DNA from: an uncultured Prochlorococcus sp. | GTDB lineage: Bacteria; Cyanobacteriota; Cyanobacteriia; PCC-6307; Cyanobiaceae | DNA length: 64,000 bases | Direction of reading: 5' to 3' | Assembly (NCBI RefSeq): GCF_902522795.1 | Contig: NZ_CABYWZ010000003.1 | Location: forward strand, 1 to 64,000 | Shown here: one piece after another, positions 1 through 64,000 of the stretch | Layout: every line of letters begins with the position of its first letter | Position numbering within the stretch: position 1 is the first letter of the stretch | The notes under the pieces: generated by a model | What the model was told of the DNA's origin: nothing | Database searches by the model: none | The model's input: only the letters and a program-made list of their open reading frames with translations | Position numbers and translations under genes: made by a program

Positions 1-90
1 TACCAAAATGTAATTAAGACCAAAATTATTTTGTAAGAAAGCATATCTGTTTTTATATTCAGAATTTAGTATGTATTTCTAATAATCCCA

Positions 91-122
91 AAAAAAAGAT
101 CCCTCAGAGAGAGATCCTTTAT
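91..122 (-). terminator. Rho-independent terminator of the Yfr2-like RNA
   Basis: A stem of GATC pairing GATC and CTC pairing GAG around an AGA loop is followed on the minus strand by UUUUUUU. The U-run exists only on the minus side, so the direction is clear. Confidence 0.6.
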
Positions 123-183
123 AAAATTAATTTATATCAAGTGTTTCCTTGTTTCCACTGAAATAAATCAATTCCTCCTACAC
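91..183 (-). ncRNA. Yfr2-family-like small RNA
   Basis: Read on the minus strand, this stretch has two GGAAACA motifs (complements of 150-156 and 142-148). They lie in one loop closed by AGTG/CACT (140-143 with 156-159). It ends in a hairpin followed by a run of seven U (91-122). Tandem GGAAACA motifs in loops are the hallmark of the abundant cyanobacterial Yfr2-5 RNAs. A TATTAG box (complement of 190-195) would put the 5' end near 183. The family call rests on remembered motifs; both ends are inferred. Confidence 0.65.
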
Positions 184-253
184 ACAATACTAATATCACA
201 CCTAAATTCAAAATATGTAATGTCTAATAGACCTCTATCTTAACTGTCACATG

Positions 254-366
254 GCAAAAAATACAAAAAGTACTCAAACATCAAGGTCGAGTACTTTTAA
301 AGTTATCAGAAAAAAGTGTGTGAGGAGTTTCTGATATGTTTAATCTACTCCGTAGGAAATTTAAAA
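254..366 (-). ncRNA. Small RNA with the Yfr1 core motif
   Basis: On the minus strand, ACTCCTCACACACT (complement of 315-328) matches the conserved single-stranded core of Yfr1, the RNA also found at 28189-28246. Here it sits in a loop closed by a 9-bp stem (304-312 with 328-336). A small 5' hairpin (345-355, CTAC/GTAG) precedes it, and a strong terminator (266-298) followed by U-runs ends it. A TATACT box (complement of 373-378) predicts a start near 366. The order 5' hairpin, motif, terminator resembles Yfr1, but the stems differ. It may be a paralogue or a different RNA with the same seed. Confidence 0.6.
256..298 (-). terminator. Terminator of the Yfr1-motif RNA
   Basis: A 10-bp perfect stem, AAAAGTACTC/GAGTACTTTT (266-275 with 289-298), is followed on the minus strand by two U-runs. 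On the plus strand it is followed by A-rich sequence, so it acts as a minus-strand terminator. Confidence 0.7.
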
Positions 367-396
367 GGCTACAGTATAAATTACTAATTATTTAAA
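337..396 (+). other. Possible 19-codon leader ORF behind a GAGGAG site
   Basis: ATG at 337 opens a short frame (MFNLLRRKFKRLQYKLLII) that closes with TAA at 394-396. It lies eight bases after GAGGAG (322-327), a good ribosome-binding site in a genome where such sites are often weak. That site is part of the sequence complementary to the Yfr1 core. The peptide is basic and hydrophobic, with no known relative. It overlaps the minus-strand RNA, so either strand may be the functional one. Confidence 0.25.
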
Positions 397-451
397 TCTT
401 TCAGAAAAATTTGGCGTTGATGAAAAAAATAATCAAAAACATAAAAAATTC

Positions 452-586
452 ATGAAAAGCATTTACAAAAAAATCATTTTTATTATTTCAGCAATAGCGC
501 TTTTTTCAGTAATAGTAGGTGTTGTCAAATATTCACTTACTTATATTGAAAATAATCCCGAAAAATACTTACCTAGACAAAAGTAG
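452..586 (+). CDS. Small single-pass membrane protein (44 aa)
   Basis: ATG at 452 gives a 44-residue protein: a basic N-terminus (MKSIYKK), one hydrophobic helix at about residues 8-26, and a polar tail ending in PRQK. The frame is open further upstream to about 380, but without an ATG or GTG. Tiny one-helix proteins of unknown role are common in Prochlorococcus. I do not recognise this one, and no partner gene can be inferred. Confidence 0.45.
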   Translation: MKSIYKKIIFIISAIALFSVIVGVVKYSLTYIENNPEKYLPRQK

Positions 587-663
587 GACAAAAATTAAGT
601 ATAAATTCACTTCAAAAAATCTATAAAGTGTCTTAAATATGATCTACATTGACAGCTTGAGTC

Positions 664-807
664 ATGAAAATAAAAAACACCTCAGTTCTTAATCAGAATA
701 AAATTCATTTAAGTCAATTTAAAAATAAGCATAAATATCAAATACTTGAAAATTACTGGAAGAAAAGAAAGAAAGAATGTGAAAAAAATCTTTCAAAATT
801 TTGCTAA
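664..807 (+). CDS. Small basic protein (47 aa), unknown
   Basis: ATG at 664 opens a 47-codon frame rich in Lys, Asn and Gln, with a charged helical middle (LENYWKKRKKECEKN) and a terminal Cys. It ends nine bases before the next gene at 817, which suggests co-transcription. There is no signal peptide or membrane segment. The coding call rests on length, codon use and spacing only. Confidence 0.4.
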   Translation: MKIKNTSVLNQNKIHLSQFKNKHKYQILENYWKKRKKECEKNLSKFC

Positions 808-816
808 CCGATAATT

Positions 817-1065
817 ATGAATTTTATTTTTTCTTTTTTATTAGCATCTGTAATGTGGGTACAAGTTCCACAATGGGAAGCTGACTGGTCAAAATGTGCT
901 GTAGATGTTCCCGATTCGTCATGTCACTGGTACGTAGCTGCTCCCGATAATACTTTTGGGGAAGGATTTAATTGGGAAAACGCTCCTTGGTTTGATGCTA
1001 ATGGATTACAGGATGTAGCTAAGATTGAGAAGGAATCTGTAGTAGAAAAACTTCAGAATAACTAA
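817..1065 (+). CDS. Conserved hypothetical protein (82 aa)
   Basis: An 82-residue protein with a short hydrophobic start (MNFIFSFLLASVMWV) that could be a signal or anchor. It is followed by a Trp-rich acidic body with two Cys (WSKCAVDVPDSSCHW) and a Lys/Glu tail. The two Cys are ten residues apart and could form a disulfide if the protein is exported. I recognise it only as a Prochlorococcus-type hypothetical. It follows the small ORF at 664-807 closely and may share its transcript. Confidence 0.6.
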   Translation: MNFIFSFLLASVMWVQVPQWEADWSKCAVDVPDSSCHWYVAAPDNTFGEGFNWENAPWFDANGLQDVAKIEKESVVEKLQNN

Positions 1066-1148
1066 AGTTTCTATTTCATCAATTAACTTTTAAAAGTATT
1101 TAAATCTAGTTGCTTAGTGGTTAACTTTTGATTAATTAAATAATTTTT

Positions 1149-1295
1149 ATGCGTTTCAAAGTAAGTCTCAAAAAAAATGGCAAGGAATTTGATGAAGTTG
1201 TTATAGCCAATAATAAAAAAGAAGCTATGGAAGTAGCTTTAAAAAACAATCCAGAAGCTCAAGCATTAAACTCTGATTGGACATTTAAGATTTAA
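1149..1295 (+). CDS. Small conserved protein (48 aa), unknown
   Basis: ATG at 1149 gives 48 residues: MRFKVSLKKNGKEFDE, then VVIANNKKEAMEVAL, and a SDWTFKI end. The alternating beta-alpha-beta pattern, with an A-N-N-K-x-E-A-M helix, resembles small cyanobacterial proteins that follow the scheme 'VxxNGxxFxExVxANxxxEAxxxA'. The stop codon abuts the stop of the convergent znuB with no bases between. Function unknown. Confidence 0.6.
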   Translation: MRFKVSLKKNGKEFDEVVIANNKKEAMEVALKNNPEAQALNSDWTFKI

Positions 1296-2081
1296 TTATT
1301 TGCGAAGCTTAGGAATCAAAAGAGAAGCGACACAAATAACACTAATTGCAGGTCCAGGCGACAAATTAAAAACTATAGAGAGAATAAAGCCAAGAAGTGA
1401 GATACATAATCCAAAAAATGAAGACCTCATCATTGCAATTCTTAAACTCTGAGCCTTATTTAGCCCTAACAGAGTTGGGGTAGAAAGAAGAGCAATAACA
1501 AGAATCACTCCCACTGCTGACATTGAACTAACAATTACTAATGCCGTTGTAAAACTTAAAGCAAGATTTAATAAAGAAACGTTTATACCACTCGCGGATG
1601 CACCTTCTGGATCCAAACCCACATAAACAACCTTTTCATATCCAAAAGTCATTAAAAGTATAAATACTAAAAAAGCAATTATTGTTCTTAGTAAATCTCC
1701 AAAATTTGCTGTCAATAAATCGCCAAATAAAACTGCCTCTAAATCAATCCTTATTCCAAGAAGAGGGATAATAAGGACTCCAAATCCAAGCATTCCAGCA
1801 AGAATAGTATTCATAACTGCTTCATAGTTTTCACTTTTTCTATTAGTTAAACTTTCCGCAATCACCGAGCCTAAAAGACCACTGATAACACCACCAATTG
1901 AAGGATGAATTCCAAGAGCTAAGGCTAAAGCAAGTCCAGGTAAAACACAATGAGAGATTAAATTAACTTGTAATAATCTCTTATGAGTTATTAATACAGT
2001 TCCCATTGCTGGACATAAGATCCCTGAGAAAATAGTTATTATTAATGGGACAAGCCACCAGTTGTTATTAATAAAAGACAT
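1296..2081 (-). CDS. znuB: Zinc ABC transporter permease ZnuB
   Basis: A 261-aa integral membrane protein of the ABC-3 family (ZnuB/MntB), the channel subunit for periplasm-to-cytoplasm zinc uptake. It has about seven or eight hydrophobic segments. Family features are the ISHCVLPG segment near residue 43, VLFGDLL near 117, and a late SAVGVILVIALLSTPT segment. Length is normal. It is divergent from the Zur-type regulator and separated from znuC by that gene, so ATPase and permease are not in one operon. ABC-3 permeases also carry manganese; zinc is inferred from the neighbours (Zur, His-rich ZnuA, COG0523). Confidence 0.9.
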   Translation of the reverse strand: MSFINNNWWLVPLIITIFSGILCPAMGTVLITHKRLLQVNLISHCVLPGLALALALGIHPSIGGVISGLLGSVIAESLTNRKSENYEAVMNTILAGMLGFGVLIIPLLGIRIDLEAVLFGDLLTANFGDLLRTIIAFLVFILLMTFGYEKVVYVGLDPEGASASGINVSLLNLALSFTTALVIVSSMSAVGVILVIALLSTPTLLGLNKAQSLRIAMMRSSFFGLCISLLGFILSIVFNLSPGPAISVICVASLLIPKLRK

Positions 2082-2085
2082 TATT

Positions 2086-2096
2086 CGAATGATTCG
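2086..2096. promoter_or_regulatory. Small inverted repeat between znuB and zur
   Basis: CGAATGATTCG is a perfect 5-1-5 inverted repeat in the 56-base spacer between the divergent znuB and zur starts. It could be a regulator half-operator, but it differs from the longer box at 3417-3433. A role is only a guess. Confidence 0.2.
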
Positions 2097-2137
2097 GTAT
2101 GATCAAAAATACGGGACAAAAAAAGATTTAGAAAACA

Positions 2138-2533
2138 ATGGTAACTAAGTCCGACATTACCAAAAGACAAGAACAACTTCTTGAAGAACTTAATAAATGT
2201 GAGGATGAACTGAGCGGTCAAGAGTTGCATAGACAATTGATAGAAAGCGGAAAAGCTATGGGATTGACAACTGTTTATAGGAATCTTCAAGTTCTGATAA
2301 AGCATGGATTAATACGTTCTAGACATCTCCCAACTGGAGAGGTTCTTTACACTCCTGTAGATAGAGACATTCATCATTTGACCTGTGTTCAATGTGGTGA
2401 GACATCAAAAATGGAAGGTTGCCCCGTAAAAGATATTCATACACCCAAAACAAATCCAAAGAAATTCCAATTGTTGTTTCATACCCTCGAATATTTCGGG
2501 CTTTGCCAAAACTGTTATCAAGCTCAGAATTAA
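2138..2533 (+). CDS. zur: Fur-family zinc uptake regulator Zur
   Basis: A 131-aa Fur-family repressor. The N-terminal winged helix has the recognition-helix sequence TTVYRNLQVL (residues 44-53). It is followed by the metal-binding HHLTCVQCG (HH 79-80, Cys 83 and 86) and a second CQNC pair (Cys 123 and 126) that forms the structural zinc site. Its position among znuB, znuC and znuA makes a zinc sensor (Zur) more likely than an iron or peroxide sensor. It probably represses znuCA, and perhaps znuB and itself, when zinc is sufficient. It is convergent with znuC, 13 bases apart. Confidence 0.85.
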   Translation: MVTKSDITKRQEQLLEELNKCEDELSGQELHRQLIESGKAMGLTTVYRNLQVLIKHGLIRSRHLPTGEVLYTPVDRDIHHLTCVQCGETSKMEGCPVKDIHTPKTNPKKFQLLFHTLEYFGLCQNCYQAQN

Positions 2534-2546
2534 AAAGGAACATTTT

Positions 2547-3317
2547 CTAATCACAGAAATTATTTTCCTTTATAGAATTAATGTTTATTGCATCTAATTT
2601 ATCTTTTATTAGATCAGGACTACCAACTGCCAAAACACTTTTATCAAGAACTATTACTTGATCATAATTATTTAGAGACTCGCCCCAATCATGACTACTT
2701 ACGAGCAAAGAAAGACCAGCATCTGCAAGTTGACGAACAATTTTTAGAAAATCCTCTTTTGCGGGGGGATCCAATGCCGCACAAGGTTCATCCAGAAGAA
2801 ATATTTTTGCCGGAGACATAAGAGTTTTTGCTAATAGAGCTCTTTGTTGCTGTCCTCCTGAAAGAGAATCGAGTCTTCTATTAGCCAAATTTGCAATCCC
2901 TACTCTTTGCAGTGTAGCCTCTAATTCACAACATTTATTAATCCAAGAATTAGGATATGCTAGAAGAGTTTTGATTTGAAAGGGGTTATTACTTCTTGAT
3001 TTTGAATACTTAATTTGACCAAGAGATACCAATTTTTCAACTGTAATTGGAAACTTCCAATTCATAGAACTTCTTTGAGGCATAAGTGCCACTAGAGATC
3101 TAGATCTATATAAATTTTCACCGTCAATTTTTATTTCGCCTACATCTGGAGTATTTTGTCCTTGCAAAATTCTCAAAAGAGTTGATTTACCTGCCCCGTT
3201 TGGACCAACTAACGCTGTTAGAGTTCCAGGCTTAATCTCAACCGATACCTTGTTTAAAACTGGCTTACTTTTTTTGGTGTATGCAAATGTTAAATTTTCA
3301 GCGACTAAAGTAGCCAT
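2547..3317 (-). CDS. znuC: Zinc ABC transporter ATP-binding protein ZnuC
   Basis: A 256-aa ABC ATPase powering metal import with ZnuB. It has Walker A GPNGAGKST (38-46), a Q-loop near PQRS (80-83), signature LSGGQQQR (152-159), Walker B IFLLDEP (172-178) and H-loop His209. A segment at about 105-130, before the signature, is longer than in minimal ZnuC proteins. The gene is divergent from znuA across a 136-base spacer carrying a Zur-like operator, so both are probably controlled together. Substrate is inferred from context. Confidence 0.9.
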   Translation of the reverse strand: MATLVAENLTFAYTKKSKPVLNKVSVEIKPGTLTALVGPNGAGKSTLLRILQGQNTPDVGEIKIDGENLYRSRSLVALMPQRSSMNWKFPITVEKLVSLGQIKYSKSRSNNPFQIKTLLAYPNSWINKCCELEATLQRVGIANLANRRLDSLSGGQQQRALLAKTLMSPAKIFLLDEPCAALDPPAKEDFLKIVRQLADAGLSLLVSSHDWGESLNNYDQVIVLDKSVLAVGSPDLIKDKLDAININSIKENNFCD

Positions 3318-3416
3318 TAATTAATCTTTTAAAAAAGTCACTTTACAAGCTTACCAATAATACAAGTTGCGTATTATTTTCATAACATTTGATACCTTTA
3401 CTTGTCAGAAACAATG

Positions 3417-3433
3417 AAAATGATTATCATTTT
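3417..3433. promoter_or_regulatory. Putative Zur operator between znuC and znuA
   Basis: AAAATGATTATCATTTT is a perfect 8-1-8 inverted repeat in the divergent znuC-znuA spacer. It resembles the AT-rich TGATnATCA-type boxes bound by Zur/Fur proteins, and zur lies next door. It ends 20 bases before the znuA ATG, where a bound repressor would block the znuA promoter or its early transcript. Binding is inferred. Confidence 0.7.
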
Positions 3434-3453
3434 TGAGTATTAAATTATTTTTC

Positions 3454-4968
3454 ATGTCAATTTTTAAAAGACTTTTAGCAAGTAAAAAAGGTTCGAGTAA
3501 GTCAATTATTAAAAATTCTGTAATCGCTGGAACGATTATATTTTCTGGTTTTGGGCAGGATGTTATGGCAAAAGGAAAGTCATATGTAGCAGTAGAACCA
3601 CTAGTTTGTGATTTAGTTAAATCAATTGCATTACCATCTGACGAAGTTACATGCTTAGTAGATAGAAAACAAGATGTTCATGACTTAAAGATCAATCCAA
3701 GGCAAGCTCAATTACTAAATAGCGCAGATAAAGTATTTACTCTTGGTAAAGAAATGACTCCAAGTATGAAAAATTGGGAAAATAAAAAGAATACTGTTGT
3801 TATAGGTGTTAGTGCAATAGACGTAGATGATCATTCTGATCATGGAGGACATGACGATCATTCTGAACATTCAGCTAAAGTGGATGATCATTCTGATCAT
3901 GGAGGTCATGATGATCATTCAGACCATGGAGGACATGATGATCATGCTGAAGGTTCTTTCGAATGGGCAGGAAAATTTCAACTTTCTAAGGGTTCTTACA
4001 AATGGTCATTTGAAAAAGTAGATGGCGAATATGCTGATCCTGCAATGAAGATGGTGATTCTCAAATCTAATGACATAGAAGGGGCTGAAGATTTAGCCAA
4101 AGAATTATTAGGATCTAAAGACTCAATAAGCAGAAAAAATGATGGTACTTTGATAGCAAGTAATAAAGCTTTTGTTCTTAACTTTGATCAAAGAAAAGAA
4201 AGTACTGTTTTTAACGTGGATATCAAAGAAGATGGTCAATATATATTTTTTACTGAACACATGCCTTTTGAGTTTGAAGCAACTCAACACTTTTTTAAAG
4301 AAGTTTCAAATAGTGATGTAGAACCAATTGCACAAGTTCCAGACGAAGGAGAGGGGCATCATCATCATGACCATGGAGGTCTTGATCCACATGTATGGCA
4401 TGATCCGCATAACATCATAAAAATGGGAGATCTTATAAGCAAAAGTTTAAAGAAAGATATTTCAGTTTTTAATAGAGGTGACAGAAAACTAATTAATGAA
4501 AGATTCGAAAAAGCTGATTCTCTCTTAGAAGGCTTAGATAGTTGGATTGTCGAACAAGTAAGCTCTATTCCTGAGGAAAACAGAGTAATTGTCTCTAAAC
4601 ACAAAGCATTGGAATACTACGGGGATGCATTTGGTTTTGAAACCATTAGTTTACTTGACTTTCTTGGAGACTCCTCAAGCTTAAGACCAGACAACATAAG
4701 TTCTACTTTAAAAATGTTAGATGAAGAGAAAGTTCAGGCAATATTTCCTGAACAAATTCCAGCATCTAAGTTATTAAGGAACTTAAGTAGACAAAGTTCA
4801 GTTCCTTTAGCTTCTAATCAAATATTCGTTGATGGATTGATGATGGATGGTAATACTGTTTCAGTAGCTGTACACAACACTTGTACAATTGTTGATTCAT
4901 TAGGTGGAAGCTGCGATAAAGAATCTGGCTCCAATCTTGAGTCTGAATGGTACAAACTTTCAGATTAA
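3454..4968 (+). CDS. znuA: Zinc ABC transporter substrate-binding protein ZnuA with inserted domain
   Basis: Periplasmic zinc-capturing protein (504 aa) that delivers Zn(II) to ZnuBC. ATG 3454 is chosen; a TTG at 3433 lies inside the operator. The N-terminus is basic then hydrophobic (SVIAGTIIFSGFG), a signal peptide. Likely metal ligands lie in VHDLKINP, DPHVWHDPH and VSKHKALEYYGDAFG. Residues 127-164 hold 12 His in DH/GGH repeats, and a second HHHHDH run precedes the DPHVW motif. Between them, residues about 169-282 form an extra domain (FEWAG ... DPAMKMVIL ... FFTEHMPFEF) that ordinary ZnuA (about 300 aa) lacks. A related segment occurs in the COG0523 GTPase encoded next. His-rich loops are thought to buffer zinc; the inserted domain's role is unknown. 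Confidence 0.9.
   Translation: MSIFKRLLASKKGSSKSIIKNSVIAGTIIFSGFGQDVMAKGKSYVAVEPLVCDLVKSIALPSDEVTCLVDRKQDVHDLKINPRQAQLLNSADKVFTLGKEMTPSMKNWENKKNTVVIGVSAIDVDDHSDHGGHDDHSEHSAKVDDHSDHGGHDDHSDHGGHDDHAEGSFEWAGKFQLSKGSYKWSFEKVDGEYADPAMKMVILKSNDIEGAEDLAKELLGSKDSISRKNDGTLIASNKAFVLNFDQRKESTVFNVDIKEDGQYIFFTEHMPFEFEATQHFFKEVSNSDVEPIAQVPDEGEGHHHHDHGGLDPHVWHDPHNIIKMGDLISKSLKKDISVFNRGDRKLINERFEKADSLLEGLDSWIVEQVSSIPEENRVIVSKHKALEYYGDAFGFETISLLDFLGDSSSLRPDNISSTLKMLDEEKVQAIFPEQIPASKLLRNLSRQSSVPLASNQIFVDGLMMDGNTVSVAVHNTCTIVDSLGGSCDKESGSNLESEWYKLSD
3826..3948 (+). repeat. Tandem repeats encoding the His-rich loop of ZnuA
   Basis: A 39-base unit at 3826-3864 recurs at 3883-3921 with three mismatches. A third partial copy lies at 3922-3948. 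They encode DDHSDHGGHDDHS. DNA-level similarity suggests duplication by slippage, and the copy number is likely to vary between strains. Confidence 0.85.
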
Positions 4969-5045
4969 ATTTTTCTAATAAAAACGGTTTTCATTTCTAA
5001 TTATCACTATTATTAAACTATTGTTTATTTAGTAAAAATCAGTAA

Positions 5046-6395
5046 ATGAGCATCCAAGATAAAGTTCCCGTTACTATTCTCACTGGATTTTTAGGTTCAG
5101 GTAAGACTACTTTGCTTAATAGAATATTGAGTGAAGAGCACGGAAAAAGAATAGCAGTAATTGAAAATGAATACGGTGAAGTGGGTATAGATCAAGGGCT
5201 CGTAATTAATGCCGATGAAGAAGTGTTTGAGATGTCAAACGGGTGCATTTGTTGTACTGTTCGCGGTGATTTAATAAGAGTCCTTGGCAACCTTATGAAA
5301 AGAAGAGATAAGTTTGACTATGTTTTAGTAGAAACGACAGGATTAGCAGATCCAGGTCCAGTTGCTCAGACTTTTTTCATGGATGAAGAGATTAGTTCTG
5401 AATTTACTCTTGATGGAATTGTGACTTTAGTTGATGCTGCACATATCGATCAGCAACTAGGCAGGAGTGATGAAAGTTCAGAACAAGTGGCATTTGCAGA
5501 TGTTCTTGTCCTTAACAAAACTGATTTAGTCTCTGATGATGCACTAAATACTCTTGAATCGAGGTTGAGAGATATGAACCGAATGACTCGAATTATTCGA
5601 GCCGAGAATGCCAAAGTACCAATTGAAACAGTCTTAAATCTAAGTGCATTTGATCTTGATCAGATCCTTAAACGCAGGCCAACATTCCTTGAACCAGAAT
5701 ATCCTTTTGAATGGACAGGTGTTTACGATCTTGATGCAGGTAAATATGAATTAACGCTAGAAGAAGGACCAGATCCAGAAATGTCCCTAGTAGCTCTCGT
5801 TAACCAAGGTGAGAGTGAGGAGGAACTTAAAGATGGGGCTGAATCCTCCGTAAGACTTTATGCAGAAAAAGCTAACACTTTAGAACCTGGAAATACTATC
5901 CCATATGGAGAACATATAAATCTCAAATTAGATGATAAAGGGAATAAATCCTTCATCCTGAACATAGAAAAACCAACCAAAATAGCTTTGTTTACACAGC
6001 ACACTGCTGAAGAATTCAATATGAAAGTCATTAAAAGTGACGAAAATAAAGAGATTCCATTTAATACTGAAAGGTTCTGGCAAGCAGAGCATGAACATGA
6101 TGATGAAGTTGGCTCAATTGCTATAGAGCGTTTTGGAGATGTTGACCCAGAAAAATTAAATACTTGGATGGGAAGGCTTCTTTCAGAAAAAGGGGTGGAT
6201 ATATTCAGAACTAAAGGTTTCATAAGTTACTCAGGTAATCCAAGGCGAATAGTTTTCCAAGGAGTACACATGTTATTTACTGCACAACCTGATAAAGAAT
6301 GGGGTAACGAACCTCGTAGAAATCAACTTGTTTTTATCGGTAGAAATTTAAATGAAAAAGAGATGCAAGAAGGCTTTGATAAATGCCTGATATAG
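5046..6395 (+). CDS. COG0523 (CobW-type) GTPase, putative zinc metallochaperone, with inserted domain
   Basis: A 449-aa G3E GTPase. It has Walker A GFLGSGKTT (14-22), the metal-binding motif GCICC (Cys 67, 69, 70), ETTGLADPGP and NKTD. The C-terminal CobW_C domain (from about residue 360) is preceded by EHEHDDE. COG0523 proteins use GTP to allocate metals; next to znuA and zur, a zinc role is the natural reading. Residues about 221-330 between the GTPase and CobW_C are an extra domain (FEWTG ... DPEMSLVAL ... LFTQHTAEEF) resembling the ZnuA insert. It starts 77 bases after znuA and overlaps the WD40 gene by 13 bases, so these two are translationally coupled. Confidence 0.88.
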   Translation: MSIQDKVPVTILTGFLGSGKTTLLNRILSEEHGKRIAVIENEYGEVGIDQGLVINADEEVFEMSNGCICCTVRGDLIRVLGNLMKRRDKFDYVLVETTGLADPGPVAQTFFMDEEISSEFTLDGIVTLVDAAHIDQQLGRSDESSEQVAFADVLVLNKTDLVSDDALNTLESRLRDMNRMTRIIRAENAKVPIETVLNLSAFDLDQILKRRPTFLEPEYPFEWTGVYDLDAGKYELTLEEGPDPEMSLVALVNQGESEEELKDGAESSVRLYAEKANTLEPGNTIPYGEHINLKLDDKGNKSFILNIEKPTKIALFTQHTAEEFNMKVIKSDENKEIPFNTERFWQAEHEHDDEVGSIAIERFGDVDPEKLNTWMGRLLSEKGVDIFRTKGFISYSGNPRRIVFQGVHMLFTAQPDKEWGNEPRRNQLVFIGRNLNEKEMQEGFDKCLI

Positions 6396-7456
6396 AACCA
6401 TTTAGCCCAAGAGGCATGTTCCACGAGGGATGGACAGCTGAAGTTAGCGATTATGCCATAGCATGTGGCTGGGCTCTTAAAGGGAAACAATTTATTGTTG
6501 GCGATGTAGCAGGTGGTATTTTTGCATTCGAAGGAGATACTGGAAAAATTATTTGGAAAAAAGAAAATACTCACTCTGGTGGTCTACTAGCAATGGCAAT
6601 TCATCCAGAGGGTGAAATTTTTGCAACATCAGGTCAGGATGGAAACGTTCAAATTTGTAATTGCCACGAAGGTAAAATAATTAAAACACTTAATCTTGGT
6701 AAGGGTTGGGCAGAACACCTCAAGTGGTCTAATGACGGTTTATTTCTAGCGATAGCTTCCTCAAAAAAAGTATATGTTTTTAATGAGATTGGAGAAGAGA
6801 AATGGATCTCAGAAGACCATCCAAGCACAGTAAGTGCAATAACATGGTCAAATAAAAATGAGCTCGCAACTGCATGCTACGGCAGAGTGACATTCTTTGA
6901 CATTGTTAATAATAAAACAAATCAAAAACTGGAGTGGCAAGGATCATTGGTCTCTATGGAATTAAGCCCTGATGGAGATATAGTCGCCTGTGGGAGTCAA
7001 GACAATTCAGTACATTTTTGGAGAAGATCAACAGGAATGGATGCTGAAATGACTGGATACCCAGGAAAACCAAGTCACCTTTCTTTTGATGACAGCGGAA
7101 AATTATTAGCGACTAGCGGCAGTGAAAGAATTACAGTATGGAGCTTTATAGGCAATGGTCCAGAAGGGACTATGCCAGGAGAGCTATGTCACCATACAGA
7201 ACCTATTTCGAGCTTAGCCTTTTCAAATAAAGGTATGCTTGTAGCCTCAGGATCTAGGGATGGTTCTGTTGTTGCAAGTTTCCTAAAAAATGATGGCAAT
7301 GGAGACCCAGTTGGGGCTGCATTCGCCGGAGATTTGGTAGGGGCAATTTCATGGAGACCTGATGATTGTGCACTTGCAGCAGTTAATGCAAAAGGTGTTG
7401 TAAATGTATGGAAATTTAAAGTTCGTACTAACCTTTTTTCAAAGGGATTTAAGTAA
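6383..7456 (+). CDS. WD40-repeat protein coupled to the COG0523 GTPase
   Basis: A 357-aa protein of repeated beta-propeller blades. Recognisable strands include LLAMAIHPEGEIFATSGQDG, VSMELSPDGDIVACGSQDN, LSFDDSGKLLATSGS and LAFSNKGMLVASGSRDG, with W-near-end motifs (VHFWRR, ITVWSF, VNVWKF). About seven blades fit the length. There is no signal peptide, so it is cytoplasmic. WD40 propellers serve as protein-binding platforms. The 13-base overlap with the GTPase gene suggests that the two proteins work together, perhaps as scaffold or client adaptor. That link is inference; the fold is clear. Confidence 0.8.
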   Translation: MPDIEPFSPRGMFHEGWTAEVSDYAIACGWALKGKQFIVGDVAGGIFAFEGDTGKIIWKKENTHSGGLLAMAIHPEGEIFATSGQDGNVQICNCHEGKIIKTLNLGKGWAEHLKWSNDGLFLAIASSKKVYVFNEIGEEKWISEDHPSTVSAITWSNKNELATACYGRVTFFDIVNNKTNQKLEWQGSLVSMELSPDGDIVACGSQDNSVHFWRRSTGMDAEMTGYPGKPSHLSFDDSGKLLATSGSERITVWSFIGNGPEGTMPGELCHHTEPISSLAFSNKGMLVASGSRDGSVVASFLKNDGNGDPVGAAFAGDLVGAISWRPDDCALAAVNAKGVVNVWKFKVRTNLFSKGFK

Positions 7457-7474
7457 AAAATAGAAATTTATTAA

Positions 7475-7630
7475 TTACCAATAGTTAGCTTTTAAATGTC
7501 TTTCCATACAAATGACCTCACAGTCGTTATCTATCCCTTTTGGGTGAATATCGCAATATGAGAGACATTGAAAATATTCGTCTATGGGATTTAATTTATC
7601 AGTTTTACTAACTTCTTTCGAATGATTCAT
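7475..7630 (-). CDS. Small twin-CX3C protein (51 aa)
   Basis: A minus-strand frame from ATG at 7630 encodes 51 residues. It has two CX3C pairs, CLSYC and CEVIC, separated by a short charged turn with His and Asp (DIHPKGIDND), followed by MERHLK. Twin CX3C spacing is typical of disulfide-linked helical hairpins and can also bind metal. There is no signal peptide. It is convergent with the zinc-island WD40 gene, so a zinc role is possible but untested. The pattern of Cys and good codon use supports a real gene. Confidence 0.6.
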   Translation of the reverse strand: MNHSKEVSKTDKLNPIDEYFQCLSYCDIHPKGIDNDCEVICMERHLKANYW

Positions 7631-8190
7631 AAAAGATTTCCTCAATTATTTAAAATTAAGATAGACGAATTAAATATCAAAAGAAATAAGCAAAACTTAC
7701 TAAAAATATCTCAAAAAAATTAGCGTGATTGATTACTACTCTCGGACATTTTTAATTAAAAAGCAATGCGTATAAAAACGGATTGTCTTTATAGAAATAT
7801 TTTCGTAATTTTATATTGTTGAGTTCTAGGAGGTCTTTCAAAATGATCGATAGCCTGCCTGAAATTTCGTAATAAAACGAACTAATTTAATTAACTGCTC
7901 CAATTATTTTTTATTAATGTCTAAGCTTCCTTCTTCTGCATCGTTTAGGTGCCCTTTAAGAAAAAAGCTTAATTCTAGAGTTTTTGCCCCAGTTAAAGAC
8001 AATTAGTTAATTTTGGTGAGCATTAGCTTAAAAGAAGTTAGCAACAAGGATCCATGATTTAGGTGCGTTAATAACTTCAGTAAAAAATATAAGTAAGAGA
8101 TAAAAGAGGGCTTAAATTAGCCCTCTTTTTTTAATAATGATGACTTTCTTCTAGTTTTATAGATAATGATTAAAACAATAAAATTTAAAA
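7631..8190. other. 560-base region without a confident gene; possible small RNA or leader
   Basis: No frame of normal size is present. Plus-strand items of note are AGGAGG at 7830-7835 followed by the nine-codon frame MIDSLPEIS (ATG at 7843), and a 29-codon frame at 7917-8006 starting MSKLPSSASF. A strong terminator at 8102-8132 shows that some plus-strand transcript ends here. The most economical reading is a short untranslated or tiny-peptide transcript between about 7740 and 8132. I cannot match it to a named RNA. Confidence 0.35.
8102..8132 (+). terminator. Strong Rho-independent terminator
   Basis: AGAGGGCT pairs with AGCCCTCT around a six-base loop, followed by at least seven T on the plus strand. 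A-rich sequence on the 5' side gives some bidirectional potential. No clear plus-strand protein gene precedes it, which points to an RNA transcript upstream. Confidence 0.8.
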
Positions 8191-8466
8191 ATGGTTCGAT
8201 ATTATTGCCCATATTGTAATCCTAAATATCAACTTCAAAAAAAATCCTTAAAAGGTAATTTGATTTGTGGATTATGCGGAGAGGATCTCGTAAAAAAACC
8301 ATTTATTAGGTTAAACCAGATAATCGCTTTAGTTGCTGCTTTATCATTACTTCTACCGTTGATTTATACTTTTATTTTTTTAATTAAAAATCAAATAAAT
8401 CCTCCTAATAAAAATTATCAAGCAAATGGTAATTTAATGATATTTATCAAAGAACAAACTTCATAA
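8191..8466 (+). CDS. Zinc-ribbon membrane protein (91 aa), unknown
   Basis: Starts MVRYYCPYC, with two CxxC pairs (Cys 6/9 and 26/29, the second in CGLCGE) that make a small zinc-ribbon knuckle. A hydrophobic helix follows at about residues 41-65, then a polar tail. This architecture, cytoplasmic ribbon plus one membrane anchor, occurs in small cyanobacterial proteins of unknown role. It sits 58 bases after the terminator, so it has its own promoter. Confidence 0.65.
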   Translation: MVRYYCPYCNPKYQLQKKSLKGNLICGLCGEDLVKKPFIRLNQIIALVAALSLLLPLIYTFIFLIKNQINPPNKNYQANGNLMIFIKEQTS

Positions 8467-8489
8467 AACAATTAAAAAATCTCAAGAGG

Positions 8490-8711
8490 TCAACCTCTAC
8501 AAAGTGATTTATTTAAACAAGAATTTTTACTTTCAATATTTATTTGATCATTAATATTTTTTAATTTGTTTTTATTACTTATTACTTTTACTTTTTGCCC
8601 ACAATGTTCTTTGCAACCACCATTAAATAAATTATGTGCATATAAACGGGAACTATTCGTAAGTAATAAAATAAAAATTATTTTATAAATCTGATTAAAA
8701 TAAGAATTCAT
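8490..8711 (-). CDS. Small exported Cys protein (73 aa), unknown
   Basis: The N-terminus (YFNQIYKIIFILLLTNSSRLYAHN) reads as a signal peptide with a possible cut after YAH. The mature part has CKEHC and a C-terminal CLNKSLCRG: four Cys able to form two disulfides. The body between is Lys/Asn-rich. It looks like a conserved marine picocyanobacterial hypothetical; function unknown. Confidence 0.55.
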   Translation of the reverse strand: MNSYFNQIYKIIFILLLTNSSRLYAHNLFNGGCKEHCGQKVKVISNKNKLKNINDQINIESKNSCLNKSLCRG

Positions 8712-8755
8712 TTTTTATTATGATTTTCCTAGAATTAGTAAATAAATAATATCAG

Positions 8756-8992
8756 TTAATTCCAAGGAGTGTTTATAAGTCCCCAGATATCGAAGAAGAA
8801 AAATAAAACTGCAATAACAACAAGATCCCATGCTCTTTCCCTAAAAGCCCAAGGCGCAATAAAAACTTCCCCAAGTCCGTGAAGTGCCGCCCCTACTGGT
8901 AGATGATCAAGAACCAGCAAACTATGAGAGAGGATAAAAAGAAAGCTTGCGAAATATCTAAAAAAAACAAATTGCCAATTACTAGAACCCAT
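8756..8992 (-). CDS. Small membrane protein (78 aa), conserved hypothetical
   Basis: Two to three hydrophobic segments (about residues 8-28, 32-45 and 56-70) surround LPVGAALHGLGEVFIAPWAFRERAWD. The well-kept Gly, Trp and Arg residues suggest a conserved cyanobacterial membrane protein. I recognise no domain. It lies alone between convergent and divergent neighbours. Confidence 0.6.
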   Translation of the reverse strand: MGSSNWQFVFFRYFASFLFILSHSLLVLDHLPVGAALHGLGEVFIAPWAFRERAWDLVVIAVLFFFFDIWGLINTPWN

Positions 8993-9117
8993 TTTTAGAT
9001 TTTTAAGAAATATACTTCAATGATCAAAATAATGATATAGATCTAGTCAAGAGATATTATTTTTGGTAGCCATAAATACGAATAAAGATATAAAGCTAAA
9101 GTAAAAGTTACTAAACG

Positions 9118-10560
9118 ATGAAATATATGTTTTCAAGTTATCAGCCTAAAAATAGTTTTGATGAATACTTTAAGGACAATGTTAACTCTGCTAGAGCAAT
9201 ATTGATTCCACTTCTTTCATCTTTAGATAATATGGGCCTTGAAGAATTAAACAGGAATCACTCTGCCGCAAAAAAATTATTACTAAGACATGGTGCAACT
9301 TTTAGATTAAACGATACTGGTTTAAAAGGTACTGAGAGAATATTACCTTTTGATCCACTTCCTAGAATAATTAGTAAAGATGATTGGGTAACGTTAGAAA
9401 AAGGCCTAAAACAAAGGCTTGAGGCAATAGATTTATTCCTAGATGATATTTATAATTCTCAAAAAATAATAAATGATGGAATAATTCCAAGAGAATTAAT
9501 AGAGAGTTCAGAAGGTTGGAGACCTCAGATGATAGGTTTCAAACCTCCACTAAATAAATGGTGTCAAATTTCGGGGCTCGATTTAATAAGGGATAGAAGA
9601 GGAGATTGGCATGTTTTAGAAGATAATTTAAGGTGCCCTTCTGGGGTTGCTTATTTTTTAGAAAATAGATTAGTTATGAAAAATATTTTTCCTAATCTTT
9701 TCTCAGGAAGAATAGTAAAACCAATTGATGAATATCCATCATATCTTTTAAAAACCCTTCAAGAACTTGCAGTTTGGACTGACACTCCCAAGATAGTACT
9801 ACTAACTCCAGGAATTTTTAATAGTGCTTATTTTGAACATAGTTATTTAGCCCAAGAAATGGGCATTCAATTAGTTCAGGGTCATGACTTAGTTTGTAAT
9901 GATGATTATGTATATTTAAAAACTACCTCAGGATTAAAAAGAGTAGATGTCATTTACAGACGAATTGATGATGATTTCTTAGATCCTCTTAATTTCAGAA
10001 AAGATTCTTGCCTTGGTGTTAGCGGATTACTTAATGTTTTTAAGGCAGGTCATGTTGCTTTAGCAAATGCTCCTGGGACTGGAATAGCAGATGACAAAAT
10101 GATTTATTCATTTGTTCCAAAAATGATTAAATATTATCTTGATGAAGAAATTATTATTAAAAATGTAGAAACGTATATTTGTCATTATCAAAAGGATAGA
10201 GAATATGTTCTAGAAAATTTATCAAAACTTGTTGTTAAGTCTGTCGCAGAAGCTGGAGGGTATGGAATGTTAATTGGCCCTCACTCAACAACGAGTGAGA
10301 TAGAAGAATTCGCTAATAAAATTAAAAATAATCCTAGAAATTTCATAGCACAACCAACATTAGAATTATCTACTGTGCCATCGTTATGTGAAGGAGAACT
10401 ATATCCATGTCATGTTGATTTAAGACCATATATCTTAAGAGGAAAAGATTCATGGGTTAGCCCAGGTGGGCTTACGCGGGTAGCATTAAAAAAAGGATCA
10501 TTAGTCGTTAATTCTTCTCAAGGCGGAGGATGCAAAGATACATGGGTTGTAGGTGAATAA
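9118..10560 (+). CDS. Circularly permuted ATP-grasp protein (COG2308)
   Basis: A 480-aa member of the circularly permuted ATP-grasp type 2 family. Recognisable parts are GVAYFLENRLVMKNIFPNLF, YRRIDDDFLDPL, LANAPGTGIADDK and SVAEAGGYGM. ATP-grasp enzymes join a carboxylate to an amine or thiol, and this family is expected to build or modify a peptide; the substrate is unknown. It overlaps the next gene by eight bases and leads a three-gene operon that recurs in many bacteria. The same family can be fused to alpha-E or found beside transglutaminases. Confidence 0.9.
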   Translation: MKYMFSSYQPKNSFDEYFKDNVNSARAILIPLLSSLDNMGLEELNRNHSAAKKLLLRHGATFRLNDTGLKGTERILPFDPLPRIISKDDWVTLEKGLKQRLEAIDLFLDDIYNSQKIINDGIIPRELIESSEGWRPQMIGFKPPLNKWCQISGLDLIRDRRGDWHVLEDNLRCPSGVAYFLENRLVMKNIFPNLFSGRIVKPIDEYPSYLLKTLQELAVWTDTPKIVLLTPGIFNSAYFEHSYLAQEMGIQLVQGHDLVCNDDYVYLKTTSGLKRVDVIYRRIDDDFLDPLNFRKDSCLGVSGLLNVFKAGHVALANAPGTGIADDKMIYSFVPKMIKYYLDEEIIIKNVETYICHYQKDREYVLENLSKLVVKSVAEAGGYGMLIGPHSTTSEIEEFANKIKNNPRNFIAQPTLELSTVPSLCEGELYPCHVDLRPYILRGKDSWVSPGGLTRVALKKGSLVVNSSQGGGCKDTWVVGE

Positions 10561-11503
10561 TATGCTTTTAAGTCGTGTAGCAGAATCTCTTTATTGGATC
10601 AATCGTTATTTAGAACGTGCAGAAAACATATCTCGTTTCGTGGAAGTAAGTGAAGCAATGTCATTAGATTGTCCGCCAGGAAGAGCAGAGCCTTGGCTCC
10701 CCTTAATTGATGCTTCAAGTGATAGAGAATCTTTTGATAAAAGATTCCCAGAGAAAAAACCTGATGACGTTATTAATTTTTTAATAAGAGATCGTTTAAA
10801 CCCAAACAGTATAATTTCTTGCATTCAAATGGCAAGAGAAAATGCACGACAAATCAGAGATGTCATGACCACCGAAATGTGGGAACAGATAAATATTTTA
10901 TATTGGAATATGCAAGAAGGAGAAGCAATATGGAATAAACCAAGACAAGAACAATTAAGTGAGATAAGGAGGGAATGTCAGCTTTTTTATGGAATTACAG
11001 ATGCGACTCTAAGCAAAGATCTCGCCTGGAGATTTAGCATTCTTGGAAGATTGATCGAAAGAGCTGACAAAACATCAAGAATTTTAGATGTTAAATACTA
11101 TTTACTTCTACCCAGCTTAGATGAGCTTGGAGGAGTTCTTGATGAGCTGCAATGGATTGCACTTTTACGTTCAGCTGGAGCTTATCAAATGTTTAGGAAA
11201 GCAGTGCAAAATTCTATAAAGCCTAATTCAGTTGCGAGATTTCTTTTACTTGATCCAATTTTTCCGAGATCAGTAAGATACTGTCTTGATGGGATAAGTA
11301 ATACACTTAAAACGATAGATCCCTCACCATCTACTGAAAATCCTTCAGAATTAGAATGCATGAGAGGTTTGCTTCAAGCAAAGTGGAGTTATATCAGAAT
11401 TGAAGATATAATCAATGATGGTTTACATGAGGCAATCGATTCATTGCAAATGGATTTAAATAAATTAAATGATCTCATTCAAGAAAAATATTTTATTAAT
11501 TAA
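10553..11503 (+). CDS. Alpha-E domain protein (COG2307)
   Basis: A 316-aa all-helical protein beginning with the family-typical SRVAESLYWINRYLERAEN. Later family segments are ARENARQIRDVMTTEMWEQIN, LGRLIERADKTSRILD and DPIFPRSVRYCL. Its biochemical role is not established, but it nearly always accompanies COG2308 ATP-grasp and COG1305 transglutaminase-like proteins, as here. The overlap with the gene before and an 11-base gap to the one after show an operon. Confidence 0.9.
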   Translation: MNNMLLSRVAESLYWINRYLERAENISRFVEVSEAMSLDCPPGRAEPWLPLIDASSDRESFDKRFPEKKPDDVINFLIRDRLNPNSIISCIQMARENARQIRDVMTTEMWEQINILYWNMQEGEAIWNKPRQEQLSEIRRECQLFYGITDATLSKDLAWRFSILGRLIERADKTSRILDVKYYLLLPSLDELGGVLDELQWIALLRSAGAYQMFRKAVQNSIKPNSVARFLLLDPIFPRSVRYCLDGISNTLKTIDPSPSTENPSELECMRGLLQAKWSYIRIEDIINDGLHEAIDSLQMDLNKLNDLIQEKYFIN

Positions 11504-11514
11504 TAAGTTTATTA

Positions 11515-12372
11515 ATGAGAATTAAATACATTCACAAACTTGAATATAAATACGAAGACCCTGTTCAATTAGGCGAGCATAGATTATGTATAAAGCCAAG
11601 GTCAAATGGATTCCAAAAGCTAAAGAATTTTGAATTAAAAATAACCCCAGAACCAGAAATTATTTATCCATTACTTGCTGCCAGCGGAGAAGAGATTAAT
11701 AGAATCAGATTCAATGGATTAACAGATAATTTAATTATTGAATCAATAAGTGAAGTTGAAACTATTCAACATCCAAACATTATTGATGGAGTTAAAAATA
11801 GAGATTTAACATTACCTTTTTGTAGAAGTATTATTAACAGAGATTTGCAGGGAGCATTAGAGGGATGGATGCCTAATGGACAACACGACCCTTCTGCTGT
11901 AGAACTTGCCCAAGAAGCCTTAGCAGGAAGCATTAATAACGCATTATCATTTACCTACCAGTTAATAGAGATTATTCAAGATCGGGTTAAATATACCAAA
12001 AGACATACAGGTCCAGCTTGGCCGGCTAGCAGAACACTTAGAGAACGTATAGGTTCATGCAGAGATTTAGCAATGCTGATGGTTGAAGCTTGCAGGTCTA
12101 TAGGTATCCCAAGTAGGTTTGTAAGTGGTTATCATTTTGAAGATCCGTTACCCTCTGAGTTGGATTTACACGCTTGGGCCGAATTATATATTCCAGGTGC
12201 TGGTTGGAGAGGTTTTGATCCAAGCGGGAAAGGATTAATAGATGATAGATATTTAACATTGGTATCATCTTCAAAATCTAATTTAACCTCTGTAATTACA
12301 GGAAACTTTATAGGAAAAAATAATCTAGAAAATACTTTATCCTGGGAAATTAAACCTCTTGAGATTCAATAA
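11515..12372 (+). CDS. Transglutaminase-like cysteine protease (COG1305)
   Basis: A 285-aa protein with an N-terminal beta region (YEDPVQLGEHRLCIKPR) and a transglutaminase core. The Cys-His-Asp triad is visible: Cys182 in GSCRD, His219 in LHAW and Asp235 in FDPS. No signal peptide is seen, so it acts in the cytoplasm. Bacterial members are proteases or amide-forming enzymes. With the ATP-grasp and alpha-E proteins it may process a peptide that they make. The system's product is unknown. Confidence 0.88.
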   Translation: MRIKYIHKLEYKYEDPVQLGEHRLCIKPRSNGFQKLKNFELKITPEPEIIYPLLAASGEEINRIRFNGLTDNLIIESISEVETIQHPNIIDGVKNRDLTLPFCRSIINRDLQGALEGWMPNGQHDPSAVELAQEALAGSINNALSFTYQLIEIIQDRVKYTKRHTGPAWPASRTLRERIGSCRDLAMLMVEACRSIGIPSRFVSGYHFEDPLPSELDLHAWAELYIPGAGWRGFDPSGKGLIDDRYLTLVSSSKSNLTSVITGNFIGKNNLENTLSWEIKPLEIQ

Positions 12373-12496
12373 AGACTAAATTATTAATCTTTTAAATGAC
12401 GAAAAATATAAATAATAATACGTTTCTTTTTTAGTGTTAATTGATACGTTCTTAGATGAATATATCTGTTTTCATTTGTTTAATCTTTAAAGAAAA

Positions 12497-13018
12497 TTGA
12501 ACTCAAGTTTAGAAATTCCAGTTATCAAATCAAATAAATCAAAAATGTTTGAATTGATAAGTTATGAAAAATTTCGCGATACAAAAGATGTAAGATTTTT
12601 TGATATTAGTGTTAATGAATCAAATTATAGAGATCTAGTTATTCACAGTGGTCCTGCAGTTAGTCCTCCAAATGATGAAGATTTTAATAATTGGCAATTT
12701 TACATACATCACAATCAAGAAGATAATCTATTAGCTATCTCTGGGGGTAGAACATTTTTTCTTGTAAATTTTGGCTGGGATTATCCTTTTTATAAAGTTA
12801 GATTAGAATCTTGCGGATATATTTTAAGGATACCTAGAGGAACTTTTCATAGATCGGTATCTGACGAAAACGGTTCCATAGTTCTAAATCAAGCCATTAG
12901 AGATAAACGCGGTACAGTTGAATCTGAATTCAAAGTTACCAATAGCAAAGATAATAAAAAACTTCTAGATTGTATAACTAATTTAGAGCCTAGATTTAAA
13001 ATTTATAGTGTTAAATAA
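12497..13018 (+). CDS. Cupin-like protein, unknown
   Basis: A 173-aa protein with a double-stranded beta-helix pattern: FYIHHNQEDNLLAISGGRTFFLV, then YKVRLE ... GYILRIPRGTFHRSVS. HH plus a later FHR could be metal ligands, as in RmlC-like cupins. The first codon here is TTG; ATG at 12545 (residue 17) is an alternative and loses nothing of the fold. It lies 124 bases after the transglutaminase gene on the same strand and might belong to that pathway, but its own promoter is possible. Confidence 0.6.
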   Translation: MNSSLEIPVIKSNKSKMFELISYEKFRDTKDVRFFDISVNESNYRDLVIHSGPAVSPPNDEDFNNWQFYIHHNQEDNLLAISGGRTFFLVNFGWDYPFYKVRLESCGYILRIPRGTFHRSVSDENGSIVLNQAIRDKRGTVESEFKVTNSKDNKKLLDCITNLEPRFKIYSVK

Positions 13019-13101
13019 TCTTAAAAAGGGATTCTAAATTTATTCATCGATTTAAAAAATTATCTAATTGTTATAAAATAATAATATTCGAATTCTCTAG
13101 T

Positions 13102-13620
13102 ATGAAATTTTTCAGATTTTTAAAATATCTTTTATGCATAACTTTTTCTTTCTTAGTTTTATCCTCTCCAGTTTTTGCTGGGGCAAATGTAGCTGTTAAG
13201 GGAGAGGGAGATGAAGTTCCAAGTTATGTAAGATCTAATATTACAGGATTTGATTTCCATGGAGAGGACCTCCATTTGTCATCTATAGCTGGAGCAGTGG
13301 CAAGAGATGCAGATTTTAGTGACGTTGATTTACATGGGACAACCTTAACCCTATCTGATTTAAAAGGTTCTAATTTAAATGGAATTGACCTGACCGATAC
13401 TCTTTCTGATCGAGTTAATTTCCAAAAAACAGATCTTAGAAATGCTGTTTTAATAAATATGATCGCATCAGGTAGCAGTTTTGCAGGAGCTCAAATAGAA
13501 GGAGCAGATTTTTCTTACGCTATTCTTGACAGCGAAGATCAAAGAAATCTTTGTGAAATTGCTGATGGCATTAATCCAACAACAGGCGTTTCAACCAGAG
13601 AAAGTCTTGAGTGTAGTTAG
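13102..13620 (+). CDS. Exported pentapeptide-repeat protein
   Basis: A 172-aa protein with a clear signal peptide (hydrophobic LLCITFSFLVLSSPVFA, cut near AGA). The A(D/N)LxX-type repeats include DADFSDVDLHGTTL, GSNLNGIDL, KTDLRNAVL and GADFSYAIL, which form a right-handed quadrilateral helix. The C-terminal pair of Cys (NLCEIAD and LECS) could form a disulfide. Cyanobacterial lumenal pentapeptide proteins of this size are known from thylakoids. Location is inferred from the signal; function unknown. Confidence 0.8.
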   Translation: MKFFRFLKYLLCITFSFLVLSSPVFAGANVAVKGEGDEVPSYVRSNITGFDFHGEDLHLSSIAGAVARDADFSDVDLHGTTLTLSDLKGSNLNGIDLTDTLSDRVNFQKTDLRNAVLINMIASGSSFAGAQIEGADFSYAILDSEDQRNLCEIADGINPTTGVSTRESLECS

Positions 13621-13643
13621 AACAAAAACTATAAATAAATTTT

Positions 13644-13997
13644 TTATAAATAAACTTTCTTACCATTATTAAATTTATAAATATTTTGTTCATCATCTTG
13701 AAATATCATTTCACCATTTAATTTGGATTTCTTAAATTTTGAAAGCCTTGCTCTGTGAATATTAGATTTCCTATTAATATTTTCTTCATTATCATAACTC
13801 CCAATATAGATATTTATATTAGGGTTTGAAAAGATTTTTTCTTCTTCTCTTAAAAAAATTCTTTCAATATTTGTTTGCGTGCTTTGAAGTTTATTTTTAA
13901 ATTTATTTAATTTTAAGTTCTTTGGTTTTTTATATTTAATTTTTTTGTAAACCAAAAAAATAACTCCTAAAATTAGAAAAACTAAAAATATATTCAT
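13644..13997 (-). CDS. Membrane-anchored basic protein (117 aa), unknown
   Basis: One N-terminal helix (IFLVFLILGVIFLVYKK) is followed by a very Lys/Asn-rich region and a short beta-like tail (EMIFQDDEQNIYKFNNGKKVYL). Its start overlaps the stop of the upstream 63-aa gene by one base (TAATG), so the two are coupled. No known domain. Confidence 0.55.
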   Translation of the reverse strand: MNIFLVFLILGVIFLVYKKIKYKKPKNLKLNKFKNKLQSTQTNIERIFLREEEKIFSNPNINIYIGSYDNEENINRKSNIHRARLSKFKKSKLNGEMIFQDDEQNIYKFNNGKKVYL

Positions 13998-14188
13998 TAC
14001 TTAATTTTTATTTTTATATCTACGCCTAAGTTACTTTTAGTAGTTAATATTTCTTTTTTTAAGATTCCATAGGTGAAAATTTTAGATAAAGTTTTTAAAG
14101 ATTTAAAAACTAAAAAAACAGTAAATAAAAAGAAAACAATAATGTTTTCTACAAGTAGATTTTTATTTTTATTATCTAGATTACTCAT
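13997..14188 (-). CDS. Small membrane protein (63 aa), unknown
   Basis: A single hydrophobic segment (NIIVFFLFTVFLVF, about residues 15-28) with basic flanks and a Lys/Ile tail. It is followed without a gap by the 117-aa membrane protein gene (TAATG junction) and preceded by a PfkB kinase gene 15 bases away on the same strand. The three may be one transcript. Function unknown. Confidence 0.45.
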   Translation of the reverse strand: MSNLDNKNKNLLVENIIVFFLFTVFLVFKSLKTLSKIFTYGILKKEILTTKSNLGVDIKIKIK

Positions 14189-14203
14189 ATAGTCTTAATT
14201 CAA

Positions 14204-15073
14204 TTATTTTTCATCACTATTTGCATATGGGCCGAAAAATTCACTGGCGTCTCTTCCCATTACTTTAGCAAGATTTAAACTTTTATCTATATCCCATTTA
14301 GATGCCATTCCATAAAGAATCCCAGCAGCAAAAGAATCGCCACATCCATAAGAATCAACCTTTAATTTTTTGTTTTTAAGAGCCTTATATCTTCCTCCTG
14401 GGAATATTATGCCTCCCTTTTCTCCCTCAGTTTTAATAGTATATTTGGGTTTTAACGATAATTCAGAAAAAGAAAAATCTTCTCCGGGATCAAGATTACT
14501 GCCTATTAATACATCTAAAAGAACATTTGAATTATTAATTGTATTTAATCCTACCCTTGGTGTTGTACAAAGTATTGAGGCTGATCTAGCCATTTTAAAA
14601 ATCTCTGAATCAGATGCAGTAATAAAAATTCCGTCCATTTTTTTTAAAATGTTCCATTCTAAATTGTCTTTATGAGTTGGAGCTAACCTTTCTCCAATAA
14701 CTGTTATTGCTCTTTCACCTTGAGAGTCAATTAAACTAAATCCTCTTCTAGTTGGTTTATCACGCCAAGCTACATGCAACTTAATTCCCATATTTGAGAG
14801 AATCTTGAAACACTTATCTCCATAATTATCATTACCTAATGACGTAAAAAAATGAATTTGGTTTAAAGTCAAATCAGAAAGTATTTTCGCGATAATAGAT
14901 CCGCCACCAGCTGGATACTCAAGAGACTTTTCAGAATGAGAAATGACTCCAGGTTTTGGTAATTGATCAACCTTTAAAAAATTTATCCACTCAACATGAC
15001 CAACAACGGCAAAATTTAAATTTCCTTTTTCAAATTTATAGTCTTCAACTGTATTATTCTTTTCAACAACCAT
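14204..15073 (-). CDS. PfkB-family carbohydrate kinase
   Basis: A 289-aa sugar or nucleoside kinase of the ribokinase superfamily. An N-terminal GGGSIIAKILSDL segment matches signature 1. DSYGCGDSFAAG (residues 240-251) matches signature 2, with Asp246 as catalytic base. The glycine between the two signature residues is replaced by Cys (usual form DTxGAGD). It phosphorylates a sugar hydroxyl with ATP; the substrate cannot be told. It lies 15 bases from small membrane protein genes. Confidence 0.85.
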   Translation of the reverse strand: MVVEKNNTVEDYKFEKGNLNFAVVGHVEWINFLKVDQLPKPGVISHSEKSLEYPAGGGSIIAKILSDLTLNQIHFFTSLGNDNYGDKCFKILSNMGIKLHVAWRDKPTRRGFSLIDSQGERAITVIGERLAPTHKDNLEWNILKKMDGIFITASDSEIFKMARSASILCTTPRVGLNTINNSNVLLDVLIGSNLDPGEDFSFSELSLKPKYTIKTEGEKGGIIFPGGRYKALKNKKLKVDSYGCGDSFAAGILYGMASKWDIDKSLNLAKVMGRDASEFFGPYANSDEK

Positions 15074-15114
15074 AAGCTTTTAAATACTATTATTAAAAGA
15101 AATATTTTAGACAA

Positions 15115-15486
15115 GTGAATTCATTTAACATTTTAAAAGATAATAAACAGATACTATCTTTTCTTTACCTTTTTCTATCAATTTTGGGAGCTATCCTGCC
15201 AATGTTGGCAAATTTCGAATTTGCTAGGGAATATGGAAACAGCTTTGATATAAATAACTTCATTTCTTTAGCGAATGCAAACCCTGCAGCTCAGTCAATT
15301 TCTAGAGACTTATTAGTAGGTGCAAGCGCTATTTTTATATGGATAGTAAATGAATCAAAAAAACTAAATATGAAGAATATGTGGGTTGTATATATTGGGA
15401 CTTTTCTTATAGCCTTCGCATTCTCTGCTCCTTTTTTCTTATTTCTAAGAGAGAGAAGAATTATTGAATTAGAAAAGATTAATTAA
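15115..15486 (+). CDS. DUF2834-type membrane protein
   Basis: A 123-aa protein starting with GTG. It has three hydrophobic segments (about residues 16-32, 65-80 and 92-110) and a conserved-looking ANANPAAQSISRDLLVGASAIFIW stretch typical of small DUF2834 membrane proteins. Its role is unknown. Its stop overlaps the stop of the convergent MFS gene by four bases, leaving no room for separate terminators. Confidence 0.7.
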   Translation: MNSFNILKDNKQILSFLYLFLSILGAILPMLANFEFAREYGNSFDINNFISLANANPAAQSISRDLLVGASAIFIWIVNESKKLNMKNMWVVYIGTFLIAFAFSAPFFLFLRERRIIELEKIN

Positions 15487-16712
15487 AATAATCTCTTAAA
15501 TAGAATTGTAAATACAATAAAGCAGCAACAAGAAATTGAAAGCCAGATTATTGAAGCATAACCAAATAGATCTAATATACGTCCTGAAATTAATGGTCCA
15601 AAAAAATAACCCATAGCGAAACATTGTGATAGTAAAGCAAGTGCAAAACCTTTTTTATTTGAAGGAGCTATTCTGAAAACTACATCTGTTGATGTCGGAA
15701 GAAATGAAGCAGTCCCTAAACTTACTAAAATCAATGCAAAAGAAATTAAATAAAAAGCTGAGATATTCAAATAACTAGAAATAAATAATAAAAATGAAGC
15801 TAAAGAGAAATTTACTAAACTAAATTTCAAGCCAAATAATCTTCCTTTCTTAGATATCCAAGAACCAACAGGCCATTGTAAAAACAACAATAAAATTAAC
15901 TGAATAGAAATTATAAGACTAATTATTTCTTTGCTTAATGCATTACGAGATACTCCACCTTTAACAAGATCCAGAGGTAAAGTTACTTGAATCAAAGCTA
16001 AAGAGGTAGTTATCAATAAAATAGATAAAATTATTATTGTTGAATTCTTATTCCATTGCAATTTTCTCTGATTAATTGGATTTACCAATTTTTTTTGGAA
16101 ATTTTCTAAGTTTTTTTTAATAGAAGAACTATTTCTAGATATTAAATATGTGATAGCTAACATGCAAAATATATCATTAATATAAATTGATTTAGAATAC
16201 AAAAAATTAGTCATATACCCCCCTAAGAATACCCCTAGAAATATTCCTAAAGCCTCCGAACTTCTAACAAGAGAATATGCTTTGCGAGTTTCGATAGGAT
16301 GGCAAAAATAAGGAATACCAAACTCGACAGCAGGCCAATATATTCCTGCAGCAGCCCCAACAAATGATTGTCCAATTATGTATAAAAAGGTATCTCTTGA
16401 AAAAATTAGGCACAAGCTAGCGGTAATACTTAGTATTGAAGAAGTAACTATTGGTAATTGTATTTTCCCTGTTTCATTAAGATAATTACCTGTAAAGAGT
16501 CTTGTTAAGGTTCCAATTATTGCTGAAATGGTAAACCCCAAGCCAATATCTGTTGCCGATAATCCTATGTTATTAAAAATAAGTGATGTTAAATAAATAA
16601 CACCTCCTGCTCCAAATGCAGCGTAAAATCTTATCTTGGTTATTAACCTCAAATGATATGGAAATTGAATCCACCAATTTTTGCTAATTTGTAAACTATT
16701 TGGACTAATCAC
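15483..16712 (-). CDS. MFS transporter
   Basis: A 409-aa protein with about twelve hydrophobic helices and MFS landmarks: a long cytoplasmic loop in the middle (NSSSIKKNLENFQKKLVNP), the first-half motif GTLTRLFTGNYLNETGK, and the second-half GSWISKKGRLFGLK. It probably exports or imports a small molecule by proton exchange; the substrate is unknown. Translation starts at GTG, two bases from the GTG of the divergent hydrolase gene. Its promoter must therefore lie within that gene's coding strand region. Confidence 0.85.
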   Translation of the reverse strand: MISPNSLQISKNWWIQFPYHLRLITKIRFYAAFGAGGVIYLTSLIFNNIGLSATDIGLGFTISAIIGTLTRLFTGNYLNETGKIQLPIVTSSILSITASLCLIFSRDTFLYIIGQSFVGAAAGIYWPAVEFGIPYFCHPIETRKAYSLVRSSEALGIFLGVFLGGYMTNFLYSKSIYINDIFCMLAITYLISRNSSSIKKNLENFQKKLVNPINQRKLQWNKNSTIIILSILLITTSLALIQVTLPLDLVKGGVSRNALSKEIISLIISIQLILLLFLQWPVGSWISKKGRLFGLKFSLVNFSLASFLLFISSYLNISAFYLISFALILVSLGTASFLPTSTDVVFRIAPSNKKGFALALLSQCFAMGYFFGPLISGRILDLFGYASIIWLSISCCCFIVFTILFKRLF

Positions 16713-16714
16713 AA

Positions 16715-18265
16715 GTGAAATACATTTTTATAATTTTTTTTAGTTTTTATGGTTTATTTTTTAATCATGGTTTAAAGGCTGCTGAAAAGATAAATATTAT
16801 ATTTGAAGAGATGGAAATCCCTCTTACTATAGAACAATTAACAAAATTAGAAAAATACAAAGATGATTCAACAGAATTAATAGATTGGTTAAAAACAAAT
16901 GGATTAATAAGAGTTTTTGAATTATCAAAATTTTTAGAATTTCCAGTTTTCAAGGAAGAGGGATTAAATAGAGAAATATTAAGAAGTTGGATAGGGCGTA
17001 AAATTCTTACAGAATTAAGTAAAAGCATTAAAGTTCCAAATGACAATAATGGAACAGAAATTTATAACACTATAGAAAATTTATTAGATCAAAAAAATGA
17101 AGTTTCAACTTTAGAAATCATAAAGGCATTACCATCAGAAGAAATTTCACTTGATATTGATAACTTAATTTTAATAATTTCATCTTGGAAAAATGAATTA
17201 TCAATGCAACAAGAACTTTTATCCAAATTAAATAGACTTGAAAGAACGAACCAAAATTTCTTAAAAAATACAGAAAAAAAATCAACTCAAGATCTTACAA
17301 AAATTTATAAAAAAATTTATGCTCCCCACCGTGTGAAACCTTTTGAAATTGAAATATGGAAAAGCAATAAAACAAATGAAGATAAAGAACTGATAATTTT
17401 CATGCCAGGACTTGGAGGCGAAATTAATAATTTCAAATGGATAGGCAACGAATTGACTAAAAGAGGTTGGCCAATATTATTTATAGATCATAGAGGAACT
17501 AATTTAGAGTCATTTATAGAAGTACTTGAAGGGAAGGAAACAATCCCGGGAAGTGTAGACTTTTTCTTATATAGAATTAAAGATTTAGATGCTGTAATAA
17601 AAGCACATAAAAATGGAGAATTTGGTTTACCTAATGATTCTTATATCTTAATGGGACATTCACTTGGTGCCTTAATACCACTTTTATATGAAGGGAATAA
17701 ACCTACAGATCAACTAGAGAGCAAATGTGATTCGGCGTTAAAAGACTTTGCGGTAACAAATTTATCTAAATTACTTCAATGTCAGTTGAGCGAAATACCA
17801 TTACCTAAGAAAAATAACTCTAATAAGGCCATTGCGATTATTGGTTTTAATTCATTTGGCAGTTTAGTATGGCCAAAAGAAAATAGTACAGGAATAAAAA
17901 CACCAACTCTTCTAATAGGCGGAACGTATGACCTTATTACACCATTAATGAATGAACAATTTAGAGTTTTTTCTGCTTTAAATAATCCATCTAATAGATT
18001 TCTAATTATTGAAGGAGCAAGTCATTTCTCTCCAATAAGAGTTAATAAAAGCTATGAAGAAAATAATGACCTCTTCAAAATAAGTGAAACTTTTATTGGT
18101 TCAGAGCCAATATTAGTACAAAATTTATCTACGAAATTTATAGTTGAATTTTTAAAAAATATTAAAGACCAAAAGATCCCTAGAGTAATTAAAAATCAAA
18201 GAGATTTAGGACTTGATTTCCATCTTTTAGATCTTGAAACAATAAAAGAACTTTCCCAAAATTAG
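16715..18265 (+). CDS. Alpha/beta hydrolase with DUF1400-like N-terminus, exported
   Basis: A 516-aa protein with a signal peptide (KYIFIIFFSFYGLFFNHGLKAAEK). An N-terminal helical region resembles the cyanobacterial DUF1400 domain (ISNIIFEEMEIPLTIEQL-like, then LTELSKSIKVP). An alpha/beta hydrolase fold follows, with nucleophile Ser316 in MGHSLGAL. GLGGEINNFKWIG supplies the oxyanion region and GASHFSP the late His. It is likely a periplasmic or lumenal lipase/esterase-like enzyme. It starts with GTG, two bases from the divergent MFS gene, and ends overlapping the permease gene by four bases. Confidence 0.8.
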   Translation: MKYIFIIFFSFYGLFFNHGLKAAEKINIIFEEMEIPLTIEQLTKLEKYKDDSTELIDWLKTNGLIRVFELSKFLEFPVFKEEGLNREILRSWIGRKILTELSKSIKVPNDNNGTEIYNTIENLLDQKNEVSTLEIIKALPSEEISLDIDNLILIISSWKNELSMQQELLSKLNRLERTNQNFLKNTEKKSTQDLTKIYKKIYAPHRVKPFEIEIWKSNKTNEDKELIIFMPGLGGEINNFKWIGNELTKRGWPILFIDHRGTNLESFIEVLEGKETIPGSVDFFLYRIKDLDAVIKAHKNGEFGLPNDSYILMGHSLGALIPLLYEGNKPTDQLESKCDSALKDFAVTNLSKLLQCQLSEIPLPKKNNSNKAIAIIGFNSFGSLVWPKENSTGIKTPTLLIGGTYDLITPLMNEQFRVFSALNNPSNRFLIIEGASHFSPIRVNKSYEENNDLFKISETFIGSEPILVQNLSTKFIVEFLKNIKDQKIPRVIKNQRDLGLDFHLLDLETIKELSQN

Positions 18266-19287
18266 TATTCTATTCGTGGATCTAAGTATGCGATTAAAAT
18301 ATCCACGAAGAGATTTAAAGAAACTATGAGCATAGAGGTAAAAATTACAATTCCTTGAACCAAGGGATAGTCTCTTTGAGAAATAGCTTCATGTAATCTT
18401 AAAGCTATACCTGGCCATGAAAAAGTTACCTCGAACAATAAAGCACCTCCTGCTAATGAGGCCATAGTCAAGCCAGAAATAGTGACAATTGGCAATAGGG
18501 CATTAGGTAATGCATGGTTTAAAAATATTTTTTTCCTTGATATTCCTCTACATATAGCAGCATTTACATAATCACTTTTTAATGTCTTATCCAAATTTAC
18601 TCTTAATGAGCGGCTAAATATACCACTTAATAAAAAGCCAAGGGTAATCGAAGGAAGTGCGAGATGATAAAGGGTATCTTTCAAAGCAATAAAATTATTT
18701 GAAAGAATACTATCTAAAACTAGAAAACCTGTAATTTGAGGTTTTTGCTGAAATATTGGAAATCTACCCCCAATTGGGGAAATATTAAAAAATACAGAGA
18801 ATAATAATTGCGCCAACATTGCACCCCAAAAAGGAGGGATAGCATATGTAGAAATTCCTAATATCCTCGCAATATAATCAGTTTTTTTACCACTATTTCT
18901 CAAGCCAATTAATCCCACTGGGAATCCTATTAGTAGTGCACTTAATATTGAAAAGAAACCAAGCTCAAGACTTGCAGGCAATGATTTAAGAATAATATTT
19001 AGGACTGGCTCTTGGGAACTAAGAGATTCACCAAAATTTAAATGCAGTATATTTTTAATATATGAAAAATATTGATTTATTAAAGGTTCATTTAGCCCCA
19101 ATTTATTTCTTAGAAATTCCCTTGATACATCATCGGCACCAGATCCAAGTATGGCATCGACAGGATCGCCGGGTGCAACTCTCAATAAAATAAAAACTAA
19201 TGAAGAAATTATCCATATCATTATCGGTATTAATGATATTTTTAGTAGGGAATAATTTAGTATTACATTGAAATTTCTACTCATCAA
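18262..19287 (-). CDS. Peptide/nickel-type ABC transporter permease (DppB family)
   Basis: A 341-aa inner-membrane permease. It shows the N-terminal LLRVAPGDPVDAILG, LGLNEPLINQY, and the cytoplasmic EAA-like loop DYVNAAICRGISRKKIFLNHALPNALLPI, ending with LDPRIEY. These are family signatures of DppB/OppB. It overlaps the substrate-binding protein gene by 11 bases. The usual second permease (DppC) and the ATPases are not in this window. The import function is therefore complete only if they lie elsewhere. Confidence 0.88.
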   Translation of the reverse strand: MMSRNFNVILNYSLLKISLIPIMIWIISSLVFILLRVAPGDPVDAILGSGADDVSREFLRNKLGLNEPLINQYFSYIKNILHLNFGESLSSQEPVLNIILKSLPASLELGFFSILSALLIGFPVGLIGLRNSGKKTDYIARILGISTYAIPPFWGAMLAQLLFSVFFNISPIGGRFPIFQQKPQITGFLVLDSILSNNFIALKDTLYHLALPSITLGFLLSGIFSRSLRVNLDKTLKSDYVNAAICRGISRKKIFLNHALPNALLPIVTISGLTMASLAGGALLFEVTFSWPGIALRLHEAISQRDYPLVQGIVIFTSMLIVSLNLFVDILIAYLDPRIEY

Positions 19288-20848
19288 TCAACTTAAGATC
19301 ACTTAATGAAATTATTCCTGCACCATTAAATATAGGTTTTGATATTTTATTTTGAGACCAAGCTTTTTGAGAGGATATCCAAATAGGAATATAAGGAATT
19401 GAATTTGCTGCTATTTTTTCAATTTCAACAAGTTTTTCTAATCTTTTATTTCCACTTATTTTTTCACTCTCAATAAATAAACTTTCCACTTTACTAGATC
19501 CCCAAAAACTACCGCTATAAACTGATTCTCCTTTTTTGCATATGCCATCAACTATATCATTACAACTTAAAAGTGGGGTGAGATAAGCTTCTGGATCTGA
19601 ATAAGCCCCAGTCCAATCGAGAATAACTGCTGTATAAATTCCTAAACTTAAATTCTTATAAACCGTTGTAGATTCAACCCCATTGAGTTCAATATCTATA
19701 CAATCTTTCAAAGAATTTTTTATTTCCTCCTGCCATGTCAGGGCGATAAGCTTGTCAGCGGGCACATTTGATCTATAAGTAAGAGGTATTTTCAGAATAT
19801 TGCCATTACAAAAATTTTCTTTTTTCAATAACCTTCTCGCTTCTAAATAATCATATTTTGGCCACAGTTCTAGATTATCTTTTTTTAATATCGGCGGAAT
19901 AATCGATCTAGATGGCTTCCTTAATCCGTAACTAATCTTCTCACTAATTAATTTTCTATTAAGACTTTTTGCCAACGCCATTCTTAAATTAATATTACTT
20001 AATGGATAAGAACTAGTTTTAAGGCTTATAAAACTTAATTCAGTGAAAGGACTATTACCTTCATTAAAAAGTTTATTTTTGCTTAAATCATTTAAACTTT
20101 TTCTTTGACTATCATCAATAGAATTTGATAAGAGCACGTCAATTTGTTTACTTTTTAAAGCCCCAAAAAGAGAGGAAGAATTTGAATATCCCACAAAATT
20201 AATACCCTTATTTAAGGGCTTTTCACCCCAATAATTCAAATATGGATCAATTGATTGAACTTCATTAGAAAAACTGGTCAGTACATACTGGCCAGTACCA
20301 ACGAATTTGTCATTTAGAAACTTATCAGAATATTCTTTGTAAAATGTGGGAGATATTGGAGTTAAATTTACTGATGTAAGTAAACCATTTAAAGAACTTG
20401 ATGGTTTATTCAAATTTATTATGACTGAATATTCACTCGGCGTTTCTATTGATTTAATCTTATTTCCTAAAATATAATTCATCGTTCCAATTCTTTTGAA
20501 TCTATCAAAAGAAAACTTAATAGCATTTGAGTTAAATGAAGTTCCATCGTGAAAAAAAACATTTTTTCTTAAATTGATAATTATTTGGAGTCTATCCTTC
20601 GAAATAATTGGCATCCCGGAGGCCAATTCAGGTATTAATTCTCCGTTAGAATTTAATTCATATAATGTGTCTCCCAGAGAACTGATTAATTGAATCGCTT
20701 TAAGCGTATTAGCTCTAGCAGGATCTAAAGATTCAATTTTTCCAGAACTTGCTACTATGATTTTTTTAGATATTCTCTTTGAGCCACAAGAAGTCTGTAA
20801 AAAAGAAATTAAAATAATAAATATTGATAAAACAACTTTTTTTTTCAT
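19277..20848 (-). CDS. Family 5 peptide-type ABC substrate-binding lipoprotein
   Basis: A 523-aa extracytoplasmic solute-binding protein. A lipobox with Cys21 (LQTSCGS) marks lipid anchoring. Family 5 features include SLDPARANTLKAIQLI near residue 40, LRKNVFFHDGTSFNSNAIKFSFDR and a late YIPIWISSQKAWSQN. Binds peptides, nickel or similar ligands; specificity unknown. It is translationally coupled to the DppB-type permease. No transport ATPase is near. Confidence 0.88.
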   Translation of the reverse strand: MKKKVVLSIFIILISFLQTSCGSKRISKKIIVASSGKIESLDPARANTLKAIQLISSLGDTLYELNSNGELIPELASGMPIISKDRLQIIINLRKNVFFHDGTSFNSNAIKFSFDRFKRIGTMNYILGNKIKSIETPSEYSVIINLNKPSSSLNGLLTSVNLTPISPTFYKEYSDKFLNDKFVGTGQYVLTSFSNEVQSIDPYLNYWGEKPLNKGINFVGYSNSSSLFGALKSKQIDVLLSNSIDDSQRKSLNDLSKNKLFNEGNSPFTELSFISLKTSSYPLSNINLRMALAKSLNRKLISEKISYGLRKPSRSIIPPILKKDNLELWPKYDYLEARRLLKKENFCNGNILKIPLTYRSNVPADKLIALTWQEEIKNSLKDCIDIELNGVESTTVYKNLSLGIYTAVILDWTGAYSDPEAYLTPLLSCNDIVDGICKKGESVYSGSFWGSSKVESLFIESEKISGNKRLEKLVEIEKIAANSIPYIPIWISSQKAWSQNKISKPIFNGAGIISLSDLKLIDE

Positions 20849-20866
20849 AATTTCTAAAGTACTTAA

Positions 20867-21118
20867 TTATTCTGAAGATTTATTTGAGCAAAACATTTGT
20901 AAGGTTATTTGACTTATTTCTAAAGAAAATGTTTTTCTAGAATTACAGGCAAAAGGCCACTCTCTAACCCAACAAATTTCTTTACCTATATTTATACCAA
21001 TTACTTGAAAAGTCTTATTGCTATTTTTAATTTTTACACAAGCACCTTTGTAAAGGTTTTCATAACAAATTAAATTATTTTTTTCATTTTTATTATCTAC
21101 TAATTTTGAACGAATCAT
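20867..21118 (-). CDS. Hypothetical protein with three Cys (83 aa)
   Basis: Starts at ATG 21118 (MIRSKLVDNKN); a TTG at 21130 could add four residues. The middle (GACVKIKNSNKTFQVIGINIGKEICWVREWPF) looks like a small beta-barrel strand pattern of the kind seen in short cyanobacterial proteins. It lies 18 bases upstream of the substrate-binding lipoprotein gene on the same strand and may share its transcript. No known domain. Confidence 0.55.
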   Translation of the reverse strand: MIRSKLVDNKNEKNNLICYENLYKGACVKIKNSNKTFQVIGINIGKEICWVREWPFACNSRKTFSLEISQITLQMFCSNKSSE

Positions 21119-21188
21119 TAAGGTGCTCAAACCAAAGACTTACTTTCTTTGGTTTAACAAGCTATAAAGAAATTTGCAAACTATTTTT

Positions 21189-22490
21189 TTAAATACAACT
21201 TAATTGACTTGCAATAATTTTTACTTCATTTAGCGAATTTATTTCATCTTTCGATTTCTCAAAATCTCCATTATTCACCTCATGAGTAATAACGACAATT
21301 TCAGCTTTGTCATCACTTGCATCTAGTTGAACAATCGATTCTATGGATACATTATTCTTACCAAAAATATCTCCAATCTTTCCTATTACACCTGGACTAT
21401 CAAGACAAATAATTCTAAGGTAATTTTTTTTATTTATTTGTGAAGATCCAATGATATGACAGTTTCTCCAGAAATCGAAAGACAACAATGGATCGATTGA
21501 ATTATTATTTTTTACTGAGGCGGCATGCAGATTTAATATATCTGATACTACTGATGCAGCAGTTGGGCCACTTCCTGCACCTGGACCATACAACATTATC
21601 TCTCCAAGAGGATCAGCCTCAATTAATAAAGCATTGTTAACTCCCTTTACTGTTGCTAATGGATGTGATTTTGGAATCAATGAAGGGCCTACCCAAATAT
21701 TCAAAGCAAGTGAATCATTACTATTAATTTGTCCTCTTTCGGAGAGAGCTAAAAGTTTTATTTCAAACCCTAATTTATTAGCATATTCGATATCCTTGAG
21801 ATTAATCTTACTAATACCCTCTGAATGTATCTTTTCTCTTGCGATTTTCCCTCCAAATGCAAGTTCACTAAGAATTGAAATCTTATCAGCAGCATCATGG
21901 CCCTCAACATCTGCAGTTGGATCAAATTCTGCATACCCAAGGCTTTGTGCCAATTTTAAGGTCTCCTTATAATCAGCTTTTTCATTTGTCATCTTTGAAA
22001 GAATAAAATTTGTTGTGCCATTTATTATCCCTACCATTTTTTTTATGCTATTACTTTTTAATGATCTTTTTAAGGGTTCAATTATAGGAATCCCTCCGCA
22101 AACTGCTGCTTCTGACAATATGTAAACTCCTTCTTTAGAAGCAGTTTTATATATTTCTTCTCCATATCTTGCAATAACAGCCTTGTTAGCTGTAACAACA
22201 GATTTTCCTAATTTTAATGAATGCAGGATAATATCTTTTGCCAAATCAACCCCGCCCATTACTTCAACAATTACATCTATGGATGGGTCATTAATTAATT
22301 CAAATGGATCATTAGTTAATAATTTATTATCTAGCTCAATATCCCTTTTTTTTTGCAAATCTTTTACTGCTATTTTTGCAATTTCTATTTCTTTTAGAAT
22401 TGGGTGTGAATCATTTTCAGAACTTAATATTCTATAAATACCTGAACCTACAGTTCCAAAACCTACGATGCCAATTTTGCATTTTCTCAT
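21189..22490 (-). CDS. hom: Homoserine dehydrogenase
   Basis: A 433-aa enzyme reducing aspartate semialdehyde to homoserine for threonine, methionine and isoleucine. It has the nucleotide-binding GFGTVGSG (residues 10-17), ANKA (101-104), the substrate motif INGTTNF (156-162) and a C-terminal ACT domain (DSPGVIGKIGDIFGKNNVSIE) for allosteric control. Full length and monofunctional. It is the last of a five-gene minus-strand run (chlI, ruvC, 5-FCL, sufE-like, hom) and follows sufE by 43 bases. Confidence 0.96.
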   Translation of the reverse strand: MRKCKIGIVGFGTVGSGIYRILSSENDSHPILKEIEIAKIAVKDLQKKRDIELDNKLLTNDPFELINDPSIDVIVEVMGGVDLAKDIILHSLKLGKSVVTANKAVIARYGEEIYKTASKEGVYILSEAAVCGGIPIIEPLKRSLKSNSIKKMVGIINGTTNFILSKMTNEKADYKETLKLAQSLGYAEFDPTADVEGHDAADKISILSELAFGGKIAREKIHSEGISKINLKDIEYANKLGFEIKLLALSERGQINSNDSLALNIWVGPSLIPKSHPLATVKGVNNALLIEADPLGEIMLYGPGAGSGPTAASVVSDILNLHAASVKNNNSIDPLLSFDFWRNCHIIGSSQINKKNYLRIICLDSPGVIGKIGDIFGKNNVSIESIVQLDASDDKAEIVVITHEVNNGDFEKSKDEINSLNEVKIIASQLSCI

Positions 22491-22533
22491 TTTTTACTTC
22501 TTTTACTTTGAATTTAATTTTATATTATTAGAC

Positions 22534-22953
22534 CTACAAAAATTCATTTGCTTGAGACTGCATTTTCAACAATATGTTTAAAAAACCATTTGACCGAGAA
22601 GGAGTTAAACTTGATTTCAAACCAGTATCTTCAATAAATTTCTTATCTATTTTAATAACCTCATTTGGCGTTAATTCATTCAACCCAGTAATTAAAAATG
22701 CTAATAAACCCTTGGTTATTAGGGCATCAGAATATCCTTCCCAAAATAATTTACCTCCTTTAATATTTGCCTTAACAAAAACTTCTGAAACGCATCCTTT
22801 AACTTTATTTTCTTCAACAAGGATTTCATTATCTGGTTCTTTCAATTTTTTCCCTAACCATAAAATGTATTCATATTTTCTTTTCGGATCTTCTGACTTC
22901 TTCAACTTTTCTACTAATCTTGATAAATTATTGTTTTTTTCCTGATTTTCCAT
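22534..22953 (-). CDS. sufE: SufE-like sulfur acceptor
   Basis: A 139-aa protein with the SufE/CsdE core: YEYILWLGKKL, then VKGCVSEVFV with the sulfur-accepting Cys54. SKGLLAF-like residues (TKGLLAFLITGLNELTPNEV) follow. It takes persulfide sulfur from the cysteine desulfurase SufS and passes it to the SufBCD scaffold for Fe-S cluster assembly. Those partners are not in the window. Confidence 0.92.
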   Translation of the reverse strand: MENQEKNNNLSRLVEKLKKSEDPKRKYEYILWLGKKLKEPDNEILVEENKVKGCVSEVFVKANIKGGKLFWEGYSDALITKGLLAFLITGLNELTPNEVIKIDKKFIEDTGLKSSLTPSRSNGFLNILLKMQSQANEFL

Positions 22954-22991
22954 TTTTAAAACTATAAATTAATCTCTTTATCAGTTTTCTA

Positions 22992-23549
22992 TTATACAAA
23001 TATTTCTTTTTCTGTGATAAACCCTGATAAAGGAATATCCCACTCAGCTCTGGTTAATGGAATCCTACTTACACAATTGGAAGTTAATACTCCAATGCAT
23101 GGAACATTTCTCCAATTATTATCTGTTCTTAGTTTATCAAAATAACCTCCTCCATAACCTAATCTTGTTAAATTTTTATCTACAGAAAGACATGGGACAA
23201 GAATCATACTTATCTGGTTATAACTTAACGAACAAGAATTATTTGGACTGAGTATACCCTCAGAATCTTTTGTGAGAGGTTCTTCATCCCATGGATAAAA
23301 TAACAATTCATTTTTATCTTTACATCTGGGCAAAGCTAAAGAAAATTTTTCCCTAAGACTTCTAATATCTACTTCATTTCTTAGAGGCCAATATATTGCT
23401 ATGTAACCAATATTTTTATATTCCTTAATAAATGAATCTATATATAATTTTACATTCTTTTCTGCATTTTCTCTTTGATTTAGAGAAATCTCATCTCTAA
23501 GTTTTATAAAGGTATGCCTCTCTAATTTCTTTTTTTCAGAAATAGTCAT
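22992..23549 (-). CDS. 5-formyltetrahydrofolate cyclo-ligase
   Basis: A 185-aa enzyme converting 5-formyl-THF to 5,10-methenyl-THF with ATP. The family motif LTRLGYGGGYFDKL lies at 127-140, with VPCLSVDK just before it and basic N-terminal residues for phosphate binding. Full length for the family. It follows ruvC by nine bases and precedes sufE by 38, so it is in the middle of one operon. Confidence 0.93.
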   Translation of the reverse strand: MTISEKKKLERHTFIKLRDEISLNQRENAEKNVKLYIDSFIKEYKNIGYIAIYWPLRNEVDIRSLREKFSLALPRCKDKNELLFYPWDEEPLTKDSEGILSPNNSCSLSYNQISMILVPCLSVDKNLTRLGYGGGYFDKLRTDNNWRNVPCIGVLTSNCVSRIPLTRAEWDIPLSGFITEKEIFV

Positions 23550-23558
23550 ATTGAATCT

Positions 23559-24032
23559 TCAGTTGATGCCATCTTCATTTAGTTTTGTTAGAGCTATGGC
23601 CAAGGCATCTGCTGAATCATCAGGTTTTGGAGGTTTTTTAAGTTTTAAGCTATACATAACAGCATCAAGAACTTCTTTCTTAGATGCTTTTCCAGAGCCA
23701 GCAATTGTTAATTTAATCTGAGCAGGAGAATATTCACTAACATGAATTTTTTTTGAGGCCAATACCATCATAATTACTCCTCTAGCCTGCACAACACTAA
23801 TGGTAGTGCTTGATCTGTAAAAGAAAAATTTTTCAACCGCCGCTGATGTTGGATTCCAATGATTTATTAATTCATTAAGATCTTTGAATATCTCATAAAG
23901 TCTATCTTCTTCTTTTTTATCTTTACCTGTCTCAATGACACCACAATCTAATAATATCTTTTTTTCATTTTCTATTTCAATAATTCCATAACCAACTCTT
24001 GCTAATCCAGGGTCAATCCCAATTATTCTCAC
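23559..24032 (-). CDS. ruvC: Holliday junction resolvase RuvC
   Basis: A 157-aa endonuclease that cuts Holliday junctions with RuvAB. Catalytic acids match the family: Asp7 in GIDPGL, Glu67 in VEKFFF, and Asp139 and Asp142 in PDDSADALA. Translation starts at GTG, five bases after chlI's stop. RuvA and RuvB are not nearby. Confidence 0.97.
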
Positions 24033-24037
24033 TTTAA

Positions 24038-25126
24038 TTAAGCTTCTGCAGACAATTGAAATTTTGAAAGATTATCTTTTTCATCTAAATCAAATACTTT
24101 ACAAAAAGCTTGAATGACTCTTTCACCTGAATCAACTTGTTCTAAGGGATCTTTTCTTAGTCTGTGTCTTAAAGAGCAAGAAATAACCCTTGCTATGTCA
24201 TCTTCTTGCACTTCAGTTCTGCCCTCAAAGGCTGCGATTGCCCTTGCCGATCGATTTGTAACAATATCTCCACGTAAACCATCAACATCTAGTTCTCCGC
24301 AGATTGCAGAAATATTCAATCTTAGGTCATCGTCCATTTGAACAGAATTTAATATTTCTTGAGCTTTAATAACCTTTTGTTGAAGTTCATCCTGTTGTTT
24401 CTCAACGCTTAATGAAAACTCATCAGGATTATCGTCAAAAGAAGTTCTTTGATCTACAACCTGAACTCTTAATTCAGCATCTCTAACTGTCTTAACCTCA
24501 ACACTCATTCCAAACCTATCTAATAGTTGAGGCCTCAATTCACCTTCTTCTGGGTTACCTGAACCAATAAGCACAAATCTAGCAGGATGTCGAACTGATA
24601 CTCCCTCTCTTTCTACTGTATTCCATCCTGATGCAGCCGAATCTAAAAGTACATCGACTAAATGATCATCAAGTAAATTCACTTCATCAACATATAATAA
24701 ACCCCTATTAGCTTTTGCTAATAACCCTGGTTCAAATGCCTTAACACCCTCACTCAAAGCCTTCTCAATATCAATGGTTCCACAAAGTCTGTCTTCAGTA
24801 GCTCCTAAAGGCAAGTCAACCATAGGTACTTGTTTTTGGACACCCTCTAGATTTTCTCCTTGAGAAATTTTTTCCAAAACTTCTTTACTTTGTAAATCAG
24901 GATCGACTAGAGAACTATTATATGGATCGTCTTTAACAACATCGATTGCAGGCAACAAATCAGCTAAGGCTCTGATTGTAGTAGACTTTCCAGTCCCTCT
25001 ATCGCCCATTATCATCACTCCTCCAATTCTTGGATCAATAACATTTAACAAGAGAGCCAATTTCATTTCTTCTTGACCAATTACAGCTGTAAAGGGAAAA
25101 ACTCTTCTTTTCTTTGTTGTAGACAC
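24038..25126 (-). CDS. chlI: Magnesium chelatase subunit ChlI
   Basis: A 362-aa AAA+ ATPase that, with ChlD and ChlH, inserts Mg into protoporphyrin IX, the first committed step of chlorophyll synthesis. Walker [10 protein letters not shown] is at 41-49, with [16 protein letters not shown] as Walker B and [18 protein letters not shown] after it. Full length, GTG start. It heads the minus-strand operon leading to ruvC. Photosynthetic identity of the organism rests partly on this gene. Confidence 0.97.
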
Positions 25127-25236
25127 AGTTTTAGTTTTCTTAAATATTCAAATAATCAATAGATGCTACTTCAGAAAATGTTTTTAGTAAATATACCTTT
25201 CAAATTAAAACTACAAAGAAATATAATCTAACGTAA

Positions 25237-25998
25237 TTAATTATGTTCCTTGTTTCTTTTTGAATTGTTCAAAAACCAGTTTATTTGATGGACAATTCCT
25301 CTTAAAACATTTATTTCGTGCATTGATGTATTTGCCCTCAAGATATAATTCTTAAATTTACTGATTTTTGCCTTAGAAGTATGTTTTAAGAGATATCCAA
25401 CTCGCAAAAGCATTTCCTCGATTTCCACAAATGTATCATGTACTTCGTTTGATGATGCTAAGTTAAAAACTTTTAATTTATTATTCAAATCCTTTTTAGA
25501 AGATTTATTCAATTCATACAAAACTATTGAAACAGCGTGAGAAAGATTTAACGAAGGATTAATCTGAGAAGTTGGGATATTAAAAGTTTTATTTGCCAGA
25601 AGCAATTCACTATTAGTTAAACCTCTATCTTCTCTTCCAAATATAATTGCTAAATTATTTATCTTTTTAAAGGATAAAGTCCAATCAAATATATCTTCAG
25701 AAGATACTAAAATTGAATCTTTATTTACATCAATCCTTCCGCAAGATGCTAAAACTAAATCACAATCAAAAATCGCTTTTTGAAGATCATCAAAAATCTT
25801 ACAATGTTCAAGAAATTTTTGACCTTTAAGGGCCATTTTTTTTGCTTCTAAAGAAAATATATCACATTTAGGAGAGACAATTCTTAATTCATCAACTTTG
25901 AAATTACTACATAATCTAGCAACGCTACCTACATTTAAAGGGCCATTTGGTTCAACAAGTATAACCATTAAATTAGAAAAATTTTTTTCCAAAGTCAT
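25237..25998 (-). CDS. SPOUT-family tRNA/rRNA methyltransferase (TrmJ-like)
   Basis: A 253-aa SpoU-type 2'-O-methyltransferase with motif 1 EPNGPLNVGSVAR (16-28), motif 2 FGREDRGL (120-127) and motif 3 SLNLSHAV (149-156). The trefoil-knot fold binds S-adenosylmethionine. Family members TrmJ and LasT-like proteins modify tRNA near position 32 or rRNA; which applies here cannot be told. It overlaps the cytM gene by four bases (ATGA), so the pair is coupled. Confidence 0.88.
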   Translation of the reverse strand: MTLEKNFSNLMVILVEPNGPLNVGSVARLCSNFKVDELRIVSPKCDIFSLEAKKMALKGQKFLEHCKIFDDLQKAIFDCDLVLASCGRIDVNKDSILVSSEDIFDWTLSFKKINNLAIIFGREDRGLTNSELLLANKTFNIPTSQINPSLNLSHAVSIVLYELNKSSKKDLNNKLKVFNLASSNEVHDTFVEIEEMLLRVGYLLKHTSKAKISKFKNYILRANTSMHEINVLRGIVHQINWFLNNSKRNKEHN

Positions 25999-26381
25999 TC
26001 AAGGCTATGAAGATATTTTAATAAATTAGACATATTTACAGGATCAATTTCAAAACTTGGCATAGGAGGAGTTAGGCCTCCAGTAACTTGTTTGATTATC
26101 TCTTTATCATTCAAACGTTGAGTTATTGAATGTAAGTCTGGGCCCACTAATCCTCTTGCTGTAATTCCATGACATCCAACACAATTTATCTTAAAAAGAG
26201 CATCTCCTTCCTCAGCAGAGCCATTAAGCTCGAGAGTTTCAATAATATATTTGTTATTTTCATGATGTTTTATGAAAAATATTGAAAAACAAATAAATAA
26301 AACTCCAAATAAAATAAAAACAATTTTTAAGAATTCACTTTTAAAGTCTCTTTCTGCTGCAGTTGATGAAGATGTTGACAC
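25995..26381 (-). CDS. cytM: Cytochrome cM
   Basis: A 128-aa membrane-anchored c-type cytochrome: one helix (about residues 19-38) and a haem site CVGCH (67-71), with a Met ligand in PPMPSF (Met107). The size and anchor match cyanobacterial cytochrome cM, which influences electron flow between photosynthesis and respiration. Starts at GTG. Coupled to the methyltransferase gene by ATGA overlap and divergent from petG. Confidence 0.85.
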
Positions 26382-26436
26382 AAAAAATAGTCTCTATGTA
26401 ACAATTGTGGATAAGAAATTCAAAAAAGTCAAAAAA

Positions 26437-26556
26437 ATGATCGAGCCTCTTCTATGTGGAATTGTTTTAGGTTTAGTTCCAATAACTCTTCTTGGATTAT
26501 TTGTAAGTGCATGGAATCAATACAGAAGAGGTTCAGGGATGCTGGACATTGATTAA
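26437..26556 (+). CDS. petG: Cytochrome b6f subunit PetG
   Basis: A 39-aa single-helix subunit of the cytochrome b6f complex: [20 protein letters not shown], then [11 protein letters not shown], a nearly invariant sequence. The frame extends upstream to an ATG at 26272, but the N-terminal extension is in the cytM coding strand region and lacks conservation, so ATG 26437 is right. The 3' end overlaps the convergent rsmD by 24 bases. Confidence 0.97.
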
Positions 26557-27132
26557 AAATGTTAATCTTGACTGCCCATAATTTCTTACATCTATAGTTT
26601 CCCACAAAGTACTTTTTTTAATAAATAGGTTTGGAGAATGTTCACAAATAACTGTTGAATCTTTCTTTAAAAAATTACAATTGAATAGTTGATTTAAAAC
26701 TAATTCATGGAAATCAACATGATATGGAGGATCTATATAAACAAAATCAAATTTTAATTTGTTTAAATCCATATTTCTAGATGATAAGTTTCTTTCATAA
26801 TTTGGTTTTGTCCATTTCAAAACGTCTTTACAAATAACTTCGATATCATTTCTCCTATTCTCTATATTCTCCAAAGAGTGTAGATTTTCTAAGCAAATTT
26901 TTGAGTTGATTTTGTTTTTTTCAATTGCAAGTATTTTGCTTGCCCCGTGATTATAGGCTTCACAAGATATGGCCCCTGTTCCACTAAATAAATCTAACCA
27001 GTTACTATTTTCAACTCTATTGTTTAATATATTGAATATAGCTTCTCTCACTCTCAAAGTTGTAGGTCTTGTATAATTATTATTTGGACTTTGGAGTTTT
27101 TTTCCACCTATTAATCTTAAGTGTGTCTTCAT
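26533..27132 (-). CDS. rsmD: 16S rRNA (guanine-N2) methyltransferase RsmD
   Basis: A 199-aa methyltransferase. An N-terminal basic region ([11 protein letters not shown]) and [15 protein letters not shown] are family-typical. The SAM site is [11 protein letters not shown] (46-56) and the catalytic motif DPPY is at 134-137. It methylates G966 of 16S rRNA in E. coli. Last of a minus-strand series after trxA and hisH, 13 bases from hisH; its end overlaps petG. Confidence 0.93.
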
Positions 27133-27145
27133 CAGTAATTATCAA

Positions 27146-27763
27146 TTATTGAATATTACTAAGCCATCTTCTCAAAAGTTTTTCACCGGTTTTTCCAGAT
27201 TTTTCCGGATGAAATTGACAGGCCAATAAATTATCATTCTCAATCATTGCAGTTAATTTTTCAGAGCCATAATCAACCTGAGCTGTAATAATATCTAATT
27301 CAGCTGGGATTGCATGATAGGAATGTACAAAATAGACCCAATTATTTAATTCTTCAATCCCAAATAAAGTATTTTTTTTTGTAGGTAAAAGTTGACACCA
27401 ACCCATGTGCGGGATTCTTTGGTTAACAATATTGGGTATTTTTTGTATTTTTCCTTTTAAAATTCCCAGCCCTTGAACTTTTCCTTCATCACTAGATTCA
27501 AAAAGGAGTTGAAGACCTAAACATATCCCAAAAAAGGACTTCCCGCTTTTAATCCAATTTTTCAAATCAGTAATTAAATCAGTATTTATGAGATTATTCA
27601 TTGCTGGATCAAATGATCCAACTCCAGGAAGTATTATCGCCTTACAAAGCTTAGAATCATTAAAGTTTTTAATTAATATAATTTCTTCTCCAAGACTTTC
27701 AAGTGATTTGGTTACAGAATGAATATTACCCATTCCATAGTCTATTAGTCCTATTTTATGCAA
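27146..27763 (-). CDS. hisH: Imidazole glycerol phosphate synthase glutaminase subunit HisH
   Basis: A 205-aa class I glutaminase that feeds ammonia to HisF in histidine synthesis. The nucleophile Cys81 lies in GICLGLQLLF, and the partner His185/Glu187 in CQFHPEKSG. Also DYGMGN at the start and LPGVGSF. The gene follows trxA by 11 bases; hisF is not in the window. Confidence 0.96.
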   Translation of the reverse strand: MHKIGLIDYGMGNIHSVTKSLESLGEEIILIKNFNDSKLCKAIILPGVGSFDPAMNNLINTDLITDLKNWIKSGKSFFGICLGLQLLFESSDEGKVQGLGILKGKIQKIPNIVNQRIPHMGWCQLLPTKKNTLFGIEELNNWVYFVHSYHAIPAELDIITAQVDYGSEKLTAMIENDNLLACQFHPEKSGKTGEKLLRRWLSNIQ

Positions 27764-27774
27764 AGCTTTTAAAT

Positions 27775-28098
27775 TTATAAATGCTTAGTTAAAGTGCTCG
27801 AAAGGGTTGCTTTTGGCACAGCACCAACAACGGTATCAACCTTTTGACCTCCTTTAAAGATCATTAATGTGGGAATGCTTCTAATTCCGTATTGACTCGC
27901 AACATTTGGATTCTCATCTGTGTTTAATTTAAAAACTTTAATTTTCCCTTCAAAGTCTTTTGAGATTTCTTCTACAACTGGAGCGACCATCCTACATGGA
28001 CCGCACCATGGTGCCCAAAAATCAACCAATACTGGTAGATCACTTTGCAGTACATCCTTGTCAAATGAAGAATCAGTTACGGCTGGAGCTGATGACAT
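27775..28098 (-). CDS. trxA: Thioredoxin TrxA
   Basis: A 107-aa m-type thioredoxin with the active site WCGPC (31-35) and the cis-Pro segment [11 protein letters not shown]. It reduces disulfides in target enzymes using electrons from ferredoxin- or NADPH-dependent reductases. It is downstream of yfr1 and guaB on the same strand and leads to hisH. Confidence 0.97.
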
Positions 28099-28188
28099 AA
28101 TTTAAGTATTCCTTTTGAAAATTTAGCAAGCAATTCTTTTAAGTGATGATTTCATTACAGATAAAATGATATAAGTAACAAAATATCT

Positions 28189-28210
28189 AAAAAAGCCCGA
28201 TTAATCGGGC
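28189..28210 (-). terminator. Terminator of yfr1
   Basis: A perfect palindrome, GCCCGATTAATCGGGC (28195-28210), is followed by UUUUUU on the minus strand. It forms the 3' hairpin of Yfr1. Confidence 0.9.
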
Positions 28211-28246
28211 GATTTAGTGTGTGAGGAGTATGGGGTTTCCCCCATT
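28189..28246 (-). ncRNA. yfr1: Yfr1 small regulatory RNA
   Basis: Read on the minus strand: a 5' hairpin ATGGGGGAAACCCCAT, then the unpaired core ACTCCTCACACACT, then the terminator stem GCCCGATTAATCGGGC with six U. This architecture and the guaB-trxA location are those of cyanobacterial Yfr1, which pairs by its core with mRNAs for outer-membrane proteins. A TATTAT box (complement of 28252-28257) fits a start near 28246. Confidence 0.93.
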
Positions 28247-28251
28247 ATTTC

Positions 28252-28257
28252 ATAATA
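28252..28257 (-). promoter_or_regulatory. -10 box of yfr1
   Basis: TATTAT on the minus strand lies six bases upstream of the predicted Yfr1 5' end, at ideal -10 spacing. Identified by position only. Confidence 0.55.
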
Positions 28258-28327
28258 ACTCCTAATCAGAAAATTTTTCAATTTAATACTTAATTCACTA
28301 AGGTTTTATAATTTTGCTCTAAATGAA

Positions 28328-29491
28328 CTACTTACCCATCCCAAGCTGCTGAGCCTTTTGATAAACCTTACCCTCTGTAAGAAGCGATGGTGCGATAACT
28401 ATTTCAACTTTTTGCATTTCTTTAATATTTTTTGCCCCAAGAGTACTCATTGAGGTTCTAATTGCTCCTAATAAATTATGTGTCCCATCGTCAAGCAAGG
28501 CAGGGCCTTTAATTATCCTTTCTAAGGATCCTGTAGAACCAACCTCAATTCTTGTGCCCCTTGGCAATACTGGACTTGGAGTAGCCATACCCCAGTGAAA
28601 TCCTTTACCTGGAGCGTTTGAGGATTTAGCTATTGGAGATCCAATCATTACAGCATCTGATCCACATGCTAAACACTTACAGATATCTCCGCCCGTCACA
28701 ATTCCTCCATCACCAATAATAGGAATATAACGACCAGTTTCTTTAAAGTAATCATTTCTTGCCGCACTACAATCAGCAATTGCAGTTGCTTGAGGGATTC
28801 CAATTCCCAATACTCCTCTTGATGTACATGCCGCTCCAGGTCCTATCCCAACCATTAATCCTGCAACTCCAGCATCCATGAGAAGTTTTGCAACTTCATA
28901 AGTAACACAATTTCCAGCTACAACTGGAACGTTCATAGATTGGCAGAGATCTTTGATATTTAAAGTTTCCTTACCTTCCATACCAAGATGTTCAGTTGAA
29001 ACAACTGTTCCTTGAAGAAAAAATAAATCTATTTTGGAATTATTTAGTGTTTCTTTAAATTTAATAGCAGCTTGAGGAGTCCCACTAAAAGCAGCGATAC
29101 CTCCTCCTTCTTTGACCTCATTTATTCTTTGTAAAATCAATCCCTCCTTGACGGGTTCATTGTATATCTTCTGCATTAACGGAACAAAATCATTTTTCCC
29201 GACTGATGCTATTTGGTTCAATATTTCATCAGGATTTTCATATCTTGTTTGTATACCCTCCATATTAATAACTCCTAGGGAACCTAATTTTGTGAGTTCT
29301 ACAGCCGTATTGACATCGACAACACTGTCCATGGCACTAGCTACGATCGGAACTTCTCTTTTGATATCACCTATTGACCAAGAAGGATCAGTTAAATCGT
29401 AATCAAGTGTTCTGTTACCTGGGACTAAAGCTATTTCATCAATGCCATAAGCCCTTTTGACTTTTTTATTTAAACCAAGTTCAATATTCAC
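28328..29491 (-). CDS. guaB: IMP dehydrogenase-family protein (GuaB3 type)
   Basis: A 387-aa IMPDH/GMPR barrel that would oxidise IMP to XMP with NAD. Catalytic Cys222 lies in GPGAACTSRG; VVAGNCVTYEVAK and DGGIVTGGDICK contact substrate. It lacks the paired CBS domains of ordinary GuaB (about 490 aa), which marks the short GuaB3-like form common in cyanobacteria and actinobacteria. GTG start. It lies upstream of yfr1 and trxA. Confidence 0.88.
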   Translation of the reverse strand: MNIELGLNKKVKRAYGIDEIALVPGNRTLDYDLTDPSWSIGDIKREVPIVASAMDSVVDVNTAVELTKLGSLGVINMEGIQTRYENPDEILNQIASVGKNDFVPLMQKIYNEPVKEGLILQRINEVKEGGGIAAFSGTPQAAIKFKETLNNSKIDLFFLQGTVVSTEHLGMEGKETLNIKDLCQSMNVPVVAGNCVTYEVAKLLMDAGVAGLMVGIGPGAACTSRGVLGIGIPQATAIADCSAARNDYFKETGRYIPIIGDGGIVTGGDICKCLACGSDAVMIGSPIAKSSNAPGKGFHWGMATPSPVLPRGTRIEVGSTGSLERIIKGPALLDDGTHNLLGAIRTSMSTLGAKNIKEMQKVEIVIAPSLLTEGKVYQKAQQLGMGK

Positions 29492-29671
29492 GGAATTTTT
29501 CTCTTCATTTTGATTAAATTAACAACTAAAGGGGTAATAAGCCAAGGTTTATTCAAAAACAACAGGTTTTATTTTGATTTGTGTGTAAATGTGAGTATTT
29601 GGGAATTAAATAAATATTTTTTTTTATTCATTATGACAATCAGCGATTATTATTAAAAAAAGGATTTTTAT

Positions 29672-32269
29672 ATGTCTGATATTTTAGATTCTGATAACTC
29701 AGGATTAAGTGAAAATAACGACCGAATTATTCAGACTGACCTAAGAAATGAGATGTCTCGCTCATACCTTGAGTATGCAATGAGCGTAATTGTTGGTCGT
29801 GCTCTTCCAGATGCAAGAGATGGATTAAAACCTGTTCATAGAAGAATACTTTATGCAATGTATGAACTTGGTTTAACTAGCAGTAGACCATACAGAAAAT
29901 GTGCAAGAGTTGTTGGAGAAGTACTAGGTAAATACCACCCTCATGGCGATACTGCTGTTTATGATGCTTTGGTTAGGATGGCTCAGGATTTCTCTATGAG
30001 GATGCCACTCATAGATGGCCATGGAAACTTTGGTTCTGTTGATAACGATCCTCCAGCAGCAATGAGATATACAGAATCTCGTTTACAGTCTCTTACAGAT
30101 GAAAGTTTATTAGAAGACATTGAATCTGAAACTGTAGATTTCGCAGATAATTTTGATGGTTCTCAGCAAGAACCAACAGTTTTGCCTGCTAGGATTCCTC
30201 AACTACTTCTAAATGGATCATCTGGAATAGCAGTAGGAATGGCAACTAATATTCCACCTCATAACTTAGGGGAATTAATTAATGGTCTTAAATCAATAAT
30301 CAAAAACCCTTCAATAGAAGATAGAGAACTTTTTGAAATAATTAAGGGACCTGATTTTCCCACAGGTGGTCAAATCTTAGGCAGAGAAGGTATCAAAGAA
30401 ACTTTCAAAATAGGAAGGGGTTCAATTACTATGAGAGGTGTAGCAAATATTGAGCAAATAAAATCCACTGGAAGAGCAGAAAAAGATGCAGTAATAATTA
30501 CAGAGCTTCCATTTCAAACTAATAAAGCGGCATTGATAGAAAGAATTGCTGACTTGGTTAATGAAAAAAAATTAGAAGGTATTTCTGATATTAGAGATGA
30601 AAGTGATCGAGACGGAATGAGGATTGTTATTGAACTAAAAAGGGATGCCTATCCACAAGTAGTTTTAAATAATTTATTTAAGTTAACACCTCTACAAAAT
30701 AACTTTAGTGCAAATATCCTTGCTTTAGTAAAAGGAGAGCCCACAACACTTTCACTCAGGAAAATGTTAGATGTATTTCTAGACTTCAGAGTGGAGACAA
30801 TAAGGCGAAGAACAGGATTTTTATTAAAAAAGGCTGAAGAGAGGGATCACATCGTAAAAGGTCTTTTATTAGCATTGGGTGCGATGGATGAGATTATTAA
30901 TCTAATAAGATCAGCAAAAGATACAGTTTCAGCCAGAGAAAAATTACAAGCTGATCATAAGTTATCTACCACTCAGGCAGAAGCTATTTTACAAATGCAA
31001 TTAAGAAGATTAACAGCTTTAGAAGCAGATAAAATCAAAGGGGAACATGATGAGTTAACCAGAAAAATCAACTCATATCAGCAAATATTGAATAGTAAAG
31101 AAAGAATTTTTGAAATTATTTTGGAAGAACTTAATAAAATCGATGAAAGATTTTCCTCTCCAAGAAAAACAGAAATACTCGATTTAGGAGGTGGTCTAGA
31201 TGATATTGATCTTATCGCTAATGAAAGATCTGTAGTTTTATTGACTGAAGCAGGTTATTTAAAAAGAATGCCTGTTAATGAATTCGAATCTACAAGTCGT
31301 GGGTCTAGAGGTAAAGCTGGAACAAAGACACAAGAAGATGATGAAGTAAAACTTTTTATAAGCTGTAATGATCATGATACTCTTTTGCTTTTCAGTGATA
31401 GAGGGGTATCTTATGCTCTGCCAGCATATAGAGTCCCCATGAGTAGCAGAACAGCTAAAGGTACTCCATCAGTTCAACTTCTCCCAATACCAAGGGAAGA
31501 AAAGATAACCTCGCTAGTTGCAGTAGATTCTTTTGATAACGATTGTTATCTATTAATGCTAACCAAGGCTGGATTTATAAAAAGAACTTCACTTTCTGCT
31601 TTCTCAAAAATTCGATCTAATGGATTAATAGCAATAAATCTTGAGGAAGGAGATGCTTTAACTTGGGTTAGGTTATCAAGAGAAGGCGATAGTGTTTTGA
31701 TTGGATCAAGAACAGGAATGGCGATTCATTTCAGACTAGATATTAACGAATTAAGGCCACTTGGCAGGACAGCAAGGGGGGTTAAATCTATGAACCTTAG
31801 GGAAGGAGACAATCTTGTATCTATGGACGTTTTGACATCTGATTTAGTTGATCAATTAGCTAAGAGTGAAGATCTCACGAAAGAGTCTGATGAGAATCTT
31901 GAAGTTAACTCTTCAGAAGGTCCTTGGGTACTTATAGCAAGTGCATTTGGATTAGGTAAAAGAGTACCTGTAACTCAGTTTAGATTGCAAAAAAGAGCTG
32001 GTATGGGATTGAAAGCAATAAAATTCAGAATTAAAGATGATGTATTAGTATGTTTGAAAGTTCTTGGAGAAGGGGAAGAATTACTTTTTGTGACTGAAAA
32101 AGGTGTAATAGTTAGAACAAACGCAGATAAAATATCCCAGCAATCTAGAGCTGCTACTGGAGTAAAATTACAAAGATTAGATGAGGGGGATCATTTATCA
32201 GAAGTTGTTTTAGTTCCTCATGAACAAACAGAAGAAGCAGGCCAATTCAACTCAGACAAACAAAATTAA
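29672..32269 (+). CDS. gyrA: DNA gyrase subunit A
   Basis: An 865-aa type II topoisomerase subunit. Catalytic Tyr133 is in AAMRYTE, after the GKYHPHGD and [12 protein letters not shown] segments. The C-terminal domain carries six-bladed wrapping repeats; the GyrA box is degenerate (SRGSRGKAG near 545). ATG follows AAAAAAGGA, a plausible ribosome site. GyrB is elsewhere. It is followed 23 bases later by crtL, so they may be co-transcribed. Confidence 0.97.
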
Positions 32270-32292
32270 AAGAAATTGGTTTATTAGATCAT

Positions 32293-33504
32293 ATGGAGAT
32301 ACTTGATATTTTGATTTTAGGTTCCGGGCCTGCAGCACTATGCTTAGCTACAGAATTAGCAAAGCAAAATCTTAAAATAAAGGGAATATCAACTAAATCT
32401 CCAAAAGAAAAATGGGAAAATACATATGGTATTTGGGCTTCTGAATTAGAGGAATTAGGATTAGAGTCTTTGTTATCTCATCGTTGGTGTGAAACAGTTA
32501 GTTTTTTTGGAAACGGGGAAAATAAAAAGGGAGATAATCCAACAAAACATAATTATGATTATGGTTTAATAAATCAAGAAGCTTTTCAAAATGAACTTTT
32601 AAAAAAGTGTAAAGGGATTGAATGGTTAAATGAAACAGCAACAGACATTAAAGAGAAAAATAAACTATCTGAGGTTATTTGTTCTTCAGGGCTGAGGATA
32701 AAGGCGAGGTTAGTCATTGATGCAAGTGGTCATAAAAGTAATTTTGTAAAAAGACCGCTCCAAAATGAAATTGCTCAACAAGCTGCGTACGGAATTGTCG
32801 GTAAATTTTCATCCCCACCTGTAAAAAAAGAACAATTTGTTTTAATGGACTTTCGTCCAAATCATTTAAACAATGAAGAAAAGTTATCATCTCCTTCCTT
32901 TCTCTATGCAATGGATCTTGGAAATGAAACTTTTTTTGTTGAGGAAACATCATTAGCAAGTTATCCTGCACTATCCCAAGAAAATCTTAAAAAAAGACTT
33001 TTCAAAAGACTTAATAGTAAGGGTATTAAGGTAATTGAAGTTTTTCATGAAGAGAATTGTCTTTTCCCAATGAATTTACCCCTCCCATTTAAAAAACAAT
33101 TTGTTCTTGGTTTTGGAGGTTCAGCAAGCATGGTGCATCCTGCATCAGGATATATGATCGGATCTTTATTAAGAAGAGCTCCACTACTTGCAGAAAAACT
33201 AGCAATCTTTTTAAAAGAACCTAATCTAAGTTCTCTTGAACTGGCGACAAAAGGTTGGGGAATTCTTTGGCCTTACGAGTTAACACAGAGGCATAAACTT
33301 TACCAATATGGTTTAAGAAGATTGATGAGTTTTGACGAAAGTAAATTAAGAAGCTTTTTCTCAAATTTCTTTGAATTATCGACTAATGAATGGGTTGGAT
33401 TTCTTACTAATACACTTCCTCTTCCAAAACTAATTTATGTTATGAGCAAAATGTTTATAAATTCACCTCTAAAAGTAAAACTAGGAATGCTTAAATTAAA
33501 TTAG
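32293..33504 (+). CDS. crtL: Lycopene beta-cyclase (CrtL type)
   Basis: A 403-aa plant-type flavoprotein cyclase. It has an N-terminal nucleotide fold LGSGPAALCLATELA (from residue 9), DASGHKSNFVKR, FLYAMDLGNETFFVEETSL and GFGGSASMVHPASGYM. It closes the ends of lycopene to make beta-carotene. Prochlorococcus has two CrtL-type paralogues, beta and epsilon; the position beside gyrA and the cyclase motifs favour the beta form, but I cannot prove specificity. Divergent partners such as crtE lie further along this window. Confidence 0.85.
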   Translation: MEILDILILGSGPAALCLATELAKQNLKIKGISTKSPKEKWENTYGIWASELEELGLESLLSHRWCETVSFFGNGENKKGDNPTKHNYDYGLINQEAFQNELLKKCKGIEWLNETATDIKEKNKLSEVICSSGLRIKARLVIDASGHKSNFVKRPLQNEIAQQAAYGIVGKFSSPPVKKEQFVLMDFRPNHLNNEEKLSSPSFLYAMDLGNETFFVEETSLASYPALSQENLKKRLFKRLNSKGIKVIEVFHEENCLFPMNLPLPFKKQFVLGFGGSASMVHPASGYMIGSLLRRAPLLAEKLAIFLKEPNLSSLELATKGWGILWPYELTQRHKLYQYGLRRLMSFDESKLRSFFSNFFELSTNEWVGFLTNTLPLPKLIYVMSKMFINSPLKVKLGMLKLN

Positions 33505-33512
33505 TATTTTTT

Positions 33513-35096
33513 TTATTTTCGCCAATCATCAATATTAATATCTGGAAAAACTTTATCTTCTTCCTCAATATCTTCAAGAAATTTTAAATTAAAATTGGAG
33601 TGATTTTTAATCATTTCAACTATTTTCCAGAATCTGAACAAATGTCTTTCTATCCTCTCTTTTGCAAGTTCAGTTGTAGTTCCAGCTCTTAAGATAAAAC
33701 TCCAATCAGAGGACTCAGAGAGAAGTAATTCTCTTGCTGCTTGCTTGAAAAGTCTTGAGGAAAAGTCATTATTGAAATTTTTCGAGCATAAATCAACAAA
33801 AGTTGAGCCTGCTTTTGTGATCTCAGGAACAATCCATGCATTTGCATCATTAATCCAGTAATTATGGTAACCTCCTTGTCCCCAGCTTGATGGTGATGGA
33901 TCACAAATCTGAAGTTTTGGCTTTTGTAATAAGAATTCTTTTAAGTTTGTAAGCTTAATGGAATATTTACTAGAGTTTTTTAAAATATTTTCAATAAAAG
34001 AAGGTCCCTCATACCACCAATGCCCAAATAACTCTGCATCAAATGGAGCTACCAATAAGGGCTTAAAGGAAGAGGATAATGTTAATTTTTCTAGTTGTTT
34101 GGATCTCGCGAGAAGATAATCATCAGCATGTTCTGCAGCCTTCTCCTTGGCTTCATTTTCTAAGTAAAACGCTTTTTCCCCTAATCCTGCACTATAATCT
34201 GTAATTTTATGAAACTTCAAACCCAAAGGTCTTTTAGTTGAGATACCTTTCTTTTGGAGCTTGGAGATTGGTAATTCCCAACCCAAATCTTTGTGAAATT
34301 CTCTATAAACTTTATCTCCAGGGAATCCATCTTTAGCAGACCAAACGGGCAAAGTTGACTCACTATCTCTTCCAAAAAAGGCAACTCCTTTTTTCGAGCA
34401 GATTGGAGCATATACACCATATCTAGGCCTAGGGGTGGCATTAAGTATCCCATGACCGTCTAAGATTGCATATCTTATTCCGGAATTAATTAGTATTTTG
34501 TCTAGATTCTCATAATAAGCACATTCAGGTAACCAAATACCTAATGGCTTTGTTCCAAAAATATTTTTATGGCTCCTAATTGCGGTATTAATTTGTCCTT
34601 TAACAGTTTCAGGATTCTCCCTTAGAATTGGCAAATATCCGTGAGTAGCAGCACAAGTAAGAATATCCAAATTTCCAGAGTTGTTTAAAACCCTAAACTT
34701 CTCAATTAAATTTCCAGAACAATTTTTCCAATATAAATATTTTTCATTAAGATTTTTCATTAAAAATGCAGAGGCATTTTTTTCTTCTAGTGGTAGTTCG
34801 TTTAAGAAATCATTTCTTGTTTTAATCCAACTTGGGAAAGTTTCTTGAATTTGTTTATTATTTAGAAGTGATAATAATGTTGGAGACAAACTAATAGTAA
34901 GTTTTGTATTCTCAGGATTTTCATTTTTGGAAGTTTCTATTGATTGAAGTAGTGGTATATAACATTCCAAAATCGCCTGAAACAACCAATCCTCTTCTAA
35001 TGAGTTTTTCTCATTTTTTCTGACATAAGGTAGATGAGCATGTAAAACTATCGCTAACTGACCTAAAACATTTTTTTGTGGGTATTGCCCATTCAT
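33513..35096 (-). CDS. Glycoside hydrolase family 57 (alpha-glucan enzyme)
   Basis: A 527-aa GH57 protein: N-terminal HAHLPYV (19-25), nucleophile Glu191 in GIWLPECAY, and acid Asp353 in PFDAELFGHWWYEG. A C-terminal helical segment (SSDWSFILRAGTT) is typical of the branching-enzyme/DUF1957 subgroup. It acts on alpha-glucans, probably as a 1,4-alpha-glucan branching enzyme or amylase in glycogen metabolism. Glycogen links it to malQ at 51151. It is convergent with crtL, eight bases apart. Confidence 0.85.
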   Translation of the reverse strand: MNGQYPQKNVLGQLAIVLHAHLPYVRKNEKNSLEEDWLFQAILECYIPLLQSIETSKNENPENTKLTISLSPTLLSLLNNKQIQETFPSWIKTRNDFLNELPLEEKNASAFLMKNLNEKYLYWKNCSGNLIEKFRVLNNSGNLDILTCAATHGYLPILRENPETVKGQINTAIRSHKNIFGTKPLGIWLPECAYYENLDKILINSGIRYAILDGHGILNATPRPRYGVYAPICSKKGVAFFGRDSESTLPVWSAKDGFPGDKVYREFHKDLGWELPISKLQKKGISTKRPLGLKFHKITDYSAGLGEKAFYLENEAKEKAAEHADDYLLARSKQLEKLTLSSSFKPLLVAPFDAELFGHWWYEGPSFIENILKNSSKYSIKLTNLKEFLLQKPKLQICDPSPSSWGQGGYHNYWINDANAWIVPEITKAGSTFVDLCSKNFNNDFSSRLFKQAARELLLSESSDWSFILRAGTTTELAKERIERHLFRFWKIVEMIKNHSNFNLKFLEDIEEEDKVFPDINIDDWRK

Positions 35097-35324
35097 ACTT
35101 TTTATAATTTATACATGTTATTTTTATAAGAAATCAAAAATAACGTTTTATAAAAGGAGGATTTAATCTTAAAAGAATACTTTAATAATTTAAGTATTTC
35201 ATTTTTATCTCCATAATTTTAACCAATATTGTTTAAGTTACAAAACTTGCAGCAAATCATTATTGAACTAAATCTAGTCAAATTTTTTTAATTAGCTTAA
35301 TATAAGTTTAGGTTATTTCCCTTA

Positions 35325-36965
35325 ATGTCAAAAGATCCTGGAAGAATTTTGATCTTTGATACAACTCTTCGAGATGGAGAGCAATCTCCTGGTGCAAGCT
35401 TAAATCTCGAAGAAAAGCTTGCTATCGCGCATCAATTAGCAAGATTAGGAGTTGATGTTATAGAAGCTGGATTCCCTTTCGCAAGTCCAGGCGATTTTAA
35501 AGCTGTTAATAAAATTGCCAACTCCGTAGGGAAAGAAAATGGCCCTATAATATGTGGTTTGGCTAGAGCGTCTAAAGGAGATATAAAAGCATGTTACGAA
35601 GCAGTCAGTCCAGCTCCCAAGAAAAGAATACATACTTTTATTGCGACAAGTGATATACATCTTAAACATAAACTTAAAAAATCCAGAAAAGATGTACTTC
35701 AAATAGTTCCAGAAATGGTTAATTATGCAAAATCATTGGTAGATGATATTGAATTTTCTTGTGAAGATGCCTCAAGGAGTGATCCTGATTTTTTATACGA
35801 AGTGATTCAACTAGCAATTGCTGCAGGAGCGACAACAATAAATATCCCTGATACTGTTGGATTTACAACTCCTAGTGAATTTGGAAAACTAATTGCCGAT
35901 ATAAATAAAAACGTTCCAAATATTGATGAGGCAGTAATCTCTGTTCATGGTCATAATGATTTGGGTTTAGCAGTAGCCAATTTTCTAGAGGCAGTAAAAA
36001 ATGGAGCAAGACAACTAGAATGTACTATTAATGGAATTGGGGAAAGAGCCGGTAATGCCTCTCTAGAAGAATTAGTAATGGCACTGCATGTTCGGAAAAG
36101 TTTTTTTAATAGTTTTTTCAAAAGAAATCAAGATTCACCAACTCCTCTTACAGCTATAAGAACAGAAGAGATAACAAAAACCTCCAGACTTGTTTCCAAC
36201 CTAACTGGAATGACTGTACAACCTAATAAAGCAATTGTGGGGGCTAACGCTTTTGCACATGAGTCAGGTATTCATCAGGATGGGGTTTTAAAAAATAGAC
36301 TAACTTACGAAATTATCGATGCAAAAACTGTTGGTTTGAGTGACAACAAAATATCTTTAGGAAAACTTAGTGGAAGAAGTGCAGTAAGAGCAAGATTAGA
36401 AGAGATGGGATATGACTTGAGCCGAGAAGATTTAAATGACGCTTTTGCTCGTTTTAAGGATTTAGCAGACAGGAAAAGAGAAATTACTGATAGAGACTTA
36501 GAAGCAATTGTAAGTGAACAAGTTCAACTACCTGAAGCTAAATTTCAATTAAGTCTTATTCAAGTAAGTTGCGGTAACGCATCTAAACCTACTGCTACCA
36601 TTTCACTACTAAATACGGAAGATAATACTGAGGACACTGCTGTATCAATAGGGACTGGACCCGTCGATGCAGTATGCGAGGCTTTAAATAAATTAGCTAA
36701 AGTTCCTAATGAATTAATTGAATTCTCTGTTAAGTCGGTTACAGAAGGAATTGATGCTTTGGGCGAAGTAACAATAAGAATAAGAAGAGATAATAAAATA
36801 TATTCTGGTCATTCTGCTGATACGGATGTTGTAGTTGCCGCAGCGAATGCTTACGTTAATGCTCTAAATAGGCTTGTCTTTTCTGAGAAAAAAAATTCAA
36901 TTCACCCACAATTTGATAATTTAGAAAATTCAAAAGATACATTTTTCTCTAATCACGCAAATTAA
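35325..36965 (+). CDS. leuA: 2-isopropylmalate synthase LeuA
   Basis: A 546-aa enzyme condensing acetyl-CoA with 2-ketoisovalerate, the first step of leucine synthesis. [10 protein letters not shown] (14-23) and the metal-binding HGHNDLG (from His208) are the two family signatures. The C-terminal regulatory domain (from about 380, [14 protein letters not shown]) gives leucine feedback. Full length. A 228-base spacer precedes it, with a strong AGGAGG-like site at about 35157 that has no ordinary start codon behind it. Confidence 0.95.
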
Positions 36966-36978
36966 ATTATTTCTTAGG

Positions 36979-37014
36979 AATATTAAGTAGCATTAAAAAT
37001 AGCCTCTTAATATT
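36979..37014 (+). terminator. Possible weak terminator after leuA
   Basis: A 9-bp stem, AATATTAAG/CTTAATATT (36979-36987 with 37006-37014), with an 18-base loop lies just after leuA. It is AT-only and not followed by a strict T-run, so termination is doubtful. Confidence 0.25.
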
Positions 37015-37046
37015 GTAGATTTATTTAATAGTTAAAGTAGTAAATA

Positions 37047-37439
37047 ATGACAGAAAGGTTATTAGGATATTGGTCACTTTCATGGGTTGGGTTAATCAGC
37101 AATATAATTGCACTTCCAATAATCGCTTTAATAATAAGTTATGGACCTCCACTAAAAGTCGCAAATATAACTCTTGCTATAAGTCTTGGTTGGCCTGCTG
37201 CAATAGTTGGAATAGTTTCTTCGGCAGCTCTTTTAGCAGAGAGAAAATGGGGAGTAACTTTAACTCTAGTATCTTTATCAATGGTAATTTCCGGGACGGG
37301 TCCTTACTCAGTGGTGAGACTCATAACTCTTAAAGACATTTTTGGAATTGGTGGGTTTACTCTTTTAACAACATTATTAAGTACACTAGCCCTTATATAT
37401 TGGTGTAATCCAAAACATCGAAAAAGTATTAGGCTATAA
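37047..37439 (+). CDS. Small four-helix membrane protein, unknown
   Basis: A 130-aa protein with about four hydrophobic segments (residues 8-32, 38-62, 70-90 and 98-118) and few charges. The C-terminus (CNPKHRKSIRL) is basic and probably cytoplasmic. It resembles conserved cyanobacterial membrane proteins of unknown function. Its end lies ten bases from the end of the convergent HD-domain gene. Confidence 0.65.
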   Translation: MTERLLGYWSLSWVGLISNIIALPIIALIISYGPPLKVANITLAISLGWPAAIVGIVSSAALLAERKWGVTLTLVSLSMVISGTGPYSVVRLITLKDIFGIGGFTLLTTLLSTLALIYWCNPKHRKSIRL

Positions 37440-37448
37440 GATTGAAAA

Positions 37449-38921
37449 TCAAGAAAAAGTATTATTCTTGCTAGTAGGATACTGAATTCTTCTATGTCTA
37501 ATTCTTTTCCACACATTCAAAAATGCCCTTTTAATTAGAAAAATTTCTCCTTTCGATAAATTACTATCATCTAATTGCCCATCTTTTTGACGCGAGTAGA
37601 TAATATTAGATATTATTTCCAAAGCTTCTTTATCAGATGCATTAATATTCATAGCTCTCAATGCTGCTTCACATCCATCTGCAAGCATTAAAATAGCTGT
37701 TTCTTTTGACTGAGGAATAGGGCCTTTGTATCTAAAATAATATTCACTAATGTCAAGATTTTTTTCTTTAGCTTTTTGAAAAAAATATCCCATTTTTAGG
37801 GTACCTTGATGTTCAGGGATAAAATTAGCTATAGGTTTAGGTAGTCTATTTTTTCTTGCAAACTTCAATCCTTCATCAACATGCGCTTGTAGTACTTCTG
37901 CACTTTTAATCGGATCATCTAATTCATCATGCGGATTTTTTGAACCATCCTGATTTTCGATAAACCAATTAGGTGCATGTAATTTACCAATATCATGATA
38001 TAAAGCTCCAGTTTTAATCAGATCAATATCACCACCAATCATTCTTGTAGCTTCCTCTGCTAAACCACATATAAGTAAGGTATGTTCAAAAGTACCAGGC
38101 GCTTCAAGAGATAATCTTCTAATTAAAGGTTTCTCCTTATCAGCCAATTCAAGTAATCTTGCTTTAGTTAATAATCCGAATAGCGATTCAAAAATAGGAA
38201 TAAATAAAATAGTAAAAAGCATTACAATTGCCAATAGCAAAGAATCAGAAAATATATCACCATTAGCTAAAACAAAATCTTGCTTATTAATAAGAGATAT
38301 TTTATCTTTACCTATCAATATCCATTGACTAAAGAATGATCCTATGGGGACAAAAATTGATAGTTGAAGTAATTGAGCTCTACTTCTTATTCTTCCACCA
38401 AGTAGAGATACCGCTAAAGAGCAAACTAGTAAAATAATAAATAAATTATTATTTATAGCAACTGCTGGGTCTGGCCAACTAAAGCTCGCTATGGATACCC
38501 AAGCTAAAGCTGTTATGCTTCCCATTCCTTGAGATATTATTAAAGCTGGTGGTATTATCATAGATAATGGACTTATTGTTGCAGCTAAGGCTAATTTCGT
38601 AACTTGTACTGCTAAAAGAAGAGTAATAATCAAGATAATCTGTCTTGAAGAAATTGTGGGATTCTCTTTTTTTGAAACTAATATCAAAACTCCCGAACTA
38701 ATAAGTATTTCAGTAAAGGTTAAAAGCCAAGAAAAAATATCTGCGATATTTAACGGCGAAATAAGAAGTAGTTTATAAGAAGAAATTATTGAATTTAAAA
38801 TGCATAGTAAAAAAATTATGAGATTATCTATTCTTGAAATTTTAATTAGTTGTTTTACTGGAACTTGACTTCGCCTCCATAGATAAAACAATTTCTTTAA
38901 GGTAGTTGTGATGTTTTGCAC
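37449..38921 (-). CDS. HDIG-domain membrane protein (7TM-HD family)
   Basis: A 490-aa protein with about seven helices in its N-terminal half and a cytoplasmic HD domain. The HD motif is LYHDIGKLHAPNWF, with further ligands in FIPEHQGT and ADGCEAALRA. These resemble the 7TMR-HD (PgpH-type) phosphohydrolases that break cyclic di-AMP in other bacteria. The large extracytoplasmic domain usual in PgpH is missing or short. A diadenylate cyclase-like gene begins at 63926, so a c-di-AMP role is reasonable but inferred. GTG start. Confidence 0.82.
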   Translation of the reverse strand: MQNITTTLKKLFYLWRRSQVPVKQLIKISRIDNLIIFLLCILNSIISSYKLLLISPLNIADIFSWLLTFTEILISSGVLILVSKKENPTISSRQIILIITLLLAVQVTKLALAATISPLSMIIPPALIISQGMGSITALAWVSIASFSWPDPAVAINNNLFIILLVCSLAVSLLGGRIRSRAQLLQLSIFVPIGSFFSQWILIGKDKISLINKQDFVLANGDIFSDSLLLAIVMLFTILFIPIFESLFGLLTKARLLELADKEKPLIRRLSLEAPGTFEHTLLICGLAEEATRMIGGDIDLIKTGALYHDIGKLHAPNWFIENQDGSKNPHDELDDPIKSAEVLQAHVDEGLKFARKNRLPKPIANFIPEHQGTLKMGYFFQKAKEKNLDISEYYFRYKGPIPQSKETAILMLADGCEAALRAMNINASDKEALEIISNIIYSRQKDGQLDDSNLSKGEIFLIKRAFLNVWKRIRHRRIQYPTSKNNTFS

Positions 38922-38995
38922 AGAATATAAATAAATCTATTTGAATAATTTAAAATTATAGGCATGCTAGATGTAAAAAGGAGATGTTTTTATAA

Positions 38996-39892
38996 ATGTC
39001 ATTAAAATTAGACGGTAAGAAATTATCTCTTGAAATTGAAGAGAGATTAAATGACTATATCTCTAGTAATAAAAACCTCGCAAAAAGAGTTCCTGGTTTA
39101 GCTGTAATAAGAATAGGTGAAGACCCTGCAAGTGGGGTTTACGTTAATAACAAGGAAAAAGCTTGTTCAAGGGTTGGAATAAAGAGCTTTATCTTTCACC
39201 TAAAAGATAGTGTAGAGCAAAAAGAAGTTGAACAATTAATAATCAAACTTAATTTTGATAAGGATATTGATGGAATATTGCTACAACTTCCCATATCAAA
39301 GAAGTTTGATGAGCAAAAACTGATCAGCCATATTAATCCTAGCAAGGATGTAGATGGATTAAATGAGATAAACATCGGAAAATTAGTGAAAAATGAGCCT
39401 GCGATGAGATCATGCACACCAGCAGGAATTATTAATTTATTAAGATCCCAAAATATTACAATTGAAGGTAAGAAAATTGTTGTTATTGGAAGAAGTTTGC
39501 TTGTTGGGAAACCCCTTTCACTTATGTTATTGAATTTAAATGGTACGGTAACAATGACTCATTCAAAAACATTAAATTTGAATAAAGTTTGTAAAGAAGC
39601 TGACATCCTAATTGCGGCTGCAGGAAAACCTAATCTTGTAGATTCTAGTTTTGTGAAAGAAGGAGCAGTAATTATTGATGTTGGAATACATAGATTAAAA
39701 AGTTCCGATAAAAATCAAACCAGATTATGTGGCGATGTATTATTAGAAGATGTTATTTCTAAAGTTTTTGCTTACACTCCTGTACCAGGAGGTGTTGGAC
39801 CAATGACAGTAACAATGTTACTAGTAAATACTATTTTTAGCTGGCAAAAAAAATTTGGTTTATCATCATCTCTTAATGACCTTTTGCCATAA
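38996..39892 (+). CDS. folD: Methylenetetrahydrofolate dehydrogenase/cyclohydrolase FolD
   Basis: A 298-aa bifunctional enzyme that interconverts 5,10-methylene- and 10-formyl-THF with NADP. Signatures are [15 protein letters not shown] with the catalytic Lys, [14 protein letters not shown], and the cofactor loop [24 protein letters not shown] closes the protein. It leads a plus-strand group folD-crtE-PAP2-like protein with 36- and 13-base gaps. Confidence 0.96.
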
Positions 39893-39928
39893 ACTCCAAG
39901 ATGAATTTTTTTTTATTAAAGGTATAAA

Positions 39929-40831
39929 ATGAATGAAGTAATAAATAGTATTTCTGATTTTGAAAAATATCTTAAAAACACAAAAAAGGTTGTAGAAGAA
40001 GCACTTGATTTTTCCTTAGGCCCTGAGAATCCAGAAATATTAAGAGAATCAATGAGATATTCCCTTTTAGCTGGAGGCAAAAGAATACGTCCAATTTTAT
40101 GTTTAGCATCTTGCTCACTGGCTGGAGGAGAACCCTCTCTTGCTGTTCCTACAGCAGTAGCAATAGAAATGATACATACAATGTCCTTGATTCATGATGA
40201 TCTGCCCGCTATGGATAATGATGACTTAAGGAGAGGTAGGCCGACAAATCATAAAGTTTATGGAGATGCAATAGCTATTCTTGCTGGCGATGCTTTATTA
40301 ACCAGGGCATTTGAAATGGTTTCTTTGAGAAGCCCTGGAGTCGATTCAAATAGATTATTAAAAGTAGTTGGCGAATTATCCCTAGTTGCTGGCGCACCAG
40401 GCCTAGTCGGGGGACAAGTTGTTGATTTGGAATGCGAAGGCAAAGAAGTAGACCTTGAAACTCTTGAATATATTCATCTTCATAAGACTGGAGCTTTATT
40501 AAGGGCTTGCGTGAGAACAGGTGCGATTATCGCAGGTGCCAACGAAAAACTATTGCAAGCTTTAACAACATATGCAGAGGGAATTGGTTTAGCCTTCCAA
40601 ATAATAGATGATATTCTTGATTTAACTTCCAGCAGTGAAAAGCTTGGTAAAACTGCCGGCAAAGATCTTTTGGCCGATAAAACCACTTACCCTAAATTAC
40701 TTGGAATGGAGGAGTCAAAGAAAAGAGCATTTGATTTAGTTGAAAAAGCAAAAAAAGCAATTGAACCTTGGGGTGCAGATGCAAAACATCTAATATCTTT
40801 AGCCGACTTTATTACAAATCGAGACAGATAA
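39929..40831 (+). CDS. crtE: Geranylgeranyl diphosphate synthase
   Basis: A 300-aa trans-prenyl synthase making C20 GGPP for carotenoids, chlorophyll phytol and quinones. The first aspartate-rich motif is DDLPAMDND (90-98), typical of the type II form with a two-residue insert. The second is DDILD (227-231). GGKRIRP near 49 binds IPP. It is between folD and the PAP2-like gene in one likely transcript. Confidence 0.95.
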
Positions 40832-40844
40832 TTAATTTTAATTT

Positions 40845-41324
40845 ATGTCTAATTTTTTTTCCTTTTTTAATAATTCAGTTCTTTTCTGGAGCTTATTATC
40901 CTGTTTACTAGCTCAATTTTTTAAAATCATATTCAATTTCTTTTCAACTGGAGAGATAAGATTTGGAATTATGTTCGAGACGGGTGGTATGCCTTCAAGT
41001 CATTCCGCTTTAATAACTGGTGCCGCATCAGGGATAGGTTATGAATTGGGATTTGATAGCTCAATATTCGCATTATCAGTTGCTGTGGCACTAATAGTTA
41101 TGTATGACGCTAGTGGTGTTCGAAAATCAGCTGGAATTCAAGCTGCAGAAATTAATAAACTATCAAAAAAACTTGACCCTCAATCTGAATTACTGTTAAA
41201 AGAAACCCTGGGTCATACAAAAGTTGAGGTCATAGTGGGGAGTTTTTTAGGTCCATTAATTACTTTGCCTGGAATGTTTTTTTTAGGTTCTCCTCTCAAA
41301 ATATTTAATTTGATAATAAATTAA
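40845..41324 (+). CDS. Divergent PAP2-family membrane protein (DUF212)
   Basis: A 159-aa membrane protein of the DUF212 family related to PAP2 phosphatases. It has the segment GIMFETGGMPSSHSALITG, with the His and Ser of PAP2-like catalytic sites, and DASGVRKSAGIQAAEIN. Possible roles are lipid-linked phosphate removal, for example on prenyl diphosphates, which would fit its place after crtE. Activity unproven. It overlaps the convergent cobB by four bases. Confidence 0.85.
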   Translation: MSNFFSFFNNSVLFWSLLSCLLAQFFKIIFNFFSTGEIRFGIMFETGGMPSSHSALITGAASGIGYELGFDSSIFALSVAVALIVMYDASGVRKSAGIQAAEINKLSKKLDPQSELLLKETLGHTKVEVIVGSFLGPLITLPGMFFLGSPLKIFNLIIN

Positions 41325-42712
41325 GAATGCTTTGAAAAAGTAATTTGGGTAGCATCTATAAAGTTTTTTGCGACTTCTGGAGAACTTGGCATATGTAAGT
41401 GAATCCAACTTGCATGCAATTTTTCATCAAAAAAACCTTCATTTTTGTATTCAGTTTCCCAAGATTTAATTTTCCATGGGGAAGAAAGTTTCTTATGATG
41501 CTCAGCTTTTTCAAGATCTAGTTCAGATGAATTATTTTCAATTTCCCAATAATGAAATTCATGTCCTCTAATTAATTGATTTTGTTTAATAATCGGAGTA
41601 TCTTTTAAACCCTCAATGTATCTATAACCTACTGAAAGTTTACTTTTTTTTGATCTAAAAGGCAGGATGCCACTCATTTTATGATTATTACCATTTTCAT
41701 CTTTTATAAAGTCTCCTAAAATCATCAACCCTCCGCACTCAGCATATATAAATCCATTTTTGCGGAATTTCCTTAACGAATTTAAGCTTTTTGTAGAATT
41801 ACTTATATGATAAGCATATTTTTCAGGGAACCCCCCAGGAATAATTAAAGAAGAAGCCTCATTAGGTATTTCTTCATCATCATAGATACTCCATGAAATC
41901 AATGGTATGCCTATTTCACTCAAAAACTCCTTAGTATCAGGGTATTGAAAATGAAAGATTTTATCTTCTGCAATTGCGATAGGTTTTCTTTTGTCTATTT
42001 TAAAATCTTTAAAATTGACAGAATTAAAAATTTTCTTTTGAGGAGATTTTAGGAATTTAATAAGAGAAAAAACATCAAGATTTCTTTCGGCAAAATTTGC
42101 AAAATAATCAACATCAATTTCTTTTCCATTATCCAATGGAGATATCAAACCTAAATTAGCTTTGTTTAAAGTTATTTTTGAATCAGTAGGTAAAAAACCA
42201 AGAATTTCGATGTCTTCATTTTTAAAAACTTCTTTTATTAATTTTTTATGTCTATCTGAATTAACGTTGTTAAATATAATTCCTGCTATTAATAACTCAC
42301 TATCGAAATCTCTAAAACCTCTAATAGTTGCCAAAAGAGAAGCTACTTGACCTTTAGCATTAACAATAAAAATTATTGGAGCATTGAGAAGTTTAGCGAT
42401 ATTTGCTGTGCTGGAATATGTTGTTGCCCCTAATCCGTCAAAAAGACCCATTGCTCCTTCAATTAATGAGAATTCATATTTCAAAGAATGTTTATAAAAA
42501 CTTTCTTGAACCCACTCCTCACCATTTAAAAAAATATCTAAATTCCTACAAATAGGTTGGCCAATTGAACTAAGTTGTTGTTGATCAAGATAATCTGGTC
42601 CAACCTTGAAAGTTTGTATTTTTATTCCTTTTGAGAACGCCCAACAAGATAGCAAAAGCGATAATGTAGTTTTCCCACTATCAGTTGAAGGAGAAGATAT
42701 TACACAAGGCAT
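41321..42712 (-). CDS. cobB: Cobyrinate a,c-diamide synthase CobB
   Basis: A 463-aa ATP- and glutamine-dependent amidase of vitamin B12 (pseudocobalamin in cyanobacteria) synthesis. The N-terminal P-loop-like SSPSTDSGKTT (6-16) belongs to the dethiobiotin-synthase fold. The C-terminal glutaminase domain has its nucleophile in ECGGLM near 330 and a late LHASWIHLH. It lies four bases from opcA in one operon; no other cobalamin gene is near. Confidence 0.93.
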   Translation of the reverse strand: MPCVISSPSTDSGKTTLSLLLSCWAFSKGIKIQTFKVGPDYLDQQQLSSIGQPICRNLDIFLNGEEWVQESFYKHSLKYEFSLIEGAMGLFDGLGATTYSSTANIAKLLNAPIIFIVNAKGQVASLLATIRGFRDFDSELLIAGIIFNNVNSDRHKKLIKEVFKNEDIEILGFLPTDSKITLNKANLGLISPLDNGKEIDVDYFANFAERNLDVFSLIKFLKSPQKKIFNSVNFKDFKIDKRKPIAIAEDKIFHFQYPDTKEFLSEIGIPLISWSIYDDEEIPNEASSLIIPGGFPEKYAYHISNSTKSLNSLRKFRKNGFIYAECGGLMILGDFIKDENGNNHKMSGILPFRSKKSKLSVGYRYIEGLKDTPIIKQNQLIRGHEFHYWEIENNSSELDLEKAEHHKKLSSPWKIKSWETEYKNEGFFDEKLHASWIHLHMPSSPEVAKNFIDATQITFSKHS

Positions 42713-42715
42713 CTA

Positions 42716-44017
42716 TTAGTTTTTAAAACCATTAAATATTTGAAGGGCTATATTAATAGAATTTTCAAAAAGTGGGCTGGTATTACCCCTACTACTTCCC
42801 AATAATTTACTAACATCGTACTCTGATGTAGAAAAAGAATTTGGAACAACTTGTTCTATTAATTCCATATTAGCCATTCCCCCTGCTTCAAGTCTCATAC
42901 ATTCCACTGATTCGCAGCCAAGTATTACACAAGTGTTATTTTTTTGAACCTCACTAATTTTTGAAATCAGCCTCAATCCAATAACTTGGCCTAAATGAAT
43001 ACTTGGATTTCCCAAAGATAAGGAATTAATTGATGCAGAAATTATTTCGCCATTAATTCTTTCAAATTCTATTTTTGTTGATTCTGTATGCCTTTCAGCT
43101 CTTAGAAAAGACCAACCAAGTTTATCGCTAATCCATGAAATCAAAAACAAAGCTTGAATCATATGATCTCCTGCGATATCAATATCAATATCAGTAATGT
43201 GATCTAAAACTGGTCTTCTAGAAGGCGGATCAAAAATCATTGCCAATGATTCCCTCCAATTTTTCAATCTAACCCAATTCAAATCATTAATAGCTTTATT
43301 TGAATTATTTAATTGATCTAAAACTTTTAAACATCTTTGAGGCGATCCAAGAGCAGTATCAATTATTAACCGTAGACCATATTTAGTAAAATATTCGAAG
43401 ATTTCAGGTGATTCGTCCAAGCTTCCGTTCCACCAGAGCCATGAAGGTAACTCTTCAATAGACAATTCTTCTATTATTTTTAACCCTTTATTAGATATTG
43501 AGGCCGAGCCCCCCCTAATAACAACTAAATCCCCACATATAGGTTGTATAGCTGGAGTATCACTTAATGGACAATAAGCGGATACAAAAGTTTTGATATC
43601 TGAATTTTTATTTAATGTTGGCGCTAGAGTTATTAATCTTCTTGGATTCAATGTACTTATTGTTGATTCAAAAAATTGTCCTCTAAAATCATCAAAGTCT
43701 TTATTAGATAAATTTTCCTTCAACAAAGTCAATAATTCTTCACTATTAAGGGAAGTAGTGATAGGAAGTCCTTGATCTAATATAAATTTCTTAGCAACTT
43801 CAATTATCTCTGGACTTAAATTCCCAGTAATTGGTCCATTTACTAATCCTTTTTGAACCAAACATTGTTCTAGCCAAGCAGGCTGCCATACCATTAATGT
43901 AAAAGTATTAGCTCCACTATTATCTTTATCTTCTGATATCCACAATTTATTGAGGTAATTAGAAATTTCCTGATAAGGAAGCTCTAACGGTGTTTGGAGT
44001 GTTAGTTGAGGTTTCAT
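42716..44017 (-). CDS. opcA: Glucose-6-phosphate dehydrogenase assembly protein OpcA
   Basis: A 433-aa cyanobacterial OpcA, which activates G6PDH allosterically and is needed for oxidative pentose phosphate flux in darkness. Recognisable family segments include LMVWQPAWLEQCLVQKGLVNGPITG and WWNGSLDESPE, with DRPVLD-like DPPSRRPVLD. It follows zwf after two bases, the usual pairing. Two Cys near residues 350-390 (CVILGCESVEC) are candidates for the known redox control of OpcA. Confidence 0.93.
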   Translation of the reverse strand: MKPQLTLQTPLELPYQEISNYLNKLWISEDKDNSGANTFTLMVWQPAWLEQCLVQKGLVNGPITGNLSPEIIEVAKKFILDQGLPITTSLNSEELLTLLKENLSNKDFDDFRGQFFESTISTLNPRRLITLAPTLNKNSDIKTFVSAYCPLSDTPAIQPICGDLVVIRGGSASISNKGLKIIEELSIEELPSWLWWNGSLDESPEIFEYFTKYGLRLIIDTALGSPQRCLKVLDQLNNSNKAINDLNWVRLKNWRESLAMIFDPPSRRPVLDHITDIDIDIAGDHMIQALFLISWISDKLGWSFLRAERHTESTKIEFERINGEIISASINSLSLGNPSIHLGQVIGLRLISKISEVQKNNTCVILGCESVECMRLEAGGMANMELIEQVVPNSFSTSEYDVSKLLGSSRGNTSPLFENSINIALQIFNGFKN

Positions 44018-44019
44018 TT

Positions 44020-45543
44020 TTAAGGTCTGCGCCAGAAAATATTATCTTTTGAAATTAATTGATCAGACTCAGGAGGTCCCCACGTCATGGATTCATAATT
44101 ATAAATAGGTAACTTCCAAGGAGAGTTATCCATCAATTCTATTAATGGGGTATAAAGTTTCCAGGCTGCCTCTACTTCATCACTTCGAGTAAATAAGGTT
44201 GGGTCTGAAAGCATTGCATCTGCTAATAATCTTACATAGCCTTCATCTGAGGGTTCTCCAAATGATTCATCATAAGAAAATTCCATCTCAACAGGTCTTG
44301 ATTTCATTCCAGAACCAGGAGATTTTACCTCAAATTTGAAAGTAGCACCTTCATTTGGCTGAATTCTAAGGATAAGTTGATTTGGGGCAGGATTTATTAT
44401 TGTTGATTCAAATAAATGAACAGGAACGTCTTTAAAAGTCAAGACTATTTCTCCAAGTCTTTTAGGTAGTCTTTTCCCTGTTCTTAAATAAAAAGGAACA
44501 CCCTGCCAACGCCAGTTATCAACGAAAACTTTTGTAGCAATATAAGTTTCTGTTGTGCTATTACAATCAACACCATCTTCCTGCCTATATCCTTTGAGTC
44601 GATTTGAGATATTTCCTCCCTCTCCATATTGACCTCTTATGCAACTATTCCACGGTTCGTTTTCGTCAGCAAGTTTTGAAGCTTGAAGAACCTTAGCTTT
44701 TTCATTTCTTATTGCTTCTGGTTCAAACTTTCCAGGAGGTTCCATTGCAGTAACAGCTAGCATTTGAGTCATATGATTTTGAAGCATATCTCTTAAAGCA
44801 CCAGAACTTTCGTAATAACCTGCTCTATCTTCAACACCCACTGTTTCAGATGAAGTAATTTGAACACTTGATATATAATTTCTGTTCCAGATTGGTTCAA
44901 AAATAGTGTTAGCAAACCTCAAAACAAGAATATTCTGAACTGTCTCTTTACCTAAATAATGATCAATCCTATAAATCTGACTTTCTTCAGCACAACTTTG
45001 AACGATCTTGTTCAATTTTTTTGCGCTTGAATAATCTCTTCCAAAAGGTTTTTCAATCACTAAACGACTTTTCTTAGGGTCACATAAAAGCCCAGCTGCT
45101 TTAAGAGCTTTACATCCACTTGCATAAAAATTCGGAGATACTGATAAATAAAATGTTCTATTACCATGAGTAGCTTGTGTTTTATCAATTTCATTTAATC
45201 TTTTAGAAAGCCTTACGACATGATCACTTTGTTGTAAGTTAACTGGTTCATAGAAAAGATAATTAGAAAATTGTTCCCACTCCTTTTCTTTACCAGATAT
45301 TTGATTTGATAGCTTTACTTTCATCTTTTCTCTAAACTCATTATCAGTCCAAGGTCTTCTCGCACAACCAACTATTCCAAATTCACTTGGGATTCTTCGT
45401 TGCAAATAGAGTTCAAATAAGGCTGGTATTAATTTTCTATGAGTAAGGTCTCCACTCGCACCAAATATTACTAAGCATTGTGGAGAAATGACTCTTTCCT
45501 GCCGTAAACCTAATCTTAGAGGATTACTTAAAGTTGAAGGCAT
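44020..45543 (-). CDS. zwf: Glucose-6-phosphate 1-dehydrogenase
   Basis: A 507-aa enzyme oxidising glucose-6-phosphate to the lactone with NADP, the entry of the oxidative pentose phosphate pathway. It has GASGDLTHRKL (28-38), EKPFG (164-168) and the active-site RIDHYLGKE (192-200). Full length. It starts an operon zwf-opcA-cobB. petH lies just upstream on the same strand with a 110-base gap. Confidence 0.97.
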   Translation of the reverse strand: MPSTLSNPLRLGLRQERVISPQCLVIFGASGDLTHRKLIPALFELYLQRRIPSEFGIVGCARRPWTDNEFREKMKVKLSNQISGKEKEWEQFSNYLFYEPVNLQQSDHVVRLSKRLNEIDKTQATHGNRTFYLSVSPNFYASGCKALKAAGLLCDPKKSRLVIEKPFGRDYSSAKKLNKIVQSCAEESQIYRIDHYLGKETVQNILVLRFANTIFEPIWNRNYISSVQITSSETVGVEDRAGYYESSGALRDMLQNHMTQMLAVTAMEPPGKFEPEAIRNEKAKVLQASKLADENEPWNSCIRGQYGEGGNISNRLKGYRQEDGVDCNSTTETYIATKVFVDNWRWQGVPFYLRTGKRLPKRLGEIVLTFKDVPVHLFESTIINPAPNQLILRIQPNEGATFKFEVKSPGSGMKSRPVEMEFSYDESFGEPSDEGYVRLLADAMLSDPTLFTRSDEVEAAWKLYTPLIELMDNSPWKLPIYNYESMTWGPPESDQLISKDNIFWRRP

Positions 45544-45653
45544 ATTTTTAGTATTCTTTATTTAAAATCCTCTTTTTTTTGAATATTAGCTACATATTGT
45601 GTCTAAACCAAAAAGTATTTATTATGTAAAAATTAAATCTAAATATAAATGAT

Positions 45654-46784
<1,131 letters not shown>

Positions 46785-46963
46785 TTAGATTTCTTTTATA
46801 AAAGATTATCAATTTGTAGTTTAATTTGTAGTGATTTTACAAAAATGGTTACGTTTTGAGATCGGGATAAATAAAAGAAATTATTTTAATTTTTCAGTAT
46901 TTTTTGTTTTTATCAGTATAGTTACACAGAAATAATTTTTTATCTAATTTAAAAAATTTATTT

Positions 46964-47506
46964 ATGAATAATCCTCAAGAATCAGTAGATCATTCTAAAA
47001 GCAATGATTACAGAACAATTGAGCAAACGATGGAAAAGCTTTCTGGCGGAACAAGAAGACTTGCAGCTCAACTTACAACCTCTGCGAGTCTAGATTCATT
47101 ATGGGATGTTCTAACAGATTATGATCGACTAAATCTTTACATTCCAAATTTACTTTCAAGCAAAAAAATATATCAAAAGAATAATAATGTGCACCTTAAA
47201 CAAGTGGGGGCTCAGGATTTTCTTGGTATGAAATTTTCTGCTGAGGTAACTATTGATTTATTCGAAGATAGGGAGCTTGGCCTTTTAAAATTCAATTTGA
47301 TTAAAGGAGATTTCAGAAAATTTGAAGGAAGTTGGAAAATTCAAAATATTAAAAATACTTCCAAAAATTCATTAATTTACGATCTCACTGTTCAAGGATG
47401 TCAGTGGATGCCAATCGGTATGATAGAAAAAAGACTAAAAAAAGATCTATCAGAAAATTTAATTGCCGTAGATAGACAAGCAAAAACCCTAATAAATTTA
47501 ATTTAA
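46964..47506 (+). CDS. START/SRPBCC-domain protein (coenzyme Q-binding type)
   Basis: A 180-aa lipid-binding START/polyketide-cyclase-like protein: the typical LDSLWDVLTDYDRLNLYIPNL opening, then LGMKFSAEVTIDLFED and a C-terminal helix (RLKKDLSENLIAVDRQAK). Such proteins bind hydrophobic ligands such as quinones or lipids. Ligand unknown. Ends ten bases before the tRNA on the other strand. Confidence 0.8.
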   Translation: MNNPQESVDHSKSNDYRTIEQTMEKLSGGTRRLAAQLTTSASLDSLWDVLTDYDRLNLYIPNLLSSKKIYQKNNNVHLKQVGAQDFLGMKFSAEVTIDLFEDRELGLLKFNLIKGDFRKFEGSWKIQNIKNTSKNSLIYDLTVQGCQWMPIGMIEKRLKKDLSENLIAVDRQAKTLINLI

Positions 47507-47516
47507 GTTTTTAAAA

Positions 47517-47589
47517 TAGCCCCAAGGGGATTCGAACCCCTGTCGCCTCCGTGAAAGGGAGGTGTCCTAGGCCTCTAGACGATGGGGCC
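47517..47589 (-). tRNA. trnE: tRNA-Glu (TTC)
   Basis: A 73-base cloverleaf on the minus strand. The acceptor stem is GGCCCCA with TGGGGCT, and the anticodon arm CCTCCCTTTCACGGAGG displays TTC. The T arm is GGGGTTCGAATCCCC. No CCA is encoded. In cyanobacteria tRNA-Glu also supplies glutamyl for tetrapyrrole synthesis. Confidence 0.97.
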
Positions 47590-47631
47590 AGGAAATTAGC
47601 ATATACAGCTTATTAAAAATTAAGAGTAAAG

Positions 47632-48750
47632 CTAGCCTTTCGTCAAGTATTGTTGATCTTTATTTTGTCCTTGCCACACAGGAACAGTGAAATGAAAGCA
47701 AGAACCGACGCCAACTTCAGATACAACCCATATTCTTCCCCCATGGACCTGTACTAGTCTCCTACATACAGATAGCCCTATCCCAAATCCTGAAGTTCCT
47801 TCAGATGTCTGTGGAAGCCTTACTCTATCAAGAAAAATTCTTTTTTGTTCGCTCAAAGGAATCCCTGCACCTTTGTCACAAATTGTTATTTCTACCCACT
47901 GATTTGTCTTGTGGATCATTGTAATTTTTATGGATCCAGAGTCTTTAGAAAATTTAATAGCATTTTCAATTAAATTTAAAAATACTTGCCTCATTCTTCT
48001 TTGATCAGCGAATACACTTGGTAGATCGGATGGGATGTCCGTATCAATTTCAATTTTTCTTAATCTCCAGAACTTTTCTAATTCGAGTATTACTTCAGCA
48101 CTAATAGTACCTAGTTCAATTTTTTGAGGATTAAATAAAGCTTCCCATTTTGTTGTTCCAACCTCTAAAAGATCCTGAGATAAGAGTTCAATCTCTTCTA
48201 ACCTTCTTTTAATTACCTCTTGCAATTTTGTAATATCTATTTGTCCAAGTTTTTGACTTTGGACTGCCAAAGTAGCTGCAGTTAAGGGAGTTCTTAATTC
48301 ATGTGCGACCATTCTTAGTAATCTTTCCTGAGACTCTATTCTCTTTGTTAAAGTTTCATTCTCTTGTCTTAAAACAAGAAGTTCGTCTTCCAGAAGAAAT
48401 TCTTTTTGAGTTCTTATTGAATCAATTTTGGATGGTTGCAAATTAATCCCTAGATTTTTTGTTAAGCCTTCCTGTGTCCATCTTGGCAACCACTTTTGCA
48501 ACTGAGAAAATATATTACTTCCAGCAAATATTTGCTTTGGAGCTGGCGAAACCTTAATAAGAGCAGGGATAGCAACTAATCTATGTAATTCGAGTAATTC
48601 TGGCTGTTCTGTAGGCTCAGAAATCTGAAGAGATATCTCAAATTCACAATCATCTGACTCTAAATAAGCTATCAGAGACTTAATATCATTACTAGAGAGT
48701 TGATTTCTAGCTGCTACAAGTATTAATTTTAGCTCTTTTTTATCATTCAA
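47632..48750 (-). CDS. sasA: Circadian output histidine kinase SasA
   Basis: A 372-aa two-domain kinase. Residues about 8-95 form a KaiB-like thioredoxin fold ([12 protein letters not shown] ... [17 protein letters not shown]). A coiled linker, the HisKA box with His150 (AHELRTP) and an HATPase domain with [16 protein letters not shown] and GFGIGLSV follow. SasA senses KaiC and phosphorylates RpaA to drive rhythmic transcription. Starts at TTG. The kai genes are outside the window. Confidence 0.93.
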
Positions 48751-48855
48751 ATGATTTCCCCAGAAGTGTTGAAAAGCTGTTAATCCTTATAAACACCTTA
48801 AGATATTTAATTTTATTCTACAAATAAGCTATTAATAAATAGGACAAATTTATAA

Positions 48856-49395
48856 ATGGTTGTTATTAATCAACAGAAAAATCCTAATTTTGGAGCTAAT
48901 CCTCCCGAAATTAGTTTAAATAACAATCTCAAAAGATGGTTTTCGAGAAATATTGGTTTGTGGCAATCTAATAGAACATATTTCCTTGATGAACCACAAA
49001 AAACTTATAATTTAACTATGAATATAAACATACAAGCTATTGAGAGTAAAACAGAATGGGAGTCGCATTATAAATTCACTTGGTACCCGGAAAAAAAATA
49101 TAATTTCTTTGACGAAAATCCCCAGTATGAGGAACAAGGCGAAATGCGAGCATTCCTAAAAGGTCATCAACTTTTCAGGGAAAATTTTTACTTAAGTAAT
49201 GATGAAGGGATTTCAAATATTAAGCAAGTTGACGAACACGAGATGATTTTTGAATCTTCTTACAAAGATTGGTACATACTTGAACATACAAGACTTTTAG
49301 ATTCGGATAATTATAGATTTAGGGTTATATATTCTTGGAACAACAACAAACTAAAAATAGTAGAGAATCATCACGAAATAAAAATTATTAAGTAA
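48856..49395 (+). CDS. CpcS/CpeS-like lyase-family protein (lipocalin fold)
   Basis: A 179-aa protein of mostly beta segments with a start (LKRWFSRNIGLWQSNRTYFLDEPQK) that resembles the phycobilin lyase CpcS/CpeS family. Further cues are YKFTWYPEKKYNFF, QVDEHEMIFESSYKDWYILEHTRL and RFRVIYSWNNNKLKIVE. Those enzymes attach bilins to phycobiliprotein cysteines. Prochlorococcus keeps few phycobiliproteins, so its substrate would be a remnant or something else. Fold call moderate, activity unproven. Confidence 0.55.
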   Translation: MVVINQQKNPNFGANPPEISLNNNLKRWFSRNIGLWQSNRTYFLDEPQKTYNLTMNINIQAIESKTEWESHYKFTWYPEKKYNFFDENPQYEEQGEMRAFLKGHQLFRENFYLSNDEGISNIKQVDEHEMIFESSYKDWYILEHTRLLDSDNYRFRVIYSWNNNKLKIVENHHEIKIIK

Positions 49396-49456
49396 GAAAT
49401 TTTTTTAATAAAAATCAAAATTCAAAATGTTATCTTGTATTAAATGTTGTTAGTTA

Positions 49457-49897
49457 ATGGGTCTTAAGTTTTATTCAAAAAGAATTCTCAAATTGGTTGG
49501 TATTTGCCTTATTTTACTTTCCCCAATTATTGAGATTAATACAATAAATAAAAAAATTAAAGCCGAAACAAAACTAACTGCTGCTTCTGAAAAAGATCTA
49601 TTCCTATATAGACAAATGGGCGCTTCTTATCTTTGTATAGCCTCAAAGGCTGAAGTGGATTTCAAAAAAGGTCTCGGCGTTGCTAGTGCTACTTTTGCGA
49701 ACGTTATTGTTGGCAAACATGGTGGGGTTATTAAAGAATTAGGTAATGAAAGACAAGACGAAAAGAAATTATACAACGCAGGTACATTTCAAATTGTTGG
49801 AAGTGCACTTAATATTTGTCCTGAAAGCATTCCAGATAAGGTAAAAAAAGATTATGAAAAAAGATTAAAGGAATTAGTAAAGGGAAACAAAAAATAA
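49457..49897 (+). CDS. Exported hypothetical protein (146 aa)
   Basis: An N-terminal hydrophobic signal (LKLVGICLILLSPIIEINTI) precedes a soluble part with a conserved-looking LFLYRQMGASYLCIASKAEVDF and a GLGVASATFANVIVGKHGG segment. Two Cys (YLCIAS and NICPES) may pair. It looks like a conserved cyanobacterial exported protein without a named domain. Its stop is nine bases from the prs stop. Confidence 0.65.
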   Translation: MGLKFYSKRILKLVGICLILLSPIIEINTINKKIKAETKLTAASEKDLFLYRQMGASYLCIASKAEVDFKKGLGVASATFANVIVGKHGGVIKELGNERQDEKKLYNAGTFQIVGSALNICPESIPDKVKKDYEKRLKELVKGNKK

Positions 49898-49906
49898 TTA
49901 TCTTTA

Positions 49907-50902
49907 TTATCTAAACATTGAACTAATGGAACTTTCTTCGTGGATTCTCCAAATAGCTTCACCCAGCATATTTGCAACAGAAAGAACTTTTAATTGAGGA
50001 AAATTATCCTTCACTATAACTGGTATGCTGTTAGTCACAATAACTTGTTCGAAAAGATTCTTAGTACTTAACCTTTCATAAGAAGGAGGGGAGAATACAG
50101 CATGTGAGGCACATGCGAATATTCTATTTGCTCCTTCTTTTTTTAGTAAATTAGCTCCAGAACAAATTGTGCCTCCCGTGTCTATCATGTCGTCTATAAG
50201 AATAGCTGTTTTACCTTTGACTTCACCAATAACTGTAAGACTTTCAGCAGTATTATGTGCAGATCTCCTTTTATCAATGATAGCCAACGGAGCATCCTTC
50301 ATTAATTTTGCGAATGCTCTTGCTCTCGCTACTCCACCTACATCAGGAGAGACTACAACTATTTCTTCTAAATCTAAAGTTTCTAGATAATCAATTAATA
50401 CAGGTGAACCGTAAATATGATCGCATGGAATATCAAAATAGCCTTGTATTTGAGCCGAATGTAAGTCCATAGCAAGAACTCTATCGACTCCTGATTTTTC
50501 TAGTAAATTAGCAGTTAGTTTTGCAGTTATAGACTCTCTTCCTGAGGTCTTTCTATCTGCTCTTGCATATCCAAAATAGGGAATTACAGCAGTTATTTGT
50601 CTTGCAGACGCTCTCTTACATGCGTCCACCATTATCATAAGCTCCATTAAACTATCGTTTACAGGAGCGCATGTAGGTTGTATTAGGAAGACATCACAAC
50701 CTCTAATAGATTGCTGAATCTGGACATAAAGTTCTCCATCTGCAAATCTTTTAGATATTAAAGGTACATTTTCAATTCCTAAATATGATGCAATTTCTTC
50801 AGCTAATTTAGGATTTGTTGTCCCACTTACTAACCTTAATCTGCTATTAGTTAGATTAAAGTTCGATTCTTTACTTTGCATTGCCGTGATAAAACTTGTC
50901 AC
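49907..50902 (-). CDS. prs: Ribose-phosphate pyrophosphokinase
   Basis: A 331-aa enzyme making PRPP from ribose-5-phosphate and ATP, for nucleotides, histidine and tryptophan. Signatures are VQIQQSIRGCDVFLIQPTC, LDLHSAQIQGYFDIP-like MDLHSAQIQGYF, and the PRPP loop ILIDDMIDTGGTI. Product connects it with hisH and guaB in this window. A 248-base spacer to malQ on the other strand holds both promoters; I see no other gene in it. Confidence 0.96.
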   Translation of the reverse strand: MTSFITAMQSKESNFNLTNSRLRLVSGTTNPKLAEEIASYLGIENVPLISKRFADGELYVQIQQSIRGCDVFLIQPTCAPVNDSLMELMIMVDACKRASARQITAVIPYFGYARADRKTSGRESITAKLTANLLEKSGVDRVLAMDLHSAQIQGYFDIPCDHIYGSPVLIDYLETLDLEEIVVVSPDVGGVARARAFAKLMKDAPLAIIDKRRSAHNTAESLTVIGEVKGKTAILIDDMIDTGGTICSGANLLKKEGANRIFACASHAVFSPPSYERLSTKNLFEQVIVTNSIPVIVKDNFPQLKVLSVANMLGEAIWRIHEESSISSMFR

Positions 50903-51150
50903 GAAATTTACACCATAAAACTATATTCTTATCCTAGTCGTTAATGTGAATTTCGCAAAAGATAATAACTACATTTTTTCAAAGATCTCATCAATTAAGC
51001 CAAAAAAATTTTTTAATAAAAATCAGGATTTATATTTATTGAGTCTTAAAAACTAGGAATAATATTTGTCAATTAAAAAAAATTTGTATATGGTTTATTT
51101 AGAGAATTAAAAACACTTTTAATTGTAAAGAATCAAAATATAATTAAAAC

Positions 51151-52671
51151 ATGCCTATAGAGTCAATTCTTGCAAAAAAATCATTAGGCGTACTTATGCA
51201 TCCATCTTCTATTCCCGGAGGAAGGGTATGTGGAACTTTTGGAAGAGGTGCTAAAGGGTGGATAAATAAACTACATAAACATGGAATTGAGTACTGGCAA
51301 TTTTTACCTCTTACACCTACTGACTCAACAGGTTCTCCATATAGTTCTCCATCTAGTTTTGCACTAAACCCATGGTTTTTGGATATAGATGATTTGATTG
51401 AGAAAGGTTTTATCCTAATTTCAAATAAAGATAATCTAGGTCCAACAAATCAGAATAATGATCATTTTGATTTTGATTTTGCGAATGATTTAACTACGAA
51501 ATTAGGTCACCTCCTTTTAGAAGGTTGGAGTTCACAATCTGAAGAAAGAAAAATTAATTTTAATGAATGGATCAGGAGTAATTCTTGGGTTGAAGATTAT
51601 GCAACATTTGCTGTTATCAGAGAGGAATTTAATATGTTGCCTTGGTGGGAATGGCCTCAAAAATTTAAAATAAAAAATAACAAGTTCTTAAAATCTTGGA
51701 TTAAGAAAAAAAGTGAAGAGATACTTATTAAAAAATTAATACAGTGGCATCTTGATGAGCAATGGCGCGATATTAAAAAATATGCAAAATCAAAAAATAT
51801 TAAGCTAATAGGAGATTTGCCTTTTTATGTCTCTAGGGACAGCGCCGACGTATGGAGTAATAAATCATTATTTTCAATTTTTAGAAATGGAGATTTAATT
51901 TTTCAGAGTGGTGTACCACCTGATTATTTTTCATCAACAGGACAATTATGGGGAACCCCAACTTACTTTTGGTCAAAACATAAGAGGACTAATTTCGATT
52001 GGTGGAGAAAAAGATTTCAAAGGCAATTTGAACTTGTGGACATATTAAGATTTGATCATTTCAGGGGGTTAGCAGGTTACTGGAGAGTTAATGGAAGTTC
52101 TAAAACAGCGATTATTGGGAAATGGATAAATTCTCCAGGTAGAACACTTTTAAATAAAGTAAAAAAGGATCTGGGGGCTGACTATCTGCCCATTATTGCG
52201 GAGGATCTGGGAGTAATAACCCCAGATGTTGAGAAATTAAGGAAAAAATTTGAACTACCTGGCATGAAAATATTACAATTCGCTTTTGATGGCAATGAAG
52301 ATAATCCTTATTTACCCAAGAATATTGAAGGACGAAATTGGGTTGTTTATACAGGTACACACGACAACTCAACTTCTGTTTCTTGGTGGGAATATCTAGA
52401 TAATGAATCCAAAAAAAGAATAAAAGATGAGTACAAATTTTCAGGAAATCCTTCTTGGGATTTAATCGAACTTGGAATGGAAACAAATGCTAATCTCTTT
52501 ATCGCTCCAATTCAAGATCTATTATCTCTGGACGATTCAAGTAGATTAAACACACCTGGTACAACAAAAGATAACTGGAAATGGAAATTAAATCGATCTT
52601 TAGAAGAAATTGAAGATAATATAAAAATCTTTAGTGAGCTAGGAAATAATTTTGGTAGAACTCGAAAGTAG
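51151..52671 (+). CDS. malQ: 4-alpha-glucanotransferase MalQ
   Basis: A 506-aa GH77 disproportionating enzyme: it moves maltosyl units between alpha-glucans in glycogen turnover. It has PGGRVCGTFG near the start, GDLPFYVSRDSADVW, LRFDHFRGLAGYW with the nucleophile Asp, IAEDLGVITPDV with the acid Glu, and TGTHDNST. Length normal. Paired in function with the GH57 enzyme at 33513. Confidence 0.95.
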   Translation: MPIESILAKKSLGVLMHPSSIPGGRVCGTFGRGAKGWINKLHKHGIEYWQFLPLTPTDSTGSPYSSPSSFALNPWFLDIDDLIEKGFILISNKDNLGPTNQNNDHFDFDFANDLTTKLGHLLLEGWSSQSEERKINFNEWIRSNSWVEDYATFAVIREEFNMLPWWEWPQKFKIKNNKFLKSWIKKKSEEILIKKLIQWHLDEQWRDIKKYAKSKNIKLIGDLPFYVSRDSADVWSNKSLFSIFRNGDLIFQSGVPPDYFSSTGQLWGTPTYFWSKHKRTNFDWWRKRFQRQFELVDILRFDHFRGLAGYWRVNGSSKTAIIGKWINSPGRTLLNKVKKDLGADYLPIIAEDLGVITPDVEKLRKKFELPGMKILQFAFDGNEDNPYLPKNIEGRNWVVYTGTHDNSTSVSWWEYLDNESKKRIKDEYKFSGNPSWDLIELGMETNANLFIAPIQDLLSLDDSSRLNTPGTTKDNWKWKLNRSLEEIEDNIKIFSELGNNFGRTRK

Positions 52672-52684
52672 ACTTTATAATCAA

Positions 52685-53179
52685 TTATTTATTAATGATT
52701 TGATTTTCAATATCTTGAATCTCAATAACATTTACATTTAAAATAAGATATCTCTTTAATATAAATATAGTTAGAACTAATATAAAAAAATACAAAAGAC
52801 TTCCTTGCCATGTATTGATAAGATCGAATTTCCTGAAAAGAAAATCATTTCCCTTTTTCTTTGAATTTTTTTTTTCTTTAACTGCTAAATTTAATAATGT
52901 ATTTTTTTTTAATACTAAGCATTCCTCTAATTTAATTAATATAGATCTTATAAAAGGATACTCTGGTCTAATATTTTTATTATTATTTTCAATAGAGTTT
53001 ATAATTCGTTCAGGAATTTTTGAATTGTTTGACAATTCTTGAATTGTAAGATTTTTTTGAATTCTTGCTTCTTTTACTAATTTTGCAATTTCTAAATATT
53101 GGTCAACCAATCCAGGAGTAAATTCTTTATTTTTTTCAGATTTTTTATTTAATAAAAAGAGATTTTTCAAAATATTCAT
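52685..53179 (-). CDS. RodZ-like helix-turn-helix membrane protein
   Basis: A 164-aa protein with an HTH_25-type domain (LVKEARIQKNLTIQELSNNSKIP, then ERIINSIEN, residues about 34-70) and a single helix near residues 128-147 (LLYFFILVLTIFILKRYLIL). This is the RodZ layout: cytoplasmic HTH, linker and membrane anchor. The long periplasmic tail is missing. RodZ ties MreB to the membrane in rod-shaped cells; here, a small coccoid cell, the role is open. Confidence 0.7.
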   Translation of the reverse strand: MNILKNLFLLNKKSEKNKEFTPGLVDQYLEIAKLVKEARIQKNLTIQELSNNSKIPERIINSIENNNKNIRPEYPFIRSILIKLEECLVLKKNTLLNLAVKEKKNSKKKGNDFLFRKFDLINTWQGSLLYFFILVLTIFILKRYLILNVNVIEIQDIENQIINK

Positions 53180-53280
53180 TTAATGTTCCAAAAGCAAAAT
53201 AATCCTTTTACTTCTCATTATTAAAACAATACTAATAAAATTGAAACTATAGGTAAGATTATTAGATATAAATATTCAAA

Positions 53281-54936
53281 TTAAACTGTAGAAATAATAT
53301 TTTGCACCGCACTTTTTGCAATATTCAGAGGGCTAAAAGTATCTCTAATTAAAGCTAAGAGTTTTTTCGCATCAGTAAATTCTAATTTTTCATCTTTTAT
53401 AAGACTTAAAAGAAGATTCTTCCTCACTTCGGATCCTTTTTTACTAACAAATAATTTCAATCCCGCGTTTGCAACTGGTATGAGGTCTGAATTAATATTC
53501 TCTGAATCTTTAAATAAAATATTTAACAAACTTTCAACTTTTTCTATTTGAATATTGCCTTTTTTATCAAAAACGACTTCTAAAAGAATTTCTAAAATCT
53601 CTTCAGAATTATCAGTAAGTAGTTTTTTAGCAATATATGGATAAGCTATTTTTAAAATTTTAAATTCGGGATCTAACCTTAGTGCTAAACCTTCTTGACT
53701 AACAACGGCTCTTATTATTAAGGCAAACCTACTGGGAACTCTGAAAGGATAGGAATACATTAGTTTTGAGAATTTGTCAGTTACATTTTTAAGATTAAAA
53801 TTACCAACCTCAGCTCCAAAAGATCCTCCTAAAACTTCTTTTAATGGTTCAACAAGTTTTTTGAGATCTTGTTCTTTGGTTAAAAAACCTAATTTCTGGA
53901 AATCTTCTGCGAGAAGATAATATTCTTCGTTTATTATGTGAACAATTGCTTTAATAAGAGTAAGTCTATCTGAATTTGTAATAGTATCCATCATACCGAA
54001 ATCAACATAAGCTAAATTCCCAGAATCTGCATTTCCTCCTTTGAGAGCAAACATATTTCCTGGGTGTGGATCTGCATGAAAATATCCAAATTCAAATAAT
54101 TGCTGCAGTCCACTTATGACACATGTTTTTATAAACGAAGCAGGTATTAAGTTATTTTCCTCTAGTAAAGCTCGGTCTCTTAACTTGACTCCATCAATCC
54201 AAGAAGTTGTGATTACCCTTTTGGATGAAAACTGTTTTTCTAATTTAGGAATAAAAATATTTGGGTTTTCTTTGAATAAATTTGCAAACCTCAAAGCATT
54301 TTCGGCCTCTTTTAGATAGTCAATTTCATTAAAAAGTGCCTTACCGAATTCATCTATTATTTCTCCAATTCCAACACCAATATTTAATGGCAAGAGTGGG
54401 GATAAAAAAGTTCCTAAAAATCTTAAGATTGCAATATCCCTTCTTATGAGAAAGTATAAATTTGGCCTCTGTACTTTCACAGCTAGATAAGAATTATTTA
54501 TTTTTGCTTTATAAACTTGACCTAAGCTTGCTGAAGCAATAGGACTATCTGGAAACTCTTCAAATAATTCATTAGCAGGGGATCCAAGTTCCTCTTCAAT
54601 TATTTTTAAAGCAATTTTTTGATCAAATGCTGGGAGATTATCTTGTAATTTTGTAAGCTCTGTAAGCCAATCTTGTCTAACAAGATCTGGTCTAGTTGAG
54701 AGTGCTTGGCCTAATTTGATAAAACAAGGTCCTAAATCAGTTATTACATCGAAAAGATATTTCGAGAGATTTTTTTGTATATTTTTATTTTTACTGTTAC
54801 CTTGAAAAAGTATTCTTAAAAAAAGAAAAATAAAAGTTAAAAGGATATATAAAACTCTTGGGATAAAAATCCATGGTCTCAAAATCAACCAAAGAAAGTC
54901 ATCTTTTGCTGAATATTTCGAATAAGATCTTTCCAT
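53281..54936 (-). CDS. ABC1/UbiB-family atypical kinase
   Basis: A 551-aa protein of the AarF/UbiB (ABC1) kinase-like family. It has the KxGQ motif LGPCFIKLGQALSTRPDL, the P-loop-like SASLGQVYKA, VKVQRPN, the catalytic DPHPGN and YVDFGMMD. Two C-terminal hydrophobic or helical stretches follow. These proteins support quinone biosynthesis and, in phototrophs, plastoquinone or tocopherol homeostasis. Cyanobacteria keep several paralogues, so the exact one is uncertain. Confidence 0.9.
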   Translation of the reverse strand: MERSYSKYSAKDDFLWLILRPWIFIPRVLYILLTFIFLFLRILFQGNSKNKNIQKNLSKYLFDVITDLGPCFIKLGQALSTRPDLVRQDWLTELTKLQDNLPAFDQKIALKIIEEELGSPANELFEEFPDSPIASASLGQVYKAKINNSYLAVKVQRPNLYFLIRRDIAILRFLGTFLSPLLPLNIGVGIGEIIDEFGKALFNEIDYLKEAENALRFANLFKENPNIFIPKLEKQFSSKRVITTSWIDGVKLRDRALLEENNLIPASFIKTCVISGLQQLFEFGYFHADPHPGNMFALKGGNADSGNLAYVDFGMMDTITNSDRLTLIKAIVHIINEEYYLLAEDFQKLGFLTKEQDLKKLVEPLKEVLGGSFGAEVGNFNLKNVTDKFSKLMYSYPFRVPSRFALIIRAVVSQEGLALRLDPEFKILKIAYPYIAKKLLTDNSEEILEILLEVVFDKKGNIQIEKVESLLNILFKDSENINSDLIPVANAGLKLFVSKKGSEVRKNLLLSLIKDEKLEFTDAKKLLALIRDTFSPLNIAKSAVQNIISTV

Positions 54937-55000
54937 TAAAATTATAAAATATTAAAAAAAATTATTACCTACTCCATTCTATATATGTCAATAATACTTT

Positions 55001-56398
55001 ATGACCATTTCTTCTTTTCTAACTAAAAAGTTTTTAAAGTCCTTATTCTTTCCCGCTCATAACAGAGGGGCAGCTTTACCAAGGAAATTAGTAAAGTTAT
55101 TAAAATATCCACCTGGGTATTGGGACTTGCCTGAACTACCAGAAATAGGTTCCCCACTATCCCAAAGCGGATTAATTGCTAAATCTCAAAGAGAATTCTC
55201 CGACAAATTTGGGGCTAAAGGATGTTTTTTTGGAGTAAATGGAGCTTCAGGATTAATACAATCAGCAGTAATTGCAATGGCAAATCCAGGCGAAAATATC
55301 CTGATGCCTAGAAATGTTCATATAAGTGTTATAAAAATCTGTGCGATGCAGAATATAAATCCAATATTTTTTGACCTAGAATTTTCAACCGTAACGGGGC
55401 ATTACAAACCAATTACAAAAATTTGGTTGAAAAATGTATTTAAAAAATTAAATTTTGATGACAATAAAATTGCAGGGGTTATTCTTATAAATCCCTCTTA
55501 TCATGGGTATGCCGGAGATTTAGAGCCTTTAATAGATTGTTGTCATCAAAAAAATTTACCTGTTTTAGTTGATGAAGCCCATGGCTCATATTTCCTTTTT
55601 TGTGAAAACCTTAATTTACCAAAACCAGCCTTATCATCTAACGCTGATTTAGTAGTTAATTCATTGCATAAGTCGCTCAATGGATTAACTCAAACGGCGG
55701 TACTTTGGTACAAAGGGAATTTAATAAATGAAGGTAATTTAATCAAAAGTATTAATCTGCTGCAAACTACTAGTCCAAGTTCCTTATTACTTTCTTCTTG
55801 TGAAGAGTCCATTAGGGACTGGCTTAACAAAAAAAGTTTATCAAAATATCAAAAAAGAATTTTAGAAGCAAAAAGTATTTATAAAAAATTAATTCAAAAA
55901 AATATTCCTCTCATAGAAACTCAAGACCCCTTAAAAATTGTAGTAAATACCTCAAAGGCTGGGATTGATGGTTTTACTGCTGATAAATTTTTTTATAGAA
56001 ATGGCCTTATTGCCGAATTGCCAGAAATGATGACTCTCACTTTTTGCTTAGGATTTGGAAATCACAAAGATTTTCTCAATTTATTTGAAAAGTTATGGAA
56101 AAAATTACTATTAAATTCCAAAAAATCAAAAAGCTTAGAAGTACTCAAATCGCCCTTTAAATTAGTTCAAACTCCCGAAATCGAAATTGGAATTGCTTGG
56201 AGAAGTAAGACTCGGAGTATTTCTTTCTCACAATCGTTAAATAAAATATCTGGTGATATTATTTGCCCTTATCCTCCTGGGATACCTATACTAATTCCTG
56301 GAGAAAAAATTGATTTAGATAGGTTTAATTGGATCAATAATCAAAGTTTATGCAACAAAGATCTGGTAAATTTTAATATAAGAGTTCTAGAAACATAG
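55001..56398 (+). CDS. Orn/Lys/Arg decarboxylase-family PLP enzyme
   Basis: A 465-aa fold-type I decarboxylase. The PLP site is Lys224 in NSLHKSLNGLTQ, with VDEAHGSYF before it and the opening PAHNRGAALPRKLVKLL. C-terminal ICPYPPGIPILIPGE is the family's late signature. It could decarboxylate lysine or arginine for polyamines; substrate not determined. It is shorter than the E. coli-type enzymes, matching the compact cyanobacterial class. cdsA follows after nine bases. Confidence 0.88.
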   Translation: MTISSFLTKKFLKSLFFPAHNRGAALPRKLVKLLKYPPGYWDLPELPEIGSPLSQSGLIAKSQREFSDKFGAKGCFFGVNGASGLIQSAVIAMANPGENILMPRNVHISVIKICAMQNINPIFFDLEFSTVTGHYKPITKIWLKNVFKKLNFDDNKIAGVILINPSYHGYAGDLEPLIDCCHQKNLPVLVDEAHGSYFLFCENLNLPKPALSSNADLVVNSLHKSLNGLTQTAVLWYKGNLINEGNLIKSINLLQTTSPSSLLLSSCEESIRDWLNKKSLSKYQKRILEAKSIYKKLIQKNIPLIETQDPLKIVVNTSKAGIDGFTADKFFYRNGLIAELPEMMTLTFCLGFGNHKDFLNLFEKLWKKLLLNSKKSKSLEVLKSPFKLVQTPEIEIGIAWRSKTRSISFSQSLNKISGDIICPYPPGIPILIPGEKIDLDRFNWINNQSLCNKDLVNFNIRVLET

Positions 56399-56407
56399 CA
56401 ATTTCAT

Positions 56408-57262
56408 ATGAGATTAAGGAGCGGATTACTTATAGGAATTTTTGGTTTAATTGTTGTTTTGTTGGGTGGATGGTTTTTTACATTGGCAACTGCTTTGCTT
56501 ACATATCTAGCATTATTAGAATTTTTTAGAATGGCAGAATTTAAAGGAATAAGACCAGCTACAAAAACCACATTATTTTCTTCCTTTATTATTATGATTT
56601 CTACTTATCTTGAGACTATTGGTTTGCTTGAAGGAGAAATTTCAAATTCAATTTTGCCAATCTGTTCAGTTGGGATATGCACTTGGCTACTTTTGCAACC
56701 AAAACCTGGGACAATTTCAGATATTGCAGCATCTATTTTTGGATTATTCTATTTAGGTTTTTTACCTAGTTACTGGATTAAGTTAAGGGGATTAGATTCA
56801 ATAATAGGTACAAATCAGGGTTTTATCTCACTTGAGAACTTATCAAATACTACAGGTCTTCATTTAACTTTAACTTCTTGTTTTTTAATTGTAGCTAGTG
56901 ATATTGGTTCTTATTTTATTGGGAAGTCATTTGGTAAAACATCTCTATCTCCAATATCTCCGAGCAAAACTATAGAAGGTTTAATTGGAGGAATATCCTG
57001 TTCAATTTTACTAGCAATATTTTTCGCATTTTTAATGAATTGGGAAAATCCATTAATTGTTGGAATAATTTATGGGATTTCAATTTCTCTTATGGCATTA
57101 GTTGGAGATTTAATTGAATCTATGATGAAGAGAGATGCAAAAATAAAAGATTCCGGAACTTTTTTACCGGGACATGGAGGAATTCTTGACAGAATTGACA
57201 GTTACATCTTTACTCCATCTGTTTTATATTATATTTTTATAATTCTCAAGTATCTAAATTAA
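56408..57262 (+). CDS. cdsA: Phosphatidate cytidylyltransferase CdsA
   Basis: A 284-aa membrane enzyme forming CDP-diacylglycerol from phosphatidate and CTP. Eight or so helices are visible, with SPSKTIEGLIGGI and the C-terminal signature GDLIESMMKRDAKIKDSG, PGHGGILDRIDS. It feeds phosphatidylglycerol synthesis, required for photosystems. Likely co-transcribed with the decarboxylase. Convergent with the hydrolase, 12 bases apart. Confidence 0.95.
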   Translation: MRLRSGLLIGIFGLIVVLLGGWFFTLATALLTYLALLEFFRMAEFKGIRPATKTTLFSSFIIMISTYLETIGLLEGEISNSILPICSVGICTWLLLQPKPGTISDIAASIFGLFYLGFLPSYWIKLRGLDSIIGTNQGFISLENLSNTTGLHLTLTSCFLIVASDIGSYFIGKSFGKTSLSPISPSKTIEGLIGGISCSILLAIFFAFLMNWENPLIVGIIYGISISLMALVGDLIESMMKRDAKIKDSGTFLPGHGGILDRIDSYIFTPSVLYYIFIILKYLN

Positions 57263-57274
57263 TTAAGAAATCTT

Positions 57275-58207
57275 TTATTCCAAAAAATAATCTTGGATAA
57301 TTTTACTAGATAATGATGGAAGATCTATATGTGGAAGATGACCACAATTTTGTAACCCTACAAAATTTAATTTTTCAATATTTCCTATTTTTTTAAGCTC
57401 TTTTTTTCCAAGAATTCGATCATTTTCTCCACATAATGTTTTAATTGGTATATTTTGGATATATTTTTGAGTTCCTGCAAACCCACCACTTTTTGCAAAT
57501 GATGCAAGTGAATTCCTCCATCCTTTACAACCTAAATGAATTGAAGCAATTTGTTCTTCCATCTTACCAACGCATTCGTCTGGGAAAGCAAATGCTTGCC
57601 TACAAAGACTTTTTCTAACCTGAGGCAATCCAAGAAATGAGGCGCCAATTTGGTTAAGAGGAAAAGGGATACTCTTAGGTTCTCCAAACAATCCGGCGGG
57701 GGACAAAAGGATAATTTTATCAATAGAATCAGGAATTTCATAAGCAAGTTTTAATGCTGTTGAGCCTCCCATAGAAGCACCTATAATTTTTAGATTCTTT
57801 GTTATTTTTAATGTCTTAAGGAGATCAATTAAATGCGAAATTATTTTCGTCGAATTGAATTCATTTGTTGCGCACCTGGGACTAAAACCAAAACCCAGAA
57901 GATCTGGAACGATAACTTGAAAATTTCTTTTTAGTGATTTATATATTCTTCTGAATTCTAAAAAACTACTATCAAAGCCATGTAAAAGAAGTATAGGTTG
58001 TCCTTTTCCTCCCATAACTACTGGGAATTTTGAGGAGTTCCAATTTTGGTTGAGTTTTATCCACTTAACATCATTTGCCAAATAAAGACCTAAAGGATCT
58101 AATAGTGACAATTTGGCACTTTCGAAAAATTCTGCATTTAAATCACTTAATTGTTCAAAATTGTTTTTAGTCAAAAAATATTTATGTTTTAATTTTTTGT
58201 TGTTCAA
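57275..58207 (-). CDS. Alpha/beta hydrolase
   Basis: A 310-aa hydrolase with the oxyanion motif LLLHGFDSSF (His76-Gly77), nucleophile Ser145 in GASMGGST, and catalytic His in CGHLPHIDLP. A small cap lies between. Substrate unknown; related cyanobacterial proteins are annotated as esterases or chlorophyllide-type hydrolases. The N-terminus overlaps the upstream dehydrogenase gene by 26 bases, a strong sign of translational coupling. Confidence 0.85.
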   Translation of the reverse strand: MNNKKLKHKYFLTKNNFEQLSDLNAEFFESAKLSLLDPLGLYLANDVKWIKLNQNWNSSKFPVVMGGKGQPILLLHGFDSSFLEFRRIYKSLKRNFQVIVPDLLGFGFSPRCATNEFNSTKIISHLIDLLKTLKITKNLKIIGASMGGSTALKLAYEIPDSIDKIILLSPAGLFGEPKSIPFPLNQIGASFLGLPQVRKSLCRQAFAFPDECVGKMEEQIASIHLGCKGWRNSLASFAKSGGFAGTQKYIQNIPIKTLCGENDRILGKKELKKIGNIEKLNFVGLQNCGHLPHIDLPSLSSKIIQDYFLE

Positions 58208-59273
58208 AATTTGAAATAACCTCTATTATGTCTCGTTTATTAATTTCAAAAGGCAAAAAGTGAATCTCAGATTTATCTCGACAAGTAAAATCAGCAATTT
58301 TCTCTAAATTATTATTTTCAAAAACATTTATTCCAAGTTGTCCGATAGTAGTTGGCAAATTTAATTCTTTCATAAGAACAAATAATTGTTTAATTGATTG
58401 ATCAGCTAATTTATTATTATTTTTCATTTCTTCTAGCCTTAATTGCAATAATAATCCAACCCCAACAATCTCACCATGTAAGAATTTATTAGGGGTGATT
58501 ATCTGAGTAATTGCATTATGAATAGCATGTGCTGCTGCAGTCCTACATTTTTCTCCACCAATACCGCCAACTAATCCTGCTGTAAGTCCACATGCTTCTA
58601 CAGTATTTTGCCAAGATGAATTATTTTCAAATTGACCCTTAAATGCTTTACCTCCATCTATTAATAGTTGATCTCTTAAAACTCTTGATATCTGAATTGC
58701 TTGTTGAATAAGACCGTCATCTATTTTTGAACTTGTTATTGAGGATTCGTACCATTTTGCCAAGGCATCTGCTATACCACTTGCAAGAGTTCTTGATGGA
58801 GCTGTTTGAATAAATTTATGATCAAAAACTAGTATTTTCGGACAAGATCCTAATGCAACATCTTTTATAAATTGCCCATCCTTTGTATAAATATTAGATA
58901 AGGCTGTCCAACCAGCACATGTAGAGGCGCTAAGGGGAACTGTAATACAAGGGATATTAAGGGACTCGGCTATATATTTTCCAGAGTCTAGAACTTTGCC
59001 TCCTCCAGCTGCGATAACACAATCATTATTGTTATTTGAAATAATATTCTTAATTCTTGAAATATCTTCGTGACAACAATCAAATTGTAAATTAGCAGAA
59101 TTTACATTAAGTTTTTGATTTTTTAAATCATTAAAAATATTAGTTCTCAAATTACTCGTTTGAATACCTCTCCCTAGAATTAATGGACTTTGAGTTAATT
59201 TAGTAATTTGAGGTAGAGATTTTTCCCAAGCAGAATTTCCCCTATATATAGTTTCTGGAGAGATAGACTGCAT
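58182..59273 (-). CDS. Iron-containing alcohol dehydrogenase family (glycerol dehydrogenase-like)
   Basis: A 363-aa dehydrogenase of the GldA/glycerol-1-phosphate dehydrogenase type. It has the nucleotide loop AAGGGKVLDSGKY, VPLSASTCAGWTALSN and metal ligands in ADALAKWYE, AHAIHNAIT and LHGEIVGVG. It probably oxidises a small polyol or reduces the matching ketone with NAD(P). It overlaps the hydrolase gene by 26 bases and follows clpC by 15. The two enzymes may act in one small pathway. Confidence 0.85.
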   Translation of the reverse strand: MQSISPETIYRGNSAWEKSLPQITKLTQSPLILGRGIQTSNLRTNIFNDLKNQKLNVNSANLQFDCCHEDISRIKNIISNNNNDCVIAAGGGKVLDSGKYIAESLNIPCITVPLSASTCAGWTALSNIYTKDGQFIKDVALGSCPKILVFDHKFIQTAPSRTLASGIADALAKWYESSITSSKIDDGLIQQAIQISRVLRDQLLIDGGKAFKGQFENNSSWQNTVEACGLTAGLVGGIGGEKCRTAAAHAIHNAITQIITPNKFLHGEIVGVGLLLQLRLEEMKNNNKLADQSIKQLFVLMKELNLPTTIGQLGINVFENNNLEKIADFTCRDKSEIHFLPFEINKRDIIEVISNFEQQKIKT

Positions 59274-59288
59274 ATTTAATTGGAATGA

Positions 59289-61817
59289 TTAGAAATTAGC
59301 ACCTGCTAGCTCTTGAGAAGATTCTTCAGAAGAAATATTTATTGTAACTTTTTTATTATCATCTATATCAACTAAAGCATTATCTCCATCTTTTATTCTC
59401 CCAGAAAGAACTTCTTCGGCCAAACTATCTTCTAGTAAACGCATAACTGCCCTTCTCAAAGGTCTCGCTCCATATGAAGGATTATAACCTTCTTCAACAA
59501 GTCTTTCTTTGAAAGCCTCGGTGACATTTAATTTAATACCTTTATCCTGTAGTCGGGCAAAAACTTCTTGCAACATTATTTCAGCAATTTCTTTAACTTC
59601 AATTTTAGTTAATTGTCTGAATACAATTATTTCATCAAGCCTATTTAAAAATTCAGGCCTAAAGTATTGCTTAAGTTCTTCATTAACTAGTGATTTAATT
59701 CTGTTATATTGGCTATCTTCAACTGAATCTCCTGAGAATTCAAATCCTAGTCCGCCACCACCTTTCTCGATTACTTTTGAACCGATATTAGAGGTCATTA
59801 TTAACAATGTATTTTTAAAATCTACTGTTCTACCTTTGGAGTCAGTTAATCTTCCGTCTTCAAGTAGTTGCAATAATAAGTTGAAAACATCTGGATGCGC
59901 CTTTTCAACTTCATCAAATAAAACGACAGTATAAGGGCGTCTTCTAACAGCTTCAGTAAGCTGACCACCTTCATTAAAACCAACATAACCAGGAGGCGAG
60001 CCTATAAGTTTACTAACTGTATGTCTTTCCATAAATTCTGACATATCTAATCTAATCATTGCTTCTTCACTACCGAAGAAATATGAAGCCAATGATTTAG
60101 TCAATTCAGTTTTACCAACACCGGTAGGTCCAGAGAAGATAAAACTTGCTATGGGTCTATTAGGATTTTTTAATCCAACTCTTGCTCTTCTTATGGCTCT
60201 TGAGACAGCCTTTACAGCTTCATCTTGTCCAATTAGCCTTTGGTGAAGTGTTTCCTCCATATTAAGAAGCTTTACTGATTCAGTTTCTGTTAATTTTTGA
60301 ACTGGTACACCTGTCCATGAAGCCACAATATGAGCTACATCTTCTTCACAAACAAGTGGGCTTTGTGAGAATTTCGAATCACCTTTTACAGACTTATCAT
60401 CAGAATCAGATTGATCTCCAGCTGTAGATTCTTTTTTATTATCCAAAACCTCTTTAATTTTTGCAGACAACTCCATCTCTTTTTCACGTAACTGACCAGC
60501 CTGATCAAAATTCTGATCTCTTACAGATTCTTCCTTCTGTTTTTGCACTTGTCTTAGTTCTATATCTATTTGTTTGGCTTCAGGCGGAAGTTTAGAATTT
60601 ATTAAACGAACTCTACTTCCAGCCTCATCAATAAGGTCTATCGCCTTATCTGGAAGATATCTATCTGAGATATAACGATCGCCTAGATGAGCTGCAGCCT
60701 CTAATGCATCATCAGTAATTTTTAAACGATGATGTTGTTCATAACGCTCTCTAAGGCCTTTTAAAATTTCGATTGTATCTTCTATAGATGGCTCCCCTAC
60801 CATTACAGGTTGAAATCTTCTTTCCAAAGCTGCATCTCTCTCAATATGTTTTCTATATTCATCGAGAGTGGTTGCTCCAATACATTGAAGTTCTCCTCTA
60901 GCTAATGCTGGCTTCAAAATATTTGCTGCGTCTATAGCACCTTCGGCAGCCCCAGCACCAATTAAAGTATGTACCTCATCTATAACAAGAATTACATTAC
61001 CTGCTGATTTAATTTCTTCCATTATTTTTTTTAACCTTTCTTCAAATTCGCCTCTATATTTTGTTCCAGCAACTAGAAGACCTATATCGAGTGTCAAAAC
61101 TCTTTTATCTTCAAGAATGTCAGGGATATCTCCGGTTTGTATTCTTTGCGCTAAACCTTCTGCAATAGCTGTTTTACCTACACCCGGCTCCCCAATAAGA
61201 ACAGGGTTATTTTTTGTCCTCCTGCCTAAAATTTGAACGACACGATCTATTTCTGAATGACGGCCAACTACTGGATCTAATTTTGATTCGCTAGCTAATT
61301 TTGTTAAATTTGTCCCAAATTCATCAAGAGTAGCAGTTTTCAAATTTCCCTTATTTGAACTAGCCCCTGTACCAACTTCGGCGGTTTCACCAAGCATTCT
61401 TATAACTTGAGTTCTAACTTTTGTAAGGTCAATATTAAGATTTTCAAGAACTCTTGCAGCCACACCTTCGCCTTCTCTTATTAAGCCCAACAATAAATGT
61501 TCTGTACCAATGTAATTGTGGCCAAGTTGACGAGCCTCTTCTAAAGATAGTTCTAAAACTCTTTTAGCCCTGGGAGTAAAAGGTATTTCTACAGCTACAA
61601 ATCCTGAACCTCTACCTATTATCTTTTCCACCTCTATCCTTGAATCTTTTAAATTGACTCCAAGTGATTTAAGTACTTTCGCTGCGACCCCAGTTCCTTC
61701 TCCTATTAAACCCAAAAGAATTTGTTCTGTTCCAACAAAATTATGACCAAGTCTTCTCGCTTCCTCTTGAGCAAGCATAATGACTTTTATAGCCTTTTCT
61801 GTAAATCTTTCAAACAT
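59289..61817 (-). CDS. clpC: Clp protease ATPase ClpC
   Basis: An 842-aa Hsp100 unfoldase feeding ClpP/R. It has two Clp-N repeats (about 1-145), Walker A GEPGVGKT (209-216), a middle UVR-like coiled region (near 430-465, [21 protein letters not shown]), a second AAA+ domain with [12 protein letters not shown], and a C-terminal D2-small domain. Essential in cyanobacteria. ATG follows a spacer of 180 bases from the acetyltransferase. Confidence 0.97.
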
Positions 61818-61996
61818 TAGAAGATTAAATTCCTATTAATAACCTACCAGTAATATGTCAATTTTGTGTTCAGAATGAGCTTTTGTGAATACCCAAAAGT
61901 AGAATTTATCAAATTAAATTGAACTTTTTTAGTGATATAGCAAGAAATTATAGTAATTTCAACGATTCTGGTTATCCGAACATTTAAATTTTTACA

Positions 61997-62437
61997 TTAT
62001 TTTGTTGTTAATTTTTTTTCTTTTAAAAGAGCATGTGAACCATCTTTATAATAATTTTTTCTTATTCCCACAGTAGAAAAATTAAAGCGACTATAGAAGC
62101 TTTCAGCAGTAATATTGCTTTGAGAAACCTCTAATAGTAATTTCTTTAAATTTAATTTTTCACATTTCTTTACTAAATAGCTCATAAGATAAGATCCAAA
62201 TCCCTTTTTTCTAAATTTCTTATTTACAACAAAATAATTTATTTGAGCTTCATCAAGAACAACTTGAAAAACACATATACCAACGACATAATTTTTAATT
62301 AATAATCCAAAGATTTTTGCGCCATCTTTTTTGAATTCGTTAGTCCATTGTTCTCTACTCCATAGAGAAATCGTATTTGAATCTAATTCATAACATAAAT
62401 CAATATCTTTCTTATTTATTTGTTTAATAGATATCAT
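61997..62437 (-). CDS. rimI: GNAT acetyltransferase (RimI-like)
   Basis: A 146-aa GNAT protein with the acetyl-CoA loop KFRKKGFGSYLMSYL (near 75-89) and the late motif SNITAESFYSRFNFSTVGIRKNYY. These resemble RimI, the ribosomal protein S18 N-acetyltransferase, though substrate cannot be confirmed. It is divergent from lysA, 86 bases apart. Confidence 0.85.
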   Translation of the reverse strand: MISIKQINKKDIDLCYELDSNTISLWSREQWTNEFKKDGAKIFGLLIKNYVVGICVFQVVLDEAQINYFVVNKKFRKKGFGSYLMSYLVKKCEKLNLKKLLLEVSQSNITAESFYSRFNFSTVGIRKNYYKDGSHALLKEKKLTTK

Positions 62438-62523
62438 TTATTATGTATTTATATCTAAAAGTTCAAATCTAGAGTCATTATAAATTATGACAGTTTTGGC
62501 AAAGCTTTATTTGAAGTTCTCCC

Positions 62524-63897
62524 ATGGAAGAAAAACAATCTTTTTTAAAACAAAAAATTGACTTGGAAAGTCCTAACAGAAATATTATTCCCATTACCAC
62601 TTCCATTAAAAGAGATGGGAAATTATCAGTTGGTGGATGTTCTATTGAAGAACTAGTTAAAAAATATGATTCTCCTCTTTATATCTTGGATGAAATCACT
62701 TTAAGAAATTCTTGTAAAGCGTACAAAAAAGCATTAGAAAAATATTACCCAGGAAAATCCTTGCCTATATACGCTTCTAAGGCAAATAGTTCCATTTTCA
62801 TGAGTAGTCTTGTTTCCTCGGAAGGTTTAGGACTTGATGCTGTTTCAGAAGGAGAACTATTAACTGCTATTAAAGGTGGGGTTCCAAATGAAAAAATTGT
62901 TTTTCATGGTAACAACAAATCAGACAAAGAATTAGAATTCGCAGTTAGAAATAATATTAAGGTTATTGTAGATAACGATTACGACTTAGAGAGATTAGAT
63001 GAGATCTCAAATTCATTTAATCATGATATAGAAATAATGATTCGCTTTACTCCTGGGATAGAATGCCATACACATGAATATATTAGAACTGGATCATTTG
63101 ATAGCAAATTTGGTTTCGGAATAGAATATTTAAATACTCTATTTAACAGAATCAGCAATACAAAGCACCTAAAATTAAAAGGTTTACATGCTCATATTGG
63201 ATCACAGATTTTTGAACTAGACCCTCATAAGGATCTGGGAGAAATAATGGTAAAGGTTATCTTAGACGCCAAAAAATTTGGTCATAATATTGAAGAACTA
63301 AATGTTGGCGGGGGTTTAGGTATCAGGTATACAGAAAGTGATGATCCCCCTTCAATTGATGAATGGGTAAAAACAATTTCTTCTTCCGTTGTTGAAGCTT
63401 GTAAAAAAAACAATTTAGACTTTCCCACATTAATGTGTGAACCTGGTAGATCTATTGTATCTACAGCAGGTATAACCATTTACAAAATTGGGGCTTTTAA
63501 AGAAATTCCTGGTATCAGAACATATTTATCTGTTGATGGTGGTATGAGTGATAATCCAAGACCAATTACATATCAATCAAACTATTCTGCATGTTTAGTA
63601 AGTAATCCATTTAATATTAATTCCAAAAATAAATATACTATTGCTGGTAAGCACTGCGAATCGGGAGATGTATTGTTTAAAGAAATTGAACTAGCAGAAT
63701 GTAAAACGGGAGATCTTATATGTGTTTTTGGTACTGGGGCATACAATAATTCAATGAGTTCTAACTACAACAGAATTCCAAGACCTGCTGCTCTCTTAGT
63801 TAAAGATGGAGAGGCAGAAATTATTCAAAAAAGAGAAAGCCCAATGGATCTTTTAAAATATGACGTATTACCTGATCGCTTTATCAAACAAAATTAG
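62524..63897 (+). CDS. lysA: Diaminopimelate decarboxylase LysA
   Basis: A 457-aa PLP enzyme for the last step of lysine synthesis. The PLP Lys86 is in YASKANSS; HAHIGSQI, GGGLGIRY, EPGRSIVS and CESGD (Cys and phosphate or substrate contacts) complete the set. The N-terminal extension of about 25 residues is longer than in E. coli. The next gene begins 28 bases later, as in other cyanobacteria where a diadenylate cyclase follows. Confidence 0.96.
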   Translation: MEEKQSFLKQKIDLESPNRNIIPITTSIKRDGKLSVGGCSIEELVKKYDSPLYILDEITLRNSCKAYKKALEKYYPGKSLPIYASKANSSIFMSSLVSSEGLGLDAVSEGELLTAIKGGVPNEKIVFHGNNKSDKELEFAVRNNIKVIVDNDYDLERLDEISNSFNHDIEIMIRFTPGIECHTHEYIRTGSFDSKFGFGIEYLNTLFNRISNTKHLKLKGLHAHIGSQIFELDPHKDLGEIMVKVILDAKKFGHNIEELNVGGGLGIRYTESDDPPSIDEWVKTISSSVVEACKKNNLDFPTLMCEPGRSIVSTAGITIYKIGAFKEIPGIRTYLSVDGGMSDNPRPITYQSNYSACLVSNPFNINSKNKYTIAGKHCESGDVLFKEIELAECKTGDLICVFGTGAYNNSMSSNYNRIPRPAALLVKDGEAEIIQKRESPMDLLKYDVLPDRFIKQN

Positions 63898-63925
63898 GTA
63901 CATTTAAATTAATTTTGTTTTTAGT

Positions 63926-64000
63926 GTGAATTTCTGGGGGATTATAAATTTAAAGCTTTTATTAGATGTCTTATTTGCTGTTGGTTTCGGACTTTTATTA
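63926..64000 (+). CDS. Diadenylate cyclase (CdaA/DacA-like), 5' end only
   Basis: From GTG at 63926, 25 codons are visible: NFWGIINLKLLLDVLFAVGF, a first membrane helix. In cyanobacteria a membrane-anchored DisA_N cyclase making cyclic di-AMP often follows lysA, and this start fits. The catalytic domain is outside the window, so the name rests on context and the helix. The HD-family protein at 37449 could be a matching hydrolase. Confidence 0.55.
   Translation, partial: MNFWGIINLKLLLDVLFAVGFGLLL

Follow-up and report, generated by a model that had tools for sequence, protein, structure and literature searches.

Gene context and host proteins

The window, i.e., the whole stretch of 64,000 nucleotides of Prochlorococcus DNA that was analysed, carries near its start the gene for the zinc-binding protein ZnuA and that for a COG0523 (CobW/YjiA-like) GTPase, both with an inserted domain. 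Close by lie an ABC permease gene and an ABC ATPase gene, which we take to be znuB-like (from sequence and gene context) and znuC-like (from sequence), and a gene whose product is presumably a Fur-family regulator, possibly Zur (Table 1). Of all 15-mers on the window's + strand, the palindrome TGAAAATGATTATCA scores best against TGANAATNATTNTCA, taken here as the Zur-box consensus, and the exact core ATGATTATCAT has a single occurrence; upstream of the GTPase gene, no good Zur-box match was found (best 12/15). The presence of ZnuBC, the Fur-family regulator, and the Zur-box-like site alongside the two genes is consistent with a zinc role. The order znuB–znuC–znuA is also that of Synechococcus WH8102, in which, according to the accessible text of that study, synw0970–0973 are upregulated when Zur is absent and also when zinc is low (PMC9337993). 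Judged by gene order, synw0972 and synw0973 would be the GTPase and WD40 genes.

Table 1. Positions of genes, inserted domains, and motifs in the window.
Feature	Position	Strand	Basis or remark
znuB-like ABC permease (presumed)	1296..2081	-	ORF of 261 aa
Fur-family regulator (presumed)	2138..2533	+	ORF of 131 aa; Cys-pair and His motifs
znuC-like ABC ATPase (presumed)	2547..3317	-	ORF of 256 aa; Walker A GPNGAGKS and LSGGQ
Zur-box-like palindrome TGAAAATGATTATCA	3415..3429	+	Between divergent znuC and znuA
ZnuA, periplasmic zinc-binding ABC transporter protein with inserted domain	3454..4968	+	504 aa; PF01297
His-rich loop of ZnuA, part preceding the insert	3829..3954	+	Sequence
Inserted beta-sandwich domain in ZnuA	3955..4338	+	BLASTP, profiles, alignment, model
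DPAM motif, ZnuA insert	4036..4047	+	Alignment A5
FTEHMPFEF motif, ZnuA insert	4249..4275	+	Alignment A5
His-rich segment between insert and DPHVWHDP, ZnuA	4345..4383	+	Sequence
COG0523 (CobW/YjiA-like) GTPase with inserted domain	5046..6395	+	449 aa; PF02492 and PF07683
Inserted beta-sandwich domain, between G domain and CobW_C	5697..6056	+	BLASTP, alignment, model, profile
DPEM motif, GTPase insert	5772..5783	+	Alignment A6
FTQHTAEEF motif, GTPase insert	5991..6017	+	Alignment A6
WD40 beta-propeller protein, conserved partner	6383..7456	+	13-base overlap with the GTPase gene; WD40 family matches

PF01297 matches the window ZnuA in two stretches (E 5.5e-42; 144.5 bits against a cut-off of 29), and this match, together with the His-rich loop and the DPHxW motif, makes it a ZnuA-type protein, presumably of the class of cluster A-I substrate-binding proteins. 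Close paralogues without the insert, from genomes of the same family (L110 and L111), continue uninterrupted through the His-rich loop, whereas the window protein has a whole folded domain within it; another ZnuA (L032) contains two insert domains in tandem. The best NCBIfam relative of the window ZnuA, below the cut-off, is AztC, the ABC transporter zinc-binding protein to which the periplasmic chaperone AztD passes zinc (PMC6689063). As described in the accessible part of that paper, AztD is a separate protein, whereas the module of the window is an inserted domain.

In the GTPase, Walker A, GCxCC, and CobW_C are all present, as in CobW-type G3E proteins of COG0523: PF02492 covers residues 8–184 (E 3.6e-61; 206 bits against a cut-off of 20.7), PF07683 (CobW_C) covers residues 356–448 (E 1.7e-24; 86 bits against a cut-off of 22), and G19-K20-T21 and G66-C67-I68-C69-C70 are invariant in 33/33 GTPase rows of alignment A6. 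In the comparison with E. coli YjiA (PDB 1nij, 4ixm), the G domain and CobW_C match before and after the insert (Z 18.7; rmsd 18.9 over 278 residues); at the place of the insert, YjiA has just a few residues, compared with about 130 in the window GTPase. Similarly, an insert-less GTPase (L109) matches window residues 5–222 and 349–448 in a single run. In its gene context, beside a WD40-repeat gene and znuABC, the window GTPase resembles subfamily 5 of COG0523, whose prokaryotic members, in the accessible text, cluster with WD40-repeat genes and znuABC, some with predicted Zur sites; putative Zur sites were also placed before cyanobacterial COG0523 genes, including those of Prochlorococcus marinus (Haas et al., 2009; PMC2770081). 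That text describes His-stretches, and has no mention of a 120-residue insert or of a link to a ZnuA insert.

One domain in two unrelated hosts

The original prediction was that ZnuA and the neighbouring GTPase share an inserted domain, and this was confirmed: the two inserts are homologous, with a length of about 120 residues. BLASTP of the whole proteins aligned ZnuA residues 166–274 with GTPase residues 218–324 (28% identity, E 8e-6), and when the genome of the window was searched in six frames with the ZnuA insert, the query and the insert of the GTPase (E 0.0015) were the only hits at E<=10. Direct comparison of the inserts gave a Smith-Waterman score of 84, compared with a mean of 29.7 for 5000 shuffles (sd 5.4, maximum 63), whereas the hosts minus their inserts scored 32, which was equalled or beaten by 396 of 500 shuffles; judged from their sequences, the two proteins share nothing outside the insert. 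Profile-profile comparison of 13 ZnuA with 22 GTPase inserts, a set that left out 13 further GTPase rows whose insert end was not found by pattern, gave a probability of 96.7% (P 5e-10). A profile of 32 GTPase inserts from other genomes, with no window sequence and no ZnuA, retrieved the window ZnuA among 172 window ORFs (E 2.3e-19), so that the profile hits did not fall into two disjoint families. In addition, a haloarchaeal insert bridges both sets, matching that of ZnuA at E 4e-16 and that of the GTPase at 2e-16 (for a database size fixed at 3 million), and the expected motifs FEWxG, G-x-Y, DPxM, and FTxH...EF are all present in both inserts. Chance or convergent likeness of two unrelated inserts, in favor of which the identity of only 28% might be cited, was rejected on the six-frame search, the profile-profile comparison, and the GTPase-only profile; with the haloarchaeal link also against it, we regard it as next to impossible. 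Homology thus supports the earlier view of one domain shared by a periplasmic and a cytoplasmic zinc protein that are unrelated to each other.

The models of the two inserts agree in the order of their strands and helices and do not show unrelated folds; this agreement is no independent proof, because the two alignments have loci in common. The insert model is a predicted beta-sandwich (pLDDT 85). In structure comparison, its best Z was 4.6, with many tied rows and none that stands out; the highest-Z rows include a GOLD domain, CBM35, and CBM4, with CBM6 further down, and the best Foldseek E was 0.038. The absence of an outstanding structural match does not establish a new fold.

The insert is apparently an uncatalogued domain. 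Among 35 domain members scanned against Pfam-A, none reached a gathering score (best E 0.012, DUF7055, in 2 members). Searches of PDB sequences returned 0 of 177635 at E<=10 with the profile of A5, and nothing significant with that of A1 (best E 0.69, an aspartyl aminopeptidase). NCBIfam gave no best stretch confined to the insert when whole host proteins were scanned, and no model for two small haloarchaeal proteins consisting mostly of the insert. As the insert fits no model of the Pfam copy searched, and those two small proteins no NCBIfam model, the records examined list the hosts as "GTP-binding protein," "metal ABC transporter substrate-binding protein," or "hypothetical protein." No description of the domain was found in the literature searched, which consisted mostly of main-text passages from journals open without subscription. 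The extracellular zinc protein ZepA of Anabaena is Zur-regulated, has an Ig-like beta-sandwich domain, and in certain genomes is encoded close to genes for ZnuA or COG0523 proteins; as described in the accessible text, it differs from the insert in its proposed ligands (His 44, 53, and 55), in being a whole secreted PEP-CTERM protein, and in its reported absence from Archaea (PMC10957091).

Distribution and ancestry of the insert

The genome scan confirmed 567 stretches with the insert. The best 80 of these come from a dozen or more phyla; because similarity to a GTPase-type query decided their ranking, they are uninformative on the frequency of other hosts among the remaining 487. The idea of a marine cyanobacterial module was not borne out, as the insert is carried in records titled Chloroflexi, Acidobacteria, Planctomycetes, Verrucomicrobia, Poribacteria, Thaumarchaeota, and others, and on haloarchaeal plasmids. 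Normal ZnuA and CobW proteins had been said to lack it; this is true of E. coli YjiA, of the ZnuA of L110 and L111, and of the GTPase of L109, but not of one COG0523 branch, in which the insert is widespread. Insert-bearing ZnuA-type proteins were found in picocyanobacteria, a Verrucomicrobium, and haloarchaea. Other hosts are haloarchaeal His-rich lipoprotein-like proteins and one Alicyclobacillus membrane protein, which has the insert in a His loop and is encoded near cation transporters and a metal-sensitive regulator. In the non-GTPase hosts, the insert lies within or beside His-rich stretches. Cobalt and nickel genes as well as zinc genes appeared in a neighbour-gene scan of 80 hand-chosen ORFs among 180 of suitable size, made without a background control and with 25 of 104 families listed; this counts against a reading in terms of zinc. 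Carriage by viruses was rejected, as no relative was detected in two viral contig scans or by one tblastn of phages.

Among 151 genomes drawn from the family, the ZnuA insert was present in 30, all of which (30/30) also had the GTPase insert, and 8 had the GTPase insert without that of ZnuA. This co-occurrence is confounded by the relatedness of the genomes; Fisher tests of co-occurrence and of motif loss ignore relatedness and were not relied on. Beyond this family, the pair is seldom seen: of 40 genomes that carry the domain in a GTPase, only 1 has it in a ZnuA as well, and the COG0523 genes adjoining the haloarchaeal ZnuA are without it. Recent copying between the two neighbours of the window was rejected by the domain tree, in which, with a bootstrap that had not settled, the ZnuA inserts fall together with extracytoplasmic copies from haloarchaea and Verrucomicrobia (98/91), and those of the cyanobacterial GTPases join another GTPase insert (99/93) and not the ZnuA inserts; L095 and L180, labelled "other" in this tree, are cut GTPases.

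Conserved residues and possible roles

The His and Glu singled out by the original prediction, plus an Asp, are identical in 35/35 rows of alignment A5. Locus-scan candidates had to match a FEW or GPDPxM peptide, so that conservation there is partly selected in A5 and A6; since 32 of the 35 A5 rows were retrieved with these patterns, the conservation of Asp is partly selected, and that of His and Glu is not. More broadly, DPxM and FTxHxxEF are retained or lost jointly. Under relaxed patterns, both motifs are present in 138 of 160 GTPase rows and both are absent from 21; the remaining row, which shows only one of them, is truncated by the end of its locus. This count was made after removal of L034 and L053 (assembly gaps); it includes 12 ZnuA rows that are truncated by the edge of the locus, and possibly a double entry of a differently cut gene. 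The strict patterns fit 118 (DPxM) and 117 (FTxHxxEF) of the 138.

A His/Cys-rich loop takes the place of DPxM in 18 of the 21 motif-less rows and lies just beyond the scored segment in L235; L203 and L222 are further losses, without a His-rich loop at this place. The loop together with an altered second motif characterizes one Verrucomicrobial clade, and in 4 of the 18 rows FTxH is retained and only the Glu-Phe part is altered. In a tree of rows thinned from 131 to 43, from which rows with ends that missed the pattern (including L203 and L222) were left out, the His-rich state had a single origin. The number of rows with this replacement is not independent evidence, because it reflects one evolutionary event. 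This clade provides a natural control for locating the metal site.

COG0523 GTPases are generally viewed as supplying client proteins with zinc. For the questions of how they are loaded and what distinguishes their subfamilies, a domain common to a zinc importer and a COG0523 GTPase offers a concrete, testable part. The insert is present in metal-handling proteins of many bacteria and archaea, where it may aid in gripping or passing on zinc; the organisms to which the window pair belongs carry out much of the photosynthesis in zinc-poor ocean. We give an even chance to the insert being a zinc-binding accessory module with an Asp/His/Glu site, through which zinc is captured and passed to or from the metal site of the host. 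Beside the observed homology, distribution, and position of the insert, and the joint conservation and joint loss of its two motifs, we infer zinc as the ligand, the identity of its ligands, and the transfer. The predicted site, made up of Asp from DPxM, His from FTxH, and Glu from xxEF, would hand captured zinc to the host's own metal site or receive it from there. In ZnuA, the insert would capture scarce periplasmic zinc; in the GTPase, where it is placed between the G domain, with its CxCC metal site, and the C-terminal domain, it might serve zinc loading or release during the GTP cycle. The Asp, His, and Glu could also be structural, and the beta-sandwich is a common fold, found in sugar-binding and protein-binding domains too. 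A wider proposal, to which we give somewhat less than an even chance, is that of a mobile, unnamed domain inserted during evolution into several unrelated zinc or metal proteins of bacteria and archaea, both inside and outside the cytoplasmic membrane, with an Asp/His/Glu zinc site that was exchanged for a His/Cys-rich loop in one Verrucomicrobial clade, and forming a relay that begins with capture by ZnuA in the periplasm and ends with delivery by the COG0523 GTPase in the cytoplasm.

The gene following that of the GTPase raises another, rather unlikely, explanation, namely that the insert is a docking module that binds a protein (in the cytoplasm perhaps the WD40 partner or a client enzyme, in the periplasm the permease or another protein), with its conserved residues being structural. 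Protein binding is frequent among beta-sandwich folds, and WD40 family matches were obtained for 23 of 30 next-gene ORFs (22 of 29 other loci plus the window), and at 14 of 32 loci the two genes overlap by 13 bases, as they do in the window; read by eye, L119 even has GTPase and WD40 apparently fused in one frame of 652 aa. However, a WD40-type gene also follows the insert-less GTPase of L109, and thus the insert is not what ties this pair together. A binding partner common to two compartments is also unlikely, and docking would leave the His/Cys-rich loop in place of DPxM unexplained.

A zinc sensor appears improbable: metal occupancy of the domain would alter host conformation and thereby tune ZnuA docking or GTPase cycling. 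Less probable again is a carbohydrate- or small-ligand-binding beta-sandwich (CBM/GOLD-like) co-opted, for example, for gripping a zinc-ligand complex or the cell wall; the GOLD and CBM rows of the structure comparison hint at it, but with every Z <=4.6 and such a Foldseek value none of them stands out, and presence in a cytoplasmic GTPase speaks against a wall or sugar role. Sensing, or the storage that had also been suggested, would be a putative role, and no observation pointed to storage in particular. Its position between the G and CobW_C domains and in the His-rich loop of ZnuA, as well as the joint loss of both motifs, would suit a sensor; however, a Fur-family regulator is already encoded alongside, and the tandem domains in the ZnuA of L032 better suit capture.

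Homologous inserts in ZnuA and the adjoining GTPase

The original prediction held that ZnuA and the neighbouring COG0523 GTPase share an inserted domain, and this was borne out. BLASTP of the two proteins aligned ZnuA residues 166–274 with GTPase residues 218–324 (E 8e-6), none of 5000 shuffles attained the observed insert score, and no similarity was found between the two hosts when they were compared with the inserts removed. Across the window's whole genome, at E<=10, the ZnuA insert matched itself and the adjoining GTPase insert alone. The strongest test of this resemblance is a profile comparison: a profile of 32 inserts, all of them from GTPases of other genomes, recovered the window ZnuA at E 2.3e-19. 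In addition, a haloarchaeal insert bridges both sets (ZnuA insert, E 4e-16; GTPase insert, E 2e-16; database size fixed at 3 million letters).

Insert-less ZnuA and CobW-type proteins, which had been taken as the normal form, were indeed found. The GTPase profile aligns with Escherichia coli YjiA over its positions 5–213 and 347–442, stretches that are nearly contiguous in YjiA itself (214, 219). Similarly, 'FLVDE' is followed at once by 'HAHEHDD' in L109, a GTPase from the window's cyanobacterial family that has no insert, and in two insert-less ZnuA paralogues (L110 and L111) the His-rich loop is uninterrupted where the window ZnuA bears the insert; the C-terminal lobe of L110 is 84% identical to that of L105, an insert-bearing protein of the same genome. 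In a close relative (G067), the domain occurs twice in tandem within a 615-aa ZnuA, with motifs intact in each copy.

The ZnuA insert was modelled as a beta-sandwich (mean pLDDT 84.7, pTM 0.81), and the insert in the full GTPase model (mean pLDDT 84.7, pTM 0.69) has the same order of elements. The expectation of matching folds thus stood as regards element order; the models are consistent with a common fold and are not independent proof, because both alignments were drawn from the same loci. Against solved structures, the insert gave weak beta-sandwich matches alone (best Z 4.6). Among the top structural matches of the GTPase model (me458a13bba42, residues 1–449) was Shulin (6zyx; Z 17.3, rmsd 4.2 over 287 residues), a ciliary factor that packages dynein arms and looks CobW-like; Pfam DAAF9_2 matched the window GTPase weakly (E 0.0032, below cut-off).

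Features of the window and of compared genomes (the names znuB, Fur-family regulator and znuC are presumed from sequence and context)
Feature	Location	Strand	Remark
znuB	window	-	first gene in the series
Fur-family regulator	window	+	after znuB
znuC	window	-	after the Fur-family regulator
TGAAAATGATTATCA	3415-3429	+	znuC–znuA gap; top + strand match in the window to a Zur-box pattern
znuA	3454-4968	+	PF01297 in two stretches
ZnuA insert	3955-4338	+	
COG0523 (CobW-type) GTPase	5046-6395	+	PF02492 and PF07683
GTPase insert	5697-6056	+	
WD40 protein	6383-7456	+	downstream of the GTPase
Truncated GTPase copy	G065 C1:32608-32955		residues 1-116, 93% identity
ZnuA-C-terminus-like stretches	G001 C20:2201-2341; G122 C3; G046 C16; G100 C21; G079 C1; G011 C10; others		
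GTPase without either motif	L203 4908-6332		G522
Pantoea agglomerans plasmid locus	L102 2386-8506		

Distribution, hosts and pairing

The further proposal of a marine zinc-island module was not borne out, as the domain spans many phyla. The finding is real and larger than was first supposed: the insert is apparently an uncatalogued domain of many phyla, and its hosts are already known families. When one genome per species was scanned, at least 592 pattern matches emerged, of which tblastn confirmed at least 567, its E values being computed against the candidate set alone. From these confirmed stretches the best 80 were retained for study; by our count, 14 phylum-level groups appear in the titles of their records, Thaumarchaeota included, and MAG labels may err. 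GTPases account for 73 of the 80 by the motif rule and, as judged by eye, for the remaining seven, which are partial or differently cut. In a draw of 386 genomes from the window's phylum, 31 carried the domain; draws from the phyla of G534, G500, G521 and G516 gave 2/299, 12/201, 21/240 and 2/151, respectively. Plasmid searches (7, 11 and 10 records) turned up additional GTPases, in Pantoea and Paraburkholderia, together with the other kinds of host described next.

ZnuA-type proteins of Halorubrum, Haloarcula and Halorientalis carry the insert flanked by His-rich stretches, as in the window; the domain is absent from the two COG0523-type genes adjoining the Halorubrum and Haloarcula ZnuA. Small His-rich lipoprotein-like proteins bear it in Halomontanus and Halosolutus. 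In an Alicyclobacillus membrane protein without a Pfam (best E 0.23) or NCBIfam match, it lies between two His-rich patches, and the gene adjoins cation transporters and a metal-sensitive regulator. Several GTPases of genomes drawn from the phylum of G500 (L211, L213–L219 and the cut L212) closely resemble those of marine picocyanobacteria, although these genomes are classified in a different phylum, and the L211 domain groups with a picocyanobacterial one in the domain tree (99/65); either gene transfer or misbinning would explain them.

Among 151 genomes drawn from the window's family, matches spanning the insert placed it in ZnuA in 30 and in the GTPase in 38, all 30 being within the 38, with statistics confounded by relatedness. 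By our reading of coordinates, the GTPase gene lies right beside znuA in 23 of these 30, about 3 kb off in four, on another contig in two and elsewhere in one. In G065, the truncated GTPase copy adjoins ZnuA and the intact gene lies elsewhere. Several family genomes share short stretches of about 43–50 codons that are 48–53% identical to the ZnuA C-terminus and contain a TGA codon or two; they represent either a conserved remnant or a misread short gene.

Outside this family, a Verrucomicrobial genome (G521) encodes, in this order, a GTPase with the domain, a WD40-like protein (31% identity to that of the window) and a ZnuA with the domain. It is the sole ZnuA host among 40 genomes with the GTPase domain that were searched whole, second matches being checked by locus or frame (a 66-position fragment in G531 went unrecovered by the profile). 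Its ZnuA insert is 46% identical to that of the window and the C-terminal lobes 23%, which suggests that the module moved between ZnuA lineages; unequal rates could also produce such a gap.

Conserved motifs and a proposed zinc-binding role

All 35 rows of the insert alignment are identical at a Gly and at the following motif residues: Glu and Trp in FEW, Asp in DP, His in FTxH, and Glu and Phe in xxEF. Candidates were picked by FEW or GPDPxM patterns, so the identity of those residues is partly by selection; that of the His and of the final Glu and Phe is free of it. Under a relaxed rule, DPxM and FTxHxxEF are both present in 138 of 160 GTPase rows and both missing from 21; the only row with one motif is truncated by the locus end. 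The motifs are lost jointly and therefore act together. A His/Cys-rich loop such as GHCDHDHDHDHEHGGHEHHHG occupies the former DPxM place in 18 of the 21; counted by eye, the second motif is substituted in 13 of these by a stretch like EGCGEDPLHIHV, retains FTxH with an altered Glu-Phe part in four (FTGHDVPTH type) and reads EQHGEIPLHIY in one. These rows form one clade in the tree of GTPase hosts with the insert removed, and the swap is therefore one event. Further losses in L203 and L222, which are outside the host tree, lack the His/Cys-rich loop at the DPxM place; an intact GTPase copy accompanies L203 in its genome.

Substitution by a loop of metal-binding type suggests that the motifs bind metal. 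The data demonstrate the homology of the inserts, their distribution and position, and the joint behaviour of the two motifs. In our view the domain is most likely a zinc-binding accessory module, for which we infer the zinc, its ligands and its transfer: it would concentrate zinc beside the host's own site, serving periplasmic zinc capture in ZnuA and zinc loading or unloading in the GTPase. The main rival is a docking role. The WD40 protein is the next gene after the GTPase in 22 of 29 tested loci (29 of 32 covered) as well as in the window, and the genes overlap by 13 bases in 14 of the 32, as in the window; however, a WD40-type gene also adjoins the insert-less GTPase L109, which makes it less likely that the insert exists solely on account of the WD40 protein. 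Read by eye, L119 has the GTPase and the WD40 protein in a single 652-aa frame.

Eighty of the other neighbouring ORFs, counted without a background control, include cobW (5, further copies), Zip (3), and ZnuA, ABC-3, CbiM, Cation_efflux, FUR and NicO (2 each). Upstream of the window GTPase, the Zur-box pattern has no good match. COG0523 subfamily 5 is described as clustering with WD40 and znuABC genes, with some Zur sites (Haas et al., 2009; PMC2770081), and synw0970–0973 of Synechococcus WH8102 as up without Zur and at low zinc, synw0972 and synw0973 being termed uncharacterised (PMC9337993). Judging from gene order, these two would be the counterparts of the GTPase and the WD40 protein. On the Pantoea agglomerans plasmid, the domain-bearing GTPase and a WD40-like gene adjoin a divergent iron-chelate-type ABC uptake operon, with an FrmR/RcnR-like repressor alongside, a context suggestive of the import of a chelated metal.
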